In this document: positions 1 through 64,000 of the stretch, one piece after another
Layout: each line of letters starts with the position of its first letter
Position numbering within the stretch: position 1 is the stretch's first letter
Origin: Aquisalimonas lutea
GTDB taxonomy: Bacteria > Pseudomonadota > Gammaproteobacteria > Nitrococcales > Aquisalimonadaceae
Assembly: GCF_030409225.1 (NCBI RefSeq)
Contig: NZ_JAUFPK010000001.1
Coordinates: 1,975,566-2,039,565, forward strand
Reading direction: 5' to 3'
DNA: 64,000 nt
Position numbers and translations under genes: made by a program
The notes under the pieces: generated by a model
Databases searched by the model: none
Told to the model about the DNA's origin: nothing
The model's input: the letters and a program-made list of their open reading frames with translations, nothing else

Positions 1-1009
1 CCAGCTCGTCGAGGAGCAGCTGGCCGCCGGCGTACAGCCCGAACAGCCGCGGGAAGTCGTAGCGCGGCCGCGCGGAGCCGAACCAGCTGCCGCGGATGCC
101 CCGCTCCTGGGCGGGCAGGGAGAGGGTGTTGATCCGGGTCATGTCGTCGCGGGGGGCGACGCCGACGATGATCACGGTGCCGCCCTTGCCCAGGCAGGCG
201 TAGGCCTGCTCGGCGACTGCGCCGCGGCCGACGCACTCGAAGGCGTAGTCCGCGCCTCCGGTGAGCTTGCGCACGGCCTTCGGCGCCTTGTCGTCGGCCA
301 GCACCGTGTCGGTGGCGCCGAACTGCCGGGCGGTCTCCAGCTTGTCCTCCGACATGTCCACGGCGACGATCTGCCGGGCGCCGGCGATGCGGCAGCCCTG
401 GATGACGTTGAGCCCGACGCCGCCGGCGCCGAACACCACGGCGGTGCTGCCCGGCTCCAGCTGCGCGGTGTTGAACACGGCGCCGACGCCGGTCATCACG
501 GCGCAGCCCACCAGGGCGGCGCGGTCCATGGGCACGTCGTCGGTCACGGGCACGACGTTGTTCACGTGCAGGGTGGCGTACTCGGCCATGACGCCGCAGC
601 CGGAGAACACGTTCAGGGCGTTGCCGTCGCCGTCATGGGTGCGCACGGTGCCGTCGGGCAGGGTGGTCAGGGCGGAGTTCACCGTCTCGCAGAGCACCGG
701 GCGGCCGGCGTTGCAGTAGCGGCAGGTGCCGCACATGCTCACGAAGGAGGTGATGACCCGGTCGCCGGCCTGGAAATCTTCCACGCCCTCGCCCACGGCG
801 ACCACTTCGCCGGCGCCTTCGTGGCCGAGCACCAGCGGCGGCGGGAAGGCGATGACGCCGGTGGCCGCGGACAGGTCGCTGTGGCACACGCCGCAGGCGT
901 GCAGGCGGATCGTCACCTCGTCGCGGCGGGGCGGCTCCACCTGGATTGTCTCGACGCCGATGGGCTGGTTCCAGTCACGGCAGACGGCAGCGCGGGCGGT
1001 TCGGGTCAT
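1..1009 (-). CDS. Zinc-dependent alcohol dehydrogenase (3' end outside window)
   Basis: Medium-chain NAD(P)-dependent alcohol dehydrogenase that oxidises an alcohol or a thiol-hemiacetal adduct in the cytoplasm. Reading down from the ATG at 1009 the protein shows the catalytic zinc segment HACGVCHSDL near residue 38, then GHEGAGEV, then the structural-zinc cysteine cluster CGTCRYCNAGRPVLC near residue 93. A Rossmann dinucleotide-binding motif GAGGVGLNV follows near residue 195. The open frame runs through to base 1, so roughly the last 30-40 residues of a ~370-residue family member lie outside. The class III style (S-hydroxymethylglutathione/mycothiol dehydrogenase-like) is family knowledge; the substrate cannot be read here. 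It diverges from argG across a gap holding a large palindrome. Confidence 0.9.
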   Translation of the reverse strand, partial: MTRTARAAVCRDWNQPIGVETIQVEPPRRDEVTIRLHACGVCHSDLSAATGVIAFPPPLVLGHEGAGEVVAVGEGVEDFQAGDRVITSFVSMCGTCRYCNAGRPVLCETVNSALTTLPDGTVRTHDGDGNALNVFSGCGVMAEYATLHVNNVVPVTDDVPMDRAALVGCAVMTGVGAVFNTAQLEPGSTAVVFGAGGVGLNVIQGCRIAGARQIVAVDMSEDKLETARQFGATDTVLADDKAPKAVRKLTGGADYAFECVGRGAVAEQAYACLGKGGTVIIVGVAPRDDMTRINTLSLPAQERGIRGSWFGSARPRYDFPRLFGLYAGGQLLLDEL

Positions 1010-1153
1010 GATTCAGTTCTCCATTTTGTATCATTTCCGGTGAGTGTAGCAGGCATCGCGGCGCTGCTGTATGCCGCCGGCTTGCACTCGCGGACGCCAG
1101 GCCGGATCATTGCGGCAGTCCTCGTGGTCCCCGGCGTTTCGGGCGGATCAGGG

Positions 1154-1265
1154 GCCGCCGGTCGGGTGTTCCGGTCACGGACACGCTGTGAATCCATCCA
1201 TGGACGCTCGACACCGGCCATCCATGGCCGGTGACGGTCCGTGACCGGAACCCCCGACCGGCGGC
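1154..1265. repeat. Large nested palindromic element, copy 1
   Basis: The two 29-nt arms (1154-1182 and 1237-1265) are complementary except for one position. Inside lies a second palindrome, CCGGCCATCCATGGCCGG (1214-1231), and a smaller CCATCCATGG at about 1194. A second copy sits at 17758-17866. The two share the core CCGGTCACGGAC...GTCCGTGACCGG, but the outermost arms differ in sequence while staying self-complementary. It lies between the divergent alcohol dehydrogenase and argG. It could act as a transcript hairpin or a dispersed structured repeat; function unknown. Confidence 0.8.
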
Positions 1266-1324
1266 GTGCCAGGGTTCCACGATAGGTACACGCGGCTGAT
1301 GCACGACATCCATGGGAGTGCTCC

Positions 1325-2533
1325 ATGAGCAAGGTGAACAAGGTGGTGCTCGCCTATTCGGGCGGGTTGGACACGTCGGTCATCCTGGAATGGCTGAAGG
1401 ATACCTACGACTGCGAGGTGGTGACCTTCACCGCCGATCTGGGCCAGGGCGAGGAGCTGGAGCCGGCCCGGGAGAAGGCGAAGCAGTTCGGGGTCAAGGA
1501 GATCTACATCGACGACCTGCGCGAGGAGTTCGCGCGGGATTTCGTCTTCCCCATGTTCCGCGCCAACGCCATCTACGAGGGCGAGTACCTGCTGGGCACC
1601 TCCATCGCGCGGCCGCTCATCGCCAAGCGGCAGGTGGAGATCGCCCGGGAGACCGGCGCCGACGCCGTCGCCCACGGGGCTACCGGCAAGGGCAATGATC
1701 AGGTGCGCTTCGAGCTCGGCTACTACGGCCTGGAGCCGGGCATCAAGGTGATCGCTCCCTGGCGCGAGTGGGATCTGCTCTCCCGGGAGAAGCTGCTGGC
1801 CTACGCCGAGAACAAGGGCATTCCCATCGAGGGCAAGAAGGAGGGCGGCTCGCCGTACTCCATGGATGCCAATCTCCTGCACATCTCCTACGAGGGCGGC
1901 GTGCTGGAAGACCCCTGGGCGGAGGCCGAGGAGTCCATGTGGCGCTGGTCCGTGGCGCCGGAGGATGCCCCGGACCGGCCGCAGTACGTGGAGCTCACCT
2001 TCCAGGGCGGTGACTGCACCGCCATCGACGGCCAGGCCATGACGCCGGCGCAGATCCTGTCGAAGCTCAACGAGCTGGGCTGCGCCCACGGCATCGGGCG
2101 GCTGGACATCGTCGAGAACCGCTACGTGGGCATCAAGTCCCGGGGCTGCTACGAGACCCCCGGCGGCACCATCCTGCTCAAGGCGCACCGGGGCATCGAG
2201 TCCATCACCCTGGACCGCGAGGCGGCGCACCTGAAGGACGAGCTCATGCCGCGCTACGCCACGCTCATCTACAACGGCTACTGGTTCAGCCCGGAGCGCG
2301 AGGCGCTGCAGGCGGCCATCGACCAGACCCAGCAGGTGGTCAACGGCGTGGTCCGGCTCAAGCTGTACAAGGGTGGGGTCTCGGTGGTGGGCCGCAAGTC
2401 CGAGACGAACAGCCTGTTCGACGCCCGCATCGCCACCTTCGAGGACGACGCCGGCGCCTACGACCAGAAGGACGCGGAGGGTTTCATCAAGCTCAATGCC
2501 CTGCGCCTGAAGCTCCAGGCCGGGCGGCGCTGA
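1325..2533 (+). CDS. argG: Argininosuccinate synthase
   Basis: Condenses citrulline and aspartate with ATP cleavage to give argininosuccinate, the penultimate step of arginine biosynthesis, in the cytosol. The 402-residue length is standard for the family. The PP-loop ATP-pyrophosphatase motif [10 protein letters not shown] lies at residues 10-19, followed by the conserved [10 protein letters not shown]. Further on are [10 protein letters not shown] and the substrate-binding run [13 protein letters not shown]. The ATG at 1325 precedes the PP-loop at the usual distance. It stands alone, with a large palindrome upstream and a hairpin downstream. No arginine-repressor box was recognised upstream. 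Confidence 0.98.
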
Positions 2534-2571
2534 GACCCGGCCTGATTTCCTGAGAGGACGGTATACGCAGC

Positions 2572-2605
2572 AGGGCCGTTGTCGCACGCGGCGGCGACGG
2601 CCCTT
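2572..2605 (+). terminator. Possible terminator hairpin after argG
   Basis: AGGGCCGT and ACGGCCCT form a GC-rich stem about 40 bases past the argG stop. There is only a weak T-rich tail (TTGATTCTTC), so intrinsic termination is plausible but not certain. Confidence 0.45.
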
Positions 2606-2797
2606 GATTCTTCGGGGGGAAGGAGTATACAAACCGGTACGGTCGCCCGGTGGCCCGTTTCGTGAGTCGAAAGGTCCCTCCGGGGCGGCCCACGAGACAA
2701 TAACGACAAACAGGGAGGTCGTCTGTGTTTGTCGGGGCCCTGTCGACCCGTGACGCGCGAGCGTCCGCTGCCAGGGAACCGCCGCAGACCATCCGCT

Positions 2798-5122
2798 ATG
2801 ACAGATACTCCGCACATCGGCCCGCAGGCGCAGCCGGCGGAGGTGTCGACGGCCGGCGCTCTCCCCGGGGAGACGGCCGCGAGCGGCGACTACGTCCGCA
2901 TCCGGCGCTTCTACCAGATCGGGCACCGCGGCGTCGTCGTGACGCTTGTGGTGGCGTTCGGGCTGGCGGCCGCGCTCTACGGCCAGGTCCCGGCGCACTG
3001 GCTCGCCGCCTGGCTGGCGACCGTCGTCGTCGTGGGCGCTGCGCGGCTGCTGGTGTTCCGGTACGTGCGCCGCAACGTGCGCGAGGGCCCGGAGATCCAG
3101 CCCTGGGGGTACGCCGCCGTCGTGCTCAGCCTCTTCCAGGGGCTTGCCTGGCTTCCCCTGCTGGTGTTCGCCCATGCGGCGAGCACCTCGTCGCTGGCCC
3201 TGCTTGCCGGGCTGACCTTCGGCATGTTCGCCACCGGCATCGTCTCCATCGTGGGGCTGTACCCGCCGGTGTACTGGGCCTACGTGCTGCCCCTGGTCAG
3301 CGGCGGCGGCCTCTGGCTGCTGCTGCACCCGGAGAGCAATCCCGCCATGGCCGGAGCGTTCCTGCTGGTTGCCGCGTTCATGCTGCGCGGTGCCCTGGAC
3401 AGCAGCCGCCAGCTGCGGCGAAGCGTGGCCCGGCGCCGGGAGACGGCGGAACTGGCGCAACGGCTGGGCACCGAGAAGCACCGTTTCGAGTCGACGCTGG
3501 CGTCCATCGGCGATGCGGTGATCACCACTGACCGCGACGGCGCCGTGGACTACATGAACGCCGCGGCGGAGCGGCTCACGGGCTGGCCGGCCGCGGACGC
3601 GACGGGGCGGCACCTGAGTCAGGTGGTGCACCTGGCCGATGCCACCCACGGTGGTTCCCTGGCCGTTCTCATGGAGACCTGTCTTGCCCGGGGCACGCCC
3701 GTGCACCGGGAGGAAGATGCGCAACTGCAGCCCCGGGGCGCCGTCCAGGGGCGCACGGTCCAGGTCGGGGTGGCCCCGGTGCAGGACGACCCCGGCGAGC
3801 CGCGGGGGCTGGTGGCGGTGATCCGGGATGTCACCGAGCTCCGTGGGATGGCCCGTCAGATGCGCTACCAGAGCCGCTATGACGCCCTCACCGGGCTGCC
3901 CAACCGCCGCGAGTTCCAGAACGTCCTGCGCGACGCCATCGCCGCCGCCGGTTCGGCCTCGGCCGTTCTGTGCTGGTTCGACCTGGACCGGTTCAAGCTG
4001 GTCAACGACGCCTGCGGTCACGTGGGCGGCGACGAGATGCTGCGCCAGGTCAGCGAGCACATGATCGCCCACCTGCCCCAGGAGGCCACGCTGGCGCGCA
4101 TGGGCGGCGACGAGTTCGCGCTCCTGCTGCCGGGAACGGACCTCGATCATGCCCGGAGCGTGGCCGGCGACATCCGGGATCGCATCGCCGGCTTCCGGTT
4201 CACCTGGGGCGGCCGCGTGTTCAATCCCGGCCTGAGCGTCGGCGTCGTGCCGGTCACGGCCGGCGAGAGCGTCGGCACGACCCTCGCCGCCGCCGACGTC
4301 GCCTGCTACGTGGCCAAGGAGGAGGGCGCCAGCCGCGTGCACGTGGCCGACCCCAACGACGTGGCCCTGGCGACGCGGCACGGCCAGGTGGAATGGGCGT
4401 CCCAGGTGCAATCGGCGCTGGACGACAACCGCTTCCGCCTGCGGTACCAGCGCCTGGAGTCGCTACAGCCGGAGCTGCCGACGAAGGTGGAATTCCTGCT
4501 GTCCATGGTCAGCCACGACGGCGGCCTCGCCGGCCCGGCGCAGTTCCTGCCGGCCGCCGAGCGTTTCGGCATGATGCCGGCGGTGGACCGGCACGTGGTG
4601 CGGCTGGCCATGGAGGTCATCGCCGAGCGGCCGCGGGAGCTGGCGGACGTGGAGCAGTTCGCCATCAACCTGTCCGGGCAGACCATCAACGATCCGTCGT
4701 TCCTGGCGTACGCCCTGGAATCCATCCGCGAGACCGGCGTCGATCCGGCGTCGCTGTGCTTCGAGATCACCGAGACCGCCGTGATCAGCCACATGGCCCG
4801 GGCCCAGGAGCTCATCACCACCCTGGGCGAGCGCGGCTGCAAGTTCTCCCTGGACGATTTCGGCAGCGGCCTGTCGTCGTTCGGCTACCTGCGGGCCCTG
4901 TCCGTGGACTACCTGAAGATCGACGGCCAGTTCGTCCGCGATCTGGCCACGGATGCCGTGGACCAGAGCATGGTGCGCTGTATCAACCAGGTGGGCCATA
5001 CCATGGGGATTCTTACGGTCGCCGAGTTCGTCGAGGACGATGCTTCCCTGCAGCGCGTGCGCGCCCTGGGCGTCGACTATGCCCAGGGCTATGCGCTGCA
5101 TGTGCCCACCCTGCTGTCGTAG
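2798..5122 (+). CDS. Membrane-bound PAS-GGDEF-EAL cyclic-di-GMP protein
   Basis: Probable cyclic-di-GMP turnover regulator in the inner membrane. From the ATG at 2798 (774 residues) it has an N-terminal block of about five or six hydrophobic helices (roughly residues 45-200) and a PAS sensor domain (about 235-345, containing DRDGAVDYMNAAAERLTG). A GGDEF domain with intact RMGGDEF near residue 436 comes next, then a C-terminal EAL domain (about 540-774). In the EAL domain the signature reads EFL near residue 565. The other usual metal and catalytic elements are present: INLSG, FEITET, LDDFGSG, LKIDG and AEFVED. A longer frame opens at 2729, but its first 23 codons look non-coding. Cyclase activity seems likely; phosphodiesterase activity is uncertain. 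Confidence 0.9.
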   Translation: MTDTPHIGPQAQPAEVSTAGALPGETAASGDYVRIRRFYQIGHRGVVVTLVVAFGLAAALYGQVPAHWLAAWLATVVVVGAARLLVFRYVRRNVREGPEIQPWGYAAVVLSLFQGLAWLPLLVFAHAASTSSLALLAGLTFGMFATGIVSIVGLYPPVYWAYVLPLVSGGGLWLLLHPESNPAMAGAFLLVAAFMLRGALDSSRQLRRSVARRRETAELAQRLGTEKHRFESTLASIGDAVITTDRDGAVDYMNAAAERLTGWPAADATGRHLSQVVHLADATHGGSLAVLMETCLARGTPVHREEDAQLQPRGAVQGRTVQVGVAPVQDDPGEPRGLVAVIRDVTELRGMARQMRYQSRYDALTGLPNRREFQNVLRDAIAAAGSASAVLCWFDLDRFKLVNDACGHVGGDEMLRQVSEHMIAHLPQEATLARMGGDEFALLLPGTDLDHARSVAGDIRDRIAGFRFTWGGRVFNPGLSVGVVPVTAGESVGTTLAAADVACYVAKEEGASRVHVADPNDVALATRHGQVEWASQVQSALDDNRFRLRYQRLESLQPELPTKVEFLLSMVSHDGGLAGPAQFLPAAERFGMMPAVDRHVVRLAMEVIAERPRELADVEQFAINLSGQTINDPSFLAYALESIRETGVDPASLCFEITETAVISHMARAQELITTLGERGCKFSLDDFGSGLSSFGYLRALSVDYLKIDGQFVRDLATDAVDQSMVRCINQVGHTMGILTVAEFVEDDASLQRVRALGVDYAQGYALHVPTLLS

Positions 5123-5167
5123 CGCGCACTTTGGGGTAGCATGGGGCAACTTCTGCGCGGGGTGGTG

Positions 5168-5641
5168 ATGTTCGAAGCCCTCAAGTCACGGATCGTCGGC
5201 GAACGGCGCAGTCGTGACGACATCCTGAACGAGTGTAACGATCTCTCGCGGCTGGACCGGCTCCGGCACTATGCCCAGGATCGGGACGTGCGCCAGCGGG
5301 CCGACGCCCGCTACCGCGCCCTGCTGGTGGGCGGCGACGCCAGCCTGCGCCTGGACGCCCGGATCCGCGGGGTCCAGGCATGCACCGACGGCGCCGTACT
5401 GGCCTACGTCGCCCGCAGCGCGCGCGAGGAGCAGGTCCGGCGGGCCGCGGTCGAGCGCCTGGACAGCGATCGCGTGCTCATGGAGGTGGCCCTGAACGAC
5501 CCCGTTGCGCGACTGCGCCGTTATGCCGTGACCCGCATGGCCGACCGCGAGCTGCTGCGCTCGGTGGCCGACGCCGGCCATCGCGAGGATCCGCGTATCG
5601 CCCGCGACGCCGTTCGCCGGCTGCGCGCCCTGGAGAGCTGA
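5168..5641 (+). CDS. Small HEAT-like repeat protein, function unknown
   Basis: A 157-residue, arginine- and alanine-rich helical protein. Successive segments of about 30 residues (VRQRADARYRALL, ARSAREEQVRRAAVERL, NDPVARLRRYAVTRM, EDPRIARDAVRRL) look like degenerate HEAT/Armadillo helices, so it is probably a protein-binding scaffold. It starts 45 bases after the GGDEF/EAL gene on the same strand and may be co-transcribed with it. The ATG at 5168 follows GGGGTGGTG; an in-frame ATG at 5141 is an alternative. I do not recognise a named family and no catalytic motif is visible. Confidence 0.7.
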   Translation: MFEALKSRIVGERRSRDDILNECNDLSRLDRLRHYAQDRDVRQRADARYRALLVGGDASLRLDARIRGVQACTDGAVLAYVARSAREEQVRRAAVERLDSDRVLMEVALNDPVARLRRYAVTRMADRELLRSVADAGHREDPRIARDAVRRLRALES

Positions 5642-5647
5642 CCCGCC

Positions 5648-6154
5648 ATGGCTGCGGGCGAGCGTCTCCTCGGCGGGGCATGGTGGCTGCTGTTCGGCGT
5701 CCCGGCCGTGCGCCGCTACTTCGGCGGTCGCTTCTTCGATTCCATCCCCCACAGCCGGCGCATGGGCCTGTCGGTCACGGGCCTGGGCCGGCGCACCTTC
5801 TCCGCACGCGTGGACTACCGCGACGAGCTGGTGGGCAACCCCTGGCGCGGCACCCTCCACGGTGGCGTGGTCACCACGCTCATCGACCAGACCAGCGGCG
5901 CGGCGGCATTCTTCAGCCGCTCGCCGCCGGAGCTGGTGGCCACCCTGGACCTGCGCATCGACCACCTGCGCGCCGCGGAACCGGGCCTGCCGGTGCACGC
6001 CCGCGCCGAGTGCTACCATCTCACCCGGCACGTCGCCTTCGTGCGCTGCACCGCCTACGACCGCAGCGAGGACGACCCCGTGGCCACCGGCGTCAGCGCG
6101 TTCATGCGCAACGGCTCGGTACCGCTGCGGCTGGGGTTCGGGAGGCGGCGGTAG
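5648..6154 (+). CDS. Hotdog-fold thioesterase of the PaaI/YiiD type
   Basis: Predicted acyl-CoA thioesterase of 168 residues. The hotdog active-site helix motif LHGGVVTTLIDQTSG is present near residues 75-89, followed by beta strands with TLDLRIDHLR typical of the family. It begins six bases after the stop of the HEAT-like gene, so the two are likely translated from one message. The acyl substrate cannot be predicted. A distant paralogue sits at 22108-22542 in a clear acyl-CoA operon; this copy has no metabolic neighbour other than the signalling gene upstream. Confidence 0.8.
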   Translation: MAAGERLLGGAWWLLFGVPAVRRYFGGRFFDSIPHSRRMGLSVTGLGRRTFSARVDYRDELVGNPWRGTLHGGVVTTLIDQTSGAAAFFSRSPPELVATLDLRIDHLRAAEPGLPVHARAECYHLTRHVAFVRCTAYDRSEDDPVATGVSAFMRNGSVPLRLGFGRRR

Positions 6155-6177
6155 GCCGCCGGCGCACCCGCTCCGGC

Positions 6178-6370
6178 AGGTCGGGGCTGAAGCCCCTCCC
6201 ACAAGCCGTTGTCCAGCTTCGTCCGCGGATCCTGTGGGAGGGGCTTCAGCCCCGACATCGCAGGGAATCCGGTTCTCTGCAACGGTCGCGGCTGAAGCCG
6301 CTCCTACGGTGGATTGGCCGGAAGGCCTTCCCGAAGCCCGCCGTAGGAGCGGCTTCAGCCGCGACCTTCC
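6178..6370. repeat. REP-like palindrome cluster (four elements)
   Basis: Four palindromes lie in two head-to-head pairs. Two are of the type GGGGCTGAAGCCCC (6180-6201 and inverted at 6233-6255). Two are of the type GCGGCTGAAGCCGC (6284-6307 and inverted at 6342-6366). Each carries the shared flank GTAGGAG or GTGGGAG. They fill the gap between the convergent thioesterase and LysR-type genes. Confidence 0.9.
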
Positions 6371-6417
6371 AGAAAAACGGTTCTCGGGCACCACGCGATA
6401 GACGCCCCTCGGGACGT

Positions 6418-6756
6418 TCAACCCCGCGCCGCCGGCCGCTCCCTGCACGACGCCGCCGCCCCCAGCGAGCGGCCGATGAGGGCGAGGCCGGAGGTGACAT
6501 CGCGGCGGATGGCCTCCCCGGCCGGCGTGAGGCGGATGCCCCGGGGCAGCCGCTGGAACAGGGCGACGCCCAGGTAGTCCTCCAGGTTGCGGATCTGGTA
6601 GGTCACCGCGGACTGGGTGAGGTAGAGCTCCTCGGCGGCCTGGGTGAACGAGCCGGCGCGGGCGACGGCCTCGAACGCGCGCAGGGCCTGCATGTTGGGC
6701 ATGCGCACGGGCAGGGTGTCGGCCCCTTCCCCGGGGGCCTGCAGTGCAGCGGTCAT
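6418..6756 (-). CDS. Truncated LysR-type regulator (DNA-binding domain only)
   Basis: A 112-residue protein consisting of a LysR winged helix-turn-helix and little else. After MQALRAFEAVARAGSFTQAA it shows LTQSAVTYQIRNLEDYLG and LFQRLPRGIRLTPAG, the standard recognition and wing region. Full-length family members have about 300 residues with a periplasmic-binding-like effector domain, absent here. Shortly after the HTH linker the frame ends in ERPAARG, next to a REP cluster. The ATG at 6756 follows a good AGGAGAG ribosome site; a longer frame from 6891 has no coding character upstream. It may be a decaying gene or a solo DNA-binding protein. Confidence 0.75.
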   Translation of the reverse strand: MTAALQAPGEGADTLPVRMPNMQALRAFEAVARAGSFTQAAEELYLTQSAVTYQIRNLEDYLGVALFQRLPRGIRLTPAGEAIRRDVTSGLALIGRSLGAAASCRERPAARG

Positions 6757-6867
6757 GATCTCTCCTCCTTGGTGCCGTGGCGTTATGGGGTCGCCACGTG
6801 CACGGGCCGTTGCAGTTGTCGTGCCAGCACGCCGTCCGTAAGAGGCTGATTCTAAAGGGCGTTCATG

Positions 6868-6883
6868 GGCCGTGTGCACGGCC
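6868..6883. promoter_or_regulatory. GC-rich palindrome upstream of the LysR fragment
   Basis: GGCCGTG-TG-CACGGCC is a perfect 7-bp inverted repeat about 110 bases before the LysR-fragment start. It might be an operator; no factor can be named. Confidence 0.25.
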
Positions 6884-6935
6884 GTGAGCAAGAAATTGCC
6901 AACGGCGCCGGGGTGGTCAGCGGATTTCCGCCGAT

Positions 6936-8285
6936 TCAGGCCTGCAGGCCGTACTTGCGCATCTTCTCGTTCAGGGTGCGGCGCGGCAGCTGGAGCTCGT
7001 CGAGCACGGGGGCAATGTGCCCGCCGTGGCGCCGCAGGGCGTCCTGGATGAGCTGGCGCTCCAGCCGCTGCACCTGCTCCTTGAGGCCGGCACCGGCTGG
7101 GGTGTCCCCCTGCCGGCCCAGCAAGCCGCCCAGCCGTTCCCCCGGCGGCAGCGACGACAGGACGTAGCGCGTGGCCACGTTCTTGAGCTCGCGCACGTTG
7201 CCCGGCCAGTCATGATTGATGAGCGCGGCGAGGGTCGCCGTGTCGGGGTAAGTCATGGGCCGGTCGTAGAGCACGGCCGCCTGCTCGCAGAACACGGAGA
7301 ACAGGAACGGGATGTCCTCCTTGCGCTCGCGCAGGGGCGGGATGCGCAGCTCCACGGTATTGACCCGGTAGTACAGGTCCTCCCGCAGCTGCTGGCGCCG
7401 GATCGCCTCGCGGGCGTCGGTATTGATGGCGGCGACCAGGCGGAAGTCCGTATGCCGTACGGTGTTGGATCCGAGACGGCTGAAGGCGCGGTCCTGGATC
7501 GCCCGCAGCAGCTTGGCCTGGACCTCCAGCGGCATGCTGACGACCTCGTCGAGGAACAGCGTGCCGCCGTCCGCCTCCTCCAGGCGCCCCGTGCGCCGTC
7601 CCGACGCCGAGGTGAACGCGCCCGGCTCGTGGCCGAACAGCTCGCTCTCGGCCAGGGTCTCGGGGATGGCGGCGCAGTTCACCGGAACGAACGGCCCCTG
7701 GTGCCGGGTGCTGAGATCGTGCAGGCAGCTCGCCACGACCTCCTTGCCGGTACCGGTCTCTCCGACGACCAGCACGTTGGCGTCCACCGGCGCCATGTCC
7801 GCGATCTCCTGCTTGAGCTGGTTGATCGCCGGGCTGCGCCCGATCATGCGCGCGTGCAGGCCGGTGAGATCCTGCATGCGGCTGCGCAGGGCGCGGTTCT
7901 CCAGCACCAGCCGGCGCTTCTCGCAGGCGCGGCGCACCGACTCCAGCAGACGCTCGGCGTTGAAGGGCTTCTCGATGAAGTCGTAGCAGCCGTTGCGCAT
8001 GGCCTCCACGGCCATGTCGATGTCGCCGTGGCCGGTGAACAGGATCACCGGCAGATCGGCGTCGACGCGCCGCACGGCCTGCTGCAGCTCCAGGCCGTCC
8101 ATGCCGGGCATGCGCACGTCGGAGACGACGATGCCGTCCAGCTCCGGGGTGATGGTCTCCACCAGGGGCGCGGCGGTGGCCACCGGCTCCACGTGGAAGT
8201 CCGCCAGCCGCAGCCAGCGGGCCACGGACGAGCGCATGGCCTCGTCGTCCTCCACCAGGTGGATGGTCATGGCGTTGTCACTCAT
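6936..8285 (-). CDS. DctD-type sigma-54-dependent response regulator
   Basis: Transcription activator of 449 residues partnering the overlapping sensor kinase. The receiver domain has the acidic pocket EDD (12-14), the phospho-acceptor D56 in VVSDVRMPG and K106 in EKPF. The AAA+ domain carries Walker A GETGTGKE (175-182) and Walker B GGTLFLDEV. The sigma-54 contact loop reads GAFTSA instead of the usual GAFTGA. A Fis-type HTH (HIAPVLDELQLPRRTLNEKMRKYGL) closes the protein. The ATG at 8285 lies inside the end of the kinase gene (8-base overlap), so translation is coupled. It very likely controls the divergent TRAP transporter at 10269, as DctBD does for dicarboxylate uptake. Confidence 0.92.
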   Translation of the reverse strand: MSDNAMTIHLVEDDEAMRSSVARWLRLADFHVEPVATAAPLVETITPELDGIVVSDVRMPGMDGLELQQAVRRVDADLPVILFTGHGDIDMAVEAMRNGCYDFIEKPFNAERLLESVRRACEKRRLVLENRALRSRMQDLTGLHARMIGRSPAINQLKQEIADMAPVDANVLVVGETGTGKEVVASCLHDLSTRHQGPFVPVNCAAIPETLAESELFGHEPGAFTSASGRRTGRLEEADGGTLFLDEVVSMPLEVQAKLLRAIQDRAFSRLGSNTVRHTDFRLVAAINTDAREAIRRQQLREDLYYRVNTVELRIPPLRERKEDIPFLFSVFCEQAAVLYDRPMTYPDTATLAALINHDWPGNVRELKNVATRYVLSSLPPGERLGGLLGRQGDTPAGAGLKEQVQRLERQLIQDALRRHGGHIAPVLDELQLPRRTLNEKMRKYGLQA

Positions 8286-10104
8286 GGTGCTGCTCGCTCC
8301 CGTCCTCCGCCGCGGCGGGCTGCAGGCGCACGCGGAAGCGCGCGCCGCCCAGGTCGCCGGTCTCGGCGGTGATGGTACCGCCCATGCCCACGACGATGCG
8401 CTCGGCGATGGCGAGCCCCAGGCCGACGCCCTCGCCGGAGCTCTTGGTGGTGAAGAAGGGTTCGAAGACCTCCCGCCCGTCGCCGGCAAGGCCCGGGCCG
8501 TTGTCGTCCACCAGCAGCTCCGGTGCCTGCTCCGGGCAGCGGATGCGCACGCGCAGGCGGGGTGACGCCGTGTCCGCCAGGGCGTCGGCGGCATTCTGCA
8601 GCAGGTTGACGATGACCTGCTCCATGCGCACCGGCTCCCCCTGGGCGTGGACCGGCGCGTCCGGCATGTCCAGCTCCGGCTCCAGCCCGCGGCGCCGGAG
8701 GGTGGGCTGCACCAGGTGCAGGGCGTTGTGCACGCTGCGCTGCAGCTCGAACGGGCCGTTGTCCTCGGAGCTCTTGCGCGCGTAGGTCTTGAGCTGCTGC
8801 GCCATGGACGCCATGCGCTGCACCAGCATCTCCACCTGGCCGAGCACCTCGTTGAGCTCGTCGGTATCGCCGTTGCGCAGCAGCAGCCGCGCCGAGGCCA
8901 CGTTGGTCTGCACGGCGGCCAGCGGCTGGTTGATCTCGTGGGCGACCGAGGCGGACATCTGGCCCAGCGCTGCCATCTTGGCCGCCTGCACCAGCTCCGC
9001 CTCGGCGTTGCGCAGCTCCTGCTCGGTGCGGCGGCGGACCTCCACCTCGTCCTGGAGCTGGCGGTTGATGGCGCGGATGCGGTCGGCGTCCTCCGCCTCG
9101 CGCCGGGAGATGAGCTTCTCGCGGCGCTCGCGGATGTACAGCAGCAGGAAGTACACGGCCGTGGCCAGGGTGAGCAGGCCCACCCAGACGGCGGTGGTCT
9201 GGGTCCGCAGCGGCGCCGCCGGGGAGAGGTAGTACAGGTCCCAGTCCTGCTCGGGCAGCTCGCGGGTGCCGGCGAGATAGGCCGTGCCGTTGACGGTCAC
9301 ACGGCCGTCGTTGCTTGCAAAATCCAGCGGCGGCAGCGGGTTGGGGCCGTAGGAAGGCACCACCGGCTCCTCGCGCAGCCGGCCGCCGGGCAGGTAGTGA
9401 TAGCGCCACTCGTCGCGGCTGGTGAGAAAGACCACGCCGTGCTCGTCGGCGGCGAACACCGCCTCGCCGCCCTCGGCCCAGCCCGCCTCGACGCTGGTGA
9501 GATCGATCTTGACCACCGCCACGCCCAGGATCTCGCCGTCCACGCGGATGGGCCGCGACATGTAGTAGCCGGGCTCGCGGCTGGTGGTGCCGATGGCGAA
9601 ATAGCCGCCGGGCTCGCCGGCCATGGCGTCCTGGAAGTAGGGACGGAAGGAGAAGTCGCCGCCCATGAAGCTGTCCGGCTGGCGCCAGTTGCTGGTGGCC
9701 ACGGTGACGCCGTCGCGGTTCATGATGTAGATGACGTCCGCCTCGGAGTCGTCCACGGCGGCTTCCAGGTAGCGGTTGGTGTCGTAGACGGCAGTGCGGT
9801 CCCGGAGCACCTCGGCCACCTGCCCGGTCTGGGCGACCAGGTAGGGTACCGAGCGGTAGCGCTGGAGCTCGCCGAGGATCGTGCGCTCGTACAGGTTGAG
9901 GCGCTCGGCAATGATCTGCCGCGTCTCGTGCTCCAGCCGCTCGCCGACGACCTGGGCCCCCTGCCAGACCAGGAGCACGGCGATCACCGCGTAGACCGCG
10001 CTGAAGCCCGCCCACGACAGGCGCCGTCGCCGCCGCCCGGTGGTGGTTGCCGGAAGGGGTGCGTCGGTTCCCGCATCCGCGGTGGTCGTGTCCCGGTTCG
10101 TCAC
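8278..10104 (-). CDS. DctB-type sensor histidine kinase
   Basis: Inner-membrane sensor kinase of 608 residues. One membrane helix (LSWAGFSAVYAVIAVLLVWQ) near the N-terminus and another before the kinase core (AVWVGLLTLATAVYFLLLYI) enclose a periplasmic double-Cache-like sensor of about 280 residues containing YIMNRDGVTVATSNW and FSFRPYFQDAMAG. A short coiled coil leads to the HisKA box ASVAHEINQPLAAV, then an ATPase domain with N and G boxes (NLLQNAADAL, DNGPGL, GLGLAI). The GTG at 10104 is preferred because of the upstream GGAG; longer in-frame starts (10182, 10254) lack a ribosome site. It is paired with the regulator at 6936-8285 and probably senses the TRAP substrate. Confidence 0.92.
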   Translation of the reverse strand: MTNRDTTTADAGTDAPLPATTTGRRRRRLSWAGFSAVYAVIAVLLVWQGAQVVGERLEHETRQIIAERLNLYERTILGELQRYRSVPYLVAQTGQVAEVLRDRTAVYDTNRYLEAAVDDSEADVIYIMNRDGVTVATSNWRQPDSFMGGDFSFRPYFQDAMAGEPGGYFAIGTTSREPGYYMSRPIRVDGEILGVAVVKIDLTSVEAGWAEGGEAVFAADEHGVVFLTSRDEWRYHYLPGGRLREEPVVPSYGPNPLPPLDFASNDGRVTVNGTAYLAGTRELPEQDWDLYYLSPAAPLRTQTTAVWVGLLTLATAVYFLLLYIRERREKLISRREAEDADRIRAINRQLQDEVEVRRRTEQELRNAEAELVQAAKMAALGQMSASVAHEINQPLAAVQTNVASARLLLRNGDTDELNEVLGQVEMLVQRMASMAQQLKTYARKSSEDNGPFELQRSVHNALHLVQPTLRRRGLEPELDMPDAPVHAQGEPVRMEQVIVNLLQNAADALADTASPRLRVRIRCPEQAPELLVDDNGPGLAGDGREVFEPFFTTKSSGEGVGLGLAIAERIVVGMGGTITAETGDLGGARFRVRLQPAAAEDGSEQHHE

Positions 10105-10268
10105 CGTTGCTCCGCAATGGCCTCTGGCTCCTGCAGTCCATGATGCGGCGTTCGCCCGTGGGCTGCCATCAAAGATCCTCATTGGTCGCCGCGCCGCGGT
10201 TTCGGCAAGGATGTGCCGTACCGCGCGGCCAACCGGCCCCGGGGTCAAGGACAAATAAAGGAGGAGAC

Positions 10269-11252
10269 ATGATGACCAACGTACACAACGGAACTCTGGC
10301 CGCCCTGGTCTGTGCCGGCGTGCTGGCGGCGACGGCGGCGGGTGCCGCCGAGGACCGCTCCGACTGGCCGGCCAGCATCACGGTGGGCACCGCCAGCCAG
10401 GGCGGCACCTACTACATCTACGGCACCGGCTGGGCGGACATGGTGGCCAAGGAGCTGGACATCAACGCCGGCGCCGAGGTCACCGGCGGGCCGGTGCAGA
10501 ACGCCACGCTGGTGGAGACCGGCGACCACGACTTCGGCATGGTGACCATGGGCCCGGCGCGCCTGGCCTGGGACGGCGAGAGCGAGCTGGCACCGGGCAT
10601 GGAGCACCGGAGCATCCGCGCGGTGTTCCCCATGTACCAGACCACGCTGCAGATCATCGCCCTGGAGGGCTCCGGCATCGATTCCGTGGAGGATCTCGAC
10701 GGCAAGACCGTGGGTGTGGGGCCGGCCGGGGGCACCGCCGACATGTACCACCCGCAGCTGTTCGAGCTCATGGGGCTGGACGTGGATACTCGCAACGGCG
10801 GCGCCTCGGACCAGGCCGGGCAGCTGCAGGACGGTCTCATCGACGCGTTCGCCTTCGCCGCCGGCATGCCCGTGGCGGCCTTCAGCCAGCTGGAGGCCCA
10901 GGAGGAGGTGAACATCTTCTCCTACGAGAACCACGAGCCCATTCTCGACCAGTACTCGGAGCTGAGCAGCGCCTCCATCCCGGCGGACGTCTACTCGTCG
11001 CTGGACCAGGAAGTGCCGGCGATCTCCGTGTGGAACTTCGCCATCACCCACGAGGACATGCCCGAGTCGCTGGTCTACCAGGTGACCAAGACCATCATGG
11101 AGAACCACGACCGCATGGTGGAGATCCACAAGGCGGGCACGGAGACGGTGCCCGAGAACTTCCGGCACAACGGCTTCATCCCGTGGCACCCGGGCGCGGT
11201 GCGGTGGTTCCAGGAGAACGGCTACGAGATCCCCGAGGATCTGCGTGGATGA
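10269..11252 (+). CDS. TAXI-family TRAP transporter substrate-binding protein
   Basis: Periplasmic receptor of a TRAP transporter, 327 residues. A signal peptide is clear (hydrophobic LAALVCAGVLAATAAGAA, cleavage near AGAAED). The mature start ITVGTASQGGTYYIYGTGWA is the hallmark of the TAXI group, as are GPARLAWDG and GKTVGVGPAGGTADMY. The ribosome site AAGGAGGAGAC precedes two ATG codons. It is followed by an intercistronic stem-loop and then the fused permease gene, and is divergent from the DctBD-like regulators. TAXI receptors bind dicarboxylates or amino acids such as glutamate; the actual ligand is not deducible. Confidence 0.93.
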   Translation: MMTNVHNGTLAALVCAGVLAATAAGAAEDRSDWPASITVGTASQGGTYYIYGTGWADMVAKELDINAGAEVTGGPVQNATLVETGDHDFGMVTMGPARLAWDGESELAPGMEHRSIRAVFPMYQTTLQIIALEGSGIDSVEDLDGKTVGVGPAGGTADMYHPQLFELMGLDVDTRNGGASDQAGQLQDGLIDAFAFAAGMPVAAFSQLEAQEEVNIFSYENHEPILDQYSELSSASIPADVYSSLDQEVPAISVWNFAITHEDMPESLVYQVTKTIMENHDRMVEIHKAGTETVPENFRHNGFIPWHPGAVRWFQENGYEIPEDLRG

Positions 11253-11262
11253 CAGCAACCGG

Positions 11263-11295
11263 CCGCGGGTGCCGGCCATGCGCCGGTGCCCGTGG
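11263..11295 (+). promoter_or_regulatory. Intercistronic stem-loop between receptor and permease genes
   Basis: The RNA would pair 11263-11276 with 11282-11295 (core GGGTGCCGGC against GCCGGTGCCC) using G-U wobbles, with a 5-nt loop. A hairpin in this position can stabilise the upstream message or attenuate, giving more receptor than permease. The role is inferred from position. Confidence 0.45.
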
Positions 11296-11312
11296 TCTAC
11301 GGAGGCACGGGC

Positions 11313-13472
11313 ATGACAGCCACGCAGACGCAGGACAACGGCCCGCGGGAAGACGAAGGCGGCATTCCGCTGGCCAGCAACGAGCGCGACCCGGCCGGTC
11401 CGCTGGGGCTGGCCGTATTCGCCCTGGCGGTGGCGTTCACCGGGTTTCACCTGTTCAGCCTCAACATCGCGCCCATCGAGACGTGGATCTTCCGCATCGT
11501 CCACGTGGCCGGCGGGCTGGTCCTGGGTTTCTGCACCATCGCGGCGGTGACGCTGCAGCCGGATGCCGGTGCCGGCACGGCCGCCGGCCGCGCCCGGCGG
11601 CCCGTGCTGCTGCTGGCGGCGGGCAGTGTTGCCTACGCCGCGGTGCTCATGGGGTGTGCGTGGTTCCTCGCCATCCAGCAGGGCCGGACGGCGCCGCCGG
11701 AGTGGATCGCCGTGCAGGTGGCCGTCGCGCTGCCGCTGGGCGTGCTCGCCGCACTGGCGGCCGCCCGCTGGTGGCCCGGCGGTAGCCGCGCCCCCGGCCT
11801 GGCGGATGCGGCGCTGGCCCTGGCCGCCGTGGTGGTGGCCGCCTGGCTGGTGCTGGGTATCGACCGCTGGCGCATGGTCGCCGGTACACCCATGGTCGGT
11901 TTCAACGACACCCTCATGACCATGACCGGCGTGCTGCTGATCCTGGAGCTCACCCGGCGGGTGGCCGGCTATGCGCTGGTGGTCATCACCGGCGTGTTCC
12001 TGTTCTATGCCTTCGCCGGGCCGTACCTGCCGGGGATTCTCGAGCACCGCGGCTATTCGGTGTCGCGGTTCTTCAGCTACATCTACACCGACAACGGCAT
12101 CCTGGGGCCGACCACGGCGGTGTCGTCCACCTACATCATCCTGTTCATCACCTTCGCCGCCTTCCTGCAGGCGTCGCGGGTGGGTGAGTACTTCGTCAAC
12201 TTCGCCTTCGCCGCCGCCGGTCGGACCCGCGGCGGCCCGGCGAAGGTAGCGGTGTTCGCCTCGGGGCTGATGGGCATGATCAACGGCACCTCGGCCGGCA
12301 ACGTCGCCGCCACGGGCAGCCTGACCATCCCGCTGATGAAGCGCGTGGGCTACCGGGCGCAGAGCGCCGGCGCGGTGGAGTCGGCCGCGTCCACCGGCGG
12401 GCAGCTGGTGCCGCCGATCATGGGCGCCGGGGCGTTCATCATGGCGGAGATCACCGGCGTGCCGTACACCGATATCGCCGTGGCCGCCATCATCCCGGCA
12501 GCGCTGTACTTCCTGTCGATCTACTTCATGGTGGACCTGGAGGCGCGGCGCGACGGCATGCGGGGCCTGCCCGCCGACGAGCTGCCGTCGCTGCGCGGCA
12601 TGCTGCGGCAGGTCTACCTGTTCCTGCCCATCATCATTCTCATCGCCACCCTGTTCGCCGGCTACTCGGTGATCCGCGCGGGGACCGTGGCCATGGTGAG
12701 CGCGGTGGTGGTCTCCTGGCTGACCCCGCACTGGATGGGGCCGCGGGCCATTCTGCGCGCGCTGGCGCTGGGTGCGCGCATGGCCATTCCGCTGGTCGTG
12801 GTGTGCGCCTGCGCCGGCGTGATCGTCGGGGTGATCAGCCTCACCGGCGTGGGCGCCCGCTTCGCCGCCATGCTGCTGGAGGTGGCCGAGGCCAGCCAGC
12901 TTCTGGCCATGTTCTTCGCCATGTGTATCAGCATCCTCCTGGGCATGGGCATGCCTACCACGGCGGCGTACGCGGTGGCGGCCTCCGTGGTGGCGCCGGG
13001 GCTGCAGCAGATGGGCATTCCGCCGCTGGTGGCGCACTTCTTCGTGTTCTACTTCTCCGTGCTGTCGGCCATCACGCCGCCGGTGGCGCTGGCCTCCTAC
13101 GCGGCGGCGGGCATCGCCGGCACCGATCCGCTGCGCACGTCGGTGACATCGTTCAAGGTCGGCCTGGCCGCGTTCATCGTGCCGTTCCTGTTCTTCTACA
13201 GCCCGGCCCTGCTCATGGAGGGCGACGCGGCGGCGATCGTGCGCGTGACGGCGACCGCGGCGCTGGGCGTGTTCCTCCTGGCGGCGTCGGTGCAGGGCTG
13301 GGTCTTCGGGGCCGCGCCGCTGTGGCTGCGCGGAGTCACGCTGGGCGGCGCCCTGCTGATGATCACCGGCGGCTGGATGACGGATATCGCCGGTCTGGCC
13401 GTGGCCCTGGCGGTGTTCGGGCTGCAGCGGCTGCGCACGGCGACGCGGCAGGCCCGGGTGAGCACCGGGTGA
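11313..13472 (+). CDS. TRAP transporter fused permease (DctQ+DctM type)
   Basis: Inner-membrane permease of 719 residues combining the small 4-helix (DctQ) and large 12-helix (DctM) subunits, the usual arrangement for TAXI systems. The N-terminal ~200 residues form the first hydrophobic helices (LGLAVFALAVAFTGFHLFSL and following). The DctM part shows GMINGTSAGNVAATGSLTIP, ESAASTGGQLVPPIMGAGAF and GMGMPTTAAYAVAASVVAP, the conserved ion and substrate sites. The ATG at 11313 has a GGAGG seven bases upstream, better than the in-frame ATG at 11286. It works with the receptor at 10269 to import an organic anion with sodium. Confidence 0.94.
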   Translation: MTATQTQDNGPREDEGGIPLASNERDPAGPLGLAVFALAVAFTGFHLFSLNIAPIETWIFRIVHVAGGLVLGFCTIAAVTLQPDAGAGTAAGRARRPVLLLAAGSVAYAAVLMGCAWFLAIQQGRTAPPEWIAVQVAVALPLGVLAALAAARWWPGGSRAPGLADAALALAAVVVAAWLVLGIDRWRMVAGTPMVGFNDTLMTMTGVLLILELTRRVAGYALVVITGVFLFYAFAGPYLPGILEHRGYSVSRFFSYIYTDNGILGPTTAVSSTYIILFITFAAFLQASRVGEYFVNFAFAAAGRTRGGPAKVAVFASGLMGMINGTSAGNVAATGSLTIPLMKRVGYRAQSAGAVESAASTGGQLVPPIMGAGAFIMAEITGVPYTDIAVAAIIPAALYFLSIYFMVDLEARRDGMRGLPADELPSLRGMLRQVYLFLPIIILIATLFAGYSVIRAGTVAMVSAVVVSWLTPHWMGPRAILRALALGARMAIPLVVVCACAGVIVGVISLTGVGARFAAMLLEVAEASQLLAMFFAMCISILLGMGMPTTAAYAVAASVVAPGLQQMGIPPLVAHFFVFYFSVLSAITPPVALASYAAAGIAGTDPLRTSVTSFKVGLAAFIVPFLFFYSPALLMEGDAAAIVRVTATAALGVFLLAASVQGWVFGAAPLWLRGVTLGGALLMITGGWMTDIAGLAVALAVFGLQRLRTATRQARVSTG

Positions 13473-13554
13473 GGCTGCGGTAGGCTGCGGGATGCCGGCG
13501 GCCCACCGGGCGCCGGCGAGGTGTCGCACGAGAACCGTGTGCCGCCGCCCACGC

Positions 13555-13576
13555 GGGCCCGTTGCGCCACGGGCCC
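13555..13576 (+). terminator. Hairpin after TRAP permease gene
   Basis: GGGCCCGT (13555-13562) and ACGGGCCC (13569-13576) form a perfect 8-bp stem between the TRAP and AEC genes. There is no proper T-tract, so it may be a weak terminator or an attenuating hairpin. Confidence 0.4.
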
Positions 13577-13603
13577 GTTCCGCCTGCCGATCTCGGGGGT
13601 TCC

Positions 13604-14545
13604 GTGGCTGAGCTGATTCATGCACTTGCCGGTGTCTTCGGGCTCATCGTGCTGGGCGCCGTGCTGCGCGCCACCGCCTTCGTGCCCGCGTCCTTCTGGC
13701 CGGCCGTGGAGCGTTTCACCTATTTCCTGGCGCTGCCGGCGCTGCTGGTCCACACCCTGGCCGGGGCGCCTGTGGACGCCATCGAGCCGGTGCGTACGGC
13801 GGCGGCAATCGTGGGCCCCGTGAGCGCGCTGGCGCTCGCCCTCATGTTGATCGCCCTGTACCGGGTGACCGATCCCGGCGCCGGCGCGTTGTTCACCTCG
13901 GGCTTCCAGGGGGCCGTGCGCTCGAACACCTACATCGGCCTGGCGCTGGCCTCGGCGCTGGGCGGCGGGCAGGGCGCCGCGGTGGCGGCGTTCGGGCTGG
14001 CCGTCCTCGTGCCGCTGGTGAACGTCCTCTCGGTGATCAGCCTGTCCTGGTTCGGGGCGGGCGGGAAGGCGTCGTGGCGCCACGCCGGCGGGGCCATCGT
14101 CCGCAATCCGCTGGTGCTGGCCTGCGCCGCGGGCATGGCCGTCAACAGCATGCCGGTCGGGCTCCCGCCGGCGCTGGACCGGTTCCTCGAGGCGCTGGGC
14201 GGCGCCGCGCTGCCCCTGGGGCTCGCGGCCGTGGGAGCCGGGCTGCGTGTCTCGGGCCTAGCGGGGCGGCTCGCGCCGGGCGTCGGCTACTCGATGCTCA
14301 AGCTGCTCGGCCTGCCGCTGCTGTCTCTGGCCGTTGTCGTCGCCATGGATCTGTCGGTGCTCGCGGGCACCGTGGTCGTGCTCCTGGCCGCCTTGCCGAC
14401 ATCGCCCTCCAGCTACGTCCTGGCCCGCCAGATGGGAGGGGACCACGCCTTCATGGCGGCCCTGGTCACGCTGCAGACCCTGCTCGCCGGCGTGACGCTG
14501 CCGGTGGTGCTGTGGCTGTGCCATTGGGTTCTCGGCGGCGGCTGA
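13604..14545 (+). CDS. AEC-family (auxin efflux carrier-like) transporter
   Basis: Inner-membrane carrier of 313 residues with about ten hydrophobic helices in two inverted halves, as in the AEC/MdcF family that moves malonate and other carboxylates. Visible hallmarks are ALPALLVHTLAGAPV, the central FTSGFQGAVRSNTYIGLALA, and the C-terminal AALPTSPSSYVLARQMGGD. The start is taken as the GTG at 13604, preceded by CGGGGGT; an upstream ATG at 13562 adds 14 residues without family resemblance. Its place after the TRAP operon suggests a link to organic acid traffic, but it may have its own promoter. Confidence 0.85.
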   Translation: MAELIHALAGVFGLIVLGAVLRATAFVPASFWPAVERFTYFLALPALLVHTLAGAPVDAIEPVRTAAAIVGPVSALALALMLIALYRVTDPGAGALFTSGFQGAVRSNTYIGLALASALGGGQGAAVAAFGLAVLVPLVNVLSVISLSWFGAGGKASWRHAGGAIVRNPLVLACAAGMAVNSMPVGLPPALDRFLEALGGAALPLGLAAVGAGLRVSGLAGRLAPGVGYSMLKLLGLPLLSLAVVVAMDLSVLAGTVVVLLAALPTSPSSYVLARQMGGDHAFMAALVTLQTLLAGVTLPVVLWLCHWVLGGG

Positions 14546-14620
14546 CGGGGGCTGGCCGGTGGGCTGTTCCGCGGATGCCGGCGAATCGTCCCGGCGCTTG
14601 CGGGGTAGGTCGGGGGAGAG

Positions 14621-14752
14621 GGTCGCGACTGACGTCGCTCCTACGGCGGGCGATGGCAAAGACTTTCCTGAAACCCGCCGTAGGAGCGACGTGAGTCGCG
14701 ACCTTCCAGAGAACCGGATGCCCTGGAAGGTCGCGGCTGAAGCCGCTCCCAC
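14621..14752. repeat. REP-like palindrome cluster
   Basis: Three palindromes. GCGACTGACGTCGC (14624-14645 with CTCCTAC flank) is paired with an inverted GTAGGAGCGACGTGAGTCGC (14679-14701). A third of the type GCGGCTGAAGCCGC lies at about 14730-14752. The spacer carries the recurring CCAGAGAACCGGATGCCCTGG. It separates the convergent AEC and ETF-QO genes. Confidence 0.88.
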
Positions 14753-14777
14753 AGCAGGTTTTCGCGGCCAGGTGCCC

Positions 14778-16439
14778 CTACATGTTCGGGTAGTTGGGCC
14801 CGTCACCGCCCTGGGGGACCACCCACTCGATGTTCTGGGTGGGGTCCTTGATGTCGCAGGTCTTGCAGTGCACGCAGTTCTGGGCGTTGATCTGCAGCCG
14901 CGGGTTGGAGCCGTCGTCGTCGCGCACGATCTCGTAGACCCCGGCCGGGCAGTAGCGCTGCTCCGGGGCGTCGTAGTGCTCCAGGTTGATCTCCACCGGC
15001 ACGCTGTCGTCGGTGAGGGTGAGGTGGCTGGGCTGATCCTCCTCGTGGTTGGTGTTGGAGATGAACACCGACGAGAGCTTGTCGAAGGTCAGCTTGCCGT
15101 CCGGCTTGGGGTAGTCGATGGGCCGGAACTCCGTCTTCGGCCGGATCTGCTCGTGGTCCGCGTGGTTGGCGAACGTCCACGGCGCCTTGCCGCGGAAGAG
15201 GTAGGTATCCAGCGCCGAGTAGGCCATGCCGCCCCAGAGGCCGAACTTGGCCATGGCCGGGCGGATGTTGCGCACGCGGTAGAGCTCGTCCCAGATCCAG
15301 GAGGCCTTGAGGCCGTCCAGGTAGCCAGTGACCTCCTGGCCGGGCGCGTCGCTCTTGCTCAGCGCCTCGAACACCGCCTCGGCGGCCACCATGCCGGACT
15401 TCATGGCGTTGTGCGTGCCCTTGATCTTGGGCACGTTGAGAAAGCCCGCCGAGTCGCCGATGAGCACGCCGCCGGGGAAGTGCACCTTGGGCAGCGACTG
15501 GTAGCCGCCCTCGACCAGCGCCCGGGCGCCGTAGGACACCCGCCGGCCGCCCTCCAGGTACTTGCGGAAGGCCGGGTGGGTCTTCAGCCGCTGCATCTCG
15601 TCGAAGGGCGACAGGTACGGGTTCTGGTAGTCCAGCCCGACCACGTAGCCGATGGAGACCAGGTTGTCCTCCAGGTGGTACATCCAGGAGCCGCCGTAGG
15701 TCTTGCTGTCCACGGGCCAGCCCACCGAGTGCACCACCTTGCCCGGCTCGTGCTGCTCCGGCGGCACCTCCCAGAGCTCCTTGATGCCCAGGCCGTAGGT
15801 TTGCGGGTCGGAGTCGGCGTCCAGCTTGAACCGGCGAATCACCTCCTTGCTGGCCGAGCCGCGGCAGCCCTCGGCGAACAGGGTCTGCTTGGCGTGCAGC
15901 TCGACGCCGGGCTCGTAGTTGGGCCCGGGGGTGCCGTCCTTCTGGATGCCCATGTCGCCGGTGGCGATGCCCTTGACCGAGCCGTCGTCGTGGTAGAGCA
16001 CCTCGGCGGCGGCGAAGCCGGGGTAGATCTCGGCGCCGATGGCCTCGGCCTGTTCCGCCAGCCAGCGGCAGACGTTGCCGAGGCTGACGATGTAGTTGCC
16101 GCTGTTGTGCATCTGCGGCGGGTTGGGCAGCTGGATGGCCTTGTTCGCCGTGAGGTAGAGGAAGCTGTCGTGCTGCGCCGGCGTGTTCAGCGGCGCGCCC
16201 TTGTCCTGCCAGTCGGGGATGAGCTCGTTCAGCGCCCGGGGCTCGATGACGGCGCCGGAGAGGATGTGCGCGCCCACCTCCGAGCCCTTTTCCACCACGC
16301 ACACGGCGAAGTCGTCGTTGCCCGCCTCGACGGCGAGCTGGCGCAGCCGGATCGCCGCCGACAGCCCCGACGGGCCGGCGCCCACGATCAGGACGTCGAA
16401 CTCCATGCTCTCGCGTTCCACGGCTTCGTTGTCGGCCAT
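14778..16439 (-). CDS. Electron transfer flavoprotein-ubiquinone oxidoreductase
   Basis: Membrane-associated enzyme that passes electrons from reduced ETF to quinone, coupling acyl-CoA dehydrogenases to respiration. At 553 residues it matches the family. The FAD motif [17 protein letters not shown] lies at residues 15-31, and [10 protein letters not shown] and [13 protein letters not shown] follow. The C-terminal iron-sulfur region has cysteines in YCPAGVYE and [18 protein letters not shown], which bind the 4Fe-4S cluster. The ATG at 16439 follows a strong GGAGGT. It lies 71 bases after the glutaryl-CoA dehydrogenase gene on the same strand, so the dehydrogenase and its electron outlet form one operon. 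Confidence 0.96.
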
Positions 16440-16510
16440 TGTCGTACCTCCTGCTGACGCGGGCCGGCGTTCGCTGCGGGCCGGCCCGCGGCCCTCGTGG
16501 GTGCCTGTTC

Positions 16511-17689
<1,179 letters not shown>

Positions 17690-17757
17690 TGCGGACCTCC
17701 GAAGTCGGTGTTCGTGTAGAGCCTGCTTCCCGCGGAGCTCTTCGGGCTTCGGCCGGG

Positions 17758-17866
17758 GCGCGGGCGGGGGCATCCGGTCACGGACACGCCGTGAATACGT
17801 CCCTGTAGGCTCGTCACAGGCCATCCCTGGCCTGTACGGTCCGTGACCGGATGCCCCCGCCCGCGC
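17758..17866. repeat. Large nested palindromic element, copy 2
   Basis: Perfect 28-nt inverted repeat (17758-17785 against 17839-17866) enclosing inner palindromes such as CAGGCCATCCCTGGCCTG (17817-17834) and ACGTCCCTGTAGG. The core CCGGTCACGGACACGC...GGTCCGTGACCGG is shared with the element at 1154-1265; the outer arm is different but again self-complementary. It sits between the thiolase and glutaryl-CoA dehydrogenase genes. Confidence 0.82.
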
Positions 17867-17929
17867 TTAGCAGCATGCAGCCCTAACGGCTTGTTTGAAA
17901 GGTTGTCATTGTCCTTGCGTGGGACGATG

Positions 17930-19138
17930 TCAGCCGTCCATGCGTTCGATGACGGCGGCCACGCCCTGGCCGACACCGATGCACATGGTCACCAGCGCGT
18001 AGCGGCCCTGGATGGCCTCCAGGTGACGCACGGCGGTGAGCAGCAGCCGCGCCCCGGAGCAGCCCAGCGGGTGGCCGATGGCGATGGCGCCGCCGTTGGG
18101 GTTCAGCCGCGGGTCGTCGTCGGCCAGGCCGAGAAGCTCGGTGCAGCCCAGCACCTGGGCGGCGAAGGCCTCGTTGATTTCGATGGCGTCCAGCTCATCC
18201 AGGCCGATGCCGGCGCGCTCCAGCGCCTTGCGCGAGCTGGGTACCGGGCCCAGGCCCATGGTGCGCGGCTCGACGCCGGCCACGGCGCCGGAGAGGATGC
18301 GGGCGCGCGGCCGCAGGCCGGCCTGCTCGCCGGCGGCGCGGGTGCCGATGAGCATGGCCGCGGCGCCGTCGTTGATGCCCGAGGCGTTGCCGGCGGTGGT
18401 GACGCCGCCCTGGAACAGCGGCGGCAGCTTGGCGAGCTTCTCCGCGGTACTCTCCGGACGCGGGTGCTCGTCCTCGGCCACGGTCACCGGCGGCGTCTTG
18501 CGGCCGGTGGGCACCTCCACGGGCAGCAGCTCCTGCTCGTAGAAGCCGGCGTCCTTGGCCCTGGCGTACTTGGCCTGGGACCAGGCGGCGAAGGCGTCGG
18601 CGCGCTCGCGGCTGATGCCGCGGTCGGCGGCGACGTTGTCCGCCGTCTCGGGCATGGAGTCGCCGCCGTACTGCTCCAGGATCTTCGGGTTCGGGAAGCG
18701 CGCGCCGATGGTGGAGTCGAACACGCGGATGTCGCGGCTGTAGGCGCTCTCGGCCTTGGCCATGACGAACGGCGCCCGGCTCATGCTCTCCGAGCCGCCG
18801 GCGACGAACAGCTGACCCTCGCCGGCGTTGGCGGCGCGGGCGGCGTCCAGCGAGGCGGCCAGGCCGGAGCCGCACAGGCGGTTGACCGTCTGCCCGGCCA
18901 CCTCCACGGGCAGCCCGGCGAGCAGGCCGGCGTGGCGCGCCAGGTTGCGGGCGTCCTCGCCGGCCTGGTTGGTGCAGCCGGCGAGCACGTCCTCGATCAG
19001 CGCCGGATCGAGCCCGTTGCGCTCGACCACGTGGCGGATGCAGTGGGCCATGAGATCATCCGGGCGTACCGGGGCGAGGGCGCCGGCGTGGCGGCCGACG
19101 GGGGTGCGGATGCCGTCGTAGACGTAGGCGTCGAGCAT
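17930..19138 (-). CDS. Acetyl-CoA acyltransferase (thiolase, PcaF/PaaJ-like)
   Basis: Thiolase of 402 residues that cleaves a 3-oxoacyl-CoA with CoA. The nucleophilic cysteine lies in TVNRLCGSGLAAS near residue 90. The substrate/CoA segment GGSESMSRAPF follows, and the C-terminal triad is in EINEAFAAQVL, GGAIAIGHPLGCSGAR and MCIGVGQG. Wording around the cysteine and the length resemble 3-oxoadipyl-CoA thiolases, but acetoacetyl-CoA is just as plausible given the glutaryl-CoA dehydrogenase next to it (glutaryl-CoA to crotonyl-CoA to acetoacetyl-CoA to acetyl-CoA). It diverges from the acyl-CoA dehydrogenase at 19344. Confidence 0.92.
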   Translation of the reverse strand: MLDAYVYDGIRTPVGRHAGALAPVRPDDLMAHCIRHVVERNGLDPALIEDVLAGCTNQAGEDARNLARHAGLLAGLPVEVAGQTVNRLCGSGLAASLDAARAANAGEGQLFVAGGSESMSRAPFVMAKAESAYSRDIRVFDSTIGARFPNPKILEQYGGDSMPETADNVAADRGISRERADAFAAWSQAKYARAKDAGFYEQELLPVEVPTGRKTPPVTVAEDEHPRPESTAEKLAKLPPLFQGGVTTAGNASGINDGAAAMLIGTRAAGEQAGLRPRARILSGAVAGVEPRTMGLGPVPSSRKALERAGIGLDELDAIEINEAFAAQVLGCTELLGLADDDPRLNPNGGAIAIGHPLGCSGARLLLTAVRHLEAIQGRYALVTMCIGVGQGVAAVIERMDG

Positions 19139-19189
19139 GGTGTCTCTCCGGGCCCGCAGGGGCCGTTTTCCGGTGATATTCCGCTAAGC

Positions 19190-19202
19190 GAAACACTGTT
19201 TC
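19190..19202. promoter_or_regulatory. PsrA-like operator GAAAC-N3-GTTTC
   Basis: GAAACACTGTTTC lies in the 205-bp divergent promoter region between the thiolase and acyl-CoA dehydrogenase genes. It matches the palindrome known for the fatty-acid-responsive TetR-family repressor PsrA of pseudomonads (G/C-AAAC-N2-4-GTTT-G/C). The functional assignment is inference from motif and neighbours. Confidence 0.5.
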
Positions 19203-19343
19203 AAAAACTTGACCGAGAGAATAGATCGTGCCAGATTCCAATGCAAATCGGCCGTCGCGCCCTGCATCTGCCTCCCGGCTTACCTACAGTTACCAGTGTG
19301 CCTGTAATTATCGCACTGCGTCCCATGTGAAGAGGATAGACCC

Positions 19344-20498
19344 ATGATCCGAGACCAGGAGACGTTGAACACGCTCCTCGACACGATCAGCCGCTTCGTG
19401 CGCGAGCGTCTTGTCCCACGGGAGCAGGAGGTCGCCGAGAACGATCGCATCCCCCAGGACATCGTCGACGAGATGAAGGACCTGGGCCTGTTCGGCCTGT
19501 CCATCCCCGAGGAGTACGGCGGCCTGGGCCTGACCATGGAGGAGGAGGTCCTGGTGGCCCTGGAGCTGGGCCAGACCTCGCCCGCGTTCCGCTCGATCAT
19601 GGGCACCAACAACGGCATCGGCTCCCAGGGCATCATCATGGACGGCACCGAGGAGCAGAAGGCGCACTACCTGCCGCGCATGGCCACCGGCGAGCTCATC
19701 GGCTCGTTCGCGCTCACCGAGCCGGATGTCGGCTCCGACGCCGGCTCGGTGAAGACCACCGCCATCCGCGACGGCGACGAGTACGTCATCAACGGCACCA
19801 AGCGCTACATCACCAACGCCCCGTATGCCGGCGTGTTCACCCTCATGGCGCGCACCGATCCGTCGCAGAAGGGCGCCTCCGGCGTGTCCGCGTTCTTGGT
19901 GGATGCTGACACCCCCGGCATCACCCTGGGCAAGCCGGACAAGAAGATGGGCCAGGCCGGCTCGCACACCTGCGACGTCATCTTCGAGGACGCCCGGGTG
20001 CCCGCCAGCGCGCTCATCGGCGGCCAGGAGGGGCAGGGCTTCAAGACGGCCATGAAGGTCCTCGACCGCGGGCGGCTGCACATCTCCGCGGTGTGCACCG
20101 GCGTCGCCGAGCGGCTCATCGACGAGGCCCTGCGCTTCGCCACCGAGCGCAAGCAGTTCGGCAAGCACCTGGCCGAGCACCAGCTCATCCAGGCCATGCT
20201 GGCGGACAGCAAGGCCGAGGCCTTCGCCGGCCGCTCCATGGTCCTGGAGGCCGCGCGCAAGAAGGACGCCGGCGAGCGCGTCAGCACCGAGGCCTCGTGC
20301 TGCAAGCTCTTCTGCGCCGAGATGGTGGGCCGCGTGGCCGACCGGGCGGTACAGATCCACGGCGGCGCCGGCTACATCTCCGAGTACCCGGTGGAGCGCT
20401 TCTACCGCGACGTGCGCCTGTTCCGCCTGTACGAGGGCACCAGCCAGATCCAGCAGATCGTCATCGCGCGCAACATGGCGAAGGAGCTGATGGAGTAA
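19344..20498 (+). CDS. Acyl-CoA dehydrogenase
   Basis: FAD-dependent acyl-CoA dehydrogenase of 384 residues carrying out the first step of beta-oxidation or branched-acyl degradation. Family signatures are ALTEPDVGSDAGSVKTTA (FAD/substrate site), YVINGTKRYITNAPYA, ERKQFGKHLAEHQLIQAMLA and RLYEGTSQIQQIVIARNMAKE, in which Glu of YEGT is the likely base. The chain-length class is not obvious. The gene heads a tight + strand operon with an acyl-CoA synthetase, a thioesterase and a hydrolase, starting 141 bases after the PsrA-like site. Electrons would go to ETF and then to the ETF-QO at 14778. Confidence 0.93.
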   Translation: MIRDQETLNTLLDTISRFVRERLVPREQEVAENDRIPQDIVDEMKDLGLFGLSIPEEYGGLGLTMEEEVLVALELGQTSPAFRSIMGTNNGIGSQGIIMDGTEEQKAHYLPRMATGELIGSFALTEPDVGSDAGSVKTTAIRDGDEYVINGTKRYITNAPYAGVFTLMARTDPSQKGASGVSAFLVDADTPGITLGKPDKKMGQAGSHTCDVIFEDARVPASALIGGQEGQGFKTAMKVLDRGRLHISAVCTGVAERLIDEALRFATERKQFGKHLAEHQLIQAMLADSKAEAFAGRSMVLEAARKKDAGERVSTEASCCKLFCAEMVGRVADRAVQIHGGAGYISEYPVERFYRDVRLFRLYEGTSQIQQIVIARNMAKELME

Positions 20499-20508
20499 AC
20501 CCCCACCC

Positions 20509-22092
20509 ATGAGCCAACGAACCATGCCCGACGAGACGATCCGCGGCCGCTGGGCCAGCGAGATCGTCGCCGCGCTCCCGGAGCGCATCAGCCACGCGCC
20601 GCTGGCCTGGGCCCGGGAGACGCCGGATGCCGAGGCCATCGTCGACGGCGACGTGGTCTGGACCTGCGCCGACCTGGCCGAGGCCGTGGCCGAGATGCGC
20701 GAGCGCCTGGCGGCGGCCGGGGTGCGCCCCGGCGACCGCATCATGGTGCTCAATGAGAACAGCCGCGCGCTGGTGGCCAGCATTCTCGCCGCCAGCGAGA
20801 TGGACGCCTGGTGCGCCGTGGTCAGCGCCCGGCTGTCCGGCGCCGAGATCGACACCATCGCCGAGAGCTGCCGGCCGCGGCTGCAGGTGTTCACCACCGG
20901 GGCCTCGCCCGACGCCGCGGGCGCCCTGGCGGATGCCCGCAGCGCCGAGCGGGTGGTGTCGCCGCGGCTGGGCGAGATCGCCCTGGGGCCGGTGCAGGAC
21001 GTGGAGCCCGAGCCGGTGGCCGCGGCCGGCGCCGAGCAGGTGGCCACGCTCATCTACACCTCCGGCACGACAGGCACGCCCAAGGGCGTGATGCTCAGCC
21101 ACCGCAACATGCTTTTCGTCGCCGCCGTCTCCGGCGGCCTGCGTGCGCTGGCGCCGGCCGACCGCGTCTACGGCGTGCTGCCCATCTCGCACGTGTTCGG
21201 CCTGTCCAGCATGTTCCTGGGCACGCTGTTCGCCGGCGCCACGCTCCAGCTCCAGGCCCGCTTCGACCCGGCGGCGCTGGCCCGTGCGCTGGCGCACGAC
21301 GGCCTGACGGTGCTCCAGGGGGTGCCGGCCATGTTCCAGCGCCTGCTGGAGTACCTGAATACCCGGGGCGAGTCGCTGCAGGCGCCGGATCTGCGCTACA
21401 TGTCCGTGGGAGGTGCGCCGCTGGACCCGGCGGTGAAGGAGCGCATCGAGCAGGCCTTCGGCTTGCGGCTGCACAACGGCTACGGGCTCACCGAGTCCGC
21501 CCCCACCATCTCCCAGACACGGCTGGACGATCCGCTGGACGACACCTCCTGCGGCCCGGTGCTGCCGCTGCTGAGCTACCGCCTCCAGGGCGACGACGGC
21601 AAGCCGGTGGCCGAGGGCGAGGTGGGCGAGCTGTGGGTGCGCGGGCCGACGGTGATGAAGGGCTACTACCGGCGGCCGGAGGCCACCGCCGAGGTCGTCG
21701 ACGCCGACGGCTGGCTCAACACCGGCGACATGGCGCGGGTCGACGAGCGCGGCAACCTGTACATCGTCGGCCGCACCAAGGAGCTCATCATCCGCTCCGG
21801 GTTCAACGTCTACCCGCCGGACGTGGAGGCGGTACTCACCGCGCACCCGGACGTGACCCTGTCCGCCGTGGTGGGCCGTCCCGTGGAGGGCAACGAGGAG
21901 GTGGTCGCCTACGTGCAGCTCGCCCCCGGCAGCAAGGCCACCGCCGAGGCCATCCGCGCCTTCGCCGCCGAGCGCCTGGCGCCGTACAAGCGCCCGTCGG
22001 AGGTGGTGATCATGGAGGCCCTGCCGGCCACACCCACGGGCAAGATCCTCAAGGGCAAGCTCAACGCCATGATCGCCGCCGGCGACGTGTGA
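20509..22092 (+). CDS. Fatty acid/acyl-CoA synthetase (AMP-forming)
   Basis: ANL-superfamily ligase of 527 residues that activates a carboxylic acid to its CoA thioester through an acyl-adenylate. The P-loop reads LIYTSGTTGTPKGVMLSHRN near residues 181-200. GYGLTESAPT and the hinge sequence NTGDMARVDERGNLYIVGR follow, and the C-terminal catalytic lysine lies in LPATPTGKILKGKL. It starts ten bases after the acyl-CoA dehydrogenase stop, consistent with one operon. The short N-terminal region and overall resemblance suggest a medium/long-chain fatty acid; a precise substrate cannot be given. Confidence 0.93.
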   Translation: MSQRTMPDETIRGRWASEIVAALPERISHAPLAWARETPDAEAIVDGDVVWTCADLAEAVAEMRERLAAAGVRPGDRIMVLNENSRALVASILAASEMDAWCAVVSARLSGAEIDTIAESCRPRLQVFTTGASPDAAGALADARSAERVVSPRLGEIALGPVQDVEPEPVAAAGAEQVATLIYTSGTTGTPKGVMLSHRNMLFVAAVSGGLRALAPADRVYGVLPISHVFGLSSMFLGTLFAGATLQLQARFDPAALARALAHDGLTVLQGVPAMFQRLLEYLNTRGESLQAPDLRYMSVGGAPLDPAVKERIEQAFGLRLHNGYGLTESAPTISQTRLDDPLDDTSCGPVLPLLSYRLQGDDGKPVAEGEVGELWVRGPTVMKGYYRRPEATAEVVDADGWLNTGDMARVDERGNLYIVGRTKELIIRSGFNVYPPDVEAVLTAHPDVTLSAVVGRPVEGNEEVVAYVQLAPGSKATAEAIRAFAAERLAPYKRPSEVVIMEALPATPTGKILKGKLNAMIAAGDV

Positions 22093-22107
22093 ACGAAGGG
22101 AGGCCTC

Positions 22108-22542
22108 TTGGCTGACGAATCGAACAACCCGGACGCCTTCGGACAGGTCACCGGGGAGGGATTCCACGAGCTGGTCGGCCACCGGCTTGCCCGCTGGGAG
22201 GAGAACCTGGCCGAGCTGGTGCTGGACGTGGACGCCCGGCACCTCAACCGCAGCGGCGTCCTCCACGGCGGCGTGCTGTCCACGCTCATCGACGCGGTGT
22301 GCGGCTTTGCCGGCTGCTACAGCCCCGACCCGGCGGACCGGCGCGGCTGCATCACCCTGTCGCTCACCGTAAGCTTTACCGGCCAGGTGAGCGGCGGCAC
22401 CATCCGCGCCGTGGGGCGCCGCCGCGCCGGCGGCCGGCGCATCTTCGCGGCCACCGGCGAGGTCTTCTCCGCCGACGGCGAGCTCATCGCCATGGGCGAG
22501 GGCACGTTCCGCCTGCGGTCGACACCGCTGGCCGCGGAGTAG
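22108..22542 (+). CDS. PaaI-type hotdog thioesterase
   Basis: Acyl-CoA thioesterase of 144 residues. The active-site motif NRSGVLHGGVLSTLIDAVCG lies near residues 48-67 and is followed by the strand ITLSLTVSFTGQV. Translation appears to begin at a TTG (22108) with a strong GGGAGG six bases before; no ATG fits the domain start. It is 15 bases after the acyl-CoA synthetase gene. It may release free acid from stalled or toxic CoA esters made by the operon's synthetase and dehydrogenase. Confidence 0.86.
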   Translation: MADESNNPDAFGQVTGEGFHELVGHRLARWEENLAELVLDVDARHLNRSGVLHGGVLSTLIDAVCGFAGCYSPDPADRRGCITLSLTVSFTGQVSGGTIRAVGRRRAGGRRIFAATGEVFSADGELIAMGEGTFRLRSTPLAAE

Positions 22543-22545
22543 ATA

Positions 22546-22583
22546 CTGCGGGCACATTGCGCTGGAGGCGAATATGCCCGCAG
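22546..22583 (+). promoter_or_regulatory. Hairpin masking the hydrolase start codon
   Basis: CTGCGGGCA (22546-22554) pairs perfectly with TGCCCGCAG (22575-22583). The ribosome site GGAGG lies in the loop and the ATG at 22574 begins at the foot of the right arm. The structure could limit independent initiation of the downstream hydrolase gene. Confidence 0.4.
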
Positions 22584-23389
22584 AGATCACCCAGGAGACC
22601 CTCAACGGCCTGGCCGTGGACCGCATCGGCGACGATGGGCCGCGCATCCTGTTCGTCCACGGCTCCAGCGGCGGCTCCTGGTACTGGCATGGGTTCATGG
22701 GCTATTTCGCCAAGCACGGCTACCGCTGCCACGCCGTCAACCTCCGCGGCCACGGGCCGAACCCGGCGCTGCCGGAGCTGGGCAAGGTCTCCCTGCGCGA
22801 CTACGTAGAGGATGTGCAGGGCGTCATCGAGGCCCTGGGGCCGGTGATCCTCGTGGGGCATTCCATGGGCGGGGCCATCGCCCAGGTGGTGGCGCAGCAC
22901 GCGCCGCTGCACGCCGCCGTGTTCGCGGCGCCCGCGCCGGTGGCCGGGGTGAAGTTCCGCAACCCGCCCATGAACCTCCGCATGGCCCTGCACAGCCTGC
23001 GCGTCATCCCGGCGATGGTGCGCAAGAAGGCCATCAAGCCCAGCTACCGGGTGGCCGCCGCGTCGCTGTTCAACTGCTTCGAGCCGGCGCAGCAGAAGGA
23101 GCTGTGGCAGCAGCTGCAGCCGGAATCCGCCACCGTCGCCATGGAAGTGCTCAAGGGCAGTATCGAGGCGGACCTCAGCCACGTGCGCTTTCCCATGCTC
23201 ACGGCCGTGGGTGCCGAGGACCGCACCACCACCCCGGAGATGGTGCGCGACATCGCCCGCTACCACGGCACCGCCTTCGAGGAGTTCCCCGGCCACGGCC
23301 ACATGTTCATGATCGAGCCCGGCTGGCAGCAGTGCGCCGACCGCCTCCTGGCCTGGCTGCGCCAGGCCGTTCCCGAGTCCGCCGCGTAG
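22574..23389 (+). CDS. Alpha/beta-fold hydrolase
   Basis: Serine hydrolase of 271 residues. The oxyanion segment FVHGSSGGSWYWHGF comes first, then the nucleophile elbow VGHSMGGAIAQ near residue 97. The acid-containing strand LTAVGAEDRTT and the catalytic histidine in FPGHGHMFMIEPGW complete the triad. It ends the acyl-CoA operon that starts at 19344, 31 bases after the thioesterase. Esterase or lactonase action on an acyl product is plausible. No signal peptide is seen, so it is cytoplasmic. Confidence 0.88.
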   Translation: MPAEITQETLNGLAVDRIGDDGPRILFVHGSSGGSWYWHGFMGYFAKHGYRCHAVNLRGHGPNPALPELGKVSLRDYVEDVQGVIEALGPVILVGHSMGGAIAQVVAQHAPLHAAVFAAPAPVAGVKFRNPPMNLRMALHSLRVIPAMVRKKAIKPSYRVAAASLFNCFEPAQQKELWQQLQPESATVAMEVLKGSIEADLSHVRFPMLTAVGAEDRTTTPEMVRDIARYHGTAFEEFPGHGHMFMIEPGWQQCADRLLAWLRQAVPESAA

Positions 23390-23564
23390 GCATGCACCCC
23401 CTCCGTCTCCTTGACGCATGACGGTGCTCGACACCACGCGGCGCGGTTGCCTTCAATACATACGATAAAAACCCATGAACCCTGGCGCGACGCGCTGCAT
23501 GGCGATGGCATGTCGCCACCTGTGCTATCGTGCTATTCAAACCGGACCGCTAGCGCTACGCATC

Positions 23565-23975
23565 ATGCTCACCACTGAGACAATCCAGCGCATCGTCACC
23601 CCGGTGCTCCGGGGGTATCCGGATGTCTCCGCCGCGTTCCTGTTCGGCTCGCACGCCGCGGGCACGCCCACCGGGAGCAGTGACGTCGACATCGCTCTCG
23701 TGGGGCCCAGGGACCGGCTGGGCGAGCGGAAGCTCGATATCCTCGCGGATCTGGCGCGCGCGGGGCTGGACAATGTCGATCTGGTGTTGCTCGACGGTGC
23801 CGATCCGGCGCTGCGCTTCGAGGCCGTACGCCCCAACTGCTTGGTGTATACAACACCGGAGTTCGACCGCGGCAGCTACTACTCCCTGGCTCTGCGGGAG
23901 TATTTCGACTTCGAGCCCTACCTGCAGATCCAGAGAGAGGCGTTACAGCGGAGGTTGCGCGGTGGTCCGGCCTGA
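23565..23975 (+). CDS. MntA-like antitoxin nucleotidyltransferase (pair 1)
   Basis: Minimal nucleotidyltransferase of 136 residues. The signature AAFLFGSHAAGTPTGSSDVD supplies the GS...DxD active site that adds AMP from ATP. In the family MntA inactivates its toxin HepT by AMPylating a tyrosine. The ATG at 23565 places the motif about 25 residues in, as usual; the longer frame from 23475 looks non-coding. It overlaps the HepT gene by 14 bases, so translation is coupled. A second, clearly different pair lies at 25329-26131. Confidence 0.87.
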   Translation: MLTTETIQRIVTPVLRGYPDVSAAFLFGSHAAGTPTGSSDVDIALVGPRDRLGERKLDILADLARAGLDNVDLVLLDGADPALRFEAVRPNCLVYTTPEFDRGSYYSLALREYFDFEPYLQIQREALQRRLRGGPA

Positions 23976-24375
23976 AGTCATCCGCCGCCGGCTGGAGCGG
24001 TTGGCCGAGTATATCGCCATTCTGGAACGCCTGGCAGCGTACTCCGAGGATACCTTTCTGGCCGATCCGGAGCGCTATGGCAGCGCCGAGCGGTTCCTGC
24101 AGCTCGCCCTTGAGAGCGTGCTGGACATGGGGAGCCACGTGATCGCGGACGAGCAGCTCGGTACGGTCAATCAGAGCCGCGACATCCCTCGCGTTTTCCG
24201 TGAGCAGGGCTACATCGACGCGGACATGGAAAGCCGCTGGCTGCGCATGATCGGGTTCCGCAACATCCTGGTACACGCTTACCTGGATATCGACCGCCAG
24301 CAGGTCCACCGCTTCCTCACCCGCGACCTGGATGATTTCCGCCAGCTCCAGCGCCTGTTCGCAGCGTTCCTGTAA
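23962..24375 (+). CDS. HepT-like toxin (pair 1)
   Basis: All-helical HEPN-domain RNase toxin of 137 residues starting at a GTG (23962) with GGAGG ten bases upstream. The catalytic and AMPylation motif R-x4-H-x-Y is present as RNILVHAY near residue 107. LESVLDMGSHVIADEQLG is the usual dimer helix. The toxin is expected to be silenced by the upstream MntA-like enzyme. The gene is directly followed by a BtuF-like protein and then a second HepT system, whose toxin shares the RNILVH motif but little else. Confidence 0.87.
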   Translation: MVRPEVIRRRLERLAEYIAILERLAAYSEDTFLADPERYGSAERFLQLALESVLDMGSHVIADEQLGTVNQSRDIPRVFREQGYIDADMESRWLRMIGFRNILVHAYLDIDRQQVHRFLTRDLDDFRQLQRLFAAFL

Positions 24376-24384
24376 GTACCGGGG

Positions 24385-25206
24385 GTGGTATTGACGACCC
24401 GAACCGGCTACCACCGCATCGTCTGCCTCACCGAGGAGACCACCGAGACCCTCTACCGCCTCGGCCGCGAGGACCGCATCGTTGGCATCTCCGGGTTTAC
24501 CGTGCGTCCGCCGCAGGCGCGCAGGGACAAGCCGAAGGTCTCCGCGTTTACCTCGGCGAAGATCGACCGCATCCTGGCGCTGGAGCCCGACCTGGTGCTG
24601 GGCTTCTCCGACATGCAGGCCGACATCGCCGCCGCGCTCATCCGCGCCGGGGTGGAGGTGCACGTGTTCAACCAGCGCACGGTGGCCGGCATCCTCGCCA
24701 TGATCCGGCGCCTCGGCCGCATGGTGGATGCCGCCGAGGCGGCCGATGCCCTGGCCGGCGAGCTGGAGGCGCACCTCGCCCGCGTGCGCGCCGCCGGCGA
24801 GGCACTGCCGCACCACCCGCGCGTGTACTTCCAGGAGTGGGACGACCCGCAGATCTGCGGCATCGGCTGGGTGAGCGAGCTCATCGCCGTCGCCGGCGGC
24901 ATCGACTGCTTCGCCGACTGCGCCGGCGCCGCGGACGCCCGCAGCCGCATCATCGCCGACGCGGACGAGGTCGCCGCCCGGGCGCCTGAGGTCATCATTG
25001 GCTCCTGGTGCGGCAAGAAGTTCCGGCCCGAGTGGCTGCGCGCCATCGACGCCTGGGCGGATGTCCCGGCCATCCGCAACAACGCCCTGTTCGAGATCAA
25101 GTCCTCCCTCATCCTCCAGCCCGGCCCGGCGGCCCTCACCGACGGCGTCGACGCCCTCCACGCCATCCTGCGCACAATCCAGCCACCCACCCAACCTCCG
25201 CCGTAA
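24385..25206 (+). CDS. BtuF-like substrate-binding protein without signal peptide
   Basis: Helical-backbone periplasmic-binding fold (cobalamin/siderophore group) of 273 residues. It shows RIVCLTEETTETLYRLG, DRIVGISGFTVRPP, DRILALEPDLVLGFSDMQAD and GVEVHVFNQRTVAGILAMIRRLGRMV, the first lobe of BtuF. The second lobe contains WVSELIAVAGGIDCFAD and RAPEVIIGSWCGKKF. The N-terminus has no hydrophobic signal sequence from either the GTG at 24385 or the TTG at 24391, so it is probably cytoplasmic. It may bind a corrinoid or metal complex; no ABC transporter genes adjoin it. It is wedged between two toxin-antitoxin pairs. Confidence 0.8.
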   Translation: MVLTTRTGYHRIVCLTEETTETLYRLGREDRIVGISGFTVRPPQARRDKPKVSAFTSAKIDRILALEPDLVLGFSDMQADIAAALIRAGVEVHVFNQRTVAGILAMIRRLGRMVDAAEAADALAGELEAHLARVRAAGEALPHHPRVYFQEWDDPQICGIGWVSELIAVAGGIDCFADCAGAADARSRIIADADEVAARAPEVIIGSWCGKKFRPEWLRAIDAWADVPAIRNNALFEIKSSLILQPGPAALTDGVDALHAILRTIQPPTQPPP

Positions 25207-25209
25207 CGC

Positions 25210-25243
25210 CGTAGGAGTGACTTCAGTCGCGACCGTTGCAGAG
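25210..25243. repeat. Single REP-like palindrome
   Basis: GTAGGAGTGACTTCAGTCGC is a variant arm set (GTGACTTCAGTCGC) of the dispersed element, followed by the common tail GACCGTTGCAGAG. It lies between the BtuF-like gene and the second MntA-like gene. Confidence 0.8.
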
Positions 25244-25328
25244 CAATTGTTCGGGAGAAAGGCGATGTGACGGTGCTTCAGCGCCGGTCATGCTACCCTG
25301 GCCGCAGACCCACGCGGCAGAAACCGCC

Positions 25329-25727
25329 ATGGACAACGACGCCCTGACAACCCGCATTCAAGCCATCCTGGAAGCGCACGCCGACGAAATCGCCTGCGCC
25401 TACCTGTTCGGTAGCCGCGCCACGGGCACAGAGCGGCCGGACAGCGACATCGATCTGGCCGTGCTGTTCCGCGACGCCCAGCCGCGCCGGCTGATGGGCC
25501 CGGCCGTCGCGTTGCGAGGCGAGCTCGAAGAGCACACGGGGTACGAGGTCGAGCTCATCGACCTGGAAGCCGCGCCGGTGGACCTCGTTCACCGGGTTCT
25601 GCGGGAAGGCCGGCTCCTGCTGGACCCCGACCCCGGGCGCCGTATCGCCTTCGAGGTGGATGCGCGCAACCGGTACTTTGACCTGCTGCCGTATATTCAG
25701 GCGTATCGAAGGGCAGGGAGCGCATGA
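25329..25727 (+). CDS. MntA-like antitoxin nucleotidyltransferase (pair 2)
   Basis: Minimal nucleotidyltransferase of 132 residues with CAYLFGSRATGTERPDSDID near residues 23-42, the GS...DxD active site. It differs substantially from the enzyme at 23565, so it is not a recent duplicate. The ATG at 25329 is chosen because the domain begins immediately after it. It overlaps the next gene by four bases (ATGA), a hallmark of translational coupling in these modules. It is expected to AMPylate and neutralise the following HepT-like toxin. Confidence 0.87.
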   Translation: MDNDALTTRIQAILEAHADEIACAYLFGSRATGTERPDSDIDLAVLFRDAQPRRLMGPAVALRGELEEHTGYEVELIDLEAAPVDLVHRVLREGRLLLDPDPGRRIAFEVDARNRYFDLLPYIQAYRRAGSA

Positions 25728-26131
25728 CCGACGCCGATCTTCTGGAAAAAAAACTCGCGTTCATCGAGACATGTGTCCGCGAACTGCGCGAGCTTGCCCG
25801 GCCCGAGCGCATCGGTGATGACGTGCGCGAGACGCGCTTCGTCGAGCACACCCTTCAGCTCGCCATCCAGTCCGCCCTGGACGCGGCGTCACACGTGGTG
25901 TCGATGCGCAGACTGGGCGAGCCCGAGACCAATCGGGCGCTCTTCGAAAGCCTGCGCCGGGCGGGTCTCGTGGAACCGCCCCTGGCGGAGTCGCTCTATG
26001 CCATGGCCGGTTTCCGCAACATCCTGGTCCACGGATACCAGGAGGTGGATGTCGCCGTGGTCCGCGATATCGTCGACAATCACCTGGATGACCTGCTCGC
26101 CTTCGCCCGCAGCATACGCGCGGCAACGTAA
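25724..26131 (+). CDS. HepT-like toxin (pair 2)
   Basis: HEPN toxin of 135 residues with the R-x4-H-x-Y motif RNILVHGY near residue 103, preceded by LQLAIQSALDAASHVVSMRRLG. In the family the motif is both the RNase site and the tyrosine target of the MntA partner. It is coupled to the antitoxin gene by an ATGA overlap. The gene is followed by REP-like palindromes and then the polysaccharide locus regulator. Confidence 0.87.
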   Translation: MTDADLLEKKLAFIETCVRELRELARPERIGDDVRETRFVEHTLQLAIQSALDAASHVVSMRRLGEPETNRALFESLRRAGLVEPPLAESLYAMAGFRNILVHGYQEVDVAVVRDIVDNHLDDLLAFARSIRAAT

Positions 26132-26176
26132 TACGCCGGTACGGAACCACAGCGCATAGGAGCAACCGCAGCCACC

Positions 26177-26296
26177 GTAGGAGCGACGTAAGTCGCGACC
26201 GTCGCAGAGCGCTCCCGGCCACCAGCCCCAAAGCCCCACCCACAACGCTAAAAAAAGACCTACGAGAAGCGCTGTAGGAGGGGCTTCAGCCCCGAC
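26177..26296. repeat. REP-like palindromes (two elements)
   Basis: GTAGGAGCGACGTAAGTCGC begins at 26177 and GTAGGAGGGGCTTCAGCCCC at 26274, about 80 bases apart, representing two of the three arm types. The rest of the gap between the HepT gene (26131) and the MarR gene (26457) holds an A-tract near 26250 and nothing coding that I can support. Confidence 0.85.
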
Positions 26297-26456
26297 ACAC
26301 AAACCCTTCCCGCTGTGCCCATCGAGCCTGCTGCGAGGGCCGGTGAACCGGCCCAACGCCTGCAGTTAGTTTTCCGTGACACCGTTCCTTGCAAGCCGGG
26401 GGGACCTGCGTTTCAATACCGCCCCATGTTCAGCCGCTGAACACGCGGGGACGAAC

Positions 26457-26801
26457 GTGCCACCCGAAGAGCTTCGTTACGCTCTGCTGAAGGCCATCCA
26501 GGCCAGCCCCGAGACCAGCCAGCGGTCTCTGGCGCGGGCGCTCGGCGTCAGCGTGGGGCGCGTCAACGCCGGCCTTCAGCAGCTCGTCGAGCGCGGGCTG
26601 GTGGTGGTCACGGAGCTCGGGCAGGGCCGACGCCAGCGCTACAGCATCAGCAGGCTCGGCCTGCTGGAGAAATCGGCACTGGCCACCGTGTTCATCCGGC
26701 GCAAGGAACAGCAGCGCCAACAACTCCAGGACGAGATCACCCAGCTCGAGGCCGACCTGGCCGAGAGCCGGCAGCATGTTGGCCTGTGCAGGAACCCCTA
26801 G
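26457..26801 (+). CDS. EPS-associated MarR-type transcriptional regulator
   Basis: Winged-helix regulator of 114 residues resembling the MarR-type proteins found at the head of exopolysaccharide loci. The HTH reads SQRSLARALGVSVGRVNAGL and the wing GLVVVTELGQGRRQRYSIS. A C-terminal coiled coil (RRKEQQRQQLQDEITQLEAD) probably dimerises. The GTG at 26457 follows GGGGACGAAC and puts the conserved PPEELRYALLKAI at the very N-terminus, as in the family. It is the first gene before the ops element and the Wzz-like gene, so it probably controls the polysaccharide locus. Confidence 0.83.
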   Translation: MPPEELRYALLKAIQASPETSQRSLARALGVSVGRVNAGLQQLVERGLVVVTELGQGRRQRYSISRLGLLEKSALATVFIRRKEQQRQQLQDEITQLEADLAESRQHVGLCRNP

Positions 26802-26861
26802 GGGCGGCCCTGCGTAGCTACAATGACCGGCAGCGACCAGCCCTTGGGGAGCACCACCCCA

Positions 26862-26873
26862 GGCGGTAGCGTG
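26862..26873 (+). promoter_or_regulatory. ops element (RfaH recruitment site)
   Basis: GGCGGTAGCGTG is an exact match to the 12-base ops core known to pause RNA polymerase and recruit the antiterminator RfaH in long surface-polysaccharide operons. It lies 83 bases upstream of the Wzz-like gene, in the sense orientation, at the head of a run of same-strand polysaccharide genes about 20 kb long. RfaH itself is not in the window. Confidence 0.75.
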
Positions 26874-26956
26874 TCCGGACAGCAAATGCGAGCTTGACAA
26901 GCTCACGCCGCAAACCCGTACCCAGCCAGCCATAATGAAAGCCAGCCAGGGACGCC

Positions 26957-27922
26957 ATGGAAGAAGACCACAACACCCCGCGCAGCGGCCGCTATCCAGC
27001 CCGCGGCGATGCCGACTTCCCCGCCGAGCACCACACACACGACGACGAAATCAGCCTCTACGATCTGTGGGATGTCCTCATGCGGCGCCTGCCGGTGCTG
27101 ATCGGTGTCGCGTTGCTGGTCATCGTCGTGGGAGCGGTATACGCCTTCAGCCAGCCGATTGAATACACCTATCGCTCCCAGATCGAGCTGGCCCAGCTGC
27201 CCGAGTACCACAACCCGGCAAGTGACGCTGGTGGTGGCAACGGCGAGGCGGTCCCTGTTGTGCCTGTTGATTCCGTCCAGCGGGAGCTGGAGCAGGTGCT
27301 GATCCCTGAAGTACGCGGCCGCCTTGCCGGCGACAACGATGCGATGTCGCGCCTCCAGGTCAGCGTGTCCGGCACTAACCCGACGGTCTCATTGACCTCG
27401 ACGGCCGGGCCCGATGCGTCAGATTCCGTCACGCAACTCCATCAGGCGATCATCGAGGCCTTTCAAGCACAGCAGGAGGCGGCGCTGGAGAGCGCCGTAC
27501 AGACCGGCGCTCGCCCGTTCGAGGAGAGAGCGGAGTTACTCGGCGAACAGATAACCGAGCTTGAGGCAGAAACCGAGCGTCTGGCCCAGGCATCGGCCCG
27601 GGGCGATGGCGTGCGCGCCATGGTGTTTGCGCAGCAGCTCGGCGACGTGCGCCGCGAGCTACGCCAGGCACGGCTGCAACGGCTGGACGCCCAGAGCATG
27701 CTGGAAACGATCTGGGAGAGCGCGGAGCCCATGGACGCCCTCGGGGTTGCCAGGAAATCAAGCTCGCCCGTTGGCCCAAGCCGAAGCCTCATCATCGCGC
27801 TATCGGTTGTCCTCGCCGGCATGCTCGGCCTGTTCGCGGCCTTCTTCTGGGAGTTCGTCAGTAACGCTCGGCGCTACCGCCGAACCCAAAGTGAGCAGCA
27901 ATTAGGATCGCGGCCACCGTAG
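26957..27922 (+). CDS. Wzz/chain-length determinant-like membrane protein
   Basis: Polysaccharide co-polymerase of 321 residues in the inner membrane. After a polar N-terminus the signature DDEISLYDLWDVLMRRLPVL leads into the first membrane helix (IGVALLVIVVGAVYAFSQP, about residues 47-65). A periplasmic domain with a long coiled coil (about residues 165-255) follows, then a second helix SLIIALSVVLAGMLGLFAAFFWEFV near the C-terminus. It sets chain length of the exported glycan together with Wzy. It is the first structural gene after the ops element. No tyrosine-kinase domain is attached. Confidence 0.85.
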   Translation: MEEDHNTPRSGRYPARGDADFPAEHHTHDDEISLYDLWDVLMRRLPVLIGVALLVIVVGAVYAFSQPIEYTYRSQIELAQLPEYHNPASDAGGGNGEAVPVVPVDSVQRELEQVLIPEVRGRLAGDNDAMSRLQVSVSGTNPTVSLTSTAGPDASDSVTQLHQAIIEAFQAQQEAALESAVQTGARPFEERAELLGEQITELEAETERLAQASARGDGVRAMVFAQQLGDVRRELRQARLQRLDAQSMLETIWESAEPMDALGVARKSSSPVGPSRSLIIALSVVLAGMLGLFAAFFWEFVSNARRYRRTQSEQQLGSRPP

Positions 27923-28012
27923 GAATGAGGTAACTAGCGATCTCTTCCAGAGCTGATCCCCAGGTAGGAGAGCCAATCATTCTGTGGGAGTGGTTCAGCC
28001 CCGACATTCCCA
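27914..28012. repeat. Degenerate REP-like elements
   Basis: Worn versions of the dispersed palindrome are recognisable: CCGTAGGAATGAGGTAACTAG at 27917 and GTGGGAGTGGTTCAGCCCC near 27983. Arms no longer pair fully. They mark an old boundary between the Wzz-like gene and the next block of the locus. Confidence 0.5.
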
Positions 28013-28022
28013 GAGAACGGGA

Positions 28023-28331
28023 CTAAACGCCCGTTGCTCGCGCCGTTGGAGAATGCGAGCGATACGGTCGGGGCGCTGAAAAGCCACGTGAGGCAGCGCG
28101 CGGCGACCTCTCCGGTACCGATGACCGAGGCGAACAGCTCGCGCTGGTCCTTGAGGTGGGGTGGTAGTCGATCTCCTCGCGCGGCCGCCTGAGCTCGGCA
28201 TCGAGCGATTCAATGACGATCTGGTTGGAGTTGCGTCCCCCTTTCCGCAACGGCTCGCTACCCGTGCCACTGGTGTAGTGATCCTCAGGCGCATCGTGGT
28301 ATGTGTTGTGCCAGCCAGTGTTGGATTGCAC
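28023..28331 (-). pseudogene. Possible decayed coding fragment, unrecognised
   Basis: On the minus strand an open frame starts MQSNTGWHNTYHDAPEDHY and continues into IVIESLDAELRRPREEID. After about 28150 protein-like sequence appears to switch frame (LKDQRELFASVIGTGEVAAR). That suggests a frameshifted remnant of an opposite-strand gene, but I recognise no family. The 28332-28484 stretch up to the lactonase gene shows nothing further that I can support. Confidence 0.25.
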
Positions 28332-28484
28332 ATCTGACTCCCTTCGCTACTGGGCTGGCTAGTAACGGTGGCTTGACCGTAATTGGGTAAGGTGAGTCTG
28401 GTGCCACCTTGGTGAGAACCGGTTTATCCGCTAAAGCGTTGCCGCTAACCTTCTGGGCTTGTTCTGGAATTCTAAGGACTCAGC

Positions 28485-29369
28485 GTGGAGCAACGAGACA
28501 ACCGATTGCCGAGACTCGCGAATGTGCGGTGCTCCGTTGCGTATGAAACCCGAAATGGGTTGGGCGAGGGGGCGTTCTGGGATCGTGCCGGCCGGCGTTT
28601 ACTGTGGGTGGATATCCTCGGTGCCAACGTGTTCGTCGGCGCCGGTGAAGCGTATGAGACCTACCGACTACCGGTCATGCCTAGCGTCATATGGAAGGTC
28701 AGCGGGGAACGGGTCTACTTGGCCACCGACGAGGGGGTTGGCGAGCTTGACCTGGACAACGGTCGTTACCGCACTGTCGTTGAAGTAGAGGCGGATCAGC
28801 CAGACACGCGCAGCAATGACGGTGGCGAGGCGCCGGACGGTAGCTTCTGGTTCGGTACCATGCTGCGCGAGCCTGTGAGAAAAGGTGGAGCGTTGTACCG
28901 GGTCTCGCCGAACCTGTCCGTCCAGCGTGTGGGCGGCCCCGTAGGTATACCTAATACTTTCCTGTTCCCTGCTGGTGGGGCGTACGCCCTCATCGGCGAT
29001 TCCTTTGACCGACGGATTGTCCGCTACCAGCTCCACGATAGTGCGCTGAGTGGTGGCGAGCCGTGGATGGCGAAGGCAACGGGCTCGAGCGGGGTGCCCG
29101 ACGGCTCCGCCTTGGTGGACGAGACGGCGGTGATCAACGCTGAATGGGATGGTGGGCGTTTGGTCGCATACAACATGCGGGGAGAGGCGTACGATGCCCT
29201 GAATCTGCCCGTTTCCCGGCCAACCAGCTGTGCGCTCGGTGGTGGCGATGGGCGCTTGCTATATGTAACCTCCGCGCGCGAAGGTCTGACGGATGCTGAG
29301 CTGGAGGCTCAACCCTTGGCCGGCGCCGTTTTTGCCGTGCATCTGAATCCGCCCAATGGCAGCGAGTAA
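28485..29369 (+). CDS. SMP-30/gluconolactonase-family protein
   Basis: Six-bladed beta-propeller lactonase of 294 residues. The metal site elements are visible: a glutamate in RNGLGEGAFWDRAGRRLLWVD near the N-terminus, SNDGGEAPDGSFWFGTM in the middle and LVDETAVINAEWDGGRL later. Family members hydrolyse sugar lactones to aldonic acids using a divalent metal. The start is a GTG at 28485. It overlaps the next glycosyltransferase gene by 14 bases, which places a lactonase inside a polysaccharide operon. It may act in making an activated sugar acid with the three enzymes downstream. Confidence 0.85.
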   Translation: MEQRDNRLPRLANVRCSVAYETRNGLGEGAFWDRAGRRLLWVDILGANVFVGAGEAYETYRLPVMPSVIWKVSGERVYLATDEGVGELDLDNGRYRTVVEVEADQPDTRSNDGGEAPDGSFWFGTMLREPVRKGGALYRVSPNLSVQRVGGPVGIPNTFLFPAGGAYALIGDSFDRRIVRYQLHDSALSGGEPWMAKATGSSGVPDGSALVDETAVINAEWDGGRLVAYNMRGEAYDALNLPVSRPTSCALGGGDGRLLYVTSAREGLTDAELEAQPLAGAVFAVHLNPPNGSE

Positions 29370-30339
29370 TGAGCCGATGACGCATTTGGCTAGTATCGTA
29401 ATCCGGACGCTGAACGAGTCCAGGCACTTGGAGGAGCTGCTGAGTGCCATTGCCGATCAGCACACGCCGGATTTCGACGTGGAGGTGGTGCTGGTGGACT
29501 CCGGCTCCACGGACGGGACGCTGGATATTGCCAAGCGCTACGGCTGCCGGATCACGACCATCGATAAGTCGGAGTTCACCTTCGGCCGGTCCCTGAACCG
29601 GGGCTGTGAGTTTGCCGACGGGGAGTATCTGGTCTTCGTCAGCGGCCACTGCATACCGGCCACCGCGGACTGGCTGGCCCAGCTGCTGCGGCCTTTGCGG
29701 GAAGGGCTGGCCGACTACGTCTACGGGCGCCAGACCGGCCGCGATACCACCAAGTTCAGCGAGGACATGCTGTTCCGCAAGTACTATCCGGCGGAGTCGA
29801 GCATCCCGCAGCAGGGTTATTTCTGCAACAACGCCAATGCTGCCGTAACCCGCCGGGCCTGGTCCCGCTACCAGTTCAACGAGGAGCTCACCGGCTTGGA
29901 GGACATGTACTTGGCCAAGCAGGTCGTGGCCGACGGCGGGCACGTGGCATACGTGGCTCAGGCGCCGGTGCATCATATCCATGACGAGACCTGGACCCAG
30001 GTGCGCATCCGCTATGAGCGCGAGGCGGTGGCGTTACGTAACATTCTGCCGGAGTTGCACTTCAGCCTGCTGGATTTCGTGTGGTGTTATCTCTCCGGCG
30101 TGGCCGCCGATCTGGGCGCGGCGCGGCGGGAGGGTGTCCTGCTCGGTAATGTGGGCGATATTCTGCGCTTCCGGCTGATGCAGTACTGGGGGGCTTACCG
30201 TGGCAACCACGAGCATCGCAAACTCTCAAAGGCAATGAAGATGCGCTACTTCTACCCAAACGTCACCGCCGTGGAGACAAAGCATGACGCAGGTAGCCTT
30301 GCTGCCGATGAAGGCCAACAGCGAACGGGTGCGCGGTAA
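29356..30339 (+). CDS. Glycosyltransferase family 2 (rhamnosyltransferase-like)
   Basis: GT-A fold transferase of 327 residues. It opens with ASIVIRTLNESRHLEELLSA and the nucleotide-binding DVEVVLVDSGSTDGTLDIA, and has the acceptor region FCNNANAAVTRRAW with GLEDMYLAKQV. The DxD-like motif is replaced by SGHCIPATADW, a form seen in rhamnosyltransferase-like members. Its ATG at 29356 lies within the lactonase gene; 29377 is an alternative. Its 3' end runs 56 bases into the CMP-transferase gene in another frame, so the last ~18 residues may be a non-conserved tail. Confidence 0.88.
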   Translation: MAASNEPMTHLASIVIRTLNESRHLEELLSAIADQHTPDFDVEVVLVDSGSTDGTLDIAKRYGCRITTIDKSEFTFGRSLNRGCEFADGEYLVFVSGHCIPATADWLAQLLRPLREGLADYVYGRQTGRDTTKFSEDMLFRKYYPAESSIPQQGYFCNNANAAVTRRAWSRYQFNEELTGLEDMYLAKQVVADGGHVAYVAQAPVHHIHDETWTQVRIRYEREAVALRNILPELHFSLLDFVWCYLSGVAADLGAARREGVLLGNVGDILRFRLMQYWGAYRGNHEHRKLSKAMKMRYFYPNVTAVETKHDAGSLAADEGQQRTGAR

Positions 30340-30958
30340 GAACTTCCGCGATTTGGCCGGTAAGCCGCTGTTTCGGTGGATGCTGGATTCGCTGCTGTCC
30401 TTGGAGTCGATCGACAAGGTCGTGGTCAACACCGACGCGCGGGCGATCCTGCGGGAAAACGGTCTGGAGGAATCCGACCGGGTGATGGTCCGCGACCGGC
30501 ATGAGGCCCTGCAGGGTGATATGGTCAGCATGAACCGCATTATCGAGGATGACATTGCGGCGGTGCCGGCGGACCTGTACCTGATGACCCACACCACCAA
30601 CCCGCTGCTCTCCGCGGCGACCGCGCGAGACGCCATGAATCAGTTCCTGGCGGCCAGCGAGCGGTATGACTCGCTGTTCACGGTTAACCGGATCCAGACC
30701 CGCTTCTACCGGGAGGACGGCAGCGCTGTGAATCACGATCCCAATGTGCTGCTGCGAACCCAGGACCTGGAGCCCTGGCTGGAGGAAAACTCCTGCCTGT
30801 ACCTATTCACGCGGGAGAGCTTCGCCCGCACCGGGGCGCGGATCGGCGCGGCGCCCATGATGTACGAGACGCCCAAGTTGGAGTCGGTGGACATCGACGA
30901 GCCCGAGGACTGGATCATGGCCGAGGCGCTGGCCCGCTACGGCCTGGAGCAGCACTGA
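30284..30958 (+). CDS. CMP-sugar acid synthetase (NeuA-like cytidylyltransferase)
   Basis: Cytidylyltransferase of 224 residues that would couple CMP to a 2-keto sugar acid. The N-terminal nucleotide loop LPMKANSERVRGKNFRDLAGK replaces the common ARGGSKGIPGKN version. HTTNPLLSAATARDAMNQF corresponds to the CMP-base pocket, and ESVDIDEPEDW carries the metal-binding DxxxD type end. The start must be the ATG at 30284 because the loop begins seven residues later, so the gene overlaps the glycosyltransferase by 56 bases. No NeuB- or KdsA-like synthase accompanies it, leaving the sugar acid unknown. Confidence 0.88.
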   Translation: MTQVALLPMKANSERVRGKNFRDLAGKPLFRWMLDSLLSLESIDKVVVNTDARAILRENGLEESDRVMVRDRHEALQGDMVSMNRIIEDDIAAVPADLYLMTHTTNPLLSAATARDAMNQFLAASERYDSLFTVNRIQTRFYREDGSAVNHDPNVLLRTQDLEPWLEENSCLYLFTRESFARTGARIGAAPMMYETPKLESVDIDEPEDWIMAEALARYGLEQH

Positions 30959-31893
30959 TGCAGCGGCTGCTGATCACCTGCCCGCCCATGCTGGGCAAGA
31001 AGGATTATTTCCTGCCGCGGCTGCGCGAGCGCGGCTTCGACGTGCACTGCCCGGATGTGGCCCAGACCCTGTCGGAGGCGGAGCTCATGGAGCTGGTGCC
31101 GCAGTTCGACGCCTGGATCATCGGCGACGACCCCGCGACCCGGCGCGTGCTGGCGGCCGGCGCCGAGGGCCGATTGCGGGTGGCCGTGAAGTGGGGCGTG
31201 GGTGTCGACAATGTGGACCGGGACGTCTGTGCGGAGCTGGGGTTGGCCTTCGCCAACACACCGCAGATGTTCGGTGCGGAGGTGGCGGACGTGGCGCTGG
31301 GCTACGTCATCGCCCTGGCCCGGCATACCTTCGCCATCGATCGCGGGGTCCGGGAAGGCGGCTGGCCGAAGCCGAGGGGTATCTCCCTGACGGGTAAGAC
31401 GGTGGCTGTGGTCGGCTACGGCGACATCGGTCGGGCCACGGTGAGTCGGCTCCAGGCCTGCGAGCTGAACGTGATTGTCTACGACCCCGCGCGTTCGTCC
31501 GCCGATCTGCCGCCCGGCATGCGGCTGCTCTCGTGGCCGGAAGGCGTCGAGGAGTGCGATTTCCTGGTCTTCACCTGCGCGCTGACGGCGGCCAACCGCC
31601 ACATGCTGGATGTTGGCGTGCTGGAGCGCTGCAAGCAGGGGGTTCGCGTGGTGAACGTGGCGAGGGGTCCGTTGATCGACGAGCAGGCCCTGATCGAGGC
31701 GCTCGAATCCGGCCAGGTACAATCGGCGGCCCTAGATGTGTTCGAGCTGGAGCCGCTGCCTATGAACAGCCCGTTGCGGAAGCACCCGTATTGCGTGTTC
31801 GGCTCCCACAACGGCTCCAATACGGAGGAAGGGGTGTTTCGGGCCAGCGACAAGGCCATCGAGTTGGTGGAAGGGTTCCTGCAAAACCCATGA
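30958..31893 (+). CDS. D-isomer-specific 2-hydroxyacid dehydrogenase
   Basis: NAD-dependent dehydrogenase of 311 residues related to phosphoglycerate dehydrogenase. The Rossmann motif VAVVGYGDIGRATV lies near residues 146-159. The catalytic triad is complete: Arg in VVNVARGPLID, Glu in ALDVFELEPLP and His in GSHNGSNTEEG. Start and preceding stop share one base (TGATG), so it is co-translated with the CMP-transferase. In this setting it probably interconverts a 2-keto and 2-hydroxy sugar acid rather than making serine. Confidence 0.9.
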   Translation: MQRLLITCPPMLGKKDYFLPRLRERGFDVHCPDVAQTLSEAELMELVPQFDAWIIGDDPATRRVLAAGAEGRLRVAVKWGVGVDNVDRDVCAELGLAFANTPQMFGAEVADVALGYVIALARHTFAIDRGVREGGWPKPRGISLTGKTVAVVGYGDIGRATVSRLQACELNVIVYDPARSSADLPPGMRLLSWPEGVEECDFLVFTCALTAANRHMLDVGVLERCKQGVRVVNVARGPLIDEQALIEALESGQVQSAALDVFELEPLPMNSPLRKHPYCVFGSHNGSNTEEGVFRASDKAIELVEGFLQNP

Positions 31894-32618
31894 CGGACGC
31901 GGCCATCATCACTGGCAGCGCGGGCGCCATCGGCAAGGCGCTGGTAGCGGCGTTCAGGGAAATGGGCTATTTCGTCGTGGGCGTCGACCGTGCAGATTCT
32001 CCAGAGGCTGACGCCGCGCTCCGGCTGGACTTGGCGGAGCTGGCGGCGCCGGCGGGCGACGCCCCTACGCAAGCCATACTGGCGGCCCTGGGCGAGCGCC
32101 CCCTGAAGGTGCTGATTAACAATGCCGCGATACAGCAGCTGGGTTCGGTGGAGACGTTATCCGTGGCCGAGTTCCGCCGGACGCTGGATGTCAATGTCAC
32201 CGCGGCCTACGCGCTAGTGCAGGCCTGCCTGGAGCGGCTGTCATCCGCCGGTGGCAGCGTGGTCAACATCGGCTCCATCCACGCCCGCCAGACCAAGCCG
32301 GCCTTTGCCGCCTATGCCACCAGCAAAGGTGCGCTGGAGACGATGACCCGGGCCCTGGCGGTGGAGCTGGGCTCGCGGGTGCGGGTCAATGCCATCAGCA
32401 TGGCCGCCATCGATACGCCCATGCTGCGCGCGGGCTTCGAGGACCAGAGCCAGGCCTATGACGCCCTGGCGGCGTGCCATCCCACCGGCCGTATCGGCAC
32501 GCCGGCTGAGGTCGCACGCCTGGCGCTGTTCCTGGCCGGTGGCGAGGTGCCCTTCCAGAATGGCGCGGTCGTTGACCTCACCGGGGGCATTGCAGGGCGG
32601 CTGCACGACCCCGTTTGA
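31890..32618 (+). CDS. Short-chain dehydrogenase/reductase
   Basis: NAD(P)-dependent SDR of 242 residues. TGSAGAIGKALVAAF is the dinucleotide loop, and VLINNAAIQQLG and the catalytic Ser-Tyr-Lys set (NIGSIHARQ, YATSKGALE) are all present. The ATG at 31890 overlaps the previous stop in an ATGA. It probably oxidises or reduces a hydroxyl of the sugar or sugar acid handled by the neighbouring lactonase, CMP-transferase and 2-hydroxyacid dehydrogenase. The substrate cannot be read from sequence. Confidence 0.92.
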   Translation: MTDAAIITGSAGAIGKALVAAFREMGYFVVGVDRADSPEADAALRLDLAELAAPAGDAPTQAILAALGERPLKVLINNAAIQQLGSVETLSVAEFRRTLDVNVTAAYALVQACLERLSSAGGSVVNIGSIHARQTKPAFAAYATSKGALETMTRALAVELGSRVRVNAISMAAIDTPMLRAGFEDQSQAYDALAACHPTGRIGTPAEVARLALFLAGGEVPFQNGAVVDLTGGIAGRLHDPV

Positions 32619-32635
32619 TCCATAAAGGAGCACCC

Positions 32636-33415
32636 ATGAGCGGTACTGTTAACCCCTACCGGAACGCCGCGATGCTGATCGCCCTCCGCCTGGCGTGGGA
32701 CCTGGATCCCCGGTCTTGGCAGGCTCGGCGCCGGTTGAAGAGGCTTCGGGACACCCACCGCGGGGAGAAGGCTGTAATCCTGTGCAACGGCCCATCCCTG
32801 CTGAAGGTGGACTTCGACCGCCTCAGCGCTAGCCGTGTGTATACCTTCGGCCTTAACAAAATCAATATGCTCTACGACAAGACCGATCACCGGCCCAGCT
32901 CCATCGTCTCCGTCAACCGGTTGGTGATCGAGCAGAATCTGGCGTTCTTTAACGAGACCGACACCCCGTTGTTTATGGACTCCATGGCGGTCCGGCAGGG
33001 CCTGAAGACCCGTGGCAACGTCTATTACCTGAACTCCACCCCCCTCCACGGCACGTTCGCCCGCGACGTTTCCATGAGCCTGTTCCAGGGCCACACCGTG
33101 ACCTACGTGGCGCTTCAGGTAGCCTTCCATTTGGGTTTTCAGCAGGTGGCGCTGGTGGGCTGCGATCACAACTTCGCCACCAAGGGGCCGGCCAACAAGA
33201 CCGTGACCGGCGGCGAGTCGGATCCTAACCACTTCGACCCGAACTATTTCGCCGGGGTGAAGTGGCAGCTGCCGGATCTGGTCGAGAGCGAGATGGCCTA
33301 CTTCAAGGCGCTACAGGTCTACGAAGAGGCGGGCCGCAGCCTCTATAACTGCACCGAGGGCGGCAAGCTGGAGATCCTGCCTAGGAAGCCGCTTCCCGAC
33401 TTTCTCGATGAGTGA
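32636..33415 (+). CDS. MptE/CST-like protein (DUF115 type), candidate sugar-acid transferase
   Basis: A 259-residue protein with EKAVILCNGPSLLKVDFDRL near residues 40-60. This GNGPSL-type loop is shared by MptE-like (DUF115) proteins and GT42 sialyltransferases such as CST. Later TVTYVALQVAFHLGFQQVALVGCDHNF resembles the CMP-binding half. The start at 32636 has AAAGGAG upstream. It is the sixth gene of the sugar-acid module, just before the flippase, with which it overlaps by eight bases. Because a NeuA-like gene lies three genes upstream, a CMP-sugar-acid transferase is plausible, but this is inference. Confidence 0.65.
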   Translation: MSGTVNPYRNAAMLIALRLAWDLDPRSWQARRRLKRLRDTHRGEKAVILCNGPSLLKVDFDRLSASRVYTFGLNKINMLYDKTDHRPSSIVSVNRLVIEQNLAFFNETDTPLFMDSMAVRQGLKTRGNVYYLNSTPLHGTFARDVSMSLFQGHTVTYVALQVAFHLGFQQVALVGCDHNFATKGPANKTVTGGESDPNHFDPNYFAGVKWQLPDLVESEMAYFKALQVYEEAGRSLYNCTEGGKLEILPRKPLPDFLDE

Positions 33416-34706
33416 GGCGCGGACACTTGGTGTAAACGGGCTCATCTATTTGGCAGCCACCCTGGTTGCCAGGGGGGTGCCGTTCATCCTAATGGTGGTT
33501 TACGCCAATGTCTTGCCGCCCGACGAGTACGGATTGGTTGGCACGATAATGGTCACGGTCGGAATCGTCTCAGTTTATGTAGGGCTGCGCCCCGATATCT
33601 ATGTGATCAAGCACTATCATCAGGATGAAGGCGCCTTCGGCGATCACATCGCGGCGCTGTATCAGATCCTGGCGACTACCTTTTTAGTCATAATTGCTTT
33701 GCTGGTCCTCGGTCACGCCCTATTGCCGGTGCCTCGCGAAGTAGCTCTGGGCTTCGCCGCGGCAGTCGCCGTTCTGTCCTTGGGACGCGGGCTCCAGCTG
33801 ATTCCCGACAGCCTGCTGATGTCGAGCGGTCGCTCCCTCCAGTACGCTATCAGCCAGCTGGTACTGGCCGTGGGCTATCTGGCGGTGTCGTTGCCTTTGG
33901 TTTATTGGCTGCGCTCCTGGGAGGCGATGGCGGTGGGCAACTTCGTCGTCTGGTGTGCGGGCGCTGGGGTTTCCACGGCTCTAGCCGCCGGGCTTTTCGG
34001 CTTCCACGGACTGCGTTCACTGGCGCGCCTTCGTCCGCAACGGCTACGCGAAGCCTTCGGTTTCTTGTTTCCGCTTACCTTCCATGTAATCGGATTCGCC
34101 TTGGTGAACGCCATCGACCGGTTCATCCTCATGGATATGCAGGGCGTGGCGGCCGTTGGCGCGTATACAGCGGCCTACACGCTGGGGCTGGTGCTGGGTG
34201 TGGCGCATGACGCGCTGTTGAAGGCTTGGAATCCCTATTTCTTCCGGCGGGTCACCTCCGAAGGGGTCAGCCTGCGGCGAATGCTGGCGCCACAGTCGCT
34301 GTATGCACTGGCCTCGGTGGTTTCGGCGTTGGTTTACGGGTACGCGGCCAGCCACGCTTTCGAATTCATGTATCCGGCCGCCTACGCCAATGCGGCAGCC
34401 GTGGTTCCCGTGGTTTGCCTGGCCTATGGACTGGAAGGGGTTCGCAAGATCTTCTGCGGGCAGCTCTACGTGTTCTCCCGCATGAAGACCCTGGCGTCTA
34501 TGTCCTTGCTGGCGGCGCTTGCCAACATAGTGCTCAACGTGCTGTGGATCCCGCAGTTCGGCATCATGGGGGCCGCCTACGCCACGCTGGCCGCCTTCGC
34601 CTTCATGGCAACGGCCGTTATATTCTTCTCTATTTATCTTTCCCATGCCGCGGCGCGGTTGCCGGACCCTTCCCAGGCGTCCGGAGCCCCAGCGGGCGAT
34701 GCATGA
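33408..34706 (+). CDS. wzx: Oligosaccharide flippase (Wzx-like)
   Basis: Inner-membrane polysaccharide unit transporter of 432 residues with about 12-14 hydrophobic helices, in the MATE/MVF fold. The N-terminus VNGLIYLAATLVARGVPFIL and FGFLFPLTFHVIGFALVNAIDRFIL with VGAYTAAYTLGLVLGVAHDALLKAWNPYF fit the family. It moves undecaprenyl-linked repeat units to the periplasm, where the polymerases encoded further on would act. It overlaps the preceding gene by eight bases. The repeat unit carried is unknown. Confidence 0.88.
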   Translation: MSEARTLGVNGLIYLAATLVARGVPFILMVVYANVLPPDEYGLVGTIMVTVGIVSVYVGLRPDIYVIKHYHQDEGAFGDHIAALYQILATTFLVIIALLVLGHALLPVPREVALGFAAAVAVLSLGRGLQLIPDSLLMSSGRSLQYAISQLVLAVGYLAVSLPLVYWLRSWEAMAVGNFVVWCAGAGVSTALAAGLFGFHGLRSLARLRPQRLREAFGFLFPLTFHVIGFALVNAIDRFILMDMQGVAAVGAYTAAYTLGLVLGVAHDALLKAWNPYFFRRVTSEGVSLRRMLAPQSLYALASVVSALVYGYAASHAFEFMYPAAYANAAAVVPVVCLAYGLEGVRKIFCGQLYVFSRMKTLASMSLLAALANIVLNVLWIPQFGIMGAAYATLAAFAFMATAVIFFSIYLSHAAARLPDPSQASGAPAGDA

Positions 34707-34728
34707 ACGAACCGACCGAGGATCACGG

Positions 34729-35685
34729 ATGGAAGACAGCCATTTCAGCGCCCTGGCCGAGCTGATTGCCGATGCCGAAGCGCACGGCCTCCTGGCCGAG
34801 GCCCGTGGGTTGACCGGATACTCCGGAGACAAGCTGGTGGGCGCGCTCCAGCGTTTTGCTCGGTACCAGGACGGCCACGATGGTGGGGCTTACTTGGAAG
34901 TGGGTGTTTTCCAAGGGTTGACCCTGGTGTCGGTGGCCGCCGCTGCGCCGGCAGTGCCCGTCTACGGTATCGACAACTTCGCCCAGTTCGATCCCGACGG
35001 CGAAAACGAGGCGCTGGTGCAGCGGCGGGCGGCTGACAACGCGGCAGAGAATGCGAGGGTGATTAACGCCGACTACGAGGATGCCCTAGAGGTGCTCACA
35101 GACCATATCGGCCAACGGCGGGTGGGCGTCTACTTCGTCGACGGCCCCCATGACTATCGCAGTCAGCTTATGTGCCTAGAGCTGATCCGGCCTTACCTGA
35201 GCGAGCGGGCAATCATTGTGGTGGACGACAGCAACTATCGCCACGTCCGGCAGGCGAACCGGGACTTTCTGGCCGTGAACCCGGAGTACAAGCTCTTCTA
35301 TGAAGCCTATACTCGCTGCCACCCGAAGAACGCCGATGCTTCGGAGCTGGAGAAGATGCGTCGGGGATGGTGGAATGGCGTAAATATGCTTGTTCGGGAC
35401 CGGTACGACGCACTTGCGCGTGATTTCCCGCCCACGTTTCGTGACCGGACCCAATACGAGAACGAGCACGTGGTGCAGGCGGCGCGGCATGGTTACCTAG
35501 CACCGCAAGCCACGCTTCTTGCCTCTGCGCTGATGAGTCTTAACCCGTGGCAGGCGATCAGTCAGGCGAAGGCTCTTGTCCTGGCTCGACGCCGGGTCAG
35601 GCACGGGATGATCGGTAGCTACCCTAGGATGAACACCTTCAGCCAAGGTCTACCCGGCGGGCGGTTCAACAGCGCGCTGAAGTAG
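34729..35685 (+). CDS. Class I SAM-dependent methyltransferase (Methyltransf_24-like)
   Basis: Methyltransferase of 318 residues. The SAM-binding motif GAYLEVGVFQGLTLVSVA lies near residues 50-67, with the acidic residue in VYGIDNF. IGQRRVGVYFVDGPHDYRSQL and AIIVVDDSNYRHV are typical of the group. The ATG at 34729 gives the domain at the right distance; a frame from 34645 overlaps the flippase gene. Probably methylates a sugar of the repeat unit, perhaps as a chain cap. A gap of 438 bases follows it. Confidence 0.85.
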   Translation: MEDSHFSALAELIADAEAHGLLAEARGLTGYSGDKLVGALQRFARYQDGHDGGAYLEVGVFQGLTLVSVAAAAPAVPVYGIDNFAQFDPDGENEALVQRRAADNAAENARVINADYEDALEVLTDHIGQRRVGVYFVDGPHDYRSQLMCLELIRPYLSERAIIVVDDSNYRHVRQANRDFLAVNPEYKLFYEAYTRCHPKNADASELEKMRRGWWNGVNMLVRDRYDALARDFPPTFRDRTQYENEHVVQAARHGYLAPQATLLASALMSLNPWQAISQAKALVLARRRVRHGMIGSYPRMNTFSQGLPGGRFNSALK

Positions 35686-36123
35686 GCGGCAGCGAGCCGG
35701 GTACGCGGATAGTCATTAACACGGTCAATTTCACTCGACGTTCACCGGCAGCGGTAGATAAACCGAAATGGCGCAATACTATGGTCCGGCGGACTCGAAG
35801 TGTGCGTGGCAATTATGCCGCCGTGCTATCCGAGCTTTCTAGATGCAGGCCAGGTTAGTCGGCAAGCGCTATCGCCGCGGACGTTGCGTAGCCGCTTGGG
35901 TTGGCTGTGGTCCGATGTAGATTCGGCGTAATTCTTCGACGCTTACCGGCCGCCCCATGCCTGGAGAGATAGCCCCAGGCGCACGATCGACTGTTCCATT
36001 GGCTGATGCTCAGGCTGCCGAAAGAGACCTCGGGTAGGTGCCTCAGCGCATCAGACTGGAGGCCATAACTGAGAACGCATGGAATGCTATGCACGGAAAT
36101 GTTTTAGAAGGCAGCGATACAGC
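35686..36123. other. Gene-free spacer before gmd
   Basis: 438 bases with lower GC than the flanking genes and no convincing coding frame on either strand. No repeats, hairpin with T-tract or transposase fragment that I can name. It probably represents a recombination joint between the sugar-acid module and the GDP-fucose genes. Confidence 0.5.
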
Positions 36124-37254
36124 ATGAAAAAGGCACTTGTCACGGGCATCACCGGCCAGGACGGCTCCTACCTCGCCGAATTCCTGCTGGAAAAGGGCTA
36201 CGAGGTCCACGGCATTAAGCGCCGCGCTTCCTCGTTCAATACTCAGCGGGTAGACCATATTTACCAGGATCCGCATGCGGAGCGCCAACGCTTCATCCTC
36301 CACTACGGTGACCTCACCGATAGCTCCAACCTGACTCGGATCTTGCAGGAGGTCCAGCCCGACGAAGTTTACAACCTCGCCGCTCAGAGCCATGTCGCGG
36401 TAAGCTTTGAATCGCCGGAGTACACGGCCGATGTTGATGCTCTGGGGACATTACGCATCTTGGAGGCGATCCGCCTGCTCGGCATGGAGAAGAAGGTGCG
36501 CTACTACCAAGCTAGCACTTCGGAACTGTATGGTTTGGTACAGGAAACACCGCAGAGCGAAACGACACCTTTCTATCCCCGAAGCCCCTATGCCGTGGCC
36601 AAGCTCTATTCTTACTGGATGACGGTCAACTACCGTGAGGCGTATGGGATGTATGCCTGCAACGGCATCCTCTTCAACCACGAGTCACCCCGGAGGGGCG
36701 AGACCTTCGTCACCCGGAAGATTACCCGTGGTCTTGCCAATATCGCGCAGGGACTGGAATCGTGCCTCTACCTCGGCAACATGAATGCCCTTCGCGACTG
36801 GGGTCACGCCCGCGATTACGTGCGCATGCAGTGGATGATGCTGCAACAAGACTACCCCGAGGACTTTGTGATTGCGACGGGGCGCCAAGTCTCGGTGCGT
36901 GACTTTCTAGCCATGAGCGCCAAGGCGTTGGGCATCGGTCTGCGCTTCGAAGGCGAGGGGGTAGAGGAGATTGCCGTGGTGGATTCGGTACGAGATAGGG
37001 CGTCGGCGCCGGCTGTAGAGGTGGCTGACGTGATCGCATGTGTCGATTCCCGCTACTTCCGCCCCACTGAGGTTGAAACGCTCCTGGGTGACCCGACAAA
37101 GGCACGAGAGAAACTCGGATGGGTACCGGAGACTACGCTGGAAGAGATGTGTGCCGAAATGGTGGCGGAAGATCTCAAGGATGCACGTCGCAACGCCTTA
37201 CTCAAGAAGCACGGCTTGGAATTGCCCATTGCATTGGAGAACCAGCATGGCTGA
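36124..37254 (+). CDS. gmd: GDP-mannose 4,6-dehydratase
   Basis: Short-chain dehydratase of 376 residues converting GDP-D-mannose to GDP-4-keto-6-deoxymannose, precursor of GDP-L-fucose, D-rhamnose and perosamine. It has [20 protein letters not shown] at the N-terminus, [18 protein letters not shown] and the active-site Thr/Glu segment [10 protein letters not shown], with [15 protein letters not shown] for the catalytic Tyr and Lys. The start at 36124 places the Rossmann loop at residue 8; a frame opening at 36079 adds 15 unrelated residues. The fcl gene follows with an eight-base overlap, pointing to GDP-L-fucose as product. Confidence 0.97.
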
Positions 37255-38212
37255 GCAGGAACCGAGGATCTTCGTGGCCGGCCATCGCGGCATGGTAGGT
37301 CGTGCGATCGTGCGCAGGCTGGAGGCGCTGGGCTATACCGATATCATCACCCGTACACGCGACGAGTTGGACTTGCTGGATCAACAGGCCGTGAACGCCT
37401 TTTTTCAGAGCGAGCGGATTGATCAAGTCTATCTCGCCGCCGCCAAGGTAGGGGGAATCCGCGCCAACAGTACCTACCCGGCCCACTTTGTCCATGACAA
37501 CCTGGTTATCGAGACCAACGTTATCCACGCCGCCTACAAAGCCGGGGTGGAGAAGCTGCTCTTCCTCGGATCGTCGTGCATCTACCCTCGTGACGCGGCC
37601 CAGCCCATGGCTGAGGAGGCATTGCTGACCGGACCGCTGGAGCCGACTAACGAGCCCTACGCAATCGCCAAGATCGCCGGGATCAAGCTGTGCGAGAGCT
37701 ACAACCGCCAGCACGGGACTGATTACCGCAGTGTCATGCCGACCAACCTCTATGGGCCGTATGACAACTTTCATCCGGAAAACAGTCACGTGATCCCAGG
37801 ACTGATCCGGCGCTTCCATGAAGCGGTGCGGAATGGAGACGAGGAGGTGGTGATCTGGGGCAGTGGTCAGCCTCGCCGGGAGTTTCTGCATGTAGACGAC
37901 ATGGCTGCCGCCTCGGTGTATGTGATGACCTTGTCCAAGGAAGCTTGGCAGGCACAGGTCGAGCCCATGTGTTCGCATATCAACGTGGGGACGGGAGAGG
38001 ATTGCACCATCCAAGAGCTCGCGGAGACCATCCAATGGGTGGTGGGTCACGAAGGGCGACTTGTTTTCGACACCAGTCGGCCGGATGGAGCGCCGAGGAA
38101 ATTGCTAGATGTGGCACGCCTTAAGCGCGTGGGATGGCATCCGAGTGTGAAACTAATCGATGGCCTAACGGATGTGTATGCTTGGTTTGTCAAGAACACT
38201 ATGGTGCATTGA
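37247..38212 (+). CDS. fcl: GDP-L-fucose synthase
   Basis: Bifunctional 3,5-epimerase/4-reductase of 321 residues that turns GDP-4-keto-6-deoxymannose into GDP-L-fucose. The N-terminus [20 protein letters not shown], then [20 protein letters not shown] and [20 protein letters not shown] with the catalytic Ser and Cys, and [16 protein letters not shown] with Tyr and Lys are all typical. It overlaps gmd by eight bases. Together the two supply fucose for the glycan assembled by the neighbouring glycosyltransferases. Confidence 0.97.
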
Positions 38213-38215
38213 AGC

Positions 38216-39037
38216 ATGGCGAGTTATTGTACCCAGCAATACCCGCTAGTGAGCATCGTCACTGTCGTCTTTAATGCTCGAGAGCACTTCCAAACGTCCT
38301 TTGAAAGTGTGCGACGACAGCACTATCGGAATATCGAATACATTGTGATCGACGGTGGTTCCACCGACGGTACAGTCGATTTTATCCGCGAGAATGAAGA
38401 CACAATTGACTATTGGAAAAGCGAGCCCGATACGGGCATATACAACGCCATGAACAAGGGAATAGGTCTGGCAATGGGCAAGATTATCGGTCTAGTTAAC
38501 GCCGACGATGTCATCTACCCAAGTGCAGTCGCGGACGTAGTCGATGTCTTGACTCGCCACCCAGATGCTGGCTTTACGTGTGCTCCGGTGGATCTAGCGA
38601 GCGATGACGGTTCCATATACGGGCAAGTTAGGCCACTCGCGGACGACGAACTCGAGACTCGCATGTATCGCGAAATGCCGTTTCCTCATCAAGGGATGTA
38701 CGTGCGTCGCGAGGTCTATGAGGAGTTAGGGGGGTTCGACGAGTCATATAAGCTTAGCGCTGACTATGATTTCCTTTTGCGCTTACTTGAAAATTCCGTT
38801 CCGTACGTTCGCATAGAATCACCGGTTGGCTATTTTCGCGATGGGGGCGCAAGCGGTGGACTTCAAACATTCATTGAAACGCGACGTATACAAAAGAAGC
38901 ACGGCCTTTCTAAATGGCGTTTGGAGTATCAGTTTTATTCATCTCTCGCTAAAATTGCATGTTGCCGCATTCTCCCATGGAGAGTGTTGAGGTCTCTAAA
39001 AAAGGTGCGTAAGAGTTCTAAGCATAAATGGTACTGA
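38216..39037 (+). CDS. Glycosyltransferase family 2
   Basis: GT-A glycosyltransferase of 273 residues. PLVSIVTVVFNAREHFQTSF and YIVIDGGSTDGTVDFIREN form the nucleotide pocket, SEPDTGIYNAMNKGIGLAMG and LVNADDVIYPSAV the acceptor and DDV metal site. GMYVRREVYEELGGFDESY and DYDFLLRL follow. This WcaA/PssC-like pattern is common for fucose or hexose addition. Base composition drops visibly compared with fcl just upstream, and an IS481 remnant follows, so the gene probably arrived separately. It begins three bases after the fcl stop. Confidence 0.9.
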   Translation: MASYCTQQYPLVSIVTVVFNAREHFQTSFESVRRQHYRNIEYIVIDGGSTDGTVDFIRENEDTIDYWKSEPDTGIYNAMNKGIGLAMGKIIGLVNADDVIYPSAVADVVDVLTRHPDAGFTCAPVDLASDDGSIYGQVRPLADDELETRMYREMPFPHQGMYVRREVYEELGGFDESYKLSADYDFLLRLLENSVPYVRIESPVGYFRDGGASGGLQTFIETRRIQKKHGLSKWRLEYQFYSSLAKIACCRILPWRVLRSLKKVRKSSKHKWY

Positions 39038-39214
39038 GCATGCTAAGTGAGAGCAGAAGACGGCTGAGATTGTATGAACAATTGGTCGTGGCCTCGAGAT
39101 TTCATCGTTTCGGCTGAGATCGAGCTAGCGGCTACATCCCGGAAGATTCCGGGGCTCTTGGCGAAGTAAATCCGGGCGCTTGGCAGCGCCTATCGCGTTC
39201 TTTAACCGGTTTAA

Positions 39215-39542
39215 ACTGTGGCGCATGAGCAAACGGTGAACCGCCCAAGGCGATGCTGCCGGGGTCATGAACTCTGGAGCGATGAGTGGCAGGTCGTCGG
39301 GGGATTCTCAACGTGCGTAGGAGTTCGATGGCAATCGCGTCCTGCGCCTCGGTCAGCGTCGTATCCAGTCGATGCGGGTATGCGAGTGATCAGCCACACT
39401 CTGCCGGCCGCACCAACGCCGAACGGTGTCTTCGGTGATCCCAAACTCTCGGGCAATCTCGCGAACTCACTTTCGTGGAGGCTTGGATGTGTTCCTACCG
39501 CGCGGCGGTCGTCGTAGGGTTCTTATGCAGACGAATGTCCAT
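39215..39542 (-). pseudogene. IS481-type transposase remnant
   Basis: Reading from an ATG at 39542 the protein begins MDIRLHKNPTTTAAR and then hits a stop. Beyond it, in shifting frames, are QASTKVSSRDC, a helix-turn-helix-like stretch, LTEAQDAIAIELLRTL and PLIAPEFMTPAASPWAVHRL. These pieces line up with the N-terminal third of IS481-family transposases. Frames are broken at least twice and the catalytic core is absent. It occupies most of the 650-base gap between two polysaccharide genes. Confidence 0.75.
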
Positions 39543-39688
39543 CAGTCACGCTCCTTGAATTGTTGAATGAAGTCGCGCATTGCGCCACAACTGATGCCTA
39601 TTACGCGCCTTCGCGGTTTAATTTAATTATCGGTATTTTGCGAAAAGACTCTTTTATTCGGTATTTTCCGGAGATATCTTGCATTTAT

Positions 39689-40957
39689 ATGGGTAATAGG
39701 CTCCCTTTGGTTTTTCGATCTATCTTCCTGTTGTTTTTTATCGTAATTGGGTGGGATGGAGTGGTTCTAGGCAACCCAGTAATCCGCCCACCCGTAGTGA
39801 TTGGCGCCTTATTGATTCCGTCTTTATTTGTTTTGGCGGTAACTCATTCCGGGAGGAGAATAGTCGGTATTTTCCGATTGGAAGATATAGCTCTTCTCAT
39901 TTTTCTTGTGGCTATAGTGGCGAGCTGGTTCTTTAATCCAGTCTCTACGGACCCCGCTTACGTAGCAGCCTATACGTTTGTCTTTGTTGGATTCTACTTT
40001 GCACCAAAATTCTTTTTAGACGGCAAATTTGGTGGTGGGGCTGTACTGCGGTGCAATCTGATTGGTGTAGCCTTAGTAGTTCTGTACGTTTATACAGAGG
40101 TAGCTTTAGCTGCAACTAGTGATATAGAGCTCGGGCAATGGGTTGGCAAGCTGAAAGAGGAAGACGCGTTAGCAACCGTGCTCGGAGTCAGGTGGCCTAG
40201 AGCGTACGGGCTCTCTGAGGAGCCACTCAACTTGGCGCTCTACCTAGCTTGCGCTGGCGCTTTGGCAGTCTGGTTCGCTTGGAGATGCTCCCGCAAACTG
40301 GGGGTAATCGTACTGTGTGCAACCATAGTAGCTTGGGCGCTAGCATTTTCTACCGCAGGGCTAGTAGCGGCGGTGATTGGGTTTGCCGCGGTTATAAGTA
40401 AGTGGTTTATCCGGAAAGCAAGGCAACGGTACGGGCTTTTCCGAAAAAGCACTGTAGTGACGGCGTTAGTCGGGGGAGTTGGTTTGGCGATGGGGATTGC
40501 GTTAATTGCGGCTGGACCAATGGCAGGAGTCGAATTTTCGGTTATTGATAAGCTGGAAAGATACGGGAGTGGGCCTCGTTTTAAGAATGCATTGGAAACG
40601 TTAGAGAGAATTGGCCCAACTGATACGCCTTTTTTTGGGGTGGGTCTTGGAAGTGGGCTTTCCGATATAGGTGGAAGTGCTATTAATTGGTATCTAACCT
40701 TGTTATATCAAGGAGGGTTAATACCTTTAACATTTATTCTTCTTTTTTTGTTTACGATAGTACTGCGGCATTTTAGGGGTGCGTCATCATTAAGTGATGT
40801 TGGTCTCTTTGTCTCTTTTTACGCTGGGGTTCATTATTTGGCTACCGCAACGTTTTTTCAGCCGGCTGCTTGGGTAGTTTTGGCCGTGATTGGCGCGTTG
40901 GAGTCTTCTGGGAACGGGCAGGTAGCGGTCACAAGACGTAGCGATGACGGGAAGTAG
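39689..40957 (+). CDS. Wzy-like O-antigen polymerase/ligase-family membrane protein
   Basis: Polytopic inner-membrane protein of 422 residues with about 11 hydrophobic helices. A large loop carries VRWPRAYGLSEEPLNLALYL, the usual Arg and Ser/Glu-containing periplasmic region of O-antigen ligase-fold proteins, and a second loop has GPRFKNALETLERIG. Likely polymerises repeat units together with the Wzz-like protein. The gene is strongly AT-rich relative to the genome, the clearest sign of foreign origin in the window. I prefer the ATG at 39689; the frame is open back to 39560 but that part has no membrane-protein character. Confidence 0.78.
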   Translation: MGNRLPLVFRSIFLLFFIVIGWDGVVLGNPVIRPPVVIGALLIPSLFVLAVTHSGRRIVGIFRLEDIALLIFLVAIVASWFFNPVSTDPAYVAAYTFVFVGFYFAPKFFLDGKFGGGAVLRCNLIGVALVVLYVYTEVALAATSDIELGQWVGKLKEEDALATVLGVRWPRAYGLSEEPLNLALYLACAGALAVWFAWRCSRKLGVIVLCATIVAWALAFSTAGLVAAVIGFAAVISKWFIRKARQRYGLFRKSTVVTALVGGVGLAMGIALIAAGPMAGVEFSVIDKLERYGSGPRFKNALETLERIGPTDTPFFGVGLGSGLSDIGGSAINWYLTLLYQGGLIPLTFILLFLFTIVLRHFRGASSLSDVGLFVSFYAGVHYLATATFFQPAAWVVLAVIGALESSGNGQVAVTRRSDDGK

Positions 40958-41005
40958 ACGTGCTTGGTGGAAACTTGACCCTTTGAGGGAGAGTAGGAGG
41001 TCAAG

Positions 41006-41305
41006 ATGGCACGAAGCTGACCGCCGTATCCGCCGGCGCAGTTTCGGCAAGAGATGATCGACCTGGTGCGCAGCGGGTATACGCCGTGGGAATTGGCCCA
41101 AGAGTTTGACCCCTCGGCGTAGACGATTGTGGATTGGGTTGCGCGGGCCGACCGTGATGCCGGCCTGCGGCATGATGCCCCGACATCGGTCGAGCAGGAT
41201 GAGCTACGGCACCCACACTAGGATGACAAGCGCCCGCGCGAGGAGCGGGGCAATTTGTCAAAGGCGACAGCGGCGGGGTCCGGTACTTCGCTCCGCCATT
41301 TCGTT
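41006..41305 (+). pseudogene. IS3-type transposase orfA remnant
   Basis: In one frame from the ATG at 41006, after a stop at codon 5, one reads PAQFRQEMIDLVRSGYTPWE and LAQEFDPSA, a stop, then TIVDWVARADRDAG, PTSVEQDELRHPH, a stop, and DDKRPREERGNLSKATAA. This is the HTH and leucine-zipper protein (orfA) of IS3-family elements, with three in-frame stops. The orfB integrase half is missing. It fills the gap between the polymerase-like gene and the next glycosyltransferase. Confidence 0.8.
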
Positions 41306-41342
41306 GTTCGGGGAGGTTATCGTTGTCGAGAGATAAGTTTTG

Positions 41343-42476
41343 ATGCACATGCCGCGCAAAGTGTCGGATAAGCGCTTGCTGCTGGTCTCACTTTACTACC
41401 GTAACGATGTTGTCACGGGGGCGAATAAGCGCTTCGCGGAACTCGCTGCCGAGCTGGCTTCGAGGTGGCCGGGCCCGGTGGAAGCAATCGTCCCGGAGGG
41501 GCACCGGTTGACGGCAACGGTGTGCCCGGACGGTTGCGGGGTTCGAGCCGAATGCTCGGAATTGAAGGGTGCTGCGCGCGGGGGCGTACTAGGGCGGATC
41601 CGTGAATGGTTGACGCTCTCCGTGATGCTCGCGAGGCGATCGCCGTCTGTCGTAATTTCAGATTTCATGCCCGTGCCGTTTATGGGGCTCCGCCAACATT
41701 GCCACTATCAGCTTGTTCACGACGTCCGAAGTGCAACAGGATTTGGGCGATGGCGTTTCGGCGACATTGTACGTCGGTGGCAGGCGTGGCAGTGGCGGCG
41801 TTGTCAGCGGCTGATCGCCGTTAGCGACTTTACGCGCAATATGCTAGTCAGCGAATGCGGTGTCGCGGCGAGTCGAGTCACAGTGTCCTACAACGGAGTC
41901 CGTCGTGCATTCGTGGAAGCGCCTCGATGCCGGCGTCAAGAAACCGATTTCCTTTATATTGCGACGTTTGAGCCTCGCAAGAACCATCTCAAACTGGTCG
42001 AGGCCTTCGCCAGGCTTCAGAGACGTCTAGAGCGGCGTCTGACAATGCGGCTCGTTGGGCGCGACCTCGGTACTCGCGACGAGGTCGAATACGCAATTCA
42101 GGCAGCGGGTATGCAATCGGACATCGGAATCCTGGAGTCCGTTGGCGACGAGTCGGCGCTGATGGCGCATTATGACAGTAGCCGGGTCTTTGTGTCCCCC
42201 TCAGTCTTCGAAGGTTTCGGCATGCCGCTCATCGAGGCGCGGGCGCGCGATTGTACGGTATGCTGTTCGCGTATTTCGGTGTTCCAAGAGATTATGGCGG
42301 ACCAAGCCGTGTTTTTTGACCCCTTGAATGCCGTGGATATGGCTACCGCGATGGAGCGCGCGCTAGCCGATGCGTGTGAAGACCGGCAAGGCAGCGGATG
42401 GGTAGCTATGCACTACACGTGGCCAGCCATTGCCGAGCGTCTGACCCGCAATTTGCTGAAAGCAAATGATGACTGA
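41343..42476 (+). CDS. Glycosyltransferase family 4
   Basis: GT-B glycosyltransferase of 377 residues. The N-terminal lobe opens with RLLLVSLYYRNDVVTGANKR. The linker and donor lobe have LIAVSDFTRNMLV, VTVSYNGV, FLYIATFEPRKNHLKLVEAF and VFVSPSVFEGFGMPLIEARA, where the last contains the EX7E-type donor site. Resembles mannosyl/fucosyl transferases of O-antigen loci. It starts 38 bases after the IS3 remnant; a TTG at 41340 is in frame but the two ATGs at 41343 and 41349 are better. The downstream neighbour is a decayed asparagine synthetase. Confidence 0.88.
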   Translation: MHMPRKVSDKRLLLVSLYYRNDVVTGANKRFAELAAELASRWPGPVEAIVPEGHRLTATVCPDGCGVRAECSELKGAARGGVLGRIREWLTLSVMLARRSPSVVISDFMPVPFMGLRQHCHYQLVHDVRSATGFGRWRFGDIVRRWQAWQWRRCQRLIAVSDFTRNMLVSECGVAASRVTVSYNGVRRAFVEAPRCRRQETDFLYIATFEPRKNHLKLVEAFARLQRRLERRLTMRLVGRDLGTRDEVEYAIQAAGMQSDIGILESVGDESALMAHYDSSRVFVSPSVFEGFGMPLIEARARDCTVCCSRISVFQEIMADQAVFFDPLNAVDMATAMERALADACEDRQGSGWVAMHYTWPAIAERLTRNLLKANDD

Positions 42477-42593
42477 GTCGGAGCTCGAATCTCCAGACAT
42501 GCACTAGGAAAGGCTATGTAAGTGGAGCTGGCTGGTATTCACCGTTAGCGACCTGATGTTGTGTAGTTTGGGCCCGCCTGAGCCCGCACTCCT

Positions 42594-43153
42594 TTGGACG
42601 AGACTGGCGCGCAGCCGGATCTGCATGGCAAGCGCGCGATGATGTACCTGGACATGATGATCTGCTTGCCCGACGACATTCTGACCAATGTGGACGGGGC
42701 GGGCATGGCGGTAAGCTTGGAGGCGCGCGTTACGATGTCGAACCATCGGTTAGTAGAGTTCGCCTGGCGGGTGCCAACGGAGTATAAGTGTCGTAATATC
42801 AAGGAAAAGTGGCTTCTGCGCCAGGTGCTGTACCGCTACGTCCCGTAGCAGCTCATGGACCGGCCAAGGTGGGCTTCGGCCTACCCATTTAGCACTGGCT
42901 GCGTGGCCCGCTGCGGGAATGGGCGGAGGAGTTGCTGGATGGGAAGCGCCTGCGGGAGGAGGGCTTTTTCGAACCAGCACCAATTCGCCGGATGTGGCAG
43001 GAGCACGTCGCCGGTGTGCGGCGCTGGCACTACTACTTGTGGGATGTGTTGATGTTCCAGGCTTGGAATGAAGAGCAGGGGGCGCGGTATGAACCTCGGG
43101 CCGAGATTGGAAGCGATGTAACGGAAAGGGTCAGCAATGCCGACAGATATTGA
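42594..43153 (+). pseudogene. Asparagine synthetase (AsnB-like) remnant, C-terminal part
   Basis: The first frame reads MMYLDMMICLPDDILTNVDG and SLEARVTMSNHRLVEFAWRV, ending YRYVP and a stop. After a frame change the same protein continues as [19 protein letters not shown] and [13 protein letters not shown] then [12 protein letters not shown]. This is the end of the amidotransferase-type asparagine synthetases common in polysaccharide loci. The glutaminase domain and most of the synthetase core are gone, so the gene is dead. The 42477-42593 stretch before it holds nothing recognisable. Confidence 0.88.
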
Positions 43154-43193
43154 TAGCCACGGAAACCGATGATGCAGAGAGAAGGCTGAAGGG

Positions 43194-44366
43194 GTGGGTA
43201 GCAGGCGGGTTCTTATGGTCGTCAATGATCCGGGATTCTTTCTGTCGCACCGACTTCCGGTCGCGCTGGCGGCGCAGGATGCCGGTTGCGAAGTGCATGT
43301 GGCCACGGGTCCTGGCGATGACGATGCCGGGCGTATCGCCGAGGCAGGGCTTACCCACCACGAAATCCCGCTCGGGCGCAGCAGCGTGAACCCGCTGAAG
43401 GAATTGCGCTCGTTGTTCGCCCTTGTTGGCCTTTTCCGGCGTCTGCGCCCGGCCGTTGTGCACTTGGTGACGATTAAGCCGGTTCTTTACGGGGGGCTAG
43501 CGGCGCGGCTCACACACGTTCCGGGTATGGTTGCCGCCATTAGCGGGATGGGTTTTCTGTTCGCTGAGGGACGGCGCGGCCCCGGCCGGTTACTTGCGGA
43601 GCAGCTTTATCGGATGGCGTTGGCGCATCCGAATGGCCGCGTGATCGTGCAAAACGAGGGGGATCGTGCAGCATTGCAGGCGATGGGCGCGCTCCCACCC
43701 GGGCGGGATTTGCTTATCCCCGGTTCGGGTGTGGACCTCGATATTTTCGCGCCTACATCCTTCCCGCACGGAGTACCAATTGTGGTTATGCCGGCGCGGA
43801 TGCTTTGGGAGAAAGGTGTTGGCGAGTTCGCGGAAGCAGCCAGAATGCTGGGTAAGAAGGGAGTGCAGGCACGGTTCGCTCTAGTAGGTCCGCCGGATCC
43901 GCAGAATCCGAGCGCCGTACCATTGGGAATGTTGGAACAGTGGCGTGCTAACGGTCCTGTGGAGTGGTGGGGGCAGCAGGATGATATGCCGTCGGTTCTG
44001 GCGTCGGCTAGCTTGGTCGTATTGCCCTCGTTCTATCGGGAAGGCGTACCAAAGGCGCTCTTAGAAGCGGCAGCCGCCGGCCGCGCCATTGTTACCACGG
44101 ATACCGTAGGGTGTCGAGTTGCGGTGGACCCGGGCGTGACCGGTGAGTTGGTGCCCGCACGCAATTCACACGCCTTGGCCGATACCATGGAACGATTGCT
44201 GGCTAACCCGGAGCGCTTGGCCCAGATGGGAGCATGTGGGCGGGCGAAGGCGGAGGCGGAGTTCGGTGTTGCACGGGTTGTGGAGGCGCATCTCCGTTTA
44301 TATCGGGATTTGCTTGGTGATGATGCGCCCTCTCAAATTTCCGATGCCCGCGACCGGACTAGGTGA
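43194..44366 (+). CDS. Glycosyltransferase family 4 (PglA/WbtE-like)
   Basis: GT-B glycosyltransferase of 390 residues. The N-terminus VLMVVNDPGFFLSHRLPVAL with VVHLVTIKPVLYGGLAARL and GMVAAISGMGFLF is characteristic of the PglA group, which usually adds the second sugar to an undecaprenyl-linked acceptor. The donor lobe shows LIPGSGVDLDIF, PARMLWEKGVGEFAEAA and VLPSFYREGVPKALLEAAA. The GTG at 43194 directly precedes the first strand. It lies upstream of the WecA-like fusion gene (49-base gap), consistent with acting right after that enzyme in repeat-unit assembly. Confidence 0.9.
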   Translation: MGSRRVLMVVNDPGFFLSHRLPVALAAQDAGCEVHVATGPGDDDAGRIAEAGLTHHEIPLGRSSVNPLKELRSLFALVGLFRRLRPAVVHLVTIKPVLYGGLAARLTHVPGMVAAISGMGFLFAEGRRGPGRLLAEQLYRMALAHPNGRVIVQNEGDRAALQAMGALPPGRDLLIPGSGVDLDIFAPTSFPHGVPIVVMPARMLWEKGVGEFAEAARMLGKKGVQARFALVGPPDPQNPSAVPLGMLEQWRANGPVEWWGQQDDMPSVLASASLVVLPSFYREGVPKALLEAAAAGRAIVTTDTVGCRVAVDPGVTGELVPARNSHALADTMERLLANPERLAQMGACGRAKAEAEFGVARVVEAHLRLYRDLLGDDAPSQISDARDRTR

Positions 44367-44414
44367 GCCGGCTGGGGTATCGTTAGCGCCGCGATACCGA
44401 ATGCGCATACTACG

Positions 44415-46937
44415 ATGACCATTTCACTTATTCCGAATCTGATCGCGGCCCTGTTGCTGACCACGGGGTTGATCTTCGCGCTGCGGGGTCCGGCGCGACG
44501 GCTGAACCTGGTTGATCACCCGGGAGGGCGGAAGCGTCACGCCGCGCCGACGCCGCTGGTGGGCGGCATTGCCGTTTTCGGCGGCTTCCTGCTGGCCGTG
44601 CTGACCGTCGACATGGCGCTGCGTCCTTATGCGGCGCTGTTTGCCGGGATGGGACTTCTGCTCGCGTGCGGCGTGGTCGATGACCTGCGCGATATGCGCA
44701 GCACGACGAAGCTTGCGGTGCAGATCATCGCGGCGACGCTGGTGGTGGCCTGGGGCGGAATGGTGCTCACCGAGGTGGGGGATTTCGCGCCGGCGGGTAC
44801 GCTCAGCCTCGGGGCCTGGGCGATGCCGCTGACTCTGTTCGGTATTGTCGGCCTGGTCAATGCGGTCAACATGTTGGACGGCCTGGACGGGCTGGCCGGC
44901 GGGGCGTCCTTCGTCATGCTGTTGTGGCTGGCCGTTGCCGCCCACCTGAATGGTCTCGCCGATGCGCCGGCAATCATCGCCGTACTCGCCGCTGCCCTGG
45001 CGGGATTTCTCTTCTTCAACGCGCGCCATCCCCTGCGGGGGAAGGCGGCGGTGTTCCTCGGGGACGCCGGCAGCATGCTCCTCGGGCTCGCCATCGCCTG
45101 GTTCAGTGTGGAGGTCGCCCGGGCCGGCGTAGGAGCGCCGGTTTCGCCAGTGGCCGTCGGCTGGATCATTGCCCTGCCGGTGATGGACACAGTGAGCCTG
45201 ATGTTGCGGCGGCTGGTGAAAGGGCGCAGCCCGTTCGTGGCGGACCGTGAGCATCTCCATCATCTGTTCATGCGCGCGGGCTACTCCCCGGGCCAGGCGA
45301 GCTGGATGCTCGTGGCCATTGCCTTCAGCTTCGGGGGCGTCGGCGTCATGCTGTCGGTGTATGGCGTGCCGGATCTGGTTCTGGCTTCCGGGCTTGCCGT
45401 TGCCATCGGCCTGCATTTCGTGTTCATCCGCTATGCCTGGCGGACTATGAAGGCCCTGCGCCGGCTCGGGCAGCGGCGTTCCAGCGCGCCCGAGGCGGCG
45501 AGTACGCCGTTGCAACCCGGACATACCCTGGCCTCCCCGGTGACGGGCTGGCGGCGTGGGCTGGCGCTGGCGGGGCTGTACATGATGGTGGCGGCCATCC
45601 CGCTGTCCACGGCCTTGACCAACATCGGCCTCGGGCTGGTGCTTGCGGCAACCATTGCGAGTGCACCCGCGTTCCTGCGGGATATGGTGCGGCTGCCGGT
45701 GTTCTGGCTGGCGGTGATTCTCACCGTCTACGTGGGACTGGTCAGCCTGGTCGGCGAGATCCGGTTTCCCGCGCTGGCGGAGGAGTCGGTCCCCCACTGG
45801 CGGCACCTGCTGCGTGTGACGGTGCTGCTGAGCCTTCCCCTGGCCTGGTGGCTGGCGGGGGCACGCTTCCACTGGCCGTGGCTGTTCTGGGCGCTGATCG
45901 CGGCGAGCGCCGCCGCGTTCGCCGTCGATGCGCACTGGCCGGAACTCATGCGGGGTGAGTTGGGGGACTCCACCCACTATGGATCGCCGGATGACTATGC
46001 TTCCACTGCGGCCTGCGTTCTCGTGCTTCTCTTCGCGATTGCCGTTGCGGCTATCGCCCGGTTCGGCCGGGGGTGGCGCCCGGCCTTTACGTTGATCATC
46101 TCCCTGGCCGCAGCGGTGCCCGTGCTGCTTCTCCTGGTGGTCTCGAACTACACCACGGCCTGGATCGGCGCCGGCGTCGGCATTCTCATCGTCGGCGTAT
46201 CAGCCATTCTCTACGGCGCGAATCGCCAGCAGTGGGCGGGCCTGATCGGCGGCGCCCTGCTCGTCGCCGTGCTGGGCGCCGGCTCCTGGTTTCTGATCCA
46301 CGAGAGCGTTCCCACCCGGGATGCGTTCCAGGAGCCCCTGCAGGCTGCCGCGCTGTATGTTGGCGGCGAGCACGAGCTGGCCCGCGAGCGCCACCCGGCC
46401 ACCGCGACCCGATTGACCCTGTGGGGTGAAGCGTTGCGGAGCGCAGGGGGAAGGCCTTTCACCGGGTGGGGGGTCACGTCGCCGCGGCGGGATCTCTCGT
46501 TGGAGGATATCGGCCGGCAGGGTACCTTCCAGAACTTCTATCTCAGCCTGCTCGTCGGTTACGGCTTGCTCGGCCTCGGCCTGTTCATTGTTCTCGCGTA
46601 CGTGCTGATCCGCCGGGTAGTGCGGGCGACGCAGCGGAAGCTGCTCCCCGTGGGCATCGCCGTCGCTCTCTACGGCGTCATGGGCACCATGGCGACGATG
46701 CTCCTGCTCTCGACCCAGATCAACCACACCGCGAGCCGGACACTGATCATCCTGTTGTTCGCATTTCTGGGCGCGGTCGGGGTCATGCGTCGCTGGGAGC
46801 GGGACCGGCTCAGTGTGTGCCGGGCGCGGATGACGGTTGTCGACGAAGCACCCCCTGCGCTGATCAGAGGAGGGAGTCCCGCTGTGGCGTCCCGGAGCGA
46901 TGACGTCAGTCGAGAGGACCGTGTTGTTGGTGAATAG
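44415..46937 (+). CDS. Fusion of WecA/MraY-type phosphoglycosyltransferase and O-antigen polymerase/ligase domain
   Basis: An 840-residue inner-membrane protein with two halves. Residues about 1-345 are a polyprenyl-phosphate sugar-1-phosphate transferase: RKRHAAPTPLVGGIAVFGGF, CGVVDDLRDM (metal DD), NMLDGLDGLAGG, VFLGDAGSMLLGLA and DREHLHHLFMRAG. After a short linker (RRSSAPEAASTPLQ) residues about 375-800 form a Wzy/WaaL-type membrane domain with many helices and HYGSPDDYASTAACV, SNYTTAWIGAGVGI and GRPFTGWGVTSP. No stop or internal start breaks the frame. It would both start lipid-linked unit synthesis and polymerise or ligate the glycan. High GC returns here after the AT-rich segment. Confidence 0.88.
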   Translation: MTISLIPNLIAALLLTTGLIFALRGPARRLNLVDHPGGRKRHAAPTPLVGGIAVFGGFLLAVLTVDMALRPYAALFAGMGLLLACGVVDDLRDMRSTTKLAVQIIAATLVVAWGGMVLTEVGDFAPAGTLSLGAWAMPLTLFGIVGLVNAVNMLDGLDGLAGGASFVMLLWLAVAAHLNGLADAPAIIAVLAAALAGFLFFNARHPLRGKAAVFLGDAGSMLLGLAIAWFSVEVARAGVGAPVSPVAVGWIIALPVMDTVSLMLRRLVKGRSPFVADREHLHHLFMRAGYSPGQASWMLVAIAFSFGGVGVMLSVYGVPDLVLASGLAVAIGLHFVFIRYAWRTMKALRRLGQRRSSAPEAASTPLQPGHTLASPVTGWRRGLALAGLYMMVAAIPLSTALTNIGLGLVLAATIASAPAFLRDMVRLPVFWLAVILTVYVGLVSLVGEIRFPALAEESVPHWRHLLRVTVLLSLPLAWWLAGARFHWPWLFWALIAASAAAFAVDAHWPELMRGELGDSTHYGSPDDYASTAACVLVLLFAIAVAAIARFGRGWRPAFTLIISLAAAVPVLLLLVVSNYTTAWIGAGVGILIVGVSAILYGANRQQWAGLIGGALLVAVLGAGSWFLIHESVPTRDAFQEPLQAAALYVGGEHELARERHPATATRLTLWGEALRSAGGRPFTGWGVTSPRRDLSLEDIGRQGTFQNFYLSLLVGYGLLGLGLFIVLAYVLIRRVVRATQRKLLPVGIAVALYGVMGTMATMLLLSTQINHTASRTLIILLFAFLGAVGVMRRWERDRLSVCRARMTVVDEAPPALIRGGSPAVASRSDDVSREDRVVGE

Positions 46938-46982
46938 CGGTGTACCAGGGGCCGTGGTTCGGTCTCCCGCGTGGCGGGGATG

Positions 46983-47381
46983 TCATGCAGCACACCAGTC
47001 GGTAACCTGCAGCTCCGCTATTCGCGTGAACTCCGCCGTATTGTGCGTGACGAGAATGGCGCTGTACGCCAGGGCGGTGCCGGCAATCAAGGTGTCGAGC
47101 GGCCCGATGGGGTTGCCCTCTTTCTCCAGGCGAGCCCGGATGCTCGCTGCGTGCGTCGCCGCGTCACGGTCGAAAGGGAGAAGGGTCGTAGTTGCCAGCA
47201 ATTCGTTGAACTGGCGGCGCCGTCTCTCGGGAGCCCTGGATTTGGCAATGCCCGTCTCGATCTCGTAGGCGACAATCGCCGGGATGCCGATCAGGGATGG
47301 CGCAGTGGCGAGCATTCGGGCCGGGACGTCGCCCACCCCCTTGAAGAAGTAGACAAGGGTGTTCGTGTCCAGGGCATACAT
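46983..47381 (-). CDS. VapC-type PIN-domain toxin (module 1)
   Basis: PIN endonuclease of 132 residues that would cleave tRNA or rRNA. The acidic metal-binding residues are in MYALDTNTLVYFFKG, IPAIVAYEIETGIAK, GPLDTLIAGTALAY and LVTHNTAEF. The ATG at 47381 shares bases with the antitoxin stop codon (TAATG), so translation is coupled. The sequence is of the FitB/VapC subtype. It is convergent with the polysaccharide locus, whose last gene ends 46 bases away. Confidence 0.88.
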   Translation of the reverse strand: MYALDTNTLVYFFKGVGDVPARMLATAPSLIGIPAIVAYEIETGIAKSRAPERRRRQFNELLATTTLLPFDRDAATHAASIRARLEKEGNPIGPLDTLIAGTALAYSAILVTHNTAEFTRIAELQVTDWCAA

Positions 47382-47626
47382 TACAGCGGTTCCCGGGATG
47401 TATCCGGCGTCTGCGTTGCCCGCAGTTGTTCGGCGTCGGGAAAATCGTCCCAGCTCCCCGCGAGCTCGCGTACCGACTCGGGCCATTCGGTACGGGTCTT
47501 CTCCTCGATGAGAGCCGCAACCCAGCGACTGACCGGCACGCCGGATTCCTTGGCGGCTCGCCTGAGCCGGCGTTCCCGCTCGTCGTCGAGATAGATGGTG
47601 ACCTGACCCACGGTTGCCGCCTCCAA
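47381..47626 (-). CDS. Ribbon-helix-helix antitoxin (module 1)
   Basis: Antitoxin of 81 residues. The first strand VGQVTIYLDDERERRL and helix SGVPVSRWVAALIEE form a CopG/RHH DNA-binding domain. The acidic C-terminus (AGSWDDFPDAEQL) is the likely toxin-neutralising tail. It immediately precedes and overlaps the PIN toxin gene. An AT-rich perfect palindrome eight bases upstream of its ATG is the probable autoregulatory operator. Confidence 0.85.
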   Translation of the reverse strand: MEAATVGQVTIYLDDERERRLRRAAKESGVPVSRWVAALIEEKTRTEWPESVRELAGSWDDFPDAEQLRATQTPDTSREPL

Positions 47627-47633
47627 TTTAAGA

Positions 47634-47651
47634 TTATAATTCCAATTATAA
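47634..47651. promoter_or_regulatory. Palindromic operator of VapBC module 1
   Basis: TTATAATTCCAATTATAA has perfect 8-bp arms around CC, just upstream of the antitoxin start and overlapping a TATAAT-like -10 sequence. It is strikingly AT-rich in this genome. It fits autorepression by the RHH antitoxin. Confidence 0.65.
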
Positions 47652-47694
47652 GTGGAGCGGCGTGCCTAGCCAATAGGCAGAGCGCCCGCCGCGA

Positions 47695-47911
47695 TCAGCC
47701 CCCTCCGTTATCCGCCTTCGCCATCTTCGTGACCTTCCCCTTCTGATCCGCCTCCTGCGTCGTCCCATGATCGTCCTGGGCATCGGGCGCCTCAGCGTTC
47801 TCCAGCGCATCGAAATCGAGCTTGTGGGCCAGGGCCGCGAGGGCCTTGCGGCGGTCGCCCAGGGCGTCGGCGTTTTTCTTGCGTATCATCTGCTTGGGAT
47901 TCTTGTTCGAT
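47695..47911 (-). pseudogene. yebG-like gene with internal deletion
   Basis: The minus strand encodes NKNPKQMIRKKNADALGDRRK and continues to an acidic tail EAPDAQDDHGTTQEADQKGK, nearly identical to the intact yebG at 48765-49109. About 35 internal codons are missing (from DARDKDLNV to EIAYA), an in-frame loss at a short GCGTCGGCG-like repeat. The N-terminal codons before NKNPKQM are also lost, leaving at best a 64-residue product from an ATG at 47889. It lies on the other side of the VapBC pair from the intact gene. Confidence 0.8.
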
Positions 47912-48047
47912 AGCAGCCTGCATTTCCGTCAGCCGCCATTTGGTGCCCGACGGCTCGTGCAGCGGACTTCAGGCTGGAGCCGTGGTCGTTTGAGCGCTGC
48001 GTATGCCGTACAATTTCATCTAATTGGCCGTATGCGTGGAGACTGCC

Positions 48048-48290
48048 GTGAACACCGAGACCACCAAGCTGACCATTCGCTTGCCGCGGCGAGACGTCGA
48101 GTTCGCCAAGGCGTATGCCAAAGCCCACGGACTGACGGTTACCGAGGTCATTGACCGATACCTACGACGCATGCGGGCGCTGGAAGAGAACGCACCGTCA
48201 CCGGAGCTGGAATTCATCACGGGCCTGGTCCCCGCGGAGGTGGATGCCGAGGCAGCACATCGCGATTACCTGGACCGCAAGCATCGATGA
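48048..48290 (+). CDS. Antitoxin of VapBC module 2
   Basis: Antitoxin of 80 residues starting at a GTG (48048) after GGAGA. TKLTIRLPRRDVEFAKAYAK and LTVTEVIDRYLRRMRAL form a ribbon-helix-helix-like DNA-binding domain of the DUF6364 type. The C-terminus ELEFITGLVPAEVDAEAAH is the likely toxin contact. It overlaps the toxin gene in an ATGA. The pair is flanked by the deleted and the intact yebG copies, which face it on the opposite strand. Confidence 0.85.
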   Translation: MNTETTKLTIRLPRRDVEFAKAYAKAHGLTVTEVIDRYLRRMRALEENAPSPELEFITGLVPAEVDAEAAHRDYLDRKHR

Positions 48291-48697
48291 TACTGATCGA
48301 CACCAACGTGGCTCTGGACGTCATCCAGAAACGCGAACCTCATTACCGGGCGTCGGCCGCCGTGATTGACCGAGTCATCCGTAAACGTACGCAAGCGGCG
48401 CTTCCTGCCCATGCAATCACCACGATCCACTTCCTCGTGCGCCGGTACCAGAATCAGGAAATGGCATCCCAGGTCGTCGACTGGATATTGGCGCGATTCG
48501 AGGTTGCACCCGTGGGTCGCACGGAGCTGATACGTGCGCAATCGTTTGCCTGGGCGGATTTTGAGGACGCGGTTGTCGCCGCCGCTGCGGACGCGCTGGG
48601 ATGTGAGGTAATCGTCACACGAAATGTCCGCGATTTCTCGGGCTCACCGGTGCCCGCATTCACGCCCGAAGAGTACCTGCTCGATACATCCGGATGA
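48287..48697 (+). CDS. PIN-domain toxin of VapBC module 2
   Basis: PIN nuclease of 136 residues: MILIDTNVALDVIQKREPHY opens with the first catalytic Asp. PAHAITTIHFLVRRYQN follows, then AWADFEDAVVAAAADALGCE with further acidic residues and VIVTRNVRDFSGS. It is coupled to the antitoxin by an ATGA overlap. This subtype (often paired with DUF6364 antitoxins) is common on genomic islands of proteobacteria. It is unrelated in detail to the toxin at 46983. Confidence 0.87.
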   Translation: MILIDTNVALDVIQKREPHYRASAAVIDRVIRKRTQAALPAHAITTIHFLVRRYQNQEMASQVVDWILARFEVAPVGRTELIRAQSFAWADFEDAVVAAAADALGCEVIVTRNVRDFSGSPVPAFTPEEYLLDTSG

Positions 48698-48764
48698 GTC
48701 GTGATTCGCGTGGGCGACACTGCCTTAGTTGACGGGGGCAGGCGGCGATCCCCGCAGATTCCGA

Positions 48765-49109
48765 TCAGCTCCCGCCGCTTTCCGCCTTCGCCATCTTCGT
48801 GACCTTCCCCTTCTGATCCGCCTCCTGCGTCGTCCCATGATCGTCCTGGGCATCGGGCGCCTCCGCGTTCTCCAGCGCATCGAAATCGAGCCTGTGCGCC
48901 AGGGCGGCGAGGGCCTTGCGGCGGTCGCCCAGGGCGTAGGCGATTTCCACGAGCAGCGACTCGTCGGCCTTGGGGAATTGCCTGCGCAGGAAGGTCTCCA
49001 GTGCCTCGGCCACGTTGAGGTCCTTGTCACGCGCGTCGGCGTCGGCCTTTTTCTCGAACATCATCTGCTTGGGATCCTTGTCGGAAACGAAGAACGCTTT
49101 GACCGCCAT
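48765..49109 (-). CDS. yebG: YebG family DNA-damage-inducible protein
   Basis: Small SOS-regulated protein of 114 residues, slightly longer than the ~96-residue Escherichia coli form. The N-terminus AVKAFFVSDKDPKQMMFEKK and central NVAEALETFLRR with LGDRRKALAALAHRLDFDAL match the family. An acidic-to-lysine-rich tail follows. Its molecular role is not established. A LexA-type box lies 70 bases upstream of the ATG, supporting SOS control. A deleted copy sits at 47695. Confidence 0.9.
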   Translation of the reverse strand: MAVKAFFVSDKDPKQMMFEKKADADARDKDLNVAEALETFLRRQFPKADESLLVEIAYALGDRRKALAALAHRLDFDALENAEAPDAQDDHGTTQEADQKGKVTKMAKAESGGS

Positions 49110-49178
49110 AATGGAATGCCTCGTATGGGTCGGGGTGACGGGTTCGGTTGCCCTGACGTTAAGCAGGAACTCGCGAAG

Positions 49179-49194
49179 CTGTATATATCCACAG
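49179..49194. promoter_or_regulatory. LexA (SOS) box upstream of yebG
   Basis: CTGTATATATCCACAG fits CTGT-N8-ACAG; read on the yebG strand it is TACTGTGGATATATACAG, very close to the gammaproteobacterial LexA consensus. It lies in the divergent region between yebG and the FBP aldolase/phosphatase gene. Confidence 0.8.
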
Positions 49195-49339
49195 TACTAC
49201 ACCGCCGGGGCCTTCCGCCAGGGGGACGTCCCTTTGCATTGCGTCGCCCGGACTGTTGCCGTGCACGGCAGGCACCGCATTCCCGGAAGGGCGGGCTTAC
49301 ACTGGAGGGTGAAACACGAGTACGGAGGAGGTTGTTGCC

Positions 49340-50461
49340 ATGCGAATAACGCTCTCCCTGATCAAGGCGGACGTCGGTTCCATCGGCGGCCACACGCAGC
49401 CGTCGGCGGACATGCTGGCGGCGGTGCGCGAGCGCATCGACGGGGCGGTGCACGAGGGGATGATCATCGATAGCTACGTGTCCTACACGGGCGATGATAT
49501 CGCCATCCTCATGAGTCACACCCGCGGCGAGGATAACGCCGGGGTCCACGAGCTGGCGTGGAACGCGTTCCTGGAGGCCACGGACCGGGCCCGGCGGGAC
49601 GGCCTCTACGGCGCCGGCCAGGACCTGCTGGCGGATGCGCCCTCCGGCAACGTCCGCGGGGCCGGCCCGGCCGTGGCGGAGATCGAGTTCGAGCACGACC
49701 TGACTAAGCCCCGGCCGGCGGAGTCGTTCATGATGTTCGCCGCCGACAAGTGCGGGCCGGGGGCCTACAACCTGCCGTTCTACCTCGGCTTCGCCGACCC
49801 AATGTACTGCGCCGGGCTGATGCTGCCGAAGATGATCCGCGGTTTTACCTTCCGCATCATCGACATGGAGCGCACCGATGCCGACTACGCCCTGGAGCTG
49901 GATGCGCCGGAGGATGCCTACCGGATCGCGGCACTGCTGCGGGACAACGAGCGCTTCGCCATCGAGAGCATCACCTCGCGGACATACAGCGACAAGGCCG
50001 TGTCCATCTCGGCCCAGCGGCTGCACAGCATCGCCGGCGAGTACACCGGCAAGGACGACCCGGTGGCGCTGGTGCGCAACCAGGGCATCTTCCCGGCGCC
50101 GGAGGAGCTGCTGCAGCCGTTCACCAAGGCCCACTACGTCGGCGGCGACGCCCGCGGCTCGCACAACATGCCGCTCATGCCGGTGCCGGTGAACACCGCC
50201 GTCACCGGGGCCTACTGCCTGCCGGTGGTGAGCTGCGTGGGCTTCTCGCTGTCGGCGGACGGGCATTTCAGCCGCGAGGCGGCGGATTTCTTCGACAATC
50301 CGGCCTGGGACGAGACCCGGCGGAAGGCCCAGCACAAGGCCCTGGAGATGCGCAGCCAGGGCTGGTCCGGGCCGGCCATGCTGCCCTACACGGAGCTGGA
50401 GTACGGCGGCTTCCGCAATACCGTCGAGGAGCTGCTGGAGCAGTTCCGGGCGCAGGACTGA
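49340..50461 (+). CDS. Bifunctional fructose-1,6-bisphosphate aldolase/phosphatase (archaeal, class V type)
   Basis: Gluconeogenic enzyme of 373 residues that both condenses triose phosphates and dephosphorylates FBP. The phosphatase metal-binding residues are in LSLIKADVGSIGGHTQPSAD and SYTGDDIAILMSHTRGEDN. The aldolase part shows ITSRTYSDKAVSISAQRLH (Tyr and Schiff-base Lys) and YVGGDARGSHNMPLMP. It matches the archaeal/thermophile FBPA/P family over its whole length. Such genes are rare in gammaproteobacteria, so transfer is possible. A hairpin closes the gene and an aldo/keto reductase follows. Confidence 0.93.
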   Translation: MRITLSLIKADVGSIGGHTQPSADMLAAVRERIDGAVHEGMIIDSYVSYTGDDIAILMSHTRGEDNAGVHELAWNAFLEATDRARRDGLYGAGQDLLADAPSGNVRGAGPAVAEIEFEHDLTKPRPAESFMMFAADKCGPGAYNLPFYLGFADPMYCAGLMLPKMIRGFTFRIIDMERTDADYALELDAPEDAYRIAALLRDNERFAIESITSRTYSDKAVSISAQRLHSIAGEYTGKDDPVALVRNQGIFPAPEELLQPFTKAHYVGGDARGSHNMPLMPVPVNTAVTGAYCLPVVSCVGFSLSADGHFSREAADFFDNPAWDETRRKAQHKALEMRSQGWSGPAMLPYTELEYGGFRNTVEELLEQFRAQD

Positions 50462-50482
50462 CGGCCCGTGGCAGCCGCCGGG

Positions 50483-50508
50483 ACCGGGCCGTGTTCATGC
50501 GGCCCGGT
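50483..50508 (+). terminator. Hairpin terminator candidate after FBPA/P gene
   Basis: ACCGGGCCG (50483-50491) and CGGCCCGGT (50500-50508) make a perfect 9-bp stem 22 bases past the stop. No clear T-tract follows. Confidence 0.45.
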
Positions 50509-50555
50509 CGCCGGTAGGGTATGGCCCGAATGGGACGATCCGGAGCGGAGTGATC

Positions 50556-51389
50556 ATGCGATACGTGGAGCTGCCGGGCGGCGAGCGGGTGCCGGCGCTC
50601 GGCCAGGGCACCTGGCACATGGGCGAGCGCGGCGGCGACCGGGTGGCGGAGGTGGCGTCCCTGCGAGCGGGGCTCGACCAGGGGCTGACGCTCATCGACA
50701 CCGCCGAGATGTACGGCGACGGCGGCGCCGAGCGCGTGGTCGGCGAGGCCATGGCGGGCCGCCGCGACGAGGTGTTCCTGGTCAGCAAGGTCTTTCCCCA
50801 CAACGCCGGCCGCAGCGGCGTGGCCGCCGCCTGTGAGCGCAGCCTGGAGCGCCTGGGGACGGACCGCATCGATCTCTACCTGCTGCACTGGCGCGGCGGG
50901 GCGTCCCTGGCCGAGGCAGTGGCCGGGTTCCGGGATCTCCAGAAGGCCGGAAAGATCCGGTACTGGGGCGTGAGCAACCTGGACGCCGATGACCTGGACG
51001 ATCTCCGGCAGGTCCCCGGCGGCGCGGAGGCGGTCACGGATCAGCTCCTCTACCACCTGGGGGAGCGGGGCATCGAATGGCAGGTGCAGCCGTGGCTGCG
51101 CCGGCACGGGATTCCGGTCATGGCCTATTGCCCTCTCGGCCAGGGACGGCTGCTGCAGCACCCGGGCCTGCAGGAGTTCGCCCGGCGCCACGGGATGACG
51201 CCCGCCCAGGCGGCGCTCGCCTGGCTGCTGGATCAGCGGGACGCCATCGCCATCCCCAAGACCCGCAGTCTTGAGCGCGTTGCCGAGAATCGCGCAGCGC
51301 TGGAGATCACGCTCACGGACGACCAGCGCACCGAGCTGGAGGCGCTGTTCCCGCCGCCGCAGTCCGCCCGGCCCCTGGCCATCGTCTGA
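50556..51389 (+). CDS. Aldo/keto reductase
   Basis: NADPH-dependent reductase with a TIM-barrel fold, 277 residues. The catalytic tetrad is visible: Asp and Tyr in LIDTAEMYGDGGAERVVG, Lys in VFLVSKVFPHN and His in DLYLLHWRGG. NADP-binding is in AIPKTRSLERVAENRAA. This short form resembles YeaE/prokaryotic AKR members with broad carbonyl substrates. The ATG at 50556 follows CGGAGCGGAG. It may detoxify aldehydes; there is no clear pathway partner. Confidence 0.92.
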   Translation: MRYVELPGGERVPALGQGTWHMGERGGDRVAEVASLRAGLDQGLTLIDTAEMYGDGGAERVVGEAMAGRRDEVFLVSKVFPHNAGRSGVAAACERSLERLGTDRIDLYLLHWRGGASLAEAVAGFRDLQKAGKIRYWGVSNLDADDLDDLRQVPGGAEAVTDQLLYHLGERGIEWQVQPWLRRHGIPVMAYCPLGQGRLLQHPGLQEFARRHGMTPAQAALAWLLDQRDAIAIPKTRSLERVAENRAALEITLTDDQRTELEALFPPPQSARPLAIV

Positions 51390-51550
51390 GCCGGGCCCGT
51401 CTCCCGGCGGGCGGCAATCTCCGATCACCCGCCTTGCCGCGTCCCCGAGGGTGTCCCCTGGACGCGACATGGGCTAAATTGAGGTGCTGGTGCGGACGCG
51501 AACGAAGGCAGGACTCGCTTCTCTGCAGGGACTTCAGGGGGATAACAATC

Positions 51551-52372
51551 ATGACGAACCGAACAATCGCTGCCACGCTGGCGGTCGCCCTGCCGCTGGC
51601 GCCGGGCCTGGTCGTCGGCGTGCAGGCGGATACCCGGGCGGTCTACGACACGCCGAACGGCGAGCTGGTGGTGGAGTACCGGGACCAGGACAACATGCGC
51701 CTGAAGTGGCCCGCCGAGGAGAGCAGCTTCCTGCTCATCGCCGGCGGCGACGCCCACTTCGTCGGCCGCGACAGCGAGGGCTGGTACGCCATCCCCGCCG
51801 AGGATCTCCCCCGGATGGCGGCAGGCGGTGATCAGCCCGACGTCCGCGCCGAGCCCCTGGGCGAGGAGGTCATGGTCGCCGGCGTCGTCGGCGAGCTCTA
51901 CCGCTTCGACAAGGGGGACAGCTGGGCCGGCGACTGGGAGAAGGTCGACGAGGTGGTGCTGACCGACGACTCCCGGCTGCAGGATGTCGGCCGCGCCTTC
52001 CAGCGGGTGAGCGAGGTCTTCCAGGGCGCCGAGCAGGATGTCCAGCTCATCGGCCTGGCGGATACCGACATGGCCGACCTGGCGCTGCTGCGCTCCAGCG
52101 ACATGGAGCTGGTCTCGTTCGAGAACGAGTCTTTGCCGGACCGCAACTTCTCGCTGCCGCCGAACGCCCGCGAGCGCTCGCTGCCCCAGGCGGCATCGGC
52201 GGGCAGCGGGAGCTCGGCGGACGACGCCGCCGCGGACGGGGAGGGTGACAGCAGCTGGCTGGGGCAGGAGCTCGAGGAGACCGGCACCGAGGCCCGCGAC
52301 GAGGCCGCGAGCAGTGCCAGCGAGGAAGTGCGCGAGGGCATCCGCGAGGGCGTGAAGAGCCTGTTCGATTGA
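51551..52372 (+). CDS. Predicted periplasmic protein of unknown function
   Basis: A 273-residue exported protein. The N-terminus MTNRTIAATLAVALPLAPGL with cleavage near VQADT is a signal peptide. A soluble domain with alternating acidic beta-like stretches (AVYDTPNGELVVEYRDQDNM, FLLIAGGDAHFVGRDSEGWY) follows. The end is a low-complexity Ser/Asp/Glu-rich tail (about residues 200-273) typical of halophile proteins. I recognise no family. It stands alone, 161 bases after the aldo/keto reductase gene, with REP-like elements downstream. Confidence 0.72.
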   Translation: MTNRTIAATLAVALPLAPGLVVGVQADTRAVYDTPNGELVVEYRDQDNMRLKWPAEESSFLLIAGGDAHFVGRDSEGWYAIPAEDLPRMAAGGDQPDVRAEPLGEEVMVAGVVGELYRFDKGDSWAGDWEKVDEVVLTDDSRLQDVGRAFQRVSEVFQGAEQDVQLIGLADTDMADLALLRSSDMELVSFENESLPDRNFSLPPNARERSLPQAASAGSGSSADDAAADGEGDSSWLGQELEETGTEARDEAASSASEEVREGIREGVKSLFD

Positions 52373-52407
52373 GCGGGCGCCGCGCCCGGAAGGCCCGGTA
52401 GGAGTGC

Positions 52408-52481
52408 TGTAGGAGCGGCTTCAGCCGCGACGTTCCAGAGAATCTGATGCCCTGGAAGGTCGCGGCTGAAGCCGCTCCCAC
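52408..52481. repeat. REP-like palindrome pair
   Basis: GTAGGAGCGGCTTCAGCCGC (52409) and its inverted form (52458-52481) face each other around a 25-nt spacer with CCAGAGAATCTGATGCCCTGG. Classic head-to-head arrangement of this family, allowing one long hairpin. Confidence 0.88.
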
Positions 52482-52562
52482 GGGGGCATGATGGGGCACG
52501 GGGGCGCCGCGATGTGGCCGGCCGGCACGATTGGAGATGGCAGCGACGCGAACGGGGGTTCC

Positions 52563-53504
52563 TTGCGGAGCATCGCGGTATTCGGCTATTCCCGGCTCAC
52601 CCGGGCGTGCGTGGAGGCGCTGATCCGGTGGGGCTACCGGGTGAAGCTCTTCTGCCCGAGCGGCGATCGCGGTTTGTTCGACGGGCTGATGACGGACTTG
52701 TCGGCGCCGGTGGCCTACTTCGACGGCATGGACGGCGACGAGCTGGCGGAGGCCATGGATGCCTTCCAGCCGGATTTCCTGCTGTCGATCATCTTCAATC
52801 ACCGCATCCCCGATCACATCCTGGAGCGCCCCCGGTTCGGCGCCGTGAACGTCCACCCAGCCCCGCTGCCGGCCTTCCGCACGGCGAACGCGTGGTTCTG
52901 GCCCCTGCGCCGCGGGGTCACGCGCTCGGAGATCGTCGTCCACCACATGACCCGGGAGTGGGATCGCGGCAACATCCTCGTGCGCGTGTCGTTCAAGCTG
53001 AACGCGGCCGAGACCCAGGGGACGTATACCGCGAAGGTGATCTCCCACGCCGCGACCGTGATGGGCCGGCTGGACCCGTTGCTGCGCTCGCCGCCGCTGC
53101 CGGCGGGTGAGCCCCAGGGCGAGGGGCGCTACTATCCGGCCGTGAAGCTCCTGGACCTGTTCATCGATTTCCAGGACAGCACCGCCTCGGTGGAAGCGCT
53201 GGTCCGGGCCTGCAATCCGCAGCACGGCGCCCAGGCGATTTTCCGCAAGACCAACATCGAGGTGTCCGAGGCCGCGTTTGCCGAGGGCGAGCCCGAGGCG
53301 CCGGGCACGATCCGCATCCGCGACGGCCGGCCGCTGGTCAGCTGCGCGGACGGGCTGCTGGAGCTGCGGGTGCTCAAGGAGCCTTACGAAGGCGTATTCA
53401 GCGGCGAGCGCTTCGTGCGGTTCTACCGGGTGGAGGACGGCGAGATGCTCCACCACATCAGTGCGCTCGGGGATGACGAGCGGCTGAGAGGGTTCGTGGG
53501 ATAG
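52563..53504 (+). CDS. Formyltransferase-family protein
   Basis: A 313-residue protein resembling the N-terminal domain of methionyl-tRNA/ArnA-type formyltransferases, with a C-terminal extension. SIAVFGYSRLTRACVEALIR opens the fold. The catalytic set is suggested by SIIFNHRIPDHIL, AVNVHPAPLPAFRTAN and HHMTREWDRGNIL (Asn, His, Asp). The start is uncertain: the TTG at 52563 follows ACGGGGGTT, while in-frame ATGs at 52488 and 52512 would add a Gly-rich stretch close to a REP element. It could formylate a sugar amine or another amino group. The real tRNA formyltransferase is normally next to def, which is not here. Confidence 0.8.
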   Translation: MRSIAVFGYSRLTRACVEALIRWGYRVKLFCPSGDRGLFDGLMTDLSAPVAYFDGMDGDELAEAMDAFQPDFLLSIIFNHRIPDHILERPRFGAVNVHPAPLPAFRTANAWFWPLRRGVTRSEIVVHHMTREWDRGNILVRVSFKLNAAETQGTYTAKVISHAATVMGRLDPLLRSPPLPAGEPQGEGRYYPAVKLLDLFIDFQDSTASVEALVRACNPQHGAQAIFRKTNIEVSEAAFAEGEPEAPGTIRIRDGRPLVSCADGLLELRVLKEPYEGVFSGERFVRFYRVEDGEMLHHISALGDDERLRGFVG

Positions 53505-53530
53505 CGCCGGGGGCGTCTGGTTCTCTGGAA

Positions 53531-53860
53531 AGTCGCGGCTGAAGCCGCTCCTACATGGCTTCGGCGAGGCCTGCTGCAGATTCTGTGGGAGGGGCTTCAG
53601 CCCCGACGGTTCGGCCACGGTGGCGCTCTGGGACCTCGCGAGTTACCTCGCTCCTACGGCGGGTGTCCGGAAAGCCTTTCCCCGGGCCCGCCGTAGGAGC
53701 GACGTCAGTCGCGACCGTTGCAGATGACCATGTTCCCGGGAAAGTCGCGGCTGAAGCCGCTCCTACACAGGCCGCCGGGATTGCGATGTGGGAGGGGCTT
53801 CAGCCCCGACGGTTCGGTATGGATATGCTCCGGGAGGTCGCGACTTACGTCGCTCCTACG
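53531..53860. repeat. Array of about seven REP-like palindromes
   Basis: Elements of all three arm types lie at about 53531-53554 (GCGG type), 53585-53608 (GGGG type), 53636-53657 and 53691-53715 (GCGAC type), 53743-53766 (GCGG), 53788-53811 (GGGG) and 53836-53860 (GCGAC). They fill the whole 350-base gap between the convergent formyltransferase-like and hydrolase genes. The last element supplies the stop codon of the hydrolase gene. Confidence 0.9.
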
Positions 53861-54908
53861 TGCAGGCGCTCGCCTGATGGAAGCGGCGGGTGCCGTCGTC
53901 CGTTCTCAGCTCCAGGCAGCCCTGGTCGTGGAGGTAGTGCAGGTGGGCGAGGCCTTCGCCCATGGCGAAGCCGATCTGCTCCCGGGCCAGCTCGCGGTCG
54001 AAGATCGCGGGCAGGGCCTCGTAGCACGTGGTCGGTGCGCTGCAGTGGGTGTGCAGGCGCCGCAGGCGCTGGTCGTGATGGTCCGTGAGCTCGCGCACGC
54101 GACGGGCCAGGCCCCGGAACGGCGCCCTGTGGCCCGGCAGCACCAGCGGGTTGCGGCCGAGCTCGGCGAACGGGGCGATGGTATGTAGGTAGTCCTCCAG
54201 CGGGTTCTGGGCACCGTCGGGCCAGACGCCAATGTTCGGGGAAATGCCCGGCAGCACCTGGTCCGCCGACAGCAGCAGGTCGTCGCCCTCGTGGAACAGC
54301 GAGACCTGGTACGGCGAATGGCCCTTGCCGATGAGCACTTGCCAGGTGCGGCCGCCCGCCTCGAGCGGGTACTCCGGCTCGATGAACGCCACCTCGTCCG
54401 GCAGCTCGTGCACGATCCGCTGGTAGTCGGGCATGGAGTGCACCAGCTCCTGTGCCCGCGGGCCCGAGAGGCCGTTCTCCGCCCAGAACCGGACGCGCTT
54501 GCGCTGGCGCTCGGCCGGGTCGTCCTTGTAGCGGGCGGACACCCGGTACTCGGGCTCGGTCATCTCCATGGGCACATCCCACCAGCGGGCGAGCCAGCCG
54601 GCGAGCCCGACGTGGTCGGGGTGATGGTGGCTGACCAGCAGCCGCCGCACCGGGCGGCCGCGCAGCAGCGGCGAGCGCAGCGCGGCCTCCCAGATGGACC
54701 GGCACTCCGGCGTGTCCAGGCCGGTGTCGAGGATCGCCCAGCCGTCGCCCTCATCCAGCAGGTAGACATTGACGTGGTCCAGCGCGAACGGCAGCGGCAG
54801 CCGCAGCAGCACGATGCCCTCGGCCACCTCGACGGGCTCGCCCACCTCCGGATGCAGGACGCTCTCCACGGGTGGTTCCCGGCGCGGTCCCGGAGTGCCT
54901 GTCGTCAT
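53856..54908 (-). CDS. Metallo-beta-lactamase-fold hydrolase
   Basis: MBL-fold enzyme of 350 residues with the zinc motif LLVSHHHPDHVGLAGWLARW near residues 89-108, GDGWAILDTGLDTPE before it, and GHSPYQVSLFHEGDDLLLSAD and PLVLPGHRAPFRG carrying later ligands. A C-terminal winged-helix-like region ends in FAMGEGLAHLHYLHDQG. The overall plan fits glyoxalase II/LACTB2-like hydrolases acting on thioesters. The ATG at 54908 follows AGGGAGAACGAC. Its TAG stop lies inside a REP-like palindrome (CGTCGCTCCTACG), so the C-terminal codons were set by that element. Confidence 0.88.
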   Translation of the reverse strand: MTTGTPGPRREPPVESVLHPEVGEPVEVAEGIVLLRLPLPFALDHVNVYLLDEGDGWAILDTGLDTPECRSIWEAALRSPLLRGRPVRRLLVSHHHPDHVGLAGWLARWWDVPMEMTEPEYRVSARYKDDPAERQRKRVRFWAENGLSGPRAQELVHSMPDYQRIVHELPDEVAFIEPEYPLEAGGRTWQVLIGKGHSPYQVSLFHEGDDLLLSADQVLPGISPNIGVWPDGAQNPLEDYLHTIAPFAELGRNPLVLPGHRAPFRGLARRVRELTDHHDQRLRRLHTHCSAPTTCYEALPAIFDRELAREQIGFAMGEGLAHLHYLHDQGCLELRTDDGTRRFHQASACT

Positions 54909-55044
54909 GTCGTTCTCCCTGAAGTGCCGGGTCACTGTCCGACCGGTTGGGCGAGCAGGATACCCGATCCGGGGTGCGACGGAGAAGTCGTGGCATGAAG
55001 CCGGTTCCGGCGCCGGATCCGGACGAGGGGAAGTGGAGTCCTCT

Positions 55045-55091
55045 TTGCGACTGAGGACGGATCTTTATGCTATAATGCCTTCCAGTCGCAA
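55045..55091 (+). promoter_or_regulatory. Promoter and bracketing operator of the RES-Xre module
   Basis: An extended -10 sequence TGCTATAAT ends at 55076. It is bracketed by TTGCGACTG (55045-55053) and its exact inverse CAGTCGCAA (55083-55091). A smaller inverted repeat GTCCTC...GAGGAC overlaps the left half. Layout suits repression by the antitoxin encoded just downstream. Confidence 0.6.
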
Positions 55092-55104
55092 GGAGGGCTT
55101 CGCC

Positions 55105-55482
55105 ATGGCAGAGCAGGTCGCGGAACAGACTGCGGAGGACCGCCGGCTGGTGACGGACGCCGTCTACCGGGCCGGACGCGTGCTGGGGCTGACCAACCAG
55201 GATCTCGCCGACGCGCTGGGCGTGAGCCGGCGGTCCGTGGAGCGCATGAAGAGCGGGCGCTTCCAGCTCGACCCGGTGAAGAAGGAGTGGGAGCTGGCGC
55301 TGCACCTCATCCGGCTGTTCCGCAGCCTGGATGCCATCTGCGCCGGCGACGAGGACGTGGTGCGCCAGTGGATGCGCAACCCCAACGACGACCTCGGCGA
55401 CGTGCCCAGGGCGCGCATCCGCAGTATCGACGGGCTGATCAGCACCCTGCACTATGTGGACAGCAACCGCGCTCTCGCGTGA
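55105..55482 (+). CDS. ParS/Xre-type antitoxin of a RES-Xre module
   Basis: Antitoxin of 125 residues (DUF2384/MbcA-ParS-Xre family). The HTH reads LTNQDLADALGVSRRSVERM, followed by the characteristic C-terminal part LHLIRLFRSLDAICAGDEDV and MRNPNDDLGDVPRARIRSID, which plugs the toxin active site in the family. AAGGAGG precedes the ATG at 55105. It overlaps the RES toxin gene by 29 bases in another frame. A bracketing inverted repeat at the promoter is the likely autorepression site. Confidence 0.88.
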   Translation: MAEQVAEQTAEDRRLVTDAVYRAGRVLGLTNQDLADALGVSRRSVERMKSGRFQLDPVKKEWELALHLIRLFRSLDAICAGDEDVVRQWMRNPNDDLGDVPRARIRSIDGLISTLHYVDSNRALA

Positions 55483-56182
55483 GGCCCACTGGCGCCAGGG
55501 CTCGGCCTGGCGCGTGGTGGAGACCCAGCACCAGGCGAGCACGCGGCGCATCACCCGCACCTTCGACGAGCAGAGCCGCCTGGAGGAGCTGCTGGAGCAG
55601 ACCAAGCCGCCGTATCCCGAGGCGGCGCGGCGCCTGCACTATCTCCTCAAGACCCCATTCCGCTACCACCCGCCCAGGCCCCACGGTAGCCGGTTCCGCC
55701 CGCCGAACGCGCCCTGGGGCGTGTTCTACGGCTCCGAGTACCGGCGCACAGCGCTGGCGGAGTTTGCCTTCCACCGGCTGCGCTTTTTCCTGCGCTCCCA
55801 GGGGACGGAGCTGCCGCGTCCCGAGGAGCGCCTGACGGTGTTCGAGGCCGGCTATCGCGCCCGCCGGGTGCTCGATCTTACGCGGCCGCCGCTGGACCGG
55901 GAGCGCGACGCCTGGGTGAACCCGGACTCCTACCACGCCACGCAGCAGCTGGCCGTGGAGGCCCGCAAGGCGGCCATCGCCGTCATCCGCAGCGAGTCCG
56001 CCCGCGACCCGGAGCGCGGGTGCAATATCAGCGTGTTCCACCCGGCGGCGTTCTCCAGCCCCGAGCCGCTGGCCATGGAGTCCTGGAGCCTGCACCTCGG
56101 CGCCGTGGAGGCCGTGGCGACGCGCGCCATGGCCGCCGAGGGCGAGCACTACGTGTTCAAGCGCGAGGCGTTCGGGTTGTGA
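55454..56182 (+). CDS. RES-domain toxin (ParT-like)
   Basis: RES-domain toxin of 242 residues. In the family these enzymes ADP-ribosylate a target or break down NAD. The conserved Arg, Tyr and Glu lie in AWRVVETQHQASTRRITRT, FRYHPPRPHGSRFRPPN and GVFYGSEYRRTALAEFAFHR; RES members name themselves for such R-E-S residues. The downstream HATQQLAVEARKA and GCNISVFHPAAF complete the domain. It lies within the antitoxin's 3' end, so it is coupled to it. The length and order antitoxin-toxin match ParST-type modules. Confidence 0.88.
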   Translation: MWTATALSREAHWRQGSAWRVVETQHQASTRRITRTFDEQSRLEELLEQTKPPYPEAARRLHYLLKTPFRYHPPRPHGSRFRPPNAPWGVFYGSEYRRTALAEFAFHRLRFFLRSQGTELPRPEERLTVFEAGYRARRVLDLTRPPLDRERDAWVNPDSYHATQQLAVEARKAAIAVIRSESARDPERGCNISVFHPAAFSSPEPLAMESWSLHLGAVEAVATRAMAAEGEHYVFKREAFGL

Positions 56183-56273
56183 GCTGAAAGCCTATTCAGT
56201 CGAATCTGCTGTGGTTGTGTCGTCCATCCGTGCACGGCTGAGGCCGATAGCATCGACAGGCAGGATGGCTGGG

Positions 56274-56286
56274 GTGTAAGTTACAC
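56274..56286. promoter_or_regulatory. Palindromic operator of the Phd/VapC module
   Basis: GTGTAA-G-TTACAC is a perfect palindrome 27 bases upstream of the antitoxin ATG. It fits autoregulation by a Phd/YefM-type antitoxin. Confidence 0.6.
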
Positions 56287-56312
56287 AAAGAAGTGAAACA
56301 TTGGTGATAATC

Positions 56313-56555
56313 ATGGAAGCCACGACCAAAGACCTGCGCTTGCATACCGCCGAACTGCTCGCCGCTGCCGATCGCGGTGAGACCGTCTTTATCAGCTACC
56401 GCGGCAGCCGTCGCGCGGTGCTGCAGGGTTGGCAGAACGAAGACAGGCGGCCTGCCGAGGCCGGCATTAATCCGGCGTTCGGGATGTGGGCGGACCGGGA
56501 TGACGATGTCGATCAGCAAGTGCGAATCCTGCGGCAGGGACGGGATCTGCCGTGA
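56313..56555 (+). CDS. Phd/YefM-type antitoxin
   Basis: Antitoxin of 80 residues. MEATTKDLRLHTAELLAAAD, then RGETVFISYRGSRRAVLQGW, is the Phd/YefM DNA-binding fold in which a beta strand follows the HTH-like helices. The acidic middle (MWADRDDDVDQQVRIL) is likely to wrap the toxin. A GTG at 56301 is an alternative start. The stop overlaps the toxin's GTG (GTGA). The palindrome at 56274 is upstream. Confidence 0.84.
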   Translation: MEATTKDLRLHTAELLAAADRGETVFISYRGSRRAVLQGWQNEDRRPAEAGINPAFGMWADRDDDVDQQVRILRQGRDLP

Positions 56556-56932
56556 TCCTGGTGGACACGGATGTCCTGATCTGGAATCTCCGCGGTAACG
56601 AGCGTGCCGCCCAAGTATTGGACGAGCAGGAGGCGCTCGCTTTCTCCGCCGTCACCTATATGGAGCTTGTCCAGGGCCTGCGCAACAAGGACGAGTTCCG
56701 TCGCTTACGCCAGGCGATCCGTTACTGGCACGCGACGATCATCCATGTCGACGCATCTACTTCCGCGCGCGCGAGCTTCCTGATGGAAGAGCACGCCCTG
56801 TCGGATTCCCTGCAGGTCGCCGACGCCCTGATTGCCGCAACAGCGCTGGAGACGGGCTGCGAGCTGCTGACGGGCAACGTCAAGCACTATAGAAAGCTCC
56901 CGGGCGTCTCCCTCCAGGCCTTCAGGCCGTAA
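56552..56932 (+). CDS. VapC-type PIN-domain toxin (module 3)
   Basis: PIN nuclease of 126 residues. MILVDTDVLIWNLRGNERAA supplies the first acidic pair. FSAVTYMELVQGLRNKDEF carries the conserved Glu, and ALSDSLQVADALIAATALET and LLTGNVKHYRKL the remaining acidic residues. It begins at a GTG coupled to the antitoxin stop. A subtype commonly paired with Phd-type antitoxins. Confidence 0.88.
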   Translation: MILVDTDVLIWNLRGNERAAQVLDEQEALAFSAVTYMELVQGLRNKDEFRRLRQAIRYWHATIIHVDASTSARASFLMEEHALSDSLQVADALIAATALETGCELLTGNVKHYRKLPGVSLQAFRP

Positions 56933-57054
56933 CCCTCGCGTTCGTCGGCGCCGGCCCATGGCGAATGCGCGTGCATGGACCAGAATTAGGGCAGGTACGC
57001 AACGTTTCCGGCCCGGGCCGTCCGGGCGCGTGGTGGCCGTGGGAGGGCTCTGCC

Positions 57055-57624
57055 ATGAGACTGCGACGCCATTTCTTCATCAGCACCGACCTGGACGACC
57101 TCGAGAGCATGGAGCAGGAGCTGGAGCGGGAAGGCTTCGTCACGCCCCAGATCCATGTCCTCACGCTGGATGACAGCAGCGCCGACTACCACCACAGCAT
57201 CCATGCCGTGACCTCGTTCATGCGCACGGACGTGGTCCGCTCGACGCTCATCGGGGCGGCCGTGGGGATCGTCGCCGCGGCGCTCGTGCTGCTGGTCGCC
57301 TATCTCGCGGGCTGGACGCAGACCCAGGCCGGCTGGACGCCGTTCGTGTTCCTCGCCATCGTCCTGCTCGGCTTTTTCCCGTGGGAGGGCGGCCTGCGCG
57401 GCATCGAGTCGCCCAACGCGCACTTCCGGCGCTTCGAGAAGGCGCTCAACGCCGGCAAGCACGTGTTCTTCGTGGATCTGGAGCCGGGCCAGGAAGGCAT
57501 CCTGCACCAGGTTGTCGCCCGGCACCCGACGGTGGAGCCGGCGGGCACCGGGGCCGGCGCGCCGCACTGGCTGATCTCGTGCCACCACCGGGTGAAGCGC
57601 TTCTTCACCGAGACGTTCCCGTAA
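57055..57624 (+). CDS. Small membrane protein with two helices, unknown function
   Basis: A 189-residue protein. The N-terminus HFFISTDLDDLESMEQELER with TPQIHVLTLDDSSADYH looks like a small ferredoxin-like soluble domain. It is followed by two membrane helices (STLIGAAVGIVAAALVLLVAYLAG and FVFLAIVLLGFF) and a second soluble part FEKALNAGKHVFFVDLEPGQ. It resembles proteins annotated as magnesium- or stress-related membrane proteins, but I do not assign a function. The start at 57055 is chosen because the family-like domain begins there. It converges with the next gene. Confidence 0.7.
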   Translation: MRLRRHFFISTDLDDLESMEQELEREGFVTPQIHVLTLDDSSADYHHSIHAVTSFMRTDVVRSTLIGAAVGIVAAALVLLVAYLAGWTQTQAGWTPFVFLAIVLLGFFPWEGGLRGIESPNAHFRRFEKALNAGKHVFFVDLEPGQEGILHQVVARHPTVEPAGTGAGAPHWLISCHHRVKRFFTETFP

Positions 57625-57677
57625 CGGGCGCCGGTTGTGGCCGTACGGCCCCGGGCGCCGCGGTGCGGCGACGGGCG

Positions 57678-58118
57678 CTACAATGTCCGCAGCCAGCCGA
57701 AGCTCGCCCCGAGCACGGCGCCATAGATCAAGTGCGAGATCAGCGTGGTGATCGGCACGATCACCCCGAACCCGGAGCCGAACAAGCCCGACCCCGCCGC
57801 CGGGAACAGGATGACCATTACCAGCAGCCAGGCCAGCGTGCCGAAGACGAGCCCGCGGACCGCGTAGCGCCGGCCGGGCATGTAGCCCGCCACCACCCCG
57901 AACAGCCCGCCCCAGATGAACGTTCCCACCACGAGGTGCGTGAGCCAGCCGAACGCCGGATTGTCGGGTACGCCCAGCAGGGTCTGCACGGACAGGTTCA
58001 TGACCTCGACGGGGTGGAACCACGTCATGATGCCGGCGGCCAGCCGCATGATCATGAGCATGGAGATCACGATGGTAGCGACGAAGCCGGCGACAATGCC
58101 TCGGCCGAAATCCTCCAT
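57678..58118 (-). CDS. Integral membrane protein of the DUF6789 type
   Basis: A 146-residue protein with about four hydrophobic helices: GIVAGFVATIVISMLMIMRL, LTHLVVGTFIWGGLFGVVAGY, GLVFGTLAWLLVMVILFPAAG and PITTLISHLIYGAVLGASFGW. GT/AWFHPVEVMN lies between helix one and two. No catalytic motif. Comparable four-helix proteins are common near respiratory or dehydrogenase genes. It is divergent from the CoxL-like gene. Confidence 0.75.
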   Translation of the reverse strand: MEDFGRGIVAGFVATIVISMLMIMRLAAGIMTWFHPVEVMNLSVQTLLGVPDNPAFGWLTHLVVGTFIWGGLFGVVAGYMPGRRYAVRGLVFGTLAWLLVMVILFPAAGSGLFGSGFGVIVPITTLISHLIYGAVLGASFGWLRTL

Positions 58119-58252
58119 AACACACCTCCCCAGGCGCCGTGCGGCCTGATGCGATCTCTCGTCCCCTGCAGTATAGCGAGCCCATGGCGTCAGTCCCGGC
58201 GCCGGGGGCGGCTGCTAGACTGTGGCACAACGGTATCCGGCGGAGGCGGGTG

Positions 58253-60547
58253 ATGGCGAAGTTCGGCGTGGGACAGCCGGTATCGCGGGTCGAGGACGCG
58301 CGGCTGGTCACCGGTCACGGCCGCTACATCGACGACATTACGCTGCCGGGACAGCTGCACGCGGCGGTGCTGCGCTCGCCGCACGCGCACGCGGCCATCC
58401 GCGCCGTCGACACATCGGCGGCCGCACGCATGCCGGGCGTGGCCGCGGTGATCACCGCCGAGGACCTGCAGCACGCGGGCATCGGCGACCTGCCGTGCCT
58501 GGCCCGGGTTCGCAACCGCGACGGCTCGCCCCGGGCGGATGCGCCGCGACCTGCGCTGGCCCGCGAGTACGTGCGCTTCGTCGGTGACCCGGTGGCCATG
58601 GTCGTCGCCGAGAGCGCGGCCGTCGCCACGGACGCCCTGGAGCGCATCGACGTGGACTACGCCGTCCTCGACGCCGTCACCGATACCGCCGGCGCCCTGG
58701 AGCCGGATGCCCCGCAGATCCGCGAGGCGGTTCCGGGGAATCTCTGCTTCGACTGGGAAAAGGGGGACGCCGAGGCCGTCGAGGCGGCCTTCCGCCGGGC
58801 CGAGCGCGTGGTATCGCTGGATCTGGTCAACAACCGGGTGGTGGCCAGCCCCATGGAGACCCGCGGGGCCATCGGCGCCGTGGACGACCGGGGGCGGCTG
58901 GTGCTGCATGTCTCCAGCCAGGGGGCGCACCTGCTGCGCAACCTGTTCGCCAAGCACGTCTTCGGCATCCCGGCCGAGGAGCTGCACGTGGTTACGCCGG
59001 ACGTGGGCGGCGGCTTCGGCATGAAGATCTTCGCCTACCCGGAGTACGTGCTGGTGCTCTACGCCGCCCGCCGGCTGGGGCGCCCGGTGAAGTGGATCGG
59101 CCAGCGCGCCGAGGCGTTCCTGGGTGATGTCCACGGCCGCGACCACGTCAGCCACGCGGACATGGCCCTGGATGCGGAGGGGCGCTTCCTGGGGCTAAGG
59201 GTCCGCACCGTGGCGAACCTGGGGGCATACCTGTCCAACTTCGGCCCGTTCATTGCCACCGACGCCGGCGCAGCGATGCTTGCCGGCTGCTACACCACGC
59301 CCGCCATCCACGTCTCCGTGCGCGGCGCGTTCACCAACACCAGCCCCACCGACGCCTACCGCGGTGCCGGCCGCCCGGAGGCGGCCTACCTGCTGGAGCG
59401 GCTGGTGGACAAGTGCGGCCGCGAGACGGGCCTGGGCCCGGTGGCGATCCGCCGGCGGAACTTCATCCGCGCCGAGCAGATGCCCTACACCACGGCCCTC
59501 GGGTCGACGTACGACACCGGCGATTTCGCCCGCAACATGGACGACGCCCTGGCCCTGGCGGACTGGGACGGCGTCGAGGCCCGCCGGCAGGCGGCGCGCG
59601 GCCGGGGGCGGCGGCGCGGTATCGGCATGGCGACCTACATCGAGGCCTCAGCGGGCGGCTCCCCTGAGGCGGCCCGGGTGCAGGTGGACGGTGCCGGCGG
59701 CGTGACCGTGTTCGTCGGCACCCAGTCCAACGGCCAGGGGCACGAGACCGCCTTCACGCAGCTCGTCTGCGAGCGCTTCGGCGTGGCGCCGGAGCAGGTG
59801 CGCGTCGTCCAGGGGGATACCGACCGGGTGGCCAGCGGCGGCGGCACCATGGGCTCGCGCTCCATCCCGGTGGGCGGGGCGGCGGTGCAGGGCGCCGCCG
59901 ACAGGGTCATCGAGGCCGCCACGGAACGCGCCGCCGAGATGCTGGAGGTCGCGGCCGCGGACGTGGCGTTCCGCGACGGCCGCTTCCGCGTGGCAGGGAC
60001 GGACCTGGAGCGCAGCTTCACCGAGGTGGCGCGCTTTGCCGCCCCGGCCGACGGCTCGGCGGCCTTCGACGAGAACGCCGAGTGGGGCCCGGAGCGGGCG
60101 ACCTACCCCAACGGCACCCACATCTGCGAGCTGGAGGTGGACGCAGCCACCGGGGGCGTGGAGCTGCTGGCCTACACGGTGGTGGACGACTTCGGCACGA
60201 CCCTCAACCCGCGGCTTCTGGAAGGCCAGGTGCACGGCGGCATCGCCCAGGGGGTGGGGCAGGCGCTCATGGAGCACTGCGTCTACGACGACGACTCCGG
60301 CCAGCTCGTCACCGGCAGCTTCATGGATTACACCATGCCCCGCGCGGCGGACCTGCCGCCCATTGCCTTCCGGCTGAACTGCGTGCCGTCGACCACCAAT
60401 GCCCTGGGCATGAAGGGCGCCGGGGAGGCCGGCGCCATCGGTGCGCCGCCGGCGGTGATCAATGCCCTGGTGGATGCGCTGGGCGTCGACCACGTGGACA
60501 TGCCGGCCACACCGCTCGCGCTGTGGCGCATCCTGCATCCCGGCTGA
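58253..60547 (+). CDS. Molybdenum hydroxylase large subunit (CoxL/XDH-like)
   Basis: Molybdopterin-binding subunit of 764 residues of the xanthine dehydrogenase family. It has FGVGQPVSRVEDARLVTGHG at the N-terminus, VGGGFGMK for the Moco pocket and AYRGAGRPEAAYLLERLVDK, the form II-like version of the loop. GTQSNGQGHETAFTQLV and the catalytic Glu in KGAGEAGAIGAPPAVINA follow. The CO-specific CSFR motif is absent, so CO oxidation is unlikely. The FAD and iron-sulfur subunits that normally complete these enzymes are not adjacent. A proline-racemase-family gene follows. The substrate is unknown. Confidence 0.9.
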   Translation: MAKFGVGQPVSRVEDARLVTGHGRYIDDITLPGQLHAAVLRSPHAHAAIRAVDTSAAARMPGVAAVITAEDLQHAGIGDLPCLARVRNRDGSPRADAPRPALAREYVRFVGDPVAMVVAESAAVATDALERIDVDYAVLDAVTDTAGALEPDAPQIREAVPGNLCFDWEKGDAEAVEAAFRRAERVVSLDLVNNRVVASPMETRGAIGAVDDRGRLVLHVSSQGAHLLRNLFAKHVFGIPAEELHVVTPDVGGGFGMKIFAYPEYVLVLYAARRLGRPVKWIGQRAEAFLGDVHGRDHVSHADMALDAEGRFLGLRVRTVANLGAYLSNFGPFIATDAGAAMLAGCYTTPAIHVSVRGAFTNTSPTDAYRGAGRPEAAYLLERLVDKCGRETGLGPVAIRRRNFIRAEQMPYTTALGSTYDTGDFARNMDDALALADWDGVEARRQAARGRGRRRGIGMATYIEASAGGSPEAARVQVDGAGGVTVFVGTQSNGQGHETAFTQLVCERFGVAPEQVRVVQGDTDRVASGGGTMGSRSIPVGGAAVQGAADRVIEAATERAAEMLEVAAADVAFRDGRFRVAGTDLERSFTEVARFAAPADGSAAFDENAEWGPERATYPNGTHICELEVDAATGGVELLAYTVVDDFGTTLNPRLLEGQVHGGIAQGVGQALMEHCVYDDDSGQLVTGSFMDYTMPRAADLPPIAFRLNCVPSTTNALGMKGAGEAGAIGAPPAVINALVDALGVDHVDMPATPLALWRILHPG

Positions 60548-60699
60548 GGTGCCGCGCTCCGCACCGGCCGCTGCAGCCCGGGCTTGCAGGGACTGCTATC
60601 ATTTCCGGGCCAATCGCCACTCACCCGTGTCGCGCTGGAGACAGACCATGCCCGTGACCGCCGTGCTGCCGCCCCTTCGCGGGGCCATCGAGGTGCCCC

Positions 60700-61776
60700 A
60701 TGCGCCGTGACGACAATCTCCGCTCCCTGCACCTGGTCGACGTCGACGTCGGCGGCGACCTCCACCGGGTGGTGCTGGACGGCGTGGCGCCGGCGCCGGG
60801 CGCCACGGTGCGCGAGGCCATGGACTACATGGAAGGCTCCGCCGACGGCCTGCGCCGCCTGCTCATCACCGAGCCCTTCGGCTACGAGAGCATGTGCGTG
60901 GACCTGGTGCTGCCGGCGGCCCTGCCGGGGGCGCAGCTCGGCTTCGTCATCATGGAGGTCATGGGCTACCCGTACTACTCCGGCTCCAACACCATCGCCA
61001 CCACCGCGGCCGTCCTGGAGGCCGGGCTGATCCCCATGGAGGAGGGCAGCCAGACCGTGCGCCTGGAATCCCCGGCGGGGGTGAACACCGTCATCGCGCA
61101 CAACGAGGGCGGCCACGTGCGCTCGGTGACCACCCGGGGCGGCGCGGCGTTCATCCAGGCCGCGGAGCAGACCGTGGACGTGCCCGGCATCGGCACGGTG
61201 GTCTACGACCTCGCCTGGAGTGGCGGCTACTACCTGCTGGTGGACGCCGCCGTGCTGGGCCACGAGATCGCCGAGGCCAACGTGGCGGCGATGACGGCCA
61301 CCGCCGACCGCATCGTGCGCGCCGTCCAGGAAGGCTTCAGCCACCGGCACCCGGAGCTCGGCGACGTGGGCCTGCCGCGCTTCCTGCATTTCATGGGGCC
61401 GCTGGAGCACCAGCCGGACGGCAGCATCCGCTCGGCCTCGGCCACCTACGGGCACCCGGGGGTGATCTGGCACTGCCCCACGGGCACCGGCACCTCGGCG
61501 CGCATGGCCCGCATGGCCGGGCAGGGGCTGCTGGAGCCGGGGGTGGTGTTCGAGACCGTCTCGCCGTTCGGCAACGCCTTCCAGGGCGTGATCACCGAGC
61601 ACACCCGGGTGGGCGACTACGCGGCCATCGACAATACCATCACCGCCCAGCCGTACCCCATGGCCTACATGAGCCTCACGGTGGACGTGGATGCACCGAT
61701 GCTGCGCAGCTACGAGCTCGACCACGTGCTCACACGGCGCGCGCCGCGGCTGACGATGGACGGAGCGGGGCCATAA
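60700..61776 (+). CDS. Proline racemase-family enzyme (hydroxyproline epimerase/dehydratase type)
   Basis: Enzyme of 358 residues with the two-domain diaminopimelate-epimerase-like fold. At the first active-site position YYSGSNTIATTAAVLEAG has Ser where proline racemases have Cys (MCGHG). At the second, WHCPTGTGTSARMARMA retains Cys. Ser/Cys members are known to act on trans-3- or 4-hydroxyproline rather than racemise proline. It follows the CoxL-like gene by 152 bases and may share its transcript. A hydroxyproline-related step is inferred, not proven. Confidence 0.88.
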   Translation: MRRDDNLRSLHLVDVDVGGDLHRVVLDGVAPAPGATVREAMDYMEGSADGLRRLLITEPFGYESMCVDLVLPAALPGAQLGFVIMEVMGYPYYSGSNTIATTAAVLEAGLIPMEEGSQTVRLESPAGVNTVIAHNEGGHVRSVTTRGGAAFIQAAEQTVDVPGIGTVVYDLAWSGGYYLLVDAAVLGHEIAEANVAAMTATADRIVRAVQEGFSHRHPELGDVGLPRFLHFMGPLEHQPDGSIRSASATYGHPGVIWHCPTGTGTSARMARMAGQGLLEPGVVFETVSPFGNAFQGVITEHTRVGDYAAIDNTITAQPYPMAYMSLTVDVDAPMLRSYELDHVLTRRAPRLTMDGAGP

Positions 61777-61826
61777 CGCCCGGTGGTCCCGAGCGGGACC
61801 GACCGCAAGCACAACCGGAGGAGCCC

Positions 61827-62146
61827 GTAGGAGCGGCTTCAGCCGCGACCGTTGCAGAGAACCGGATCACTGGAAAGTCGGGGCTGAAGCCCCTCCCACA
61901 AGCGGGTTGCGGAGCCTGCGGTGCAATCCCGGAGAAGCGGATTCAGCCGTAGGAGCGGCTTCAGCCGCGACCGTTGCAGAGAGCCGGGTCACTGGAAGGT
62001 CGGGGTTGAAGCCCCTCCCACAAGCGGGTTGCGGAGCCTGCGGTGCAATCCCGGAGAAGCGGATTCAGCCGTGGGAGCGGCTTCAGCCGCGACCGTTGCA
62101 GAGAACCGGGATCACTGGAAGGTCGGGGCTGAAGCCCCTCCTGCAC
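61827..62146. repeat. Tandem array of a 122-bp REP-bearing unit
   Basis: Three units start at 61827, 61949 and 62071, exactly 122 bases apart, the last incomplete. Each holds a GCGGCTTCAGCCGC palindrome, the spacer CGTTGCAGAGA, an inverted GGGG-type palindrome, and a non-palindromic tail (GCGGGTTGCGGAGCCTGCGG). The units are nearly identical, so the expansion is recent. It lies between convergent genes. Confidence 0.92.
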
Positions 62147-62161
62147 GGCTCCGGGGTCGGC

Positions 62162-62632
62162 TCAGTGCTCCATGTTGTGCCCGCTGTCGCCGCCGGGTCC
62201 GTGGCGCGCGACCTCGGCGGTGACCGTCTTGCGCTCGCCGTCGTCGAAGATGAGCTCCAGCTCCAGCTCGTCGCCGGCCCGGGGCGGGTCGATGTCGCGG
62301 CCCATGAGCATGATGTGGTAGCCGCCCGGCTCCAGGACGGCTTCGCCGCCGGCCGGCACGGTGAGCCGCTCGCGGTGCTCCATGCGGGCCATGCCGTCCT
62401 CCTCGATGCTCTCGTGGATCTCCGCGCGGGCATAGCCTTCGCTCTCCACTGCCACCAGGTGGCGCTCGGTCTCCGTGGCGTTGTCGATGCGCAGGTAGCC
62501 GGCGGCGTTGTCCGCCACCGGCGGCATCTCGCGGACCCAGGCACCGTGGATCGTCAGGCCCTCGCCCGCGCTCAGGGGAAGTGCCAGGGCGAGGGCGATC
62601 GCCCCCGCGCACGTGCATGCCAATCGGTTCAT
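62162..62632 (-). CDS. Periplasmic copper chaperone, PCu(A)C family
   Basis: Exported copper-binding protein of 156 residues. The signal sequence LACTCAGAIALALALPLSAG ends near residue 22. LTIHGAWVREMPPVADNAAG opens the domain. The copper ligands are in IHESIEEDGMARM (His, Met) and PGGYHIMLMGRDIDPP (His, Met). A His/Met-rich end (SGHNMEH) adds extra ligands. In the family it delivers Cu(I) to cytochrome oxidase Cu(A) with Sco1. The ATG at 62632 is preferred over an upstream frame that has no signal. Confidence 0.92.
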   Translation of the reverse strand: MNRLACTCAGAIALALALPLSAGEGLTIHGAWVREMPPVADNAAGYLRIDNATETERHLVAVESEGYARAEIHESIEEDGMARMEHRERLTVPAGGEAVLEPGGYHIMLMGRDIDPPRAGDELELELIFDDGERKTVTAEVARHGPGGDSGHNMEH

Positions 62633-62777
62633 TCCGTTGTCCTCTCTCCTGCAGATGGGTTGTGGCGCGAAGGCGAAGTCTACCGCTGCGGCCGGCCGGG
62701 TGGCGAGATCGGCGTGACATTGCGGCGCATGCCCGGGACACTGGGGAACCTGCAGTCCACCGGGGGAGTCGTCGCCC

Positions 62778-63650
62778 ATGCTGTTTCCCGGCTTTACCGA
62801 GCACCGCTTCACCACCGATGCGACCACGATCTTCGCCCGGGTGGGCGGCGCCGGTCCGCCCCTGCTCCTGCTGCACGGCTACCCGCAGACCCACGCCATG
62901 TGGCACCCCGTCGCCGGGCGGCTGGCGGAGTGCTACACCGTGGTCTGCCCGGACCTGCGCGGCTACGGGGACAGCGGCCGGCCGGAGAGTGCCCCGGATC
63001 ACGGGCCGTACTCGAAACGCGCCATGGCGGCCGACCAGGTCGCCGTCATGGAGCAGCTGGGCTTTTCGTCCTTCCGCGTGGCCGGGCACGACCGCGGCGC
63101 CCGGGTGGCGCACCGCATGGCCCTGGACTGGCCGGACCGGGTGGAGCGCGCGGCGGTACTGGACATCGTGCCCACGCGGCACGTGTTCGAGACCGCGGAC
63201 CGGCATCTCGCCACCGCATACTACCACTGGTTCTTCCTGATCCAGTCCGGCGGCCTGCCCGAGCACATGATCGGTCTCGACCCGGCGTTCTACCTGCGCG
63301 ACAAGCTCGCGCGCTGGAGCCGGGTGCCGGACGCCTTCGCCGGGGAAGCGGTGGCGGAGTACCTGCGCTGCTTCCATGACCCGGCCGTCATCCACGCCAC
63401 CTGCGAGGACTACCGGGCGGCGGCCACCATCGACCTGGAGCACGACCGGGCGGATGCCGACCGGCGCGTGGAGTGCCCGGTGCTCGCGCTCTGGGGCGAG
63501 CAGGGCGTGGTGGGACAGATGTACGATGCCCTCGGGGTCTGGCGGCAGTATGCCCGGGACGTGACCGGCCGGGCGCTGCCGTGCGGCCATTTCCTGGTGG
63601 AGGAGGCGCCGGAGGCCACCGTCGGGGCGCTGGCGCCGTTCCTGGAGTGA
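62778..63650 (+). CDS. Alpha/beta hydrolase resembling haloacetate (fluoroacetate) dehalogenase
   Basis: Hydrolase of 290 residues with an Asp nucleophile: VAGHDRGARVAHRMALDWPD places D105 at the elbow, R106 and R109 at the carboxylate-binding positions. HGYPQTHAMWHPVAGRL and DLRGYGDSGRP form the oxyanion region, YYHWFFLIQ the halide-binding His-Trp, and the final His is in LPCGHFLVEEAPE. These match the known fluoroacetate dehalogenase layout. It may also act as an epoxide hydrolase-like enzyme. It diverges from the copper chaperone gene. Confidence 0.87.
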   Translation: MLFPGFTEHRFTTDATTIFARVGGAGPPLLLLHGYPQTHAMWHPVAGRLAECYTVVCPDLRGYGDSGRPESAPDHGPYSKRAMAADQVAVMEQLGFSSFRVAGHDRGARVAHRMALDWPDRVERAAVLDIVPTRHVFETADRHLATAYYHWFFLIQSGGLPEHMIGLDPAFYLRDKLARWSRVPDAFAGEAVAEYLRCFHDPAVIHATCEDYRAAATIDLEHDRADADRRVECPVLALWGEQGVVGQMYDALGVWRQYARDVTGRALPCGHFLVEEAPEATVGALAPFLE

Positions 63651-63664
63651 CGCCGGTGGCAGGC

Positions 63665-63694
63665 CCGGGAGGCCCGGCATCGAGCCTCCCGGGA
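63665..63694. terminator. Bidirectional terminator hairpin
   Basis: CCCGGGAGGC (63665-63674) and GCCTCCCGGG (63685-63694) form a perfect 10-bp stem with a 10-nt loop exactly between two convergent genes. No T-tract is seen on either side. Confidence 0.6.
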
Positions 63695-63703
63695 TGATGG
63701 CGT

Positions 63704-64000
63704 CTACTTGATGACCACCGGGTTCACCGGTGATCCCGTGCCCTGCTCGACCTTCAGCGGGGCGGCGGTGTAGAGGAAGGTGTACTGGCCGTCCTCGGCG
63801 CTGTCCGCGGCGAGGTCCTCCAGCCAGTTGATCTCCGAGAGCACGATGCCGAGATCCCGCATGAGCGCGCCGTGCAGCGGGATGATCGCCGTCTCGCCGT
63901 CGATCTCCTGGACCACCTTCTCCACGGCGATGTTGTCCATGGCGATGGCCGGGGTCTCCATGTCGTCCAGCCATTCCAGCAGCTCGTGGCTGTAGCACAG
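63704..64000 (-). CDS. Cyclase-family protein (5' end outside window)
   Basis: The last ~98 residues of a PF04199-type hydrolase (kynurenine formamidase/isatin-hydrolase-like), reading off the right edge on the minus strand. HELLEWLDDMETPAIAMDNI opens what is visible; IIPLHGALMRDLGIVLSEIN holds the conserved HxALxRDLG motif, and TFLYTAAPLKVEQGTGSPVN with PVVIK ends the protein. The metal-binding HxGTHxD motif would lie in the part not included. Substrate unknown. Confidence 0.85.
   Translation of the reverse strand: MCYSHELLEWLDDMETPAIAMDNIAVEKVVQEIDGETAIIPLHGALMRDLGIVLSEINWLEDLAADSAEDGQYTFLYTAAPLKVEQGTGSPVNPVVIK

Follow-up and report, generated by a model that had tools for sequence, protein, structure and literature searches.

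A conserved protein of Aquisalimonas lutea and its relatives joins a WecA-type initiating transferase to what is most likely a pseudo-ligase domain

A single gene of Aquisalimonas lutea joins a WecA-type initiator of surface-polysaccharide synthesis to a WaaL-derived membrane domain. The fusion is real and conserved, and its product is most likely a WecA-type initiator with a pseudo-ligase domain. On balance, we lean towards the reading that this domain has been kept for a non-catalytic job, likely the coupling of initiation to the periplasmic stages of assembly; the evidence would fit a sensor or docking part built into the protein better than a second enzyme. The gene was found in a stretch of 64,000 nucleotides (hereafter the window), to which all coordinates below refer.

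The frame at 44415-46937 (+) begins with ATG and runs through 840 codons without interruption. A Pfam scan of the window protein placed Glycos_transf_4 at residues 74-233 (E 1.2e-36, 126.6 bits against a cut-off of 27) and Wzy_C at residues 566-725 (E 5.5e-12, 46.2 bits against a cut-off of 31.7). The preliminary description had reported an unbroken frame joining both domains, which is confirmed by the open frame and by both domains exceeding their curated cut-offs. A hydropathy scan gave 11 hydrophobic segments, a positively charged stretch at residues 339-382 and then 12 further segments, with an 85-residue loop (residues 629-713) between segments 9 and 10 of the second set. This order would be compatible with a WecA part that ends in the cytoplasm and a WaaL-type fold that begins there, and the fold family and hydropathy support the earlier suggestion that the two halves would work at opposite faces of the membrane. 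Structure prediction from four sequences (the window protein, L006, L007 and L008) reached a mean pLDDT of 45. The parts of the gene are as follows.

44415..46937, + strand: fusion gene, WecA-type initiator plus WaaL-derived membrane domain, 840 aa (open frame, Pfam, same fusion in relatives)
44415..45464, + strand: WecA-type half, aa 1-350 (Pfam, motifs, hydropathy, alignment with E. coli WecA)
45465..45560, + strand: linker, about aa 351-382, positively charged, of varying length among relatives (hydropathy and comparison of relatives)
45561..46787, + strand: WaaL/Wzy_C-type half, about aa 383-791, 12 hydrophobic segments (Pfam, profile alignment, hydropathy)
46299..46553, + strand: large loop, aa 629-713, periplasmic by analogy with WaaL (hydropathy; missing from five short fusions)
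46152..46154, + strand: T580, column of E. coli WaaL R215 (alignments)
46410..46412, + strand: R666, column of E. coli WaaL R288, the sole kept residue of the three (alignments)
46530..46532, + strand: Q706, column of E. coli WaaL H338 (alignments)

The motifs named earlier for the WecA-type half are all present, namely VVDDLRD (87-93), NMLDGLDGL (from 152), FLGDAGS (214-220) and REHLHHLF (278-285). E. coli WecA D90, D91, D94, D156 and D159 align with D89, D90, D93, D155 and D158 of the fusion, and D217, H279, H281 and H282 with D217, H280, H282 and H283. We take the acidic motifs and the HxHH of WecA/MraY-type transferases to be catalytic. They are intact at all 14 fusion loci, at 13 by pattern and at the remaining one (L075) with the variants FMGDSG and REHFHH. 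The best NCBIfam match of the fusion, the WecA model TIGR02380, scored 239.9 bits, below its cut-off of 326.05, so UDP-GlcNAc is no more than a possible donor for this half. The own genome (4.2 Mb, 16 contigs) encodes two Glycos_transf_4 proteins, the fusion and MraY; the fusion is thus the only WecA-type initiator found there. It also encodes one initiator of another type (PF02397), far from the fusion gene.

The fusion gene lies at the end of an O-antigen-type locus, in which the following genes were assigned.

26957..27922, + strand: Wzz-type chain-length gene (Pfam Wzz)
33408..34706, + strand: Wzx-type flippase gene (Pfam Polysacc_synt)
36079..38212, + strand: GDP-mannose dehydratase (gmd) and GDP-L-fucose synthase genes (NCBIfam, both over cut-off)
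39560..40957, + strand: AT-rich Wzy-like gene, product P0002 (GC content and profile match)
43194..44366, + strand: GT4-type glycosyltransferase gene, directly upstream of the fusion (Pfam scan)

A separate AT-rich Wzy-like gene had been noted before, and the gene at 39560-40957 indeed has a GC content of about 50%, compared with about 70% for much of the window. It has no Pfam match over cut-off, and its product is a weak match to the profile of free-standing WaaL/Wzy proteins (hhalign probability 86%). This protein has no clear equivalents of WaaL R215 and H338 and aligns at R288. Around the fusion genes of relatives, wzz is adjacent in G028, and nucleotide-sugar genes lie within about 6 kb in G038 and G045; with such neighbours, the protein looks like an ordinary surface-polysaccharide initiator. 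In G016 (L061) and G026 (L065), which represent two genera, the fusion gene is flanked by wzz genes and a NusG/RfaH-like gene. Toxin-like genes are also present in the window. Two PIN-domain genes lie just downstream of the fusion, at 46983-47486 (-, convergent) and 48287-48697 (+), and two HepT-like genes and one nucleotidyltransferase-domain gene, resembling HepT/MNT toxin-antitoxin pairs, lie upstream of the polysaccharide locus at 23623-26131 (+).

Of 54 genomes of the order searched with a profile, 12 carry the fusion, at 13 loci, and 38 have some match at E <= 1e-20. A long form of 770-840 aa occurs in G000, G005, G016, G038, G045, G028, G030 and G026, and a short form of 666-701 aa in G018, G044, G048 and twice in G051. 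The two short forms of G051 (87% complete, 4% contamination), L028 on C97 and L075 on C79, have diverged from each other. The carrier of L006 is an Ectothiorhodospiraceae MAG, whose contig appears to be identical to G005:C122, the two agreeing in length and in identity to the query. In a class sample of 369 genomes including the own one, 30 matched the C-terminal half at E <= 1e-6; the fusions among them were in G000, G016 and G141, the last being the only one outside the order. Within its own order, of which 12 genomes were searched, G141 alone carries the fusion. At E <= 1e-12, a phylum sample (398 genomes, own included) gave two matches: the fusion of the own genome and a partial one in G672. 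At most four candidates were scored per genome in the class and phylum searches, which may miss members, short forms above all. In a plasmid collection searched by tblastn with the whole protein, none of the 54 matching records covered at least 80% of the query, and hence no fusion was detected on plasmids; viral contigs gave one partial WecA match. Initiator and Wzy/WaaL-type domain in one protein, as first described, is an architecture conserved across genera.

This distribution leaves the idea that sequencing or assembly joined two genes barely credible. A point in its favour is that another family of the order, f5, keeps WecA and Wzy_C-type genes apart: seven of its genomes encode related WecA proteins as solo genes, as does G034, and the distance from the solo gene to one of Wzy_C type is about 4 kb in G025 and about 9 kb in G019, both of f5. 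Against this, the unbroken fusion recurs at the 13 loci of the order and in G141, it stands on contigs of 1.9-4.2 Mb in G038, G030, G026 and G018, and all 14 C-terminal halves of the fusions group in one clade (100/100). The frame is likewise unbroken in relatives, which rules out both a sequencing error and split genes. The concern raised at first, that an error hides a stop and a start, fails on 13 further loci with the same fusion; the companion concern, that relatives have two separate genes, is not borne out at these loci and holds in part elsewhere in the order.

Two further architectures were considered. A second kind of WecA with a C-terminal membrane extension of about 190-200 aa occurs in G003, G006, G014 and G001 (L069, L070, L071 and L076), also in the window's own genus, and in six genomes of G141's family (L153-L158), where WecA has about 570 aa. 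It was rejected as a half-way form and is treated as unrelated, since hhalign gave probabilities of 0.4% and 1.5% to the fusion and ligase profiles. L043 (696 aa) had the appearance of a further N-terminal fusion, but its first approximately 265 residues look by eye like a mis-set start.

Whether the C-terminal half could be active was assessed from the residues reported as important in E. coli WaaL, R215, R288 and H338 (extracts of PMC3643930). In an alignment with E. coli WaaL and 20 free-standing relatives, R215 and H338 are each found in none of the nine long fusions, and R288 in all nine. R161, R215, R265, R288 and H338 are invariant in the 20 chosen relatives, and of these five columns the long fusions retain R288 alone. 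All five short fusions have none of these WaaL residues and lack the large loop. The 20 free-standing proteins were hand-picked from profile matches; an earlier alignment had 21 plus P0002, from which L128, apparently with all three residues, and P0002, without R215 and H338, were omitted. A broader set was drawn from PF04932 searches, with 27 rows reduced to 25 by removing the G030 fusion and L030 (misaligned at these columns); five of the 25 overlap with the 20-protein set. There, R215, R288 and H338 are present in 25 of 25 aligned proteins, R161 is Arg in only 20 and R265 in 21. Because R161 and R265 vary in the broader set, the argument rests on R215 and H338.

Profile comparisons place the domain in the same family. 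The C-terminal half aligns with the free-standing ligase-type profile over 407 columns (hhalign 100%), and profile-profile alignment gives the window protein the same equivalences at T580, R666 and Q706. The free-standing profile matches the solved WaaL structure 7TPG, in which equivalents of R215, R265, R288 and H338 are seen and that of R161 not clearly; for the fusion profile, no solved structure matched at E up to 1. The C-terminal domain of the short form is clearly related to that of the long form (hhalign 99.6%). Among ten other fusions, Wzy_C passes its cut-off in three, matches below it in two and is unmatched at E up to 0.1 in five.

The window protein keeps R288 and lacks R215 and H338 of WaaL ligases; compared with Wzy_C-type polymerases, it has the loop Arg, and Gln replaces the essential His. 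On this evidence the case against a WaaL-type ligase is strong for the window protein; the case against a polymerase of any kind is weaker, and for the long forms, the window's among them, a polymerase that works in some unusual way is conceivable. An active ligase is argued against by the loss of R215 and H338 in all nine long fusions. The preliminary description had taken the fused domain for a ligase or a second polymerase, a reading that finds no support, given that same loss and the short forms, from which the region is missing.

We consider it improbable that the C-terminal half retains enzyme activity as a diverged polymerase or ligase that works with other residues. Such an enzyme would be consistent with the window's Wzy_C score over the Pfam cut-off and with the retention of R288 and of the P303/G306 positions in nine of nine long fusions. 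Polymerases vary more than ligases at these residues, and functional Wzy proteins vary at the His, two Klebsiella capsule Wzy types having Asp instead (extracts of PMC3485256); the locus's own Wzy-like protein, too, is without R215 and H338 equivalents. Tolerance of a His-to-Arg change is implied for Pseudomonas aeruginosa WaaL in the accessible part of PMC4815439, and two long fusions have Arg in the His column and one has Lys. Four of the nine also carry an Arg at the second position ahead of the R265 column. However, the nine long fusions read Q, N, K, Q, G, Q, R, R and Q in the His column, with no common new acid or base. A new active site is made less likely by the variety of the His replacements and by the relatives that have no loop, and the short forms cannot be active in this way. 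Further, the Wzy_C polymerase MagA requires its Arg and His (PMC3485256, as excerpted), and Wzy-beta likewise requires both (PMC4815439, as excerpted). A further point against a second enzyme is that another Wzy_C protein over the cut-off is present in 11 of the 12 fusion genomes of the order. The own genome encodes three Wzy_C proteins: the fusion, P0003 and one weakly resembling the exosortase-associated ligase model. P0003 has R215, R288 and H338, and about 8 kb separate its gene from one for MsbA, both within one 19-kb stretch.

In the tree of C-terminal halves, the sisters of the fusion clade are five free-standing ligase-type proteins from the same order (97/93). The genes of three of them (L132, L133 and L134, in three genomes) adjoin undecaprenyl-PP phosphatase (BacA/UppP) and nucleotidyltransferase genes, the phosphatase being assigned by Pfam for L132 and by sequence likeness for L133 and L134. 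In the WecA tree, the fusions and eight solo proteins form a clade (97/98), within which the fusion L006 pairs with one of the solo proteins (86/93), although the data do not reject a grouping of all fusions in one clade (p-AU 0.4). A single fusion event followed by loss or splitting in some lineages is the simplest history. Pairwise dN/dS values of Nei-Gojobori type over 12 pairs were 0.19-0.50 for the WecA half and 0.28-0.76 for the C-terminal half, values that are rough because dS was 0.7-1.6. The C-terminal half is still constrained; since its dN/dS exceeds that of the WecA half, part of this constraint may be just that of a membrane domain.

These data also bear on a second alternative, in which a ligase was fused to WecA, became redundant and decayed, and the C-terminal half is a relic or membrane anchor that stabilises the protein or does nothing specific. 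We hold it to be unlikely, though it accommodates several observations: loss is graded, from long forms without the catalytic residues to short forms without the loop; the C-terminal half outpaces the WecA half in all 12 pairs; and solo WecA relatives work in other genomes of the order. Decay is harder to reconcile with the frame and membrane domain being retained at 14 of 14 fusion loci in 9 genera and with dN/dS below 1 in every pair. In addition, the viability of a solo WecA means that the domain could have been lost.

A domain retained for a non-catalytic job would explain the protein as follows. The WecA-type half, judging from its intact motifs, would transfer a sugar-1-phosphate to undecaprenyl phosphate at the cytoplasmic face. 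The WaaL-derived domain, with 12 predicted membrane segments, would present its large loop on the periplasmic side, by analogy with WaaL, and given the lost residues it most likely no longer catalyses ligation or polymerisation. It could couple initiation to late assembly either by sensing lipid-linked O-units or by docking WecA to Wzx, Wzy, Wzz or WaaL. The loss of the residues is observed in the alignments, and from sequence we infer the role. More specifically, and only tentatively, the pseudo-ligase may be a covalent periplasmic sensor or docking module that, though no longer catalytic, would still contact undecaprenyl-PP-linked O-units or the Wzx/Wzy/Wzz machinery and tune WecA across the membrane, a hard-wired form of the proposed WaaL feedback on initiation. 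Docking without sensing, or a relic, would look identical in sequence.

A feedback-controlled initiator is a possibility raised by the architecture when it is read beside published models. In the available text of PMC4863624, WaaL is proposed to sense periplasmic UndPP-linked material and to signal to the initiating transferase, and externalised lipid II is proposed to inhibit MraY in P. aeruginosa (extracts of PMC10914600); a counter-statement from 2025, in the excerpted text of PMC11813082, describes these pathways as being without feedback control. How cells prevent O-antigen synthesis from trapping the shared lipid carrier is an open question, and an article of 2025 raises the question of how general feedback by lipid-linked intermediates is across the initiating transferases (PMC12826051, in part). 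For the feedback question, an initiator bearing a WaaL-type domain that lacks two key residues offers a clean object in one polypeptide. Should the domain instead turn out to be a relic, the relatives would still document, in graded stages, how a ligase domain decays in place. The accessible text of the openly licensed PMC papers among the matches listed contains no description of a WecA-WaaL/Wzy fusion or of a pseudo-ligase.

Each half has a known counterpart. E. coli K-12 WecA, a GlcNAc-1-phosphate:undecaprenyl-phosphate transferase, resembles the whole N-terminal half, and the compared acidic and HxHH residues align; it ends after 367 aa, whereas the fusion continues into the WaaL-type domain. 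The C-terminal half aligns with the profile of ligases such as WaaL of E. coli and C. metallidurans (7TPG), but without R215 and H338. The polymerases Wzy-beta and MagA share the Pfam domain and the loop Arg with the fusion, in which their essential His is missing.

For the proposed coupling, the WaaL-feedback model of Hong and Reeves involves separate proteins with a hypothetical link between them, and its initiator, WbaP, belongs to another family (PMC4863624, as excerpted). P. aeruginosa MraY belongs to the same superfamily as the fusion's initiator and has a proposed external product-sensing site; sensing takes place at the dimer interface of MraY itself and involves no fused domain (extracts of PMC10914600). 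In layout, Brucella WadA is comparable to the fusion in joining a cytoplasmic transferase to a WaaL-type membrane domain, and the available text of PMC9938171 presents it as the first bifunctional O-antigen ligase to its authors' knowledge. As described there, the ligase half of WadA is active and its partner adds the last core sugar, whereas in the fusion the partner is an initiator and the ligase half is without the catalytic His. The sequence argues against an active C-terminal half, which a WadA-like initiator and ligase with both halves active would need. What sets the fusion apart from WadA is the partner, an initiator, and the ligase half, from which the key residues are gone.
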